Positions 1 through 10,823 of a stretch of DNA of 10,823 bases are shown here, one piece after another. Position numbers and translations under genes: made by a program. The DNA comes from Anaerolineae bacterium (GTDB taxonomy: Bacteria; Chloroflexota; Anaerolineae; UBA1429), in the NCBI GenBank assembly GCA_007118555.1, contig SKRJ01000392.1:1-10823 (forward strand). Direction: 5' to 3'. The stretch's first letter is position 1. Each line of letters opens with the position of its first letter. The notes beneath the pieces were generated by a model that worked only from the letters and a program-made list of their open reading frames with translations, made no database searches and had not been told where the DNA came from.

Positions 1-74
1 CGAGCGCGGTTGGCCCGCCGAGGCAACCACCGCATCGCACAAGCCGGTTCCACCGGTACAGACAAGGGGGAGTC
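1..74. other. Region upstream of leuB, no gene assigned
   Basis: No stop codon occurs in any plus-strand frame in these 74 bases, so it cannot be excluded that they are the end of an upstream gene overlapping leuB. No protein family is recognisable. The last bases hold an AGGGGGAG-like ribosome binding site (about 65-72) directly before the leuB ATG. The rest is probably an intergenic spacer within a branched-chain amino acid operon that begins outside the window. Confidence 0.4.
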
Positions 75-1142
<1,068 letters not shown>

Positions 1143-1174
1143 GCCCGTCGAGCTACAAAAAGGAGCAATCGTCC

Positions 1175-2101
1175 ATGCCCATGCCCAAGTCTGAATATAT
1201 CTGGTATGACGGCGAGTTTGTCCCCTGGGACGAAGCCAAGGTCCATGTGCTGGCCCACGTGCTGCACTATGGCTCGAGCGTGTTCGAGGGCATCCGCTGC
1301 TACAGCACGCCCGACGGCCCGGCCGTGTTTCGCCTCCAGCCTCATCTCAAGCGCATGTACGACTCGTGCAAAGTCTATCGCATCGAGATTCCCTTTCCCC
1401 AGGAGGAGCTGTCAGAGGCGATCCTGGAGACGATCCGCCGCAACAAGTTGGGCTCGTGCTACATCCGGCCTCTGGTGTTTCGCGGCTATGGGCAGTTGGG
1501 CGTCGAGCCGCGCAGTTGCCCTGTGAACGTGATCGTGGCTGTGTGGGAGTGGGGCGCCTATCTGGGCGCCGAGGCCCTGGAGCAGGGCGTGGACGTGGGC
1601 GTCTCCTCGTGGCGGCGCATGGCGCCCGACACCTTTCCTGCCAGCGTCAAGGCCGGCGGCCACTATACCAACTCGCAGCTCATCCGCATGGAGGCCACCG
1701 ACCAGGGCTATGAGGAGGGGATCGCCCTGGACGTCTATGGCTATGTGAGCGAGGGCAGCGGCGAGAATCTGTTCCTGGTGCTGGACGGCGTGATCTATAC
1801 GCCGCCCCTGGCCAGCTCGATCCTGGGTGGCATCACACGTAACTCGATCATCACCCTGGCGCAAGACCTGGGCTATGACGTGCGCGAGCAGATGCTCACC
1901 CGCGAGCAGCTCTATATGGCCGACGAGCTCTTTTTCACCGGCACCGCCGCCGAGGTGACGCCCATCCGCTCCGTGGATCGCATCGTCGTCGGGCCGGGGC
2001 ATCGCGGCCCCGTCACAGAGGCGCTGCAGGAGGCCTTTTTCGCCATCGTCGAGGGGCGCGAGCCGGACCGCTATGATTGGCTGACGCCGGTCAATCGTTG
2101 A
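1175..2101 (+). CDS. ilvE: Branched-chain amino acid aminotransferase
   Basis: A PLP-dependent fold type IV aminotransferase that interconverts leucine, isoleucine and valine with their 2-oxo acids, using glutamate/2-oxoglutarate. At 308 residues it matches the usual IlvE length. The PLP lysine is K159 in [11 protein letters not shown], the same position as in the E. coli enzyme. E193 and N198 lie in [10 protein letters not shown], the family signature that contacts the cofactor. LGGITR at 217-222 and [11 protein letters not shown] at 254-264 form the phosphate and substrate loops. [11 protein letters not shown] (31-41) and YIRPL (96-100) match the branched-chain pocket and carboxylate-binding residues. 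The start at 1175 has AGGAG at 1161-1165 with a 9-base spacer; the second ATG at 1181 would be too distant. It follows leuB by 32 bp in the same operon. A D-amino acid or aminodeoxychorismate lyase assignment is less likely because of the YIRPL and HYGSSVFEG segments. Confidence 0.95.
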
Positions 2102-2121
2102 GCCGAGCGCCCGTATGTTTG

Positions 2122-2155
2122 GCAGCCGGTGGACCGATCGCCGGCTGCTCTTCTT
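2122..2155 (+). terminator. Probable intrinsic terminator after ilvE
   Basis: An 8-bp perfect stem (GCAGCCGG at 2122-2129 with CCGGCTGC at 2141-2148) with an 11-base loop is followed by a partly T-rich stretch, TCTTCTTG. It lies 20 bases after the ilvE stop and before the next promoter. The T-tract is interrupted, so termination may be incomplete. Confidence 0.55.
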
Positions 2156-2171
2156 GTGCATCGGATGGCGG

Positions 2172-2200
2172 TTGACCTCGCTCAGAGGCTCATCTATCAT
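2172..2200 (+). promoter_or_regulatory. Sigma70-type promoter for the GNAT gene
   Basis: TTGACC at 2172-2177 and TATCAT at 2195-2200 are separated by exactly 17 bp, with 5/6 matches to both consensus hexamers. The predicted transcription start is near 2207, which gives a leader of about 64 bases. It sits after the ilvE hairpin, so the acetyltransferase gene is probably its own unit. Confidence 0.65.
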
Positions 2201-2270
2201 GCTGGGTGCAGGCGGATCCTCTGCCGTATGTGATATGGGCCTCGCCTGAGCGCATCATGAAAGGAGCGCG

Positions 2271-3065
2271 ATGAACCTTCTCAGGCCATCCGAGTACCAT
2301 CGCGTGACGCCTCTGTTCGACGCCTACGAGTACCTCCGCCCCGTGATCTATGCTGTCTTGGAGGGCACCCAGCCCGGGCAGGTGCTCGTCGATGACGTGG
2401 TCTGGCCCGCGTCGGCGGTGCTGTGGGGCGCCGATCTCTTTGTGGCCGGGGAGGCGGGCAACGAGGCGTTCAACGCCGCTTTGCTGGATCGGGTGGCCAA
2501 CGATGCGGTGCCACATCGTGCGCACGTGCTGCTCTATGCGCCTCGCGGCGCCTGGCATGGAGCGCTGCAGGAGCTCCTGGCTCCTCTCGAGGCGCTGCAC
2601 CTCGTCCGCAGCCTCTTTCGCTTTGACGCCGACGCCTACCGAGAGCGCTCCCGGCCGCTGCGCAAGCCGCTCCCCGAGGGGTTCAGGCTTGCGCGTCTGG
2701 ACGCGTCGACCGCGGGGGAGGCTGGTGGTATGCCAGATCTGTGGGGCAGTGTCGAGCAGTTCCTCGCGCATGGCTGGGGCTATTGCGTGCTGGATGGGGA
2801 CGAGTTCGCCAGCAGTTGCCAGACTGTGTTCGTCGGCGACAACAGCGCCGAGATCGGCGTGGGCACCCGCGAGCCCTACCGCCGACGGGGTCTGGCGAGG
2901 GCCGCCGCCATCGCCACGCTAGACGAGTGCCTTGCGCGGGGTTTCCTGCCCGAGTGGGGCTGTGTGTACAACCCGGCCTCGGGGGCGCTGGGCCAGTCGT
3001 TGGGTTTTTGCCCGTTGCCCGACGCGCCCTTTTACTATGTAAAGGGGGCCTCTTGGGAAGCATAG
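2271..3065 (+). CDS. GNAT-family N-acetyltransferase-like protein
   Basis: A 264-residue protein whose C-terminal half carries the GNAT acetyl-CoA binding signature. EIGVGTREPYRRRGLA (about 194-209) is motif A with the R-x-x-G-x-A pyrophosphate loop, and NPASGALGQSLGF (234-246) is the typical motif B helix ending in LGF. The N-terminal ~130 residues look like a separate substrate-recognition or degenerate GNAT domain, as in two-domain family members. The acceptor substrate cannot be told from sequence. AAGGAG at 2261-2266 lies 4 bases before the ATG. A five-codon reading frame beginning at 2257 ends in a TGA overlapping this ATG (ATGA at 2271-2274), but it has no ribosome site of its own. The gene has its own promoter upstream and a hairpin over its stop codon, so it is probably monocistronic. 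No link to leucine synthesis is visible. Confidence 0.85.
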   Translation: MNLLRPSEYHRVTPLFDAYEYLRPVIYAVLEGTQPGQVLVDDVVWPASAVLWGADLFVAGEAGNEAFNAALLDRVANDAVPHRAHVLLYAPRGAWHGALQELLAPLEALHLVRSLFRFDADAYRERSRPLRKPLPEGFRLARLDASTAGEAGGMPDLWGSVEQFLAHGWGYCVLDGDEFASSCQTVFVGDNSAEIGVGTREPYRRRGLARAAAIATLDECLARGFLPEWGCVYNPASGALGQSLGFCPLPDAPFYYVKGASWEA

Positions 3066-3099
3066 CCCACGGGCCATCGGGTTGACCGGCCCGCGGGCT
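3064..3099 (+). terminator. Hairpin overlapping the stop codon of the GNAT gene
   Basis: Arms at 3064-3075 (AGCCCACGGGCC) and 3088-3099 (GGCCCGCGGGCT) pair at 11 of 12 positions around a 12-base loop. No T-run follows, so this is a strong RNA hairpin that may stabilise the 3' end or contribute to Rho-type termination. It is not a classical intrinsic terminator. Confidence 0.4.
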
Positions 3100-3209
3100 C
3101 GGGCTATGATCTGGGGCACCAGGTCTGCAGACGATCCGAATCGCAAGGATTTGACACAATCGTCGATCACGCTGATGCGTAGCGAATCTGGGGCGCCGAG
3201 AGAGGGATC

Positions 3210-4088
3210 ATGCCGCAAGCGAGCTTTGATGCACTATTCGCCGATGTGCCCGTCGCCCAGACGCGGGCGCTGCAGCGTTTCTGGCACGATCACAGCTATC
3301 AGGAGCGCGTCATTGGCAAGGCACGCTGGCGCTATTTGCGCATAGGCCGCAGCCGCCGCACCGTCCTGTTGCTGCCCCATCCTCTCGCCCCGGCGGACAT
3401 GTGGTTCCACCTGGCCACCTCGCTGGCGCCGCACTTTCGCTGCCTGATTCCGGACGGCTATGCGCTCCAGCAGGCCCATGACGTCGATCTGATCTGCGAG
3501 GCGCTGGTGCGTATCATCGAGGCCGAGAACGCCTATTCGGTCGCTGTGGTGGCCCATAGTGGCGGGGGAAGCGTCGCCCAGTTCCTCTTGCAGCGTTACC
3601 CGCACCGTGTACAGCATCTGGTGCTCTGTCATAGCGTGGCACTGGATCGGTGGGCGCCCATGCCGCTGCGCGCCTGGCGCTGGGCTCTGGGCTGGGCGCC
3701 CTGGGCAATGATACAGGGGCGCCTGCCCGCAGCGCTGGACTCTCGCATGACCGCAGAGGGCCGCTGGTCGGCCTTTGTCCGGGCCTACGTGGGGCTGATC
3801 ACCCAGGATCTTGCGCAGGAGACGGTGCAGGGCTACCTGGATGCCGAGCGGGCGATGCGCCTCCGCTTTGAGAACCGGCCCGCCATCGAGATCGGGTGGC
3901 CTGGGCGCGTGCTGGCCCTTGCATCAGCCGATGATCCCCTCTCGGCCGACAGCCTGGATCTCTTTGGCGAGCGCTATCCGCGCTGCGAGAGGGTCTCCTG
4001 GGGCGATGGGGGGCATTGGGGGCCCCTCCAGTACCCCGAGCATCTGGCCGAGCAGATCGTGGGTTTTCTGACGCAGGACACTCTCTAG
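3210..4088 (+). CDS. Alpha/beta hydrolase fold protein
   Basis: A 292-residue cytosolic alpha/beta hydrolase. The N-terminal beta strands lead to LLLPHPLA (53-60), at the usual place of the oxyanion-hole HG loop. The nucleophile elbow is VVAHSGGGS, with Ser117 in an A-H-S-G-G context instead of the commoner G-x-S-x-G. The acid is D241 or D242 in LASADDPLS. The catalytic histidine is H269 in DGGHWGPLQYPE, followed by the normal last helix. The region from about 145 to 225, with several tryptophans (WAPMPLRAWRWALGWAPW), should form the cap over the active site. The substrate is unknown; esterase, lipase or C-C hydrolase activity would all fit. The ATG at 3210 has GAGAGAGGG at 3198-3206, a short spacer. 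The gene follows a 144-base gap and converges on the tautomerase gene with 9 bp between stop codons. Confidence 0.85.
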   Translation: MPQASFDALFADVPVAQTRALQRFWHDHSYQERVIGKARWRYLRIGRSRRTVLLLPHPLAPADMWFHLATSLAPHFRCLIPDGYALQQAHDVDLICEALVRIIEAENAYSVAVVAHSGGGSVAQFLLQRYPHRVQHLVLCHSVALDRWAPMPLRAWRWALGWAPWAMIQGRLPAALDSRMTAEGRWSAFVRAYVGLITQDLAQETVQGYLDAERAMRLRFENRPAIEIGWPGRVLALASADDPLSADSLDLFGERYPRCERVSWGDGGHWGPLQYPEHLAEQIVGFLTQDTL

Positions 4089-4097
4089 TCTCGCGCC

Positions 4098-4427
4098 TCA
4101 GCGGGAACCAGAGCCGCCGCGACGGGGACGGCTGCCCGGCCGCGTATCGGTGCGGGAGCCACGCTGCTGCCGCGAGCTGCTCGGCGGGCGCGAGGGTTTG
4201 TCCTGCCGCGTACTGCGCTGTGAGGCCGGCGTTTCCCTCTTTTCGCGCCGCTCATCCGCCACGCGGCCCCCATCGCCCCAATGGCTGCGGGGCACCTCAT
4301 GGATCACCACCTGCACCGCATGGGCGGGGATGCCCACCTGCACAAAACTCTCGGTGATGCCCCTGATGAGCTGCCGCGCTTGATCCTTGCCAAACTCTTC
4401 CCAGACGCTAACGGTGACAATGGGCAT
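4098..4427 (-). CDS. 4-oxalocrotonate tautomerase-like protein with basic C-terminal tail
   Basis: Residues 1-64 form a tautomerase-superfamily unit: MPIVTVSVWEEF gives the catalytic N-terminal proline (Pro1 after Met removal), then an LIRGITESF helix, the VQVVIHEVP strand and HWGDGG in place of the usual HFGIGG. Family members act as small homo-oligomers on enol/keto substrates. By-eye alignment with Pseudomonas 4-OT puts Phe where Arg11 should be and Gln where Arg39 should be, while the Phe50 position holds Trp. Pro1 is therefore present but both substrate arginines are absent. After residue 64 comes an unusual ~45-residue tail with eleven arginines and many Ser, Pro and Gly, including three GSR repeats. 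It is probably disordered, and standard family members are only about 60-80 residues. The ATG at 4427 has GGGAGC on the minus strand (4440-4435) with a 7-base spacer. It is a single-gene unit converging on the hydrolase gene. Confidence 0.85.
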   Translation of the reverse strand: MPIVTVSVWEEFGKDQARQLIRGITESFVQVGIPAHAVQVVIHEVPRSHWGDGGRVADERREKRETPASQRSTRQDKPSRPPSSSRQQRGSRTDTRPGSRPRRGGSGSR

Positions 4428-4465
4428 AATGGTCGCTCCCTGGATGCGATCGATATGGCAAGAAC

Positions 4466-4494
4466 ATGCTACAGCGCATGACCAAGGGCGTCAA
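4466..4494 (-). promoter_or_regulatory. Sigma70-type promoter for the tautomerase gene
   Basis: On the minus strand TTGACG (4494-4489) and TAGCAT (4471-4466) are separated by 17 bp. The predicted start is near 4459, leaving a leader of about 31 bases before the ATG at 4427. It is back-to-back with the plus-strand promoter at 4560-4588. Confidence 0.55.
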
Positions 4495-4559
4495 GCGGAT
4501 GGCGTCTGCCGTTCCAAAGCAAGTTTCGTAACAACATGGATATTTGTTCACTATTTCGC

Positions 4560-4588
4560 TTGACAATCTAAGGTATATATGCTAGTAT
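4560..4588 (+). promoter_or_regulatory. Strong sigma70-type promoter of the small-protein unit
   Basis: A perfect TTGACA at 4560-4565 and TAGTAT at 4583-4588 are separated by 17 bp. The bases before the -35 (4541-4558, including TATTTGTTCACTATTTCG) are T-rich like an UP element, and the spacer is AT-rich. The predicted start is near 4595. This is among the best promoter matches in the window, and it drives a region with no large gene. Confidence 0.7.
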
Positions 4589-4594
4589 GCAGGC

Positions 4595-4651
4595 ATGGTA
4601 AGGATAAAGAAGAGGCGCACATTGTTCGCAATGCAGACAACGTTGTCATAA
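4595..4651 (+). other. Possible 18-codon leader reading frame
   Basis: An ATG lies almost exactly at the predicted transcription start. It opens an 18-residue frame, MVRIKKRRTLFAMQTTLS, ending in TAA at 4649-4651, eight bases before the leader hairpin. There is no ribosome binding site, so translation would have to be leaderless. It is listed because its placement directly before a terminator-like hairpin resembles a leader-peptide arrangement. Chance occurrence is quite possible. Confidence 0.2.
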
Positions 4652-4658
4652 GGCAGAG

Positions 4659-4689
4659 AGGCCTCAGGAGAAGCAAATCTGAGGCTTTT
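4659..4689 (+). terminator. Leader hairpin with T-run: attenuator or small-RNA terminator
   Basis: GCCTCAG (4661-4667) pairs perfectly with CTGAGGC (4679-4685). The outer A4659-G4660 can extend the stem against TT, the loop is 11 bases, and TTTT (4686-4689) then CC follows. It lies about 65-95 bases after the predicted start and about 90 bases before the first small-protein gene. It could make a ~95-base RNA or control entry into the genes. GAGGC at 4612-4616 could compete for the left arm, but only by 5 bp. Confidence 0.55.
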
Positions 4690-4779
4690 CCGTTGAGTGA
4701 CACTTCTCCGGTCGACGCAGATCGGGCACATCGCAGATATGCAGACCTTTTGCCAGCGCAATGATCGAGGAGGGACAAC

Positions 4780-4974
4780 ATGGAGAACAACGACATTCTA
4801 GCCCGATTCCACGAGATCAACTACCAGGACTCTTTGCGGAATAGCTCAGCCAACGGCAGCATCCTTCGAGAGGAGGGCTCTCGGATCAACCGACAGGAGT
4901 TGGGGGCTACCGCGTCGGCGAAAAAAAGGGTATGCCAGTACAATCTCTTTCGACGGACATCCCTCTGCAACTAG
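4780..4974 (+). CDS. Small protein A of a tandem pair (64 aa, unknown function)
   Basis: I do not recognise this family. The case for a real gene is a strong ribosome site GAGGAGGG at 4767-4774 five bases before the ATG, the promoter at 4560, and similarity to the next gene. Gapless alignment of the first 39 residues with protein B gives 11 identities (M1, N3, N4, D5, H11, I13, Y15, L19, L29, E32, Q39), with many similar residues. Both proteins also end in V-C-x7-T-x-L-C, here C52 and C63 followed only by Asn. The N-terminal half is polar, charged and probably helical. There is no signal peptide or membrane segment. A run of seven A (4921-4927) encodes the KK before the cysteine region, and a -1 slip there would enter the frame of protein B. 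Possible roles are a peptide precursor with a helical leader and Cys-pair core, a signalling peptide, or a small regulator; none is shown. Confidence 0.6.
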   Translation: MENNDILARFHEINYQDSLRNSSANGSILREEGSRINRQELGATASAKKRVCQYNLFRRTSLCN

Positions 4975-5030
4975 CAGACTGTCTCAAGGACTGGACGGAA
5001 AAAGACCGTAGGCCGGAGGAGGAAAAAGAC

Positions 5031-5249
5031 ATGAGCAATAACGACTTTATCGTCGCTGTCCATATGATCAAGTATGAAGAGCTTTTAGAAGAGACGAACA
5101 ATCGCAGTCATCTGCTCAACGCAGAGATACTTACCGTACGGCAGCAGATGCAACAGGCCATGGCAAGGGCAAGCCAATCGGCCCAGACGGCCGTATGCCG
5201 GGTGGGTGCCCTCAATGGAACACAGCTTTGCCCGGTACCCAGTAGCTGA
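5031..5249 (+). CDS. Small protein B of a tandem pair (72 aa, unknown function)
   Basis: This is the second member of the pair. The ATG at 5031 is chosen over an in-frame ATG at 4932. GGAGGAGG at 5015-5022 sits an ideal 8 bases upstream, the 4932 start would overlap gene A, and the N-terminus from 5031 (MSNNDFIVAVHMIKYEELL) aligns with protein A (MENNDILARFHEINYQDSL). Residues 1-50 are rich in Glu, Gln, Asn and Leu and probably helical. The C-terminus carries C56 and C67 with T64 and L66 (V-C-x7-T-x-L-C) and ends PVPSS. Codon use (TTA, CTT, ATA, AGG) and base composition (24 G/C of 60 at 5041-5100) differ from the GC-rich neighbours, which suggests separate origin. It lies 56 bases after gene A in the same transcription unit and is followed by a strong hairpin at 5302. 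No transporter or modifying enzyme is adjacent, so a peptide-precursor role is only a guess. Confidence 0.65.
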   Translation: MSNNDFIVAVHMIKYEELLEETNNRSHLLNAEILTVRQQMQQAMARASQSAQTAVCRVGALNGTQLCPVPSS

Positions 5250-5301
5250 ACAATACCCAATAGCGTGATATGGGATACTTTTAGACCGCCTTTCCTTGCA
5301 T

Positions 5302-5336
5302 CGAGTCCCACCCGTTAGGGTGGGACTCGCATCTTT
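5302..5336 (+). terminator. Strong terminator hairpin closing the small-protein unit
   Basis: A perfect 12-bp stem, CGAGTCCCACCC at 5302-5313 and GGGTGGGACTCG at 5318-5329, with a GTTA tetraloop is followed by CATCTTTG. It lies 52 bases after the stop of gene B and 35 bases before the 3' end of the converging URO-D gene. It could block both transcripts, although only the plus side has a short T-rich tail. Confidence 0.75.
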
Positions 5337-5364
5337 GTACGGCGGAGGGTTGCCCCATCTGCCC

Positions 5365-6492
5365 CTACCAGGCTGGGATCAGCCATTGTTTGGGCGCCGT
5401 CCAGCGTCCCACCTGCTGGACCAGATCCTCTGCCTGAGCCTGACTGGCACAGTGTGTATTCAGCAGCAAACCTTCGGGCTCCAGGTGCTCCATGAGCGTC
5501 TCTACCTCGTGCGCCTCGCAATACAGCACCAGTCGCTTGTTGCGGGACTGGATGCGTCGCAACAGGCGGATCCAGGCGCTCATGGGCGGCGCGCCTGCGC
5601 CGGGCACCCACTGGATGCCGTCCAGGTGAGGCAGATCCAGCAAGAGGTCCAGGTGACGGACAGCGTCGGGTCCGTCGAGATGGTAAATGGTGCGCTCGAC
5701 CCAGCGGGTCTGCTGCTCGATGGCAGGCAGGAGCAGCGTCTCGAACATGCGCGGCGAGATCAGGCACGAGACATCGCTCTGCAGGTCGGCCGAGGGGCGA
5801 TCGGACCAGAGCCCCATCCAAGTAAAGTAGCCGCCCACCCACTGATGGATGGTGCCGATGCAGGCCTGGAAATAGCGGTACCAGGCCTCGTTGACCTCAT
5901 CCAGGGCCTGCACCACCGCCTCGGGTTGCTCCAGAAGGTCGATGGCCAGGCGTTGCGGGTCACGCAAGCGCGAGAGGATCTCGGTGGGGCCGTTCAGATC
6001 GGGCAGGCCGACATAGAACCGTCCCGGGGCCCTGCGCGCACCCGCGTCAAGGAGCCGCTGCGCCGTCTGCCACCAGGCGTTGTCAGGATCAAAGCAGAGG
6101 GGCGGACGATCGTTCCAGTCATCGATGATGGGCTCGGCCCAACCGGTGTGGCTCGGCGCGTGGAGCTGGTACGGGCAACCGACAAAGGCCGCCAGGATGG
6201 CCACCATGCGCGTCGCCATGGGAAAGATCACCGGCATGGCCTCACCGCCCCAGTAGGTGATCTCCACGAGGCGCTCCTGACGGGGGATCACCTGGTCCGG
6301 GTCGGTGAACCAGGCCCTGATCTCGTCTTCCGACACCTGGGGGTTCTCGGCGGTGAGGCGGGCATACTCGGCCTCGTGGCCGGTGCGTGGCGCGCGCACG
6401 AGGATAACGGCGCGGTCGACAATCTCGCCCTCCCACCAGGCCTCCATCCGCTGCTGGGCCCGCTCCCCATCCGCCTTGTATGCGAGCTGCAT
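5365..6492 (-). CDS. Uroporphyrinogen decarboxylase (URO-D) superfamily protein
   Basis: A 375-residue TIM-barrel protein of the URO-D/methyltransferase superfamily (MtaA, CmuA and HemE relatives). Family features are FYVGLPDLNGPTEIL (159-173), SDVSCLISPRMFETLLLP (239-256), YHLDGPDAVRHLDLLL (270-285), IQWVPGAG (293-300) and the final NTHCAS (345-350). Corrinoid methyltransferases of this group bind zinc with an H-x-C motif plus a later Cys. Here the first is H271-L-D273, with Asp replacing Cys, and C348 may be the later ligand. The HemE N-terminal substrate arginines are not evident and no heme gene is nearby, so true heme synthesis is unlikely. No corrinoid-binding protein is present either, so the reaction and substrate are unknown. 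On the minus strand AGAGGAGGGG (6506-6497) precedes the ATG at 6492, and a promoter lies at 6546-6575. It is a single-gene unit. Confidence 0.85.
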   Translation of the reverse strand: MQLAYKADGERAQQRMEAWWEGEIVDRAVILVRAPRTGHEAEYARLTAENPQVSEDEIRAWFTDPDQVIPRQERLVEITYWGGEAMPVIFPMATRMVAILAAFVGCPYQLHAPSHTGWAEPIIDDWNDRPPLCFDPDNAWWQTAQRLLDAGARRAPGRFYVGLPDLNGPTEILSRLRDPQRLAIDLLEQPEAVVQALDEVNEAWYRYFQACIGTIHQWVGGYFTWMGLWSDRPSADLQSDVSCLISPRMFETLLLPAIEQQTRWVERTIYHLDGPDAVRHLDLLLDLPHLDGIQWVPGAGAPPMSAWIRLLRRIQSRNKRLVLYCEAHEVETLMEHLEPEGLLLNTHCASQAQAEDLVQQVGRWTAPKQWLIPAW

Positions 6493-6545
6493 GGGACCCC
6501 TCCTCTACCTGTTGCCTGTGTGACCAATCACCACGCTTCAAGTGC

Positions 6546-6575
6546 ATTATAACCGGGTCTGGGCGGGGATGTCAC
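6546..6575 (-). promoter_or_regulatory. Sigma70-type promoter for the URO-D family gene
   Basis: On the minus strand GTGACA (6575-6570) and a perfect TATAAT (6551-6546) are separated by 18 bp. The predicted start is near 6539, about 47 bases before the ATG at 6492. The remaining 6576-6746 shows no gene, only a short imperfect inverted repeat around GTGGTTCCACCAC (near 6700). Confidence 0.65.
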
Positions 6576-6746
6576 GCAGCCAGCGAGTATGGGAGCAGAA
6601 AAGGCCCTCTGCGCACCGTTCCCGGCGGCAAGAGCCTCTGGCGACAAAAGGGCGATCGCGGATCAAGATCTCGTCGGGGAGCTTGCGCTGTCGCGTATGT
6701 GGTTCCACCACGGATACACGGATGGCCTGGTAGGCGCGTCTCTCCG

Positions 6747-7097
6747 CTAACGGTACAGCACGAGTCGGGCAATCACCAGCAGGGTCCCTATGGTGAACAG
6801 GGTGCCAAAGATGGTCTTGTTCCTCGTCGACAAACAGGTCGGCAAAAAGATGTCGTCGCCATCCTGCCAGTCCGGCTTGACCCTCTGCGCCACATGCGTG
6901 AGGGGGCAGGCCCAGCCATTCACACTCAGCACCAGTACCTCGACCACAATCAGCCCAATGGAAGCATAGGTCCAAGCACCGATCCTGCCGGTAATGCCCG
7001 AGTACAGAATGTAAAAGACGGCCGCGGCCATCACAGTCCAGATCGCGCTATGGGCAGCCTTTACCACGGTAATGGACGGCATGGCTCTCATGGACAT
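6747..7097 (-). CDS. Small conserved integral membrane protein
   Basis: A 116-residue protein with three predicted membrane helices at about 16-35, 43-62 and 95-115. The 32-residue loop between helices 2 and 3 holds NGWACPLTHVA (60-70), then DGDDIFLP (79-86) and a second cysteine, C88. This layout resembles an unnamed family of short bacterial membrane proteins, but I know of no assigned function. Two cysteines, a histidine and acidic residues in one loop could bind a metal or form a disulfide; that is inference. Two ATGs compete. The one at 7097 has GAGGAAAG immediately upstream, with a very short spacer. The one at 7091, two codons later, has a spacer nearer normal and may be the true start. 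No clear promoter is seen between this gene and the tRNA terminator upstream. Confidence 0.75.
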   Translation of the reverse strand: MSMRAMPSITVVKAAHSAIWTVMAAAVFYILYSGITGRIGAWTYASIGLIVVEVLVLSVNGWACPLTHVAQRVKPDWQDGDDIFLPTCLSTRNKTIFGTLFTIGTLLVIARLVLYR

Positions 7098-7125
7098 CTT
7101 TCCTCAACAAGGACAAGGGGAACGC

Positions 7126-7165
7126 AAAAAGCCTCCCGTTCATCACGTTTGATGGCCAAGAGGCT
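7126..7165 (-). terminator. Intrinsic terminator after tRNA-Asn
   Basis: Read on the minus strand, AGCCTC (7165-7160) pairs with GAGGCT (7135-7130). Inside the loop CATCA and TGATG form a second short stem around AACG. A run of five T follows (7130-7126, the first also closing the stem). It lies 21 bases after the tRNA 3' end and 28 bases before the membrane-protein start. Confidence 0.7.
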
Positions 7166-7186
7166 CCGCGCGTATCTCGTCATGCT

Positions 7187-7261
7187 TGGCTCCTCGGGCT
7201 GGATTCGAACCAACAACCAACCGGTTAACAGCCGGTCGCTCTACCGTTGAGCTACCGAGGA
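7187..7261 (-). tRNA. tRNA-Asn (anticodon GTT)
   Basis: The minus strand folds into a complete cloverleaf. The acceptor stem TCCTCGG (7261-7255) pairs with CCGAGGA (7197-7191), the D-arm is GCTC/GAGC, and the anticodon arm is ACCGG-CTGTTAA-CCGGT with GTT at 7229-7227. The T-arm is GTTGG-TTCGAAT-CCAGC with one G-T pair. G is the discriminator base and CCA is encoded in the DNA (7189-7187). It delivers asparagine at AAC/AAU codons. It has its own promoter upstream and terminator downstream, so it is a single-gene unit. Confidence 0.97.
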
Positions 7262-7279
7262 ACATTCCGAACAAAGGAG

Positions 7280-7308
7280 AGTGTACTCGCGTTGGCCCTT
7301 GGCGTCAA
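7280..7308 (-). promoter_or_regulatory. Promoter of tRNA-Asn
   Basis: On the minus strand TTGACG (7308-7303) and TACACT (7285-7280) are separated by 17 bp. The predicted start is near 7273, 12 bases before the mature tRNA 5' end. It is back-to-back with the dehydrogenase promoter at 7354. Confidence 0.6.
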
Positions 7309-7353
7309 ATTCTGTTGACAGGTCGGCGACAGAGCATGGCGCAGCATACCTGA

Positions 7354-7382
7354 TTGACAACCTTGCCCCTGCGCCGTACCAT
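7354..7382 (+). promoter_or_regulatory. Promoter of the dehydrogenase-glpK-glpA operon
   Basis: TTGACA at 7354-7359 and TACCAT at 7377-7382 are separated by 17 bp, with a predicted start near 7389 and a leader of about 59 bases. A second TTGACA at 7315-7320 has no matching -10 at a usable distance. No clear operator or catabolite-repression palindrome was seen. Confidence 0.55.
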
Positions 7383-7447
7383 GTGGGCCATTGTGACGCC
7401 ATGCGCCGTGTCGCGCACTGCATTGCCGCCCAGGAGAGGGGATCGCC

Positions 7448-8458
7448 ATGAAAAAGGTCGTCATCACGGGGCCGCGCCAGGCCGAGATCGTCGATGTGCC
7501 CAGGCCCGATGCTATGGGCGAATGGGCCCTGGTCGAGGTCAAGGCCATTCCCATGTGCACCGAGTACAAGGCCTTCATGGCGGGGACGCCCAGCCAGCAT
7601 CTGGGCCACGAGGCGGCGGGCGTCGTCGTCGACGTGGCCCAGCCCGGGCGCGTGTCGGTGGGCGATCGGGTGGCCGTCATGCCCTTTTATCCCTGCGGCG
7701 TCTGCGCTCTGTGCGTCAGCGGCGACTATATCCACTGCCAGCAAGGCTATCCGTACCATGCCTATGCCGGCACGCCCGAAGGCCAGGCCACTTATAACGA
7801 GTACCTGCTCAAGCCCGACTGGCTGTTGCCCCGCATCCCCGACGGCGTCTCCTTCGAGTTGGGGTCGCTGGCGCTGTGTGGCATCGGCCCCACCTTTGGC
7901 GCTATGGACCGCATGGCCGTGGACGCGTTCGACACGGTGCTGGTCACCGGCATGGGGCCGGTGGGGCTGGGCGGCGTGATCAACGGCAAGTACCGGGGCG
8001 CGCGGGTCATTGCCGTCGAGTCGATCCCCTACCGCGCGGAAAAGGCCCGCGCGCTGGGCGCCGACGTGGTGCTGGACCCGGCCGATCCCGACAACCTGGC
8101 GCACATCATGGACGTCACCGGTGGCCGAGGCGTCGACAAGGCGGTGGATTGCTCGGGCGTGGTGGCCGCCCAGCGTTTCTGCATCGACGCCACCCGCCGC
8201 CGTGGCCAGGTCGCCTTTGTGGGCGAGTGCTATGACGCCATGCCGCTGACCATCAGCCCCGATATGATCCGCAAGGGGCTTACGTTGCACGGCTCCTGGC
8301 ATTACAACCTGAGCCTGTTCCCCCAGGTGATGCAGGTGATCGAGGGCTCGCCCGTGGTGAGCCAGCTCATCAGCCACACCTTTCGCCTGGATGATGTGCA
8401 GCAGGCGTTCGAGCTGTCGGCGTCGCACGAGTGCGCCAAGATCATCCTCATACCGTAA
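7448..8458 (+). CDS. Zinc-dependent medium-chain alcohol/polyol dehydrogenase
   Basis: A 336-residue medium-chain dehydrogenase. The catalytic zinc ligands are C37 (IPMCTEY) and the GHE pair H54-E55. The structural zinc loop is CGVCALC plus a fourth cysteine: C83, C86, C89 and C97. The nucleotide fold has GMGPVG at 168-173, and the acid after the second strand (E191 in VIAVES) favours NAD over NADP. The family oxidises alcohols or polyols such as sorbitol, threonine or glycerol-type substrates to ketones or aldehydes. Lying 26 bp before glpK and sharing a promoter with it, this one probably handles a polyol or glycerol-related compound. The exact substrate cannot be read from sequence. CAGGAGAGGGG lies before the ATG. 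It is shorter than most sorbitol dehydrogenases (about 350) but complete at both ends. Confidence 0.88.
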   Translation: MKKVVITGPRQAEIVDVPRPDAMGEWALVEVKAIPMCTEYKAFMAGTPSQHLGHEAAGVVVDVAQPGRVSVGDRVAVMPFYPCGVCALCVSGDYIHCQQGYPYHAYAGTPEGQATYNEYLLKPDWLLPRIPDGVSFELGSLALCGIGPTFGAMDRMAVDAFDTVLVTGMGPVGLGGVINGKYRGARVIAVESIPYRAEKARALGADVVLDPADPDNLAHIMDVTGGRGVDKAVDCSGVVAAQRFCIDATRRRGQVAFVGECYDAMPLTISPDMIRKGLTLHGSWHYNLSLFPQVMQVIEGSPVVSQLISHTFRLDDVQQAFELSASHECAKIILIP

Positions 8459-8484
8459 ACCAAGGCACATGACAGGAGTCAGCG

Positions 8485-10005
8485 ATGAAGCGCTATGTTG
8501 CGGCCATTGACCAGGGTACCACGGGCACCCGCTGCATGCTGTTCGACCACGAGGGCCTGGATGTGGGCCGCCATTACAAGGAGCACGAGCAGATCCTGCC
8601 CCGCCCCGGCTGGGTCGAGCATGATCCGCTCGAGATCTGGCACGCGACCCAAGAGGTTGTGCATGGGGCGCTGGCCCAGGCCAACGTCGCCCCCGAAGAG
8701 TTGGTTGCCCTGGGCATCACCAACCAGCGCGAAACCACCGTGGTGTGGGATCGGCGCACCGGCCGCCCCTACCACAACGCTATTGTGTGGCAGTGCATGC
8801 GCACCCAGGCCATCTGCCGCCAGCTCGAGGAGGACGGCCTCGAGGCCATGTTGCGAGAGCGCACGGGGCTGGTGATCTCGCCCTACTTTTCGGGGCCCAA
8901 GCTCAAGTGGCTGCTGGACAATGTCTCGGGCCTGCGGCAGGCCGCCGAGCGCGGCGACGCCCTCTTTGGCACGGTGGATGCCTGGCTGATCTGGAACCTC
9001 ACCGGCGGGCCCCAGGGCGGCGTGCACGTCACCGACATGACCAACGCCTCGCGCACCCTGCTGATGGACCTGCGCACCTGCCAGTGGGACCGGGAGCTCC
9101 TCAACCTACTGGGCATCCCGCGCCAGATGCTGCCCGAGATTCGCCCTTCCAGCGACAGCGGCACCTATGGCGCCACGCCCAAGTCGCTCTTTGGCGCCAG
9201 CCTGCCGGTGTGCGGCTGCCTCGGCGATCAGCAGGGCGCCCTGGTGGGCCAGACCTGCCTGATGGCCGGCGAGGCGAAAAACACCTATGGCACCGGCTCT
9301 TTTCTGCTCATGCACACGGGCGATCAGCCGGTCCCCTCGGGGAGCGGCCTGCTCAGCACGGTGGCCTATGGGCTGGACGACGGCACCGTTGGCTATGCCC
9401 TGGAGGGCTCGATCGCCGTGACGGGCGGCGCCGTGCAGTGGCTGCGGGACAATCTGGGCATCGTGCAGTCCGCCGCCGGGACCGAGGCCGTGGCCGGCAG
9501 TGTGCCTGACAATGGCGGCGTCTACTTTGTGCCCGCCTTTTCCGGCCTGTACGCCCCCTACTGGGACATGAACGCCCGGGGCGCCATCCTGGGGCTCACC
9601 CGCTATGCCACCAAGGCCCACCTGGTGCGCGCCACGTTAGAGGCCATCTGCTACCGCTCCCGCGAGGTGCTGGAAGCCATGGAGGCCGACGCCGGCATCG
9701 AGCTGCGCAGCCTCAAGGTGGATGGCGGCGCATCGGCCAACAATTTGCTCATGCAGCTCCAGGCCGATATCCTCAACAAGACCGTGATCCGGCCCACGGT
9801 GGGCGAGACCACGGCCCTGGGCTCGGCCTATATGGCGGGGCTCGCCACGGGCTTTTGGAGCGGGCTGGACGATCTCAAACGCAACTGGCAGGTGGAGCGC
9901 GAGTTTGCGCCCACCTGGGACGACGCGCAGCGGGCCGAGGGCTATGCCGGCTGGCAAAAGGCCGTGGCCCGGGCGCAGAATTGGCTGGATAGTGAGGCAG
10001 AATAG
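8485..10005 (+). CDS. glpK: Glycerol kinase
   Basis: It phosphorylates glycerol with ATP to sn-glycerol 3-phosphate in the cytosol. The 506-residue length is typical. FGGY-family features are the phosphate loop IDQGTTGTR (8-16), [12 protein letters not shown] (78-89) with R82-E83 that contact glycerol, W102 in IVWQCMRT, Y134 in SPYFSGPK, catalytic D248 in [15 protein letters not shown] (267-273), and the C-terminal adenine loop DGGASANN (413-420). These glycerol-specific residues support GlpK over xylulose or gluconate kinases. The segment before D248 shows no histidine like the HPr-phosphorylated one of some Firmicutes enzymes, so that control is probably absent. AGGAG at 8474-8478 is well placed. 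It follows the dehydrogenase by 26 bp, and the oxidoreductase gene begins 3 bp after its stop, so the three are one operon. Confidence 0.96.
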
Positions 10006-10008
10006 CGC

Positions 10009-10823
10009 ATGTATGACGTAATCATCATCGGGGCGGGCGTCGTGGGCGCCCACATCGCCCGTACCCTGGCTCGTTATCAGTTGGACATTCTCCTGCTGGA
10101 CAAGGCCTCGGATGTGGGCGAAGGCACCACCAAGGCCAACACCGCCATCGTCCACGCCGGCTATGACGCCAAGCCCGGCAGCAACAAGGCGCGGTTCAAC
10201 CTGGCGGGCAACGCCATGTTCGACACGGTATGCCGCGAGCTGGACGTCGAGTTCGACCGCTGCGGCAGCTATGTGGTGGGCGTAACCGACGATGATCTCG
10301 CCACGCTGGAGGACCTCTACCGGCGCGGGCTGGAGAACGGCGTCCCCGGGCTGGAGCTTCTCTCGGGCGAGGAGATGCGCCGCCGAGAGCCGGGTCTCAC
10401 CGTCGACACGACCGGCGCCCTGTACGCCGCCACCGGTGGTATCGTCGACCCCTTTGCCCTGTGCTATGCCGCCGCCGAGAACGCCGTGGCCAACGGCGTC
10501 GAGCTCCGGCTCGAGACCGACGTGCAGGGGTTCATCCGGGAGGGCAATGCCATCGTCGGCGTCGAGACCAACCGGGGACCCTTTCGCAGCCGCTGGGTCG
10601 TGATCGCCGCGGGCCTCTGGGCCGACGATCTGATGCACAGCGCGGGGCTGGAGGGGTTCACCATCACGCCGCGCAAGGGCGAGTATTTCGTCCTCGACCG
10701 CGAGGCCATCGCCGCGGTGAACAATGTCCTGTTCCCCTGCCCGACGCCCGTGAGCAAGGGCATCCTGGTGACGCCCACCATCCACGGCAACGTCATGCTG
10801 GGCCCCACCGCCGAGGAGATCGA
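10009..10823 (+). CDS. glpA: GlpA-type FAD-dependent glycerol-3-phosphate dehydrogenase (3' end cut by window)
   Basis: The first 271 residues of a DAO-fold flavoprotein. The FAD-binding loop IIGAGVVGAHIAR (6-18) is followed by the LLLDK strand end. TTKANTAIVHAGYD (40-53) is characteristic of GlpA/LhgO-like oxidases, with VVIAAGLWADDL (197-208) and PRKGEYFVL (221-229) later. It probably oxidises the glycerol 3-phosphate made by GlpK to dihydroxyacetone phosphate, passing electrons to quinone or partner subunits. The related 2-hydroxyglutarate oxidase is possible, but the glpK context argues against it. The ATG lies 3 bp after the glpK stop with GAGG at 9994-9997, so translation is probably coupled. 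The frame is open to the window edge. By analogy with similar operons, an NAD(FAD)-dependent partner gene may follow; this is a prediction. Confidence 0.88.
   Translation, partial: MYDVIIIGAGVVGAHIARTLARYQLDILLLDKASDVGEGTTKANTAIVHAGYDAKPGSNKARFNLAGNAMFDTVCRELDVEFDRCGSYVVGVTDDDLATLEDLYRRGLENGVPGLELLSGEEMRRREPGLTVDTTGALYAATGGIVDPFALCYAAAENAVANGVELRLETDVQGFIREGNAIVGVETNRGPFRSRWVVIAAGLWADDLMHSAGLEGFTITPRKGEYFVLDREAIAAVNNVLFPCPTPVSKGILVTPTIHGNVMLGPTAEEI

What the first reader, a model, noticed from the sequence alone, without database searches (positions are those of the whole stretch)
4560..5336. Self-contained, lower-GC transcription unit with two paralogous small proteins of unknown family
The region has a near-consensus promoter (4560-4588), a leader hairpin (4659-4689), two small genes with very strong ribosome sites (4780-4974, 5031-5249) and a 12-bp terminator hairpin (5302-5329). 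The two proteins share 11 of the first 39 residues without gaps and the same cysteine ending, so they look like a tandem duplication. Composition and codon use differ sharply from the flanking genes (24 G/C of 60 at 5041-5100 against 46 of 60 at 301-360). I recognise no known family. This is the best candidate in the window for an undescribed system.
Basis: partly seen in the sequence, partly recalled or inferred. Interest (0 to 1): 0.75.

Follow-up and report, generated by a model that had tools for sequence, protein, structure and literature searches.

The report
Undescribed two-cysteine small protein pair
Two tiny neighbouring genes in a bacterium of the Chloroflexota make two related proteins that each carry exactly two cysteines; the genes look real, evolve fast and sit behind an RNA hairpin that resembles a transcription stop sign, but what the proteins do is still unknown.

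Summary
In detail: promoter (4560-4588), leader hairpin (12 pairs, 4656-4690), two genes with strong ribosome sites (4780-4974, 5031-5249) and terminator-like stem (5302-5329). The proteins are paralogues. A same-genus genome keeps the unit in synteny with dN/dS 0.30 and 0.26. Five of 15 genomes of the order, in three genera, hold relatives, each behind TTGACA-N17-TANNNT. Twelve of 12 sequences have exactly two cysteines, spaced C-x10-C near the end. In four of five loci the leader has a terminator-like hairpin with compensatory changes. No Pfam, NCBIfam, PHROG, PADLOC or Rfam family fits what was tested. Lower G+C goes with fast vertical evolution; no sign of a mobile element was found. Best reading: an attenuator-gated operon for helical microproteins ending in a Cys-Cys loop, acting in trans as redox- or metal-responsive adaptors; gating and cysteine chemistry are inferred. 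RiPP precursors are the main rival; no maturation enzyme was seen among 28 neighbours tested. A new, narrow small-protein family, not a proven new system.

The parts
4560..4588 (+). sigma-70 type promoter, TTGACA-17-TAGTAT, extended -10
   Evidence: TTGACA-N17-TANNNT in 5 of 5 related loci, in 0-3 of 2000 shuffles of each upstream region
4644..4702 (+). outer helix of the leader structure (4644-4649 with 4697-4702); a helix of other sequence and shifted register lies at the corresponding place in the same-genus genome
   Evidence: computed folds
4656..4690 (+). leader hairpin, 12 pairs, terminator-like (TTTT at the end of the 3' arm), upstream of the first gene
   Evidence: compensatory changes
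4706..4728 (+). conserved leader block CTCCGGTC...GATCGGGCA, 21 of 23 identical in G001; can fold alone (CCGGTC/GATCGG) or pair with the ribosome site
   Evidence: alternative pairings
4767..4774 (+). ribosome-binding site of ORF1
4780..4974 (+). ORF1, 64 aa, C52-x10-C63
5015..5022 (+). ribosome-binding site of ORF2
5031..5249 (+). ORF2, 72 aa, paralogue of ORF1, C56-x10-C67
5302..5329 (+). intrinsic-terminator-like stem, 12 pairs
   Evidence: a similar stem by eye in G001
4466..4494 (-). promoter-like site of the divergent tautomerase gene (4098-4427), marks the unit's left boundary
   Evidence: (9 of 12 matches)

Best explanation
This is a small, vertically inherited operon of one order of Chloroflexota (class Anaerolineae, from the names of relatives) that makes two paralogous microproteins. 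SHOWN: both frames are conserved and under purifying selection; all 12 sequences compared end in about [VL]-C-x-phi-x-x-[LF]-x-x-[TS]-x-phi-C with no other cysteine; the unit has its own consensus promoter, a terminator-like end and, in four of five loci, a leader hairpin whose pairing is kept through compensatory changes. INFERRED: RNA polymerase starts at a strong housekeeping-type promoter, a share of transcripts stops at the terminator-like leader hairpin, and read-through (plus a second leader segment that can either fold alone or cover the first ribosome site) sets how much protein is made. The proteins are soluble helical adaptors; the two C-terminal cysteines close a loop as a disulfide or bind a metal, so the tail changes shape with redox or metal state. 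Because neighbours differ between genera, they act in trans on a partner encoded elsewhere; the two copies probably form a hetero-pair or divide partners between them.
For: Synteny and conserved unit in G001; dN/dS 0.30 and 0.26; the 11 proteins returned (P0001 is the window's own ORF2) plus ORF1 of the window: 12 of 12 with exactly two Cys as C-x10-C, highest 19-residue hydropathy mean 1.19; 6 of 87 RBS-preceded 55-85-aa ORFs in the loci then held have that pattern and all six are the family; promoters 5 of 5; leader hairpin 0 of 200 shuffles in each of 4 loci; window-G001 12 pairs: 7 same, 1 one-side, 4 double, 0 broken, while 5 of 20000 random placements keep all; four-locus alignment 95.7% of cells paired against 37-60% for slid versions, 6 of 12 pairs with a double change (1 of 500 shuffles reaches that). 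Of 22 further hits of a hairpin model I looked at 11; by eye most look like ordinary gene-end terminators, which fits a terminator-type stem. Mostly helical prediction in two models. Profile links between subgroups: ORF1-ORF2 3e-10, ORF2-G008 7e-5, G014/G011-ORF2 2e-5 (24 columns, C-terminal), G014/G011-G008 4e-7.
Against: No expression data. In the G008 locus (63-nt leader) the script found no hairpin with a T run and stopped there; 196 of 200 shuffles fold at least as well as the piece tried. The U-run is partly inside the stem in the window, so termination may be weak. On the hairpin alignment one measure, further pair types, is reached by 28 of 500 shuffles, and the alignment was trimmed to a structure taken from these sequences. 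Structure models have low pTM (0.37, 0.34); the first has no PDB match. ORF1 versus the G008 group is only E 0.02 over 20 columns. No partner, redox role or metal site is demonstrated; the 3' leader pieces that would cover the ribosome site fold no better than shuffles (z -0.04 and -0.63). 10 of 15 genomes of the order gave no member.
Confidence: 0.4

Rival explanations
1. Precursors of a ribosomally made, modified or cyclised peptide (RiPP or signal peptide): the variable helical N-terminus is a leader, the C-terminal C-x10-C segment the core.
For: Conserved two-Cys C-terminus, variable middle, tandem paralogues, small size. In G014 an ABC transporter ATPase gene and ABC-2 membrane genes stand divergently next to the unit; G011 has the same layout. 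In G008 the gene upstream is an MFS transporter.
Against: No RiPP maturation enzyme family among the Pfam hits of 28 neighbouring proteins tested in the window, L023, L099, L012/L137 and L138 (six of the 28 had no hit at all, and not every neighbouring ORF was tested). No ABC exporter among the neighbours tested in the window and G008; G001 shares the window's neighbours. The N-terminus is also conserved within a subgroup (MENxDILARFHE).
Confidence: 0.15
2. The RNA is the product: the leader hairpin ends a ~100-nt small RNA, and the two ORFs are minor read-through products.
For: Terminator-like stem kept by compensatory change upstream of the genes in four of five loci.
Against: The ORFs are conserved as proteins across three genera; G008 keeps the protein without the hairpin.
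Confidence: 0.12
3. Toxin-antitoxin or other mobile addiction pair.
For: Two small adjacent genes, lower G+C.
Against: The two genes are paralogues of each other; no strongly hydrophobic stretch; no PADLOC or PHROG family below E 0.01 among the members tested (the best, PglX at 0.012 for the G011 protein, covers 57 of 1428 positions); no plasmid, phage or viral match for ORF2; fixed position in two genomes; single-gene form in G008.
Confidence: 0.04
4. Chance ORFs in an intergenic region.
For: Short frames; relatives few.
Against: Frames, ribosome sites and motif kept across three genera; dN/dS below 1 with third-position excess (ORF2 changes by codon position 13/10/30).
Confidence: 0.02

Closest known systems
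Attenuator-controlled leader operons (intrinsic terminator between promoter and first gene), as a general kind
   Same: Terminator-like hairpin between promoter and first ribosome site, stem kept by compensatory changes
   Different: No Rfam family; no antiterminator, ligand site or common leader peptide recognised by eye; controls a small-protein gene of unknown role
Anti-TRAP (AT, rtpA), recalled, no call
   Same: Small cysteine-bearing protein made from an operon with an attenuating leader
   Different: AT has repeated CxxC zinc motifs (recalled); here there is one C-x10-C pair and no CxxC. Resemblance is from memory and only in layout
Unnamed Chloroflexota small proteins with an N-terminal helix motif of the type R-[YWH]-x-[DE]-x-[LI]-[RA]-E-A (L055, L063, L066, L069, L073, L075, L085)
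   Same: G008-type members share the motif as ERYxDLLREAExxRL
   Different: These lack the C-x10-C tail; the link rests on a short helical motif and on per-genome E-values of 0.004-0.08 in searches of 396 and 15 genomes, near the noise
RiPP precursor peptides
   Same: Small, paralogous, cysteine-bearing C-terminus
   Different: No maturation enzyme among the neighbours tested

Membership tests
RiPP precursor peptide | maturation enzyme encoded nearby | tested here: not met
   No RiPP enzyme family among Pfam hits of 28 neighbouring proteins; six had no hit and not all ORFs were tested
RiPP precursor peptide | conserved leader with variable core, or recognition motif | tested here: inconclusive
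   Across subgroups the C-terminal Cys motif is the most conserved part and the middle varies
RiPP precursor peptide | modified, cleaved product | not testable with these tools
   needs mass spectrometry
Attenuator-controlled operon | intrinsic-terminator-like stem in the leader | tested here: met
   4 of 5 loci, 0 of 200 shuffles each; compensatory changes; not met in G008
Attenuator-controlled operon | alternative antiterminator fold | tested here: inconclusive
   None recognised by eye on the folds; no Rfam leader
Attenuator-controlled operon | regulated termination | not testable with these tools
   needs transcription assays
Toxin-antitoxin pair | toxin and antitoxin of known families | tested here: not met
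   genes are paralogues; no PADLOC/PHROG family below 0.01
Anti-TRAP-like zinc protein | CxxC repeat zinc site (recalled) | tested here: not met
   exactly two Cys, spaced x10, in 12 of 12 sequences
Unnamed helix-motif small proteins | N-terminal R-[YWH]-x-[DE]-x-[LI]-[RA]-E-A motif | tested here: inconclusive
   clear in P0005/P0009/P0010, degenerate in the window's ORFs
Any Pfam, NCBIfam, PHROG or PADLOC family | score above cut-off | tested here: not met

The most novel reading that the evidence does not exclude
The operon is a self-contained sensor loop: the Cys-Cys microprotein senses redox or metal state and, in one state, binds its own leader (or the polymerase on it) to release the terminator-like hairpin, so that one microprotein tunes transcription of the pair and of further targets; a protein-plus-leader regulatory module private to this order.
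Probability: 0.07. Interest if true: 0.65.

Novelty: new variant of a known kind. Interest (0 to 1): 0.38.

Why it matters
Small, fast-evolving protein families are easily missed by annotation and by family libraries. Here a motif (C-x10-C at the end), a promoter and a covarying leader hairpin together allow recognition down to about 20-30% identity, and give a concrete, testable case of a possibly leader-controlled microprotein operon in the Chloroflexota. If the cysteine pair proves to be a switch, the family would be a handle on redox or metal regulation there.

Tried and rejected
Riboswitch or known leader RNA: cmscan of the window, of loci L001, L012, L047, L052 and of the first 700 bases of L023 gave no credible match beyond the tRNA (below cut-off only microRNA and snoRNA families, best E 0.2, and whalefall-1, E 4.6).

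Leader element elsewhere: a covariance model of the hairpin (R1) searched in 15 genomes gave, besides the four training places (one of them also on the other strand), 22 hits up to E 1; I looked at 11 and by eye most lie behind gene ends or a tRNA-like stretch; not tested formally. One (G004:C144, E 0.11) has promoter, hairpin, a 20-codon frame and a second stem before a larger gene; not followed further.

Wider range of the family: 396 genomes of the class and 400 of the phylum gave no further certain member. Of the 25 weak class hits that came with loci I translated 21: L054, L058, L074, L076 and L078 show a C-x10-C string without a stop inside it and L061 and L070 one with a stop inside, but none is a short RBS-started ORF ending there, so they were not counted; L054 (G340, E 0.0018) is the closest look-alike, its matched stretch has two stops. 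Of six weak phylum hits I looked at three (L131-L133), and at L126: none has the motif.

The second 47-aa ORF of G014/G011 is not a detectable relative (E 0.34). Mobile or viral origin: no match for ORF2. Fold search: no PDB match for the ORF2 model; profile against PDB sequences, best E 0.13. MAFFT plus RNAalifold on window and G001 put the hairpin's 3' arm out of register; I therefore compared arms by coordinate and on a trimmed alignment, which leans towards the hairpin. Methyltransferase neighbours: G014 and G011 have homocysteine methyltransferase/MTHFR genes some kilobases off; not seen among neighbours tested in the other loci, dropped. Literature: five searches, seen as listings and abstract openings only; no paper was read; one search counted 238 papers with two of its three terms and listed eight, none of them holding 'Anaerolineae'; the one hit for accession prefixes is about the gene ACOX2. 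An earlier count gave a 119-base overlap of the two G001 contigs; the true figure is 108. The G011 member was first seen at E 0.42-0.68 and then picked by its C-x10-C ending; its support is the layout shared with G014. High scores of members that were in the profile are by construction.

Full report
Observation. The promoter is TTGACA-17-TAGTAT with an extended -10. The leader hairpin is 12 pairs at 4656-4690, inside a larger computed fold. ORF1 (64 aa) and ORF2 (72 aa) follow GAGGAGGG and GGAGGAGG. The end stem at 5302-5329 has 12 pairs with a weak T tail. The two proteins are paralogues: 11 of 39 identical as claimed, none of 2000 shuffles reaches the alignment score, and profiles of three sequences each match over 65 columns at E 3e-10. 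The unit is 51.6% G+C against 65.8% for the rest.

Host and neighbours. The window is contig 229 of a 2.6-Mb, 78% complete genome. Names of relatives are Anaerolineae or Chloroflexi MAGs; all 15 genomes held for the order are of one family. The flanks are ordinary: leuB and ilvE type genes, a GNAT acetyltransferase, an alpha/beta hydrolase and a tautomerase on one side; on the other a 375-aa protein without a family hit, a 116-aa protein, tRNA-Asn, a zinc-type dehydrogenase, an FGGY kinase and a protein like glycerol-3-phosphate oxidase.

Same-genus relative. G001 has the unit between the same genes, but its assembly breaks inside ORF2: one contig ends there and another begins there, with 108 shared bases. 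I compared the pieces apart. ORF1 is 48% and ORF2 67% identical in protein while the five flanking proteins compared are 79-94% identical; dN/dS is 0.30 and 0.26 (dS of ORF1, 1.9, is near saturation). G+C of both ORFs is equally low in G001. So the genes are coding, under purifying selection, fast-evolving and, between these two genomes, vertically inherited.

Wider family. A five-row profile found a relative in a different genus, G014 (E 0.0024). Its protein found G008 (E 8.9e-4). G011, same genus as G014, was noticed at E 0.42-0.68 and by its C-x10-C ending and shares the G014 layout. Thus 5 of 15 genomes of the order, in three genera, have it; the other 10 gave nothing below E 0.1, which in so fast-evolving a family is not proof of absence. 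A search of 5.8 billion proteins with a seven-row profile returned 11 proteins up to E 10 out of 436 candidates, all with the motif. Twelve sequences (these 11, P0001 being the window's ORF2, and ORF1 of the window, which differs from P0003 in its last residue) have exactly two cysteines spaced by ten residues, the second at position 62-69, and no strongly hydrophobic stretch. Among 87 RBS-preceded ORFs of 55-85 aa in the loci held then, six have that pattern and all six are family members. Searches of 396 class and 400 phylum genomes gave no further certain member. No Pfam, NCBIfam, PHROG or PADLOC family fits the members tested.

Transcription unit. All five loci have TTGACA-N17-TANNNT beginning 89-228 nt before the first gene; 0-3 of 2000 shuffles of each upstream region do. 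Four of five leaders hold a terminator-like hairpin not matched in 200 shuffles each; in the fifth, G008, with a 63-nt leader, none with a T run was found. Window and G001 keep 12 of 12 pairs with 4 double changes, 1 single and 7 unchanged; random placement of the same number of changes keeps all 12 in 5 of 20000 trials. On the four-locus alignment 95.7% of cells pair and six of 12 pairs show double changes (1 of 500 shuffles reaches six); slid versions pair 37-60% and show 0-2; the number of further pair types is less telling (28 of 500 shuffles reach it). Only four sequences from two genera are involved, and the alignment was trimmed to the hairpin. A model of the hairpin run over 15 genomes recovers the four; of 22 other hits I looked at 11, and by eye most look like gene-end terminators: the stem is of the terminator type. 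Between hairpin and first gene, 21 of 23 bases (4706-4728) are identical in G001; this piece can fold alone or pair with the ribosome site, but the 3' leader pieces fold no better than shuffles, so translational control is only a suggestion.

How it may work. The layout suggests strong initiation, a gate in the leader, efficient translation and a prompt stop. The protein is predicted mostly helical (one helix 3-56 for ORF2, two helices 8-33 and 40-56 for the G008 protein; pLDDT 82 and 73, pTM 0.37 and 0.34), the first cysteine at the end of the last long helix and the second in the tail. I take it as a helical adaptor with a Cys-Cys loop that responds to redox or metal state. No neighbour gene is shared between the genera among those examined, so any target is likely encoded elsewhere. 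Steps shown: coding, selection, paralogy, motif, consensus promoter, covarying hairpin. Steps inferred: termination at the hairpin, read-through control, chemistry of the cysteines, trans partner.

Rivals. A RiPP precursor is the strongest rival because of the conserved cysteine tail and the exporter genes next to the G014 and G011 units, yet no maturation enzyme was seen among 28 neighbours tested. A small-RNA function for the leader, a toxin-antitoxin pair and chance ORFs are less likely for the reasons given in their rows.

Verdict. A real, undescribed, narrow family with a tidy layout; unusual in how far the sequence has drifted under a fixed two-cysteine frame, but not shown to be a new kind of system. 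No paper on it was seen in five searches of the held library, which is a limited library; no paper was read.

Noticed in passing
L055:1492-1707, L063:1432-1647(-), L066:1501-1692, L069:1201-1365(-), L073:1360-1590(-), L075:1477-1758, L085 (-): Recurring unnamed Chloroflexota small proteins (54-93 aa) with an N-terminal R-[YWH]-x-[DE]-x-[LI]-[RA]-E-A type helix and varied C-termini; in L069 a second copy of the kind stands just upstream, both with hydrophobic-looking tails.
   Followed up: partly
window 5365-6492 (-): 375-aa protein, 89% identical in G001, no Pfam, NCBIfam or PDB-sequence match; by eye it resembles uroporphyrinogen-decarboxylase-like methyltransferases (recalled, untested).
   Followed up: partly
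window 6747-7097 (-): 116-aa protein, hydrophobic by eye, no accepted family (weak SMR transporter match, E 0.003, 18 bits against a cut-off of 205); its gene is lower in G+C in G001 (0.46 against 0.58).
   Followed up: no
L114 (G004:C144) 1404-1640: Promoter, terminator-like hairpin, 20-codon frame and a second terminator-like stem, by eye, ahead of a 421-aa frame; may be another attenuated leader.
   Followed up: no
L012:1726-1869 and L047:1702-1845: In G014 and G011 the two-cysteine gene is followed by a 47-aa gene without cysteines, 45% identical between the two and not detectably related to the family by profile.
   Followed up: partly
L012:186-1169 (-), L137:4063-5659 (-), L047:100-1083 (-), L138:9675-10463 (-): ABC transporter ATPase (Pfam-tested in G014 only) and ABC-2 membrane genes divergent from the unit in G014 and G011; possible export link, no such gene among neighbours tested in the window and G008.
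   Followed up: partly
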